A DNA stretch of 10,816 nt from a bacterium (lineage in GTDB: Bacteria; RBG-13-66-14): assembly GCA_035528375.1 (NCBI GenBank), contig DATKYS010000085.1, positions 1-10,816 of the forward strand, in the 5' to 3' direction. A model generated the notes under the pieces. That model saw only the letters and a program-made list of their open reading frames with translations, did not search any database and had not been told where the DNA came from. The first letter of the stretch is position 1; every line of letters begins with the position of its first letter. Made by a program: the position numbers and the translations under genes. Of the stretch, positions 1-10,816 are shown one piece after another.

Positions 1-44
1 ATACCTATCCCCGCCGATTTATCCACGCATTCGCCCCGTAACAC

Positions 45-66
45 GGCGGCCCGCAGAGGGGCCGCC
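45..66. repeat. GC-rich hairpin downstream of the glycosyltransferase gene
   Basis: A perfect 8-bp inverted repeat (GGCGGCCC at 45-52, GGGCCGCC at 59-66) encloses a 6-base loop. It lies 26 bases past the stop of the minus-strand gene ending at 92, so it could terminate that transcript. However, the bases after the stem on the minus strand are GTGTTA, which is not a U tract, so it is a poor intrinsic terminator. Read on the minus strand it begins TAGGGCGG, much like the TAGGGGCGGG arm of the repeat at 5940-6006. It may therefore be a member of the same dispersed palindromic family. The rest of 1-91 shows no gene. Confidence 0.5.
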
Positions 67-91
67 CTATATCTGCACGACGTAAGCCTCC

Positions 92-2152
92 CTACATCCG
101 GCGCAGCAACTCCGCGGCCTGCTCACGCAGCGGTCGAAGCGCCTCGGCCTCCGCGGGGCTCCCCGGGACGAGGGTCAGCACCTCCTCGAAACGCGACCGG
201 GCTCCGGAGGCGTCACCTAACTTTAAAAGCGTCCGCCCCAGGCCCAGGATCGCCGGAGCGAATCCCGGCCGTTCGGAGAACACCGCCTCGTAATCGGCCC
301 GCGCGCCGTAGAGGTCGCCCCCCGCCAGCTTGAAATCCCCCCGCAGCGTCAGGAGAACCGAGTCGGACCCCAGGCGCTCCAGCCCCTGGTCCAGGTAGGC
401 CACACCCTCGAATGGCCGTCCCCGGGCCGCGGCGGACTCGGCCGCCCCCAGGTAGGCGTCGCGCCAGTCCGGGGCGACACGCATCGCCCAGAGGTAGGCC
501 CCCTCGGCCTCGGAGTACCGGCCCAGCGTCGTGTAGACGGTGGCCAGGTCCATCGGCAATTTCGGGGAATCCTCGCCCAGCTCTTCCGCCCGCCGGTACT
601 TTTCCAAAGCCTCGTCGAGCCGGCCCTCCCGGTGCAGCGCCACCCCCCAGTCCAGATAGAGCGACGGGGGCGGTTCGGCGAAGGCCGCCTCGGCCCGCCC
701 GAAGTAATCCGCCGCCTCGGCGTTCCGGTCCGCCAAAAGGAGCCGCGAGGCCACGTTGTAGTAGGCCGACCCCCGGTCGGAGAGCTTCTCGACGTTCCCG
801 TCGGGTATGTTGACCCCCACGGCCAGGACGGCGAGGACGCCCGCTGAAAGGCCCAGGTCGCGCCACTTTTTCTCCCGCGCGAACTCGACGAGCCGCCAGA
901 CGGCGATGCCGGCGAAGGCGCACGCGAGCGGCACGACGGGATAGCGGTAGCGTCCGGTGATGAAGAAGAGCACCACCGCCGCCGCGTAAAAAAGCGCGAC
1001 CAGGTAAACCGGCGCCAGCTCCCGCCGCCGATGCCAGGCCAGACCGAGCCCCAAAAGCGCCAGCGGCATCACCACCGCCAGCGTCGGCCAGGGCAGCCCC
1101 AGCCAGGGGACGACCTCCCTATAGTGGTCGTAGGATTCGAGCTGCGGCCACTCGTAGCCGTGGACGAAGTACCACGCCTTCTTCACGAGGTTCAGGAAAA
1201 ACCCGCCCGGGTTTTTCCCGATGTACCGCAGGGCCTCCTTGAACCAGTACCGGTTGGCCTCGGTCAGGGTCACGTAGTGGCCGGTGACCCGGCTCAGGTA
1301 GAGCCTCCCCGTGGCCTCGAAGACCTCGCCTGTCTCGTGGTGCATGGGCGGGCTGTACAGGCCGTTCGCCCCCGGGTGGTTGCCTATCTGCAGGTTGAGC
1401 CCCAGGTTGGTCGTGGTGAGGATGAATTCGCCGGATTGGGCCGCGTTGTAAACCGTCACCGGCAGAATCGGGACGAGGACGCAGCCGGCCAGGATGCCCG
1501 CCCGACCGAGGGCCTTGCGCCAACTCTCCTTTCGCAGGACGACGACCAGCCAGACCAGGATCGCCGGGACTACCGCCAGGATGGTGCCCCAGGCCAACCC
1601 GCCCAGGCCGAGGCAGACTCCGGCCCCGACCAGGTTCCGCGTCCGCCGGCCCTTGGCGAAGCGCACGAGTTGCAGCGTGCCCAGGGTGAGGACGAAGGCG
1701 GCGATGTTCGTCACCACGAGCATCCCGTCGTGGAAGAGCGCCGGTCCGAGGACCGCCAGCAGCCCGCCGCCGATGAACCCCGCCCAGCGCAGCCCCGTGG
1801 CCTCGTGGACCAGCCGGTAAACGTAGAGCGCCATCAGCGCCCCGAGGATCGCCTGGACGAAGCGCGCCCAGAAGAGAGGCTCCAGCCCCAGCACCTTGAA
1901 CGCCGCCAGGAAGAGCGGGTACAGCGGCGTCATGAAGAAGCCCTCGGGCGCCTCGAAGGTGCCGTCGGCGATGGCCCCTGCCTGGGCGTAGTAGGTGTGG
2001 CTGTCGTTGGTCAGCAGGTCCCAGTAGATGGTCTCGGAGAGGGAGGCGAGGAAGACGAGGCGGACCGCGAGCGCCGCGGCGAAGAGGACGAGCCCCGCCC
2101 AGCGCTCGTCGTCGCGCAGCCACTTCAACACGCCGTCGAGGATTTTTTGCAA
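92..2152 (-). CDS. GT-C-type (PMT/ArnT-like) membrane glycosyltransferase with C-terminal TPR array
   Basis: This large polytopic inner-membrane protein probably transfers a sugar from a polyprenyl-phosphate donor to an acceptor on the outer face of the membrane. Residues 18-36 form the first membrane helix. The following loop contains TNDSHTYYAQA, whose Asp50 sits where GT-C enzymes keep their catalytic or metal-binding acidic residue, and then TPLYPLFLAAF, typical of the PMT_2/GT39 group. About ten further hydrophobic segments run to about residue 447. From about 461 to 665 the protein becomes soluble and is built of roughly six TPR-like units (for example DWGVALHREGRLDEALEKY). The family is known for lipid-linked sugar transfer; donor and acceptor cannot be told here. 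The start is uncertain. No in-frame ATG is suitable, TTG at 2152 has a poor ribosome site, and GTG at codon 8 (2131) is an alternative. The gene lies 20 bases after the small membrane-protein gene, so the two are probably co-transcribed. Confidence 0.82.
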   Translation of the reverse strand: MQKILDGVLKWLRDDERWAGLVLFAAALAVRLVFLASLSETIYWDLLTNDSHTYYAQAGAIADGTFEAPEGFFMTPLYPLFLAAFKVLGLEPLFWARFVQAILGALMALYVYRLVHEATGLRWAGFIGGGLLAVLGPALFHDGMLVVTNIAAFVLTLGTLQLVRFAKGRRTRNLVGAGVCLGLGGLAWGTILAVVPAILVWLVVVLRKESWRKALGRAGILAGCVLVPILPVTVYNAAQSGEFILTTTNLGLNLQIGNHPGANGLYSPPMHHETGEVFEATGRLYLSRVTGHYVTLTEANRYWFKEALRYIGKNPGGFFLNLVKKAWYFVHGYEWPQLESYDHYREVVPWLGLPWPTLAVVMPLALLGLGLAWHRRRELAPVYLVALFYAAAVVLFFITGRYRYPVVPLACAFAGIAVWRLVEFAREKKWRDLGLSAGVLAVLAVGVNIPDGNVEKLSDRGSAYYNVASRLLLADRNAEAADYFGRAEAAFAEPPPSLYLDWGVALHREGRLDEALEKYRRAEELGEDSPKLPMDLATVYTTLGRYSEAEGAYLWAMRVAPDWRDAYLGAAESAAARGRPFEGVAYLDQGLERLGSDSVLLTLRGDFKLAGGDLYGARADYEAVFSERPGFAPAILGLGRTLLKLGDASGARSRFEEVLTLVPGSPAEAEALRPLREQAAELLRRM

Positions 2153-2172
2153 TTGCTCAACCCGGGAGTACG

Positions 2173-2565
2173 CTAATCCCCGCCCTCCTCGGACCGGCGC
2201 AGGAGCGCCAGGGCGCCCAGGAGGCAGAGGACGCCCGCGAGGCAGATAGCGAGGTCGGTGAGGGTGAACCAGGTCGAGAACCTTCCCCAGTCCAGGAGCG
2301 ACCAGCTCGTCTTGACCCCGACCGCGGCCAGGGCGTAGACGACGGTTTTAAGGCCCGTTGCCCGCCCACGCCTGGCGGGGAGAAAGACCAGGAGGAGCAT
2401 GCCCGCGGAGAGGAGGTCCAGAAGAGTGTACAGGAGCCCGCCGACGGAGGCCTCCGCCGACCAGCCGGCCTGCAAGAGGAGGGTGAAGCGCCGGACGAGG
2501 AGGGCCGCCGCGGCCACCAGCCCGCCGTAAACGATAAAAATTTCCATCCGGGGGGAGAGTTTCAT
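2173..2565 (-). CDS. Small four-helix membrane protein, unknown function
   Basis: A 130-residue, very hydrophobic protein that I do not recognise. Four membrane helices are visible at about residues 8-25, 41-62, 71-90 and 98-122. Short basic loops (VRR near 24-26, PARRGR near 63-68) and a charged tail RRSEEGGD give positive-inside anchors. It sits directly upstream of the TPR-glycosyltransferase gene with a 20-base gap, so it may be an accessory to that enzyme or to its lipid carrier; this is inferred from position only. The strong terminator at 2616-2643 separates it from upstream transcription, so it needs its own promoter. A TATAGT at about 2591-2596 could be a -10 element, but I see no good -35. 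The ATG at 2565 is used here; a second ATG at 2547 is possible, and neither has a clear Shine-Dalgarno sequence. Confidence 0.7.
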   Translation of the reverse strand: MKLSPRMEIFIVYGGLVAAAALLVRRFTLLLQAGWSAEASVGGLLYTLLDLLSAGMLLLVFLPARRGRATGLKTVVYALAAVGVKTSWSLLDWGRFSTWFTLTDLAICLAGVLCLLGALALLRRSEEGGD

Positions 2566-2615
2566 CGGTTAAGCCCGCCTGGAACGGACAAAACTATACC
2601 ACCCCGGGGGGCAAT

Positions 2616-2643
2616 AAAAAAACCCCGCCCATTCAGGACGGGG
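2616..2643 (-). terminator. Strong rho-independent terminator
   Basis: Read on the minus strand, CCCCGTCC pairs with GGGCGGGG (eight pairs, one G-U) around the loop TGAAT, and the stem is followed by seven consecutive Ts and ATT. This is a textbook intrinsic terminator. It lies about 104 bases beyond the stop codon of the small ORF at 2747-2920 and upstream of the 2173-2565 gene. It therefore marks the end of a transcript that crosses the small ORF. Confidence 0.88.
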
Positions 2644-2746
2644 TGTCGCCGGGGTGACGGGCGGATGCGAGGGTGTGGATCGCCGGCGGACTTAACCCAT
2701 TACTCCCCAAAAAGGGGCTGATTTAACCGGCTCCGGGTGGAGGGAA

Positions 2747-2920
2747 TTACCCCGTGCGGACGTCCACGACGGGTTCCCGACCGGAGTCGGCGCGATAATT
2801 ACGTTTACCCATTCGGGGGCCGACGGTTGAACCTTCCAAGCCGTCGCCAAGGACCCTACCGGAACGCGGCGTTCGGTCTTCGAGAAAGGTGGTGACCTCG
2901 ACCAGGATCGCGTCCGGCAT
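2747..2920 (-). CDS. Candidate 57-residue protein between two terminators
   Basis: This short ORF starts at an ATG placed six bases after a perfect GGAGG (GGAGGACTACTATG on the minus strand). It runs 57 codons to TAA and begins MPDAILVEVTTFLEDRTP. The first ten or so codons end almost entirely in G or C, as in the real genes of this window. Later codons are less biased and the C-terminal half looks unstructured, with many Gly, Arg and Pro. I recognise no family. A weak terminator lies upstream (3081-3100) and a strong one downstream (2616-2643), so it appears to be its own small transcription unit. An alternative is a decayed or frameshifted gene: shifting to the neighbouring frame gives a more protein-like stretch (PEWVNVIIAPTPVGN) that stays open to 2692. 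It could also be a structured RNA with a fortuitous ORF. Confidence 0.45.
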   Translation of the reverse strand: MPDAILVEVTTFLEDRTPRSGRVLGDGLEGSTVGPRMGKRNYRADSGREPVVDVRTG

Positions 2921-3080
2921 AGTAGTCCTCCGGTCGTATTAAAAAGCAACAAGCGTGCCATGGGAACGGATGGGCCCCGGAGCGGTTTTCCCGCATTAAA
3001 ACAGCGGAAACGCCGTTTCAGGCCCAGATTGACCCACTCATTATGGTTCGGGGGGCTGGACATCCGCGGCACATTGCAAA
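2921..3080 (-). other. Lower-GC leader or intergenic stretch upstream of the small ORF
   Basis: This stretch holds no convincing gene. It is less GC-rich than its surroundings and contains small inverted repeats, such as GCGG-GAAAA-CCGC on the minus strand near 2980-2992, and two similar GCGG-A/T-rich blocks side by side. A weak promoter-like pair, TTCCCA-N17-TTTAAT, ends just before the GGAGG of the small ORF. It would leave a leader of only about 20 bases. The stretch could be a 5' leader or a small RNA; I cannot match it to a known riboswitch. Confidence 0.25.
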
Positions 3081-3100
3081 GAGGGCGGTAATCCGCCCTC
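3081..3100 (-). terminator. Hairpin terminator of the transporter/DUF721 operon
   Basis: GAGGGCGG and CCGCCCTC form a perfect 8-bp stem around a 4-base loop, 25 bases beyond the stop codon of the DUF721 gene. On the minus strand the stem is followed by TTTGCAAT, a short and imperfect U tract, so termination may be partial. Its position at the end of the three-gene operon supports the role. Confidence 0.6.
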
Positions 3101-3125
3101 CGATTTCGTCCATCCGGTTCCGGAA

Positions 3126-3410
3126 TCAGCGCGGAAGCTCGACCCCCTCCACCTCGCCCCCGGTTTTTTCGCAAAGCCTCTCAACGATCCGGCCGAGCAT
3201 TTCCCGGAGCGGCTCCAGGGCCGCCGGGTCAGCGACCTCGATCACCAGGGTCCGGCCCCGGAGCCCCTTGACGCGGGTCCGCCGCGCGAGGGACGGCCCG
3301 ACGATCTCCTCCCACACCAGGCGCAGCCGGCCCAGGCGCACCGCCTCCCGCATCCGTCTGGAGCCCAGGCTTCCCCCGATCAGCTCGCCGATGGGCCTCG
3401 GATCACCCAT
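3126..3410 (-). CDS. DUF721/DciA-like protein
   Basis: A 94-residue protein of the DUF721 family, whose studied member DciA loads or recruits the replicative helicase DnaB. The family pattern is clear: a basic helical N-terminus, W33-EEIVGPSLARRT (the conserved W..IVG..LA..T block, residues 33-45), then L50-RGRTLVIEVADPAALEPLR in which a beta strand is followed by a helix, and a final helix with VEGVELPR. It lacks the extra C-terminal regions of longer DciA proteins, so helicase-loader function is inferred, not shown. The start overlaps the preceding gene (TGATG), and GGGAG lies five bases upstream of the ATG at 3410; a GTG one codon earlier (3413) is an alternative. It is the last gene of the transporter operon, an unusual place for a replication factor. 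Confidence 0.8.
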   Translation of the reverse strand: MGDPRPIGELIGGSLGSRRMREAVRLGRLRLVWEEIVGPSLARRTRVKGLRGRTLVIEVADPAALEPLREMLGRIVERLCEKTGGEVEGVELPR

Positions 3411-4300
3411 CACGGCTCCCCGTCGGATTCGTCGCTGAAGACGTGCTTCTTGCCGCGCTTCAGAGCAATGGAGATGAAGAGAGCCGAACCGCCGAAGAGT
3501 ATAATCACGCCCACGGTGAACATGATCCAGGCCCCCGGAGTCATGTGCTGGGTCCGGTCAATGGTCGCCAACCCTTCTTCGACGGCCTCGTGGAGCCTGG
3601 GCGAGAGGTTTTCCCGGGCGAGTTTTTGCAGGAACGCGCGCCCCTCGTCGTAGCCGAAGGGAGCCAGGGCCCCGACGGCGGCGACGCGCACCCCGTCCTG
3701 GAGGCCGGCGTCGCCGGCCAGTTCGGCGAGCGTCTCGTAGGCCCAGTCGCCCTCGATGGTCCCGATGACGCCCACGGCGGCCTCGCGTGCTTCGAGGGCC
3801 AGCCGCCCGTCCAGCGCCAGGGAACGGTGAAACTCGGCCAGACGCTCGTCCACCATCAGGCCGACGACGAGCGCCGCCCGCTCCGCCCCGCCCTTTCCCC
3901 GGGACAGCTCCGCCAGGTACCCCGCGGTCCAGCCGCCGGGGTCGCCGTCCAGGGCCGCCTCGATCAGGGCGCAAGCCAGAGCCTGGGGCCGCTCCTCCCC
4001 GCCCGCGGCCTCCACGGTCACCCGCCCCAACAGGTCGGCGGCGGCGGCGCGCAGGCCGGGGTCCTCGGACACGTCGGCCACGATTGCGGCCAGCGTATCG
4101 GCGGAGTCCTCGAGGTCCGTCCCTTCCACCCCGAGCCGGGCGACGAGCTCCAGGCGCTCCGCGTGCCTGGCCGCCCGTTCCGGGGTCACGGTCACGGACT
4201 CCGGGCGGAGGGGACCGACGGTCGTCGTCGGCTCCCCGGTCCCCGCCGCGACCGACGAGACGAGGAGGATCAACGCGGTCGGGAGATTGAGCCTATTCAC
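3410..4300 (-). CDS. Exported, membrane-anchored alpha-helical (HEAT-like) repeat protein
   Basis: A 296-residue protein with a signal peptide (MNRLNLPTALILLVSSVAA, residues 1-19) and a short Pro/Thr linker. A long alpha-helical region follows (about 40-250) with repeated Ala/Leu helix pairs resembling HEAT or armadillo units, for example around 165-190 and 200-245. A single membrane helix (about 256-280) and a basic then acidic tail (KRGKKHVFSDESDGEP) complete it. The expected topology is a periplasmic repeat domain held by a C-terminal anchor. I know no specific function; such repeats usually bind other proteins. GTG at 4300 is preferred over GTG at 4309 because AAGGGGG lies about eight bases before it and the signal peptide then starts normally. 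It overlaps the transporter stop by 8 bases and the DUF721 start by 1-4 bases, so all three are translationally coupled. Confidence 0.68.
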   Translation of the reverse strand: MNRLNLPTALILLVSSVAAGTGEPTTTVGPLRPESVTVTPERAARHAERLELVARLGVEGTDLEDSADTLAAIVADVSEDPGLRAAAADLLGRVTVEAAGGEERPQALACALIEAALDGDPGGWTAGYLAELSRGKGGAERAALVVGLMVDERLAEFHRSLALDGRLALEAREAAVGVIGTIEGDWAYETLAELAGDAGLQDGVRVAAVGALAPFGYDEGRAFLQKLARENLSPRLHEAVEEGLATIDRTQHMTPGAWIMFTVGVIILFGGSALFISIALKRGKKHVFSDESDGEP

Positions 4301-5828
4301 CGGTCCCACCCCCTTGCTCGCCGGCCGGCGCCCGGTTATTGTCGGCGCGGATGCGCATGAAGACGAAGCTCAGCGCGAAGACCACCGCCACCACGCCCCA
4401 GCCTCCGGCGAAGAGCGCCCAGTCCGGGTAGCCGCCGTAAGGCTCGGTGATGGTCTTTACCAGGTCCATGCCGAAGGTGACGACCAGGATCGCCGGAGTG
4501 AAGTATTTGACGAGGAAGTCCCACCAGCGGCCTATCTTTATCTCGCTGTCCCGGTTGGCGTACTCCCGAAGCTTCCGCGCCCCGTAGAGCCAGCCCAGGA
4601 CAATGCACTCGAAGAGACCTCCCAGAATCAGGCCGAACTTGTTGATGAAGTTGTCCACGATGTCCAGCCAGTAAAGCCCGCCGTCGGTGGCGAACAGAAG
4701 CCCGAAGGCGAAGGCGATGACGCAGACCGTTATCAGTACGGGCGTGCGCTTGAGCCCCAGCTTGTTGACCCAGGCCTCCGACGTGGCCTCCACCAGGCTG
4801 AAGGCCGAGTCTATCCCCAGGGTCAGGAGCATGATGAAGAAGATGGCGGCGAAGAACCCGGGCCAGAAGGGGAGCTGGTTGAGAATCGTGGGGTAGACGG
4901 CGAAAACCAGGCCCGGCCCCGATTCCATCACCCCCGCCACGGTGTGGTGGCTCCCCACCGCCAGGAACCCCAGGGTGCTGAAGATGGTGACTCCCGCGAG
5001 GAAGCTGGTGGCGCAGTTGGAGAGGCTGATTATTATGGCGTTGTTGTTGATGTCCGACTTGCGCGGGAGAAAGCTGGCATAGGTAATCATCACGCCGAAG
5101 GCCAGTGACAGGCTGAAGAATATCTGTCCATAGGCCGCCAGCCAGACGCCGGGGTCCAGCAGCTTGCTCCAGTCGGGGTTGAGGAAGTAGTTGAGCCCGG
5201 CGCCGGCCCCCTCCAGCGTCGTCCCGCGGACGGCCAGAATCAACAAAAGCAGCCAGGGCAGCGGCACCGTCACCAGCACCACCTTCCCCACGCTCTTGGC
5301 CCCCTTGCGGATGGAGAAGTAGATGGCGACCCAGGTGAGGACGAGCCCGACCACCAGCGGCCAGTTCAACCCGCCCAGCTCCCCAGGCCCCGTGGACAGG
5401 TGCAGGAGCTTTTCGGTGAAGAAGGTCCCGGGGTCGTTCCCCCAGCCCAGGGAGAAGGACTGGAAGAGGTAGTTGAAACACCAGCTCATGATGACGGCGT
5501 AGTAGGCGGTGATGACGAAGCCGACCAGGACCATGAGCCAGCCCACCCACTCCGAGTTCTTGCGGGCCTTGAAGAAGGACAGCGGCGCACCGGAGGCCAT
5601 CTTGTGCCCCAGGCTGAACTCGAGAATCATCAGGGGTATACCGGCGGTCAGGAGGGCGACCAGATAGGGAATGAGGAAGGCCCCGCCGCCGTTCTCGTAG
5701 CAGACGAAGGGGAAGCGCCAGACGTTGCCGAGGCCCACCGCCGAACCGATGGCGGCCAGGATGAAGGCCGAGCGCCGGTTCCACTTCGCCGGCGGGCCGG
5801 ATTCCAGGAGCTTGGGCTTGTCGCTCAT
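4293..5828 (-). CDS. Sodium:neurotransmitter symporter (NSS/SNF) family transporter
   Basis: A 511-residue transporter of the LeuT fold with about 12 membrane helices, expected to import an amino acid or related solute with Na+. Helix 1 has the family signature IGSAVGLGNVWRFP, followed by ENGGGAFLIPY. Residues matching the LeuT Na+ sites are present (G28, A30, V31, N35 and S239, N271). Helix 8 has GIDSAF with D340/S341, as in serotonin transporters, where LeuT has Thr-Ser. R38 and D392 match the outer gate. G32, where monoamine transporters have Asp, suggests a substrate carrying its own carboxylate. Y55, Q235, S239, N271 and S275 reproduce the chloride site of animal members. The ATG at 5828 has AAAGGA seven bases upstream. 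It is first in a coupled operon, with a promoter at 5862-5890. The substrate cannot be named from sequence. Confidence 0.93.
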   Translation of the reverse strand: MSDKPKLLESGPPAKWNRRSAFILAAIGSAVGLGNVWRFPFVCYENGGGAFLIPYLVALLTAGIPLMILEFSLGHKMASGAPLSFFKARKNSEWVGWLMVLVGFVITAYYAVIMSWCFNYLFQSFSLGWGNDPGTFFTEKLLHLSTGPGELGGLNWPLVVGLVLTWVAIYFSIRKGAKSVGKVVLVTVPLPWLLLLILAVRGTTLEGAGAGLNYFLNPDWSKLLDPGVWLAAYGQIFFSLSLAFGVMITYASFLPRKSDINNNAIIISLSNCATSFLAGVTIFSTLGFLAVGSHHTVAGVMESGPGLVFAVYPTILNQLPFWPGFFAAIFFIMLLTLGIDSAFSLVEATSEAWVNKLGLKRTPVLITVCVIAFAFGLLFATDGGLYWLDIVDNFINKFGLILGGLFECIVLGWLYGARKLREYANRDSEIKIGRWWDFLVKYFTPAILVVTFGMDLVKTITEPYGGYPDWALFAGGWGVVAVVFALSFVFMRIRADNNRAPAGEQGGGTGE

Positions 5829-5861
5829 GCGCCCGTCCTTTTCGAGTTTGCCGACGGCAGG

Positions 5862-5890
5862 ATTTTAACAAAGGGCGTGCCGGGGTTCAA
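5862..5890 (-). promoter_or_regulatory. Sigma70-type promoter for the transporter operon
   Basis: On the minus strand TTGAAC (5885-5890) and TAAAAT (5862-5867) are separated by exactly 17 bases. They match the consensus at 4/6 and 5/6 positions. The predicted transcript starts about 25 bases before the transporter ATG, leaving room for the AAAGGA ribosome site. Confidence 0.65.
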
Positions 5891-5939
5891 CGTGGTGGCG
5901 GACAGGGTACACCGGCCCGGGTCTCGCGGGTTGCGATGA

Positions 5940-6006
5940 CGTAGGGGCGGGTCTCTTGACCCGCCCGCGGGCGACCTGAACGGCGCGCCGTCGGTCGGCC
6001 CCTACG
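5940..6006. repeat. Nested palindromic intergenic element
   Basis: The 67-base element is bounded by the inverted pair CGTAGGGGC (5940-5948) and GCCCCTACG (5998-6006). Inside are a perfect hairpin, GGGCGGGTC-TCTT-GACCCGCCC (5945-5966, sharing bases with the left arm), and a 12-base palindrome ACGGCGCGCCGT (5980-5991) flanked by near-complementary GGGCGACC and GGTCGGCCC. It carries no ORF. It looks like a REP- or MITE-type dispersed repeat, but copy number cannot be judged from this window. Confidence 0.6.
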
Positions 6007-6038
6007 AGGGTGATGCTCGATTCACACCTGACACGTGT

Positions 6039-6066
6039 GGGCGGGTGTCCACACCCGCCCGTTTTA
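6039..6066 (+). repeat. 10-bp-stem hairpin with short T run
   Basis: GGGCGGGTGT (6039-6048) and ACACCCGCCC (6051-6060) are perfect complements separated by two bases; the innermost pairs would open to form the loop. GTTTTA follows on the plus strand, as in an intrinsic terminator, and a palindrome ACACGTGT (6031-6038) abuts it. No plus-strand gene ends nearby, so I read it as part of the repeat cluster that could block plus-strand transcription, not as a gene's own terminator. Confidence 0.55.
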
Positions 6067-6070
6067 TAAG

Positions 6071-6135
6071 GCAGCCCTCACCCCCATCCCCTCTCCCACA
6101 GGGAGAGGGGGGCTTTTTAGGGCAGCCCTCACCCT
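6071..6135 (+). repeat. Terminator-like hairpin flanked by a direct repeat (GCAGCCCTCACCC)
   Basis: CCCCTCTCCC (6088-6097) and GGGAGAGGGG (6101-6110) form a perfect 10-bp stem with loop ACA, followed by GGCTTTTTAG. This would act as a plus-strand terminator. The hairpin is preceded at 6071 by GCAGCCCTCACCC, and the same 13 bases recur at 6122, starting a second, damaged copy with a shorter TCTCCC/GGGAGA stem (6153-6167). CCCGTGCCTCG also occurs twice (about 6138 and 6183). The pattern points to a tandemly inserted and decaying repeat family. Confidence 0.6.
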
Positions 6136-6197
6136 AACCCGTGCCTCGCAGGTCTCCCACGGGGAGAGGGGACACGCTCCGGCCCGTGCCTCGTAAA

Positions 6198-6226
6198 TTG
6201 CCACCGGGGCCGGGAACGCCTATAAT
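6198..6226 (+). promoter_or_regulatory. Near-consensus sigma70 promoter for the transglutaminase operon
   Basis: TTGCCA (6198-6203) and a perfect TATAAT (6221-6226) are separated by 17 bases. This is the best promoter in the window. Transcription would begin near 6233, giving a leader of about 45 bases before the ATG at 6278. The ribosome site there is weak (AGGCGG around 6266). Confidence 0.82.
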
Positions 6227-6277
6227 GTATGAACCGTTACCATTCAGAATCCGCACCGCACACACAGGCGGTTCACG

Positions 6278-7615
6278 ATGCGCGGAATCTTCACAGCCCT
6301 GATCCTCTGCCGGGCGGCTCTCGCCGCGACCACCTGGACCGCGATGTACATGGACGAGACCAAGGTGGGTTACTCCTACACCACTAGGGAGGTGATAGCC
6401 GGGGGGGACGACGCCGGTGGAACCTATATCGAGGACTACTCGACGATGCAGCTGTCGCGCGCCGGCATGCCGATGCTCACCAGCGCCCGCCACCGGGAGA
6501 CCTACGACGCGGCCGGGCGGATGACGGCGGCCACCTGCTACACCATCTCCGGGACGGATGTCCTGATAGTAAACGCCGCCCTCGCCGGGGACGTGCTCGA
6601 GGTGGAGCGCATCCAAGGCCTGAGCGTGGGCAAGCGCTACCTGGAGGGGGGACTGGTCGGTACACTGGGGTTCTCCCTCGTCATGGACGACCTGGGACCG
6701 GGGGAAAGCCTGGACTTCTCCCTCTACTCCAGCGACTACTCCGAGGTCATCCGGGTGACTTACACCAGGGGTGTGCCCGGTGAGGTCACCTTCGGCGGCG
6801 AGACCTTCCCCGGCCGGGTAGACGAGGTGAACTTCGCCGGAATGCCGCGCGAGAGCTATTACGACGCCGCGGGCGAGTGGCTGGGCACCCTTCTGCCCGG
6901 CGGGACGTCGGTCCGGCCCGCCGCGGACGAGGCCGACGCCAAGGCGGGACTGACCTGGGTGGACCCGGCCGCCACCACGGCCCTCTTCCCCGAAGGGGAC
7001 ATCCCGAACCCACGGGGGACCGAGCGGCTGGTTCTTTTAATCGAGGGGACCTCACCTCCGCCGGCCGATCCCTTCCAGCGGGTGGAGACCGCCGGGGACG
7101 GCGCCTGGCGGGTCACCGTGCGCAACCGCCCCTTCCCGACTTACCCCCCGCCGGAACCCTTCCCCGAGCCCGAGTACCACCGCGCCCTGGAGGAGCTGGC
7201 GGAGGCGCTCACCGTGGAGGGCGACCCGTACAACACCTACCTGAACATCGTCGGCTGGGTGGGCGAGTACCTGCGCGAGAGCCCGGTGACCCTGGAGCTC
7301 ACCCCGGCGGAGACCCTCGTCCAGCGGCGTGGAGATTGCACCGAGCACGCCGCCCTGGTGAGCGACCTCTGCCGTCGGGCCGGCATCCCGGCGATAACCG
7401 TCATCGGCCTCGTCTCGGGCGTGGGGGGGAAGCTCTACTACCACGCCTGGAACGAGGCGTACGTGGACGGCCTGTGGCGCGCGAGCGACGCCTTCCTGGA
7501 CGAGGAGGTCGCCGACGCGGCGCGGCTGGTGCTCCTGCGCGATCCCACCGGGGTTGAGCGGACCACCGTGCTGGGGCGGGTGACCGGCGTCGTCGTGGAG
7601 GAGGTCGAGCCTTGA
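6278..7615 (+). CDS. Exported transglutaminase-like superfamily protein
   Basis: A 445-residue protein with a short signal peptide (MRGIFTALILCRAALAA) and so probably acting outside the inner membrane. Residues 20-280 are a beta-rich region of unknown fold. Residues about 295-420 are a transglutaminase-like (papain-fold) domain with the full catalytic triad: Cys354 in RRGDCTEHAAL, His389 in YYHAWNEAYV and Asp404 in RASDAFLD. In bacteria this superfamily is mostly proteases or amide-modifying enzymes, and the substrate is unknown here. It is first in an operon driven by the promoter at 6198-6226, and its TGA overlaps the next gene's TTG start by 4 bases. The long N-terminal part, rich in Asp and Gly, may be a substrate-binding or structural module. 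The superfamily call is firm; the specific role is not known. Confidence 0.85.
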   Translation: MRGIFTALILCRAALAATTWTAMYMDETKVGYSYTTREVIAGGDDAGGTYIEDYSTMQLSRAGMPMLTSARHRETYDAAGRMTAATCYTISGTDVLIVNAALAGDVLEVERIQGLSVGKRYLEGGLVGTLGFSLVMDDLGPGESLDFSLYSSDYSEVIRVTYTRGVPGEVTFGGETFPGRVDEVNFAGMPRESYYDAAGEWLGTLLPGGTSVRPAADEADAKAGLTWVDPAATTALFPEGDIPNPRGTERLVLLIEGTSPPPADPFQRVETAGDGAWRVTVRNRPFPTYPPPEPFPEPEYHRALEELAEALTVEGDPYNTYLNIVGWVGEYLRESPVTLELTPAETLVQRRGDCTEHAALVSDLCRRAGIPAITVIGLVSGVGGKLYYHAWNEAYVDGLWRASDAFLDEEVADAARLVLLRDPTGVERTTVLGRVTGVVVEEVEP

Positions 7616-8178
7616 CGAGCCTGGCGCTGCGGGTCTGGCTGTCGGTGGTCGGTGCCGCCGCCGCCGCCGTCGCCGGGGATTGGGTCGTTCTCGCCGTCCT
7701 GGCCGGGGCGGCCCTGGTCTGTCTTCTCATCTGGGGAGCCGGGCTGCGGGGTGTGATTCGATCCCTCCTCCTGGGCGCCTACCTGGTCCTGCTGGCCGGC
7801 GGTCTCACCCTGGCGTCCCGGGCCCTGGCGGGGCCCCTGACCTGGGATACCTCGCTCCCGGCGCTCACCCTCTCCCTGCGCCTCCTGACGCTCTTCCTCT
7901 TCGCGGGTCTTTTGGCCGGGGCCGGGCCTCGGGGCGTCACCGCCCTGGTGCCGGGCCGGCCGGGGCGCCGTCTGCGGACGAGATTGGAAAAAATCTTCGA
8001 CGGGTACGTGGTGGGCCTGGCCGAGGGGCGGGAGCTCCTGGCCGACGGCTGGCGGGCCTATCCCGGCCGGGGCCGACTGGCGGCCTTCCTGCGGGCCCTG
8101 TTGGCCGCGGTGGACGCGGGGGCCGTGGCGCGCGGCGAGCAGGCCGCCTGCGCCGGAGAACGGGAGTCCGAGGCGTGA
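7612..8178 (+). CDS. Membrane protein, possibly a divergent EcfT/CbiQ-type transporter subunit
   Basis: A 188-residue protein starting with TTG, supported by GGAGGAGG seven bases upstream and a 4-base overlap (TTGA) with the transglutaminase gene. About four membrane helices are visible (around 8-20, 24-42, 48-68 and 83-103). A cytoplasmic, Arg-rich helical tail (115-188) follows, containing RAYPGRGRLAAFLRALLAAVDAGAVARGEQ. The layout and the tail's ARG (173-175) recall EcfT/CbiQ proteins, whose ARG motifs contact the ABC ATPases. In many Firmicutes ecfT directly precedes truA, as this gene does. Against this, it is shorter than usual (EcfT is about 265 residues), the first ARG motif is missing, and no ATPase or substrate-binding gene is nearby. 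I hold the EcfT link as tentative. Confidence 0.72.
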   Translation: MTSLALRVWLSVVGAAAAAVAGDWVVLAVLAGAALVCLLIWGAGLRGVIRSLLLGAYLVLLAGGLTLASRALAGPLTWDTSLPALTLSLRLLTLFLFAGLLAGAGPRGVTALVPGRPGRRLRTRLEKIFDGYVVGLAEGRELLADGWRAYPGRGRLAAFLRALLAAVDAGAVARGEQAACAGERESEA

Positions 8179-8957
8179 GCCCCACCTGCGCCCTGGCGCT
8201 GGCCTACGACGGCACCGACTTTTCCGGTTGGCAGTTCCAGCCGGGGCGCCGCACGGTGCAGGGGGAGCTGGAAAGCATCCTGGAGCGTTTCTACGGCCGG
8301 AGGGTCCCCGTCGCCGGCTCGGGGAGGACCGACGCCGGGGTGCACGCCCTGGGCCAGGTGGCATCCTTCACCGCGGAGCGCGCCTATCCGGCCGCCACGC
8401 TTTTCCGCGCCCTCGGCGCCCTTCTACCGGCGGATATCCGCCTTCTCAGCTGCGCCGAGGTGGAGCCCGGCTTCGACCCGCGCCGCGACGCCCGGTCGCG
8501 CACCTACGAATATTTCCTCCTCCCCGGCGGCTCCCTCTTTCACTCCCGCTACGCGCTTTCTGTCGAGGAGGGGCTGGACTGGGAGGGGATGGGCGAGGCC
8601 GCCCGGCTCTTCGAGGGGCGGCGGGATTTCGCCGCCGTCGGGAGCCCGGTGAGCCCCGGCGGGGGCACGGTGCGGGAGATCCACCGCTGCCGGCTGGAGG
8701 AGGGGCGCGGCTGCCGTCGCCTCATCGTGACCGCCGACGCCTTCCTCCACCGGATGGTCCGCGCCGTGGTCGGCTGCCTGCTGGCCGTGGGGAGCGGGAA
8801 GATGACGGCCGACGACACCGTCCGGCTGCTGGACTCGGTGGACCGGTCGCAGGCGCCCGCCGCGGCCCCGGCCCGGGGGCTCTTCCTGGCGCGGGTGGAC
8901 TACGCGGAATTTTCCTGCGACCCCGATCCGGGCCCCTTTCAACACCACTTCGCCTGA
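8175..8957 (+). CDS. truA: tRNA pseudouridine(38-40) synthase TruA
   Basis: A 260-residue cytoplasmic enzyme that converts uridines 38-40 of the tRNA anticodon arm to pseudouridine. The N-terminus ALAYDGTDFSGWQFQP and the catalytic block GSGRTDAGVHALGQVASF are diagnostic, with Asp53 as the nucleophile. The later family motifs RSRTYEYFLLP, FEGRRDFAAVGSP and DAFLHRMVRAVVGCLLAVGSGKM are also present. Length is normal for the family. GTG at 8175 is chosen because it overlaps the upstream TGA by 4 bases and leaves the family's usual short N-terminus; the longer open frame reaching back to 7680 is non-coding overlap. It is third in the transglutaminase operon. No intrinsic terminator follows in 8958-9171. 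Confidence 0.95.
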   Translation: MSPTCALALAYDGTDFSGWQFQPGRRTVQGELESILERFYGRRVPVAGSGRTDAGVHALGQVASFTAERAYPAATLFRALGALLPADIRLLSCAEVEPGFDPRRDARSRTYEYFLLPGGSLFHSRYALSVEEGLDWEGMGEAARLFEGRRDFAAVGSPVSPGGGTVREIHRCRLEEGRGCRRLIVTADAFLHRMVRAVVGCLLAVGSGKMTADDTVRLLDSVDRSQAPAAAPARGLFLARVDYAEFSCDPDPGPFQHHFA

Positions 8958-9060
8958 AGTCGGCGGACAAACCGTTGAATTACAATGAGTTGAACGAATC
9001 ACCCATCCCTGAGTGCGCTCCGTATCCGTGCCGTATCGGACGCCCGTCGGGCCCCCCGGG

Positions 9061-9089
9061 ATGACAAAACCCGTAAGATGTATTATATT
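9061..9089 (+). promoter_or_regulatory. Promoter for the GGDEF gene
   Basis: ATGACA (9061-9066) and TATATT (9084-9089) are 17 bases apart, each matching consensus at 5/6. The -10 lies in the only clearly AT-rich patch of this region. The start of transcription would be near 9096, leaving a leader of about 75 bases. The overlapping TATTAT at 9081 is an alternative -10. The rest of 8958-9171 shows no gene. Confidence 0.55.
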
Positions 9090-9171
9090 ATAGGCGTAGG
9101 TACTTGACCGCGCCGCGCATTAATTGGGAATACCCACGACCGCCCGGCGTCGAGGGACGGGAGATTGCCCG

Positions 9172-10785
9172 ATGAGCCGTTCGCGGGACCAGGAACGCTT
9201 CAGCCAGATCGAGGTCTTCGAGGCCTTCGGTCAGGCGCTGACCGGCTCGTTGAATCTCGCCGAGATTCTGCGCCGGATGGCGGCGGTCGTGGTCGAGCAA
9301 CTGGGCTACCGCAACTGCGCCATCGTGCTGCACCACCCGGACCGGCACGAGCTCGAGGTCCACACCATCGTCGGCTGGAACTACGAGCCGATGGCCGGGG
9401 CGCGCTTCCCCGATTCCCAGGGGGTCACCGGCGAGGTGGTCCGGACCGGCCGGACGGCCGTCGTCCCAGAAACCCGCGGGGAGCCCCGCTACATCTCGGG
9501 TCAGCCCGGCGGCGAGAGCGGCCGCAGCGAGATCGCCGTCCCCATCACCTTCGGTGGCCGGGTCATGGGGGTCCTCGACTGCGAGTCGAACGAGCCCGAC
9601 GCCTTCGGGGACTACGACGCCCGTCTCCTGGGCACCCTGGCCTCGGCCATCGGGTCCGCCATCCACAACGCAAGCCTCTACACCCAGGCCCAGCGCATGA
9701 TCGAGGAGCTCGAGTCCATCCTCGAGGTCTCGAAGCTCCTGTCCTCCTCGGGCACCCTCGACATCCTCTTCCGACGCATCCTGGAGCACGCCTGCCGGAT
9801 AACCAACTCCAAGGCCGGCTCCATCTCCCTCTTTAACCCCGCCGAGAACCTGATGCGGCTGGCCGCGGTCAAGGGGCTGAACGTGATGGTCAAACCGGAC
9901 GCCACCTGGCCCGTGAGGGAGGGGAGCATCGCCTGGCACATGATGAACACGCCGGAGCCCATCGTCGTGCCCGACGTCTCGCTCCAGGCACCCGGCGGGG
10001 GGAAGGCGGTGGAAACCGCGGGCATCGCCGCGTTCGTCGCCGCCCCTCTGTTCTCCGGAGGCCACTTCAACGGCGTCCTCTTCGTGGACGACTTCCAGCC
10101 GCGGATCTACCCCCCCGAGGACGTACGTCTCCTGGCCATCCTGGCCAACACGGCCTCGGTGGCCATAGACGGCGCCCACCTCAACGAGAAGCTCTCCAAC
10201 TTCGCCTTCACCGACGCCCTGACCGAGATCTCCAACCGCCGCAGCTTCGAGGAAACCCTGGACCGGGAGACGAAGCGCGCCATCCGCTACAACCACACCC
10301 TCTCCCTGGTCATCTTCGACCTGGACCACTTCAAGAAGTACAACGACTTCTTCGGCCACCGCGAGGGGGACCTGGCCCTGCGGACCATCGCGCGGATAAT
10401 ACGGGAGACCATCCGGGACACCGACTTCCCGGCCCGTTACGGCGGCGAGGAGATTGCGGTCATCCTGCCCGAGTCCCACACGGAGGAGGCGCTAGCCCTG
10501 GCGGAGCGGACCCGGCGAGCGGTGGAGAAGCTGCCCCACGGTCCTTCGCACCCGCTGAAACGGAAGTTGACCATCTCGGGCGGCGTGGCCTGCATGCCCG
10601 ACGACACCTCCTTCCGCGAGGAACTGGTGACGATGGCGGACCAGGCGCTCTACCACGCCAAGCGCCACGGTCGCAACAGTGTCATCCTCTGGCGCGACTC
10701 CCGCAAGGAGACCCGCCCGGTGATACCCACCAAGCTGAACCTCCCCGAGCTGGGCGGGATTGACCGGCCCAACCCCCTGTTGTGA
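9172..10785 (+). CDS. GAF-GAF-GGDEF diguanylate cyclase
   Basis: A 537-residue soluble protein expected to make cyclic di-GMP from two GTP. Residues about 15-170 and 180-338 are two GAF sensor domains, joined by a helical linker (TQAQRMIEELESILEVSKLL). Residues 343-507 are a GGDEF domain with FTDALTEISNRRSFEE at its start, metal-binding D383 in FDLDHFKKYND, and the active-site loop GGEEI (424-428). RDTD (415-418) sits five residues upstream of that loop, which is the RxxD product-inhibition site. The terminal Ile in place of Phe is a mild variation. There is no signal peptide or membrane helix, so it senses something in the cytoplasm; the GAF ligand is unknown. ATG at 9172 with GGGAG eight bases upstream is preferred over TTG at 9124. 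It has its own promoter. Confidence 0.93.
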   Translation: MSRSRDQERFSQIEVFEAFGQALTGSLNLAEILRRMAAVVVEQLGYRNCAIVLHHPDRHELEVHTIVGWNYEPMAGARFPDSQGVTGEVVRTGRTAVVPETRGEPRYISGQPGGESGRSEIAVPITFGGRVMGVLDCESNEPDAFGDYDARLLGTLASAIGSAIHNASLYTQAQRMIEELESILEVSKLLSSSGTLDILFRRILEHACRITNSKAGSISLFNPAENLMRLAAVKGLNVMVKPDATWPVREGSIAWHMMNTPEPIVVPDVSLQAPGGGKAVETAGIAAFVAAPLFSGGHFNGVLFVDDFQPRIYPPEDVRLLAILANTASVAIDGAHLNEKLSNFAFTDALTEISNRRSFEETLDRETKRAIRYNHTLSLVIFDLDHFKKYNDFFGHREGDLALRTIARIIRETIRDTDFPARYGGEEIAVILPESHTEEALALAERTRRAVEKLPHGPSHPLKRKLTISGGVACMPDDTSFREELVTMADQALYHAKRHGRNSVILWRDSRKETRPVIPTKLNLPELGGIDRPNPLL

Positions 10786-10816
10786 AGCCGCGTCTGTTTT
10801 GTTTCCGTCCTCCTGG

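Follow-up and report, generated by a model that had tools for sequence, protein, structure and literature searches.

The chloride site of NSS (SLC6-type) transporters is taken always to hold one negative charge, provided either by a carboxylate or by Cl- (PMC10707687). In the cryo-EM structure of SIT1, Cl- is bound by the corresponding Tyr, Gln and two Ser residues (PMC11217458). Proteins of the LeuT, Tyt1 and MhsT type carry one acid in the pocket, at LeuT position 286 or 290; LeuT from Aquifex aeolicus has Glu290, and TuriSERT, Tyt1 and MhsT have Asp at 286. When this Asp is mutated to Asn (TuriSERT D262N, Tyt1 D259N, MhsT D263N) the transporters become Cl--dependent, and H+ antiport is diminished in Tyt1 D259N and MhsT D263N (PMC10707687). 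Animal transporters of the B0AT1 type are reported to be Cl--independent and in most cases have Asp at the equivalent position, and KAAT1 and CAATCH1 are weakly Cl--dependent in a substrate-specific manner (PMC8310414). In a review from 2021, all prokaryotic NSS proteins were taken as chloride-independent, and the negative charge was placed in a prokaryotic ancestor and considered lost in the animal proteins (PMC8310414).

Some bacterial members are two-part importers of the MetP/MetS type (NF033493), in which a small MetS peptide of some 30–60 residues is encoded directly adjoining the NSS gene. Among animal proteins, ACE2 and collectrin are single-span partners with a large extracellular domain, which stand beside the SLC6 transporters B0AT1 or SIT1.

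Here we describe an NSS gene and its neighbours in a bacterial sequence of 10,816 nucleotides (contig DATKYS010000085.1, hereafter the window).

Chloride pocket and ion sites of the window transporter

The window encodes an NSS-type Na+-coupled amino-acid transporter of 511 residues on the minus strand (4293–5828), exactly where the first-pass annotation had placed it. The open reading frame is intact, with no internal stop, and matches PF00209 (SNF) over its full length at 449 bits (cut-off 27). No second NSS copy that might serve as donor or paralogue was found in the 2.63-Mb genome assembly. The AF2 model (pLDDT 89.8) has the LeuT fold with 12 helices. It superimposes on human SERT with Z 48.8 and 1.9 Å over 480 residues at 35% identity, as compared with a Z of about 46–47 and 27–28% identity for LeuT; the predicted fold and the sequence are thus closer to human SERT than to LeuT. 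By sequence, the best relatives of solved structure are the animal transporters GlyT2 and TauT.

The transporter was aligned with LeuT and human SERT, whose sequences had been checked against PDB chains. Five residues fall on the chloride ligands of SERT, and they are also identical to those of GlyT2 and TauT: Y55 in TM2 (codon at 5664–5666; SERT Y121, LeuT Y47), Q235 in TM6 (5124–5126; SERT Q332, LeuT Q250), S239 in TM6, which is also a Na1 ligand (5112–5114; SERT S336, LeuT T254), N271 at the chloride and Na1 sites (AAC, 5016–5018; SERT N368, LeuT N286) and S275 in TM7 (5004–5006; SERT S372, LeuT E290). LeuT reads Y/Q/T/N/E at these positions, and the window protein reads YQSNS, with no acid at either the 286 or the 290 site. 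The alignment that the first-pass annotation had called for thus bears out its claim of a complete animal-type chloride site in a pocket free of acidic residues. Its contrast with Glu290 is correct for LeuT itself, which has the acid where the window protein has S275, but does not extend to the closest relatives, whose acid is at position 271.

The Na1 and Na2 ligands are retained, as are the remaining residues of the ion sites, the substrate site and the gate. D340 and S341 in the GIDSAF motif align with the Asp-Ser pair at the Na2 site of SERT and with T354-S355 of LeuT; D340 (codon at 4809–4811) is the animal-type Na2 aspartate. The fold, the framework of the Na1 and S1 sites and the extracellular gate (R30-D404 in LeuT) are common to LeuT and the window protein, which differ in the Glu290 and Na2 Thr of LeuT. 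Gly32 (codon at 5733–5735) takes the place of the TM1 Asp of monoamine transporters (SERT Asp98). Together with the other S1 residues it argues for an amino-acid substrate, as the annotation had proposed. A neutral amino acid is the probable substrate. The window protein differs from animal SLC6 proteins in being prokaryotic, in Gly32 and in adjoining a MetS-type protein, and its use of Cl- is a prediction.

The adjoining HEAT-MetS protein

Directly after the transporter gene, and overlapping its stop codon with its own start, lies a gene for a HEAT-repeat protein with an N-terminal hydrophobic, signal-like helix and a C-terminal transmembrane segment (3410–4309, minus strand). Its C-terminal end is a fused segment of the MetS type of NSS small subunits (3455–3544, minus strand; NF033493), which the first-pass annotation had overlooked. 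The tail reached 31 bits within the HEAT protein, 34 bits when searched alone and 34.7 bits in a further run (cut-off 25). An HMM built from stand-alone MetS-like open reading frames, with the HEAT proteins left out, matched the tail at 47.8 bits. Hence the MetS-type segment directly adjoins the NSS gene as in the MetP/MetS systems, but it forms the tail of a putatively exported HEAT protein, not a short stand-alone single-span peptide.

Among 242 genomes, 15 of the 21 MetS matches were in short frames of 34–85 residues; the six in long frames were exactly those of six members of the window's family. All six matching family genomes have the fusion, in frames of 316–360 residues or, in the rearranged genome G001, of 168. 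The HEAT-MetS gene is followed by a DciA-like gene (3126–3413, minus strand; PF05258), and the order NSS, HEAT-MetS, DciA is kept at five related loci (L004–L006, L029 and L030). The transporter would work with this putatively exported HEAT-MetS protein, the grounds for the partnership being gene order and family membership. Foldseek searches with the HEAT model returned generic HEAT and alphaRep solenoids only, and therefore no specific function is assigned to the domain. The likeness to ACE2 and collectrin is one of analogy: the domains are unrelated, and neither common descent nor a complex is implied.

At six other loci (L039, L042, L074, L075, L083 and L085), several of them from Planctomycetota, a MetS-like helix is found on a C-terminal extension of the NSS protein itself. 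In G001, which belongs to the same genus as the window (locus L030), the first 28 codons of the NSS gene run on in frame into the end of the HEAT gene. The junction lies at a repeat matching in 14 of 15 bases, and most of both genes is lost. This assembly, 96% complete, yielded no further trace of the NSS gene; a real deletion is likelier than a misassembly. Elsewhere in the window, a REP-like palindrome, GGGCGGGTCTCTTGACCCGCCC, is located at 5945–5966; it has 47 copies in the genome at up to two mismatches, and the reversed control has none. Searches of the window for RNA families and tRNAs gave no hit.

Acid-free sites in other prokaryotes and the animal branch

The first-pass annotation implied that the site is rare among bacteria, an impression that the census does not sustain. 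Relatives were found in 153 of 339 genomes searched, and 148 prokaryotic NSS proteins, from the genome searches including earlier loci, were scored. An acid is present only at the 286 site (N271 of the window) in 75 of them, only at the 290 site (S275) in 47, and at both in none. This pattern gives a Fisher p of 4e-20, with sequences treated as independent and relatedness ignored, and agrees with the published view of a single negative charge (PMC10707687). The remaining 26 of the 148 have an acid at neither site, and 15 of these have the full Y-Q-S/T-N-S set, which rules out a site unique to the window among bacteria. Such acid-free proteins may already have been described in the earlier literature on the chloride site.

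The census was seeded from relatives of the window protein and is not an even sampling of prokaryotes; the frequencies are taken from it alone, since the sequences of a further, named sample had been picked for their similarity to the window. Acid-free sites in the named sample come from WOR-3, Stahlbacteria, Cloacimonadota, Omnitrophota, Bacillota, Desulfovibrio, Propionigenium, Dethiosulfatibacter and archaea. The cultured species Propionigenium maris (L069) and Dethiosulfatibacter aminovorans (L066) are among the bearers of acid-free NSS proteins. Three loci (L197, L214 and L225; WQDNS) have no acid at 286 or 290 and an Asp at LeuT position 254, possibly a third way of placing the charge. 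Among 228 prokaryotic NSS proteins, the animal-type Na2 Asp is common together with a 286 acid or an acid-free site, and Na2 Asp and a 290 acid coincide in 0 of 67 (relatedness ignored).

On a tree of 112 sequences, computed with both trait columns excluded, 22 changes among the three states were needed, the mean for shuffled states being 51.6. Counting starred branches only, the acid-free label must change at least 15 times. With FastTree and 233 sequences, 31 changes were needed. SERT, GlyT2 and TauT are nested in a starred group whose prokaryotic members are of mixed state; their exact placement is uncertain because the trees are quick ones and the animal branch is long.

The Asp-to-Asn replacement and predicted ion coupling

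The closest relative of the window transporter (L004; same genus, other species) is 93% identical to it and has Asp at position 271. The other two full-length family orthologues, L005 and L006, have Asp as well, and Ser275 is kept in all three. By parsimony the change is therefore one from Asp to Asn in the window lineage, and a recent one. The Asn which was introduced by mutation in TuriSERT, Tyt1 and MhsT would thus have arisen naturally here, from the Asp that these proteins share with the window's close relatives. Codons 271–272 read AAC TGC in the window and GAC GCG in L004; as four of the six bases differ, a single sequencing error cannot account for N271, and this explanation was discarded.

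The difference at 271 does not stand alone. TM2, TM6 and TM7, which hold the chloride ligands, account for 9 of the 14 substitutions assigned to the window lineage, compared with 5 of 111 in the family background (p 2e-7). The choice of helices obeys a functional rule, but it was made once the clustering was already apparent. The chloride-lining segments also show more synonymous differences (0.34 versus 0.14 of codons, p 1e-4), so that the clustering is no proof of selection and a strict scheme of point mutation and selection is not upheld. A recombined tract would explain the clustered changes as well as selection does. The candidate tract extends over TM6–TM7 (codons 233–282; 4983–5132, minus strand) and includes the replacement at 271. 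Within it the outgroups agree with L004 at 17 sites and with the window at 5, as against 13 and 23 elsewhere (p 0.003, post hoc). The window allele may accordingly be a mosaic, its TM6–TM7 segment with N271 having come from a chloride-type homologue and not from a selected point mutation. The raised synonymous divergence, the polarity of the tract and a clustering of window/L004 differences beyond permutation speak for such an origin. Against it, by-eye comparison with the nearest acid-free homologues gave no donor: those nearest outside the family are L136 and L137 (59% identical), whose tract sequences differ from that of the window. Moreover, divergence along the gene is uneven also in the control pair L005/L006. 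We regard the mosaic as a serious but somewhat doubtful possibility; it concerns only the origin of the switch and is compatible with chloride coupling.

As a whole, the data are best explained by a 12-helix NSS protein in which amino-acid uptake is powered by Na+ and, in contrast to its close relatives, by Cl- as well, and we consider this explanation probable. Na+/Cl- coupling is a well-supported prediction, based on the five ligands, the acid-free pocket, the animal-type Na2 site and the Cl- dependence of Asp-to-Asn mutants elsewhere. In the Asp-containing relatives, a fixed carboxylate near Na1 would be protonated on the return step, resulting in H+ antiport, the mechanism suggested for Tyt1 and MhsT. 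With Asp271 replaced by Asn, a bound chloride would have to supply the negative charge in the window protein, and Cl- would join uptake as in SERT, GAT and GlyT. The switch would be recent, and the further changes in TM2, TM6 and TM7 would have come with it, perhaps by way of a recombined TM6–TM7 tract. The adjacent protein would act as partner, its MetS-type helix being the form that the small subunit of bacterial NSS takes in this family, where it would carry an exported HEAT domain.

Sequence cannot settle chloride dependence, because weakly dependent members exist. The site might bind chloride while transport depends on it only weakly or conditionally, as in KAAT1 and CAATCH1, another group offsetting the lost carboxylate. 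Such SLC6 proteins are real, the chloride effect in KAAT1 varying with substrate and driving ion (PMC8310414), and Asp340, in the Na2 site, places another carboxylate close to where the ions bind. However, Asp340 is also present in the Cl--dependent SERT and GlyT2, and in L004–L006, which already have the Na1 Asp, so it was not gained as a replacement along with N271; we judge weak dependence unlikely. A still less favoured reading, that N271 reflects drift or damage in a decaying gene whose impaired product makes chloride coupling irrelevant, could point to the remnant of 28 codons in the congener G001. It appears very improbable for the window gene, in which the reading frame and the remaining functional residues are intact. 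Furthermore, N271 is paired with Cys272, a pair shared with SERT and with further acid-free sites of bacteria, and the codon differences from L004 are mostly synonymous (76, as compared with 34 that change an amino acid).

We tentatively put forward a broader proposal. Chloride coupling would not be an animal invention: prokaryotic NSS proteins would have switched repeatedly between a fixed carboxylate with H+ antiport and a bound chloride, the animal SLC6 proteins would branch inside a mixed group, and the window gene would represent a switch within a genus, its partner subunit now being an exported, receptor-like HEAT protein. The HEAT-MetS fusion offers a way into the small subunits of bacterial NSS transporters, which have been little studied. 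The window transporter and its counterpart in L004 constitute a natural experiment on the evolution of chloride dependence; if uptake assays confirm the prediction, the two proteins, 93% identical and differing in the Asp, would be a natural pair for the replacement of proton by chloride coupling.
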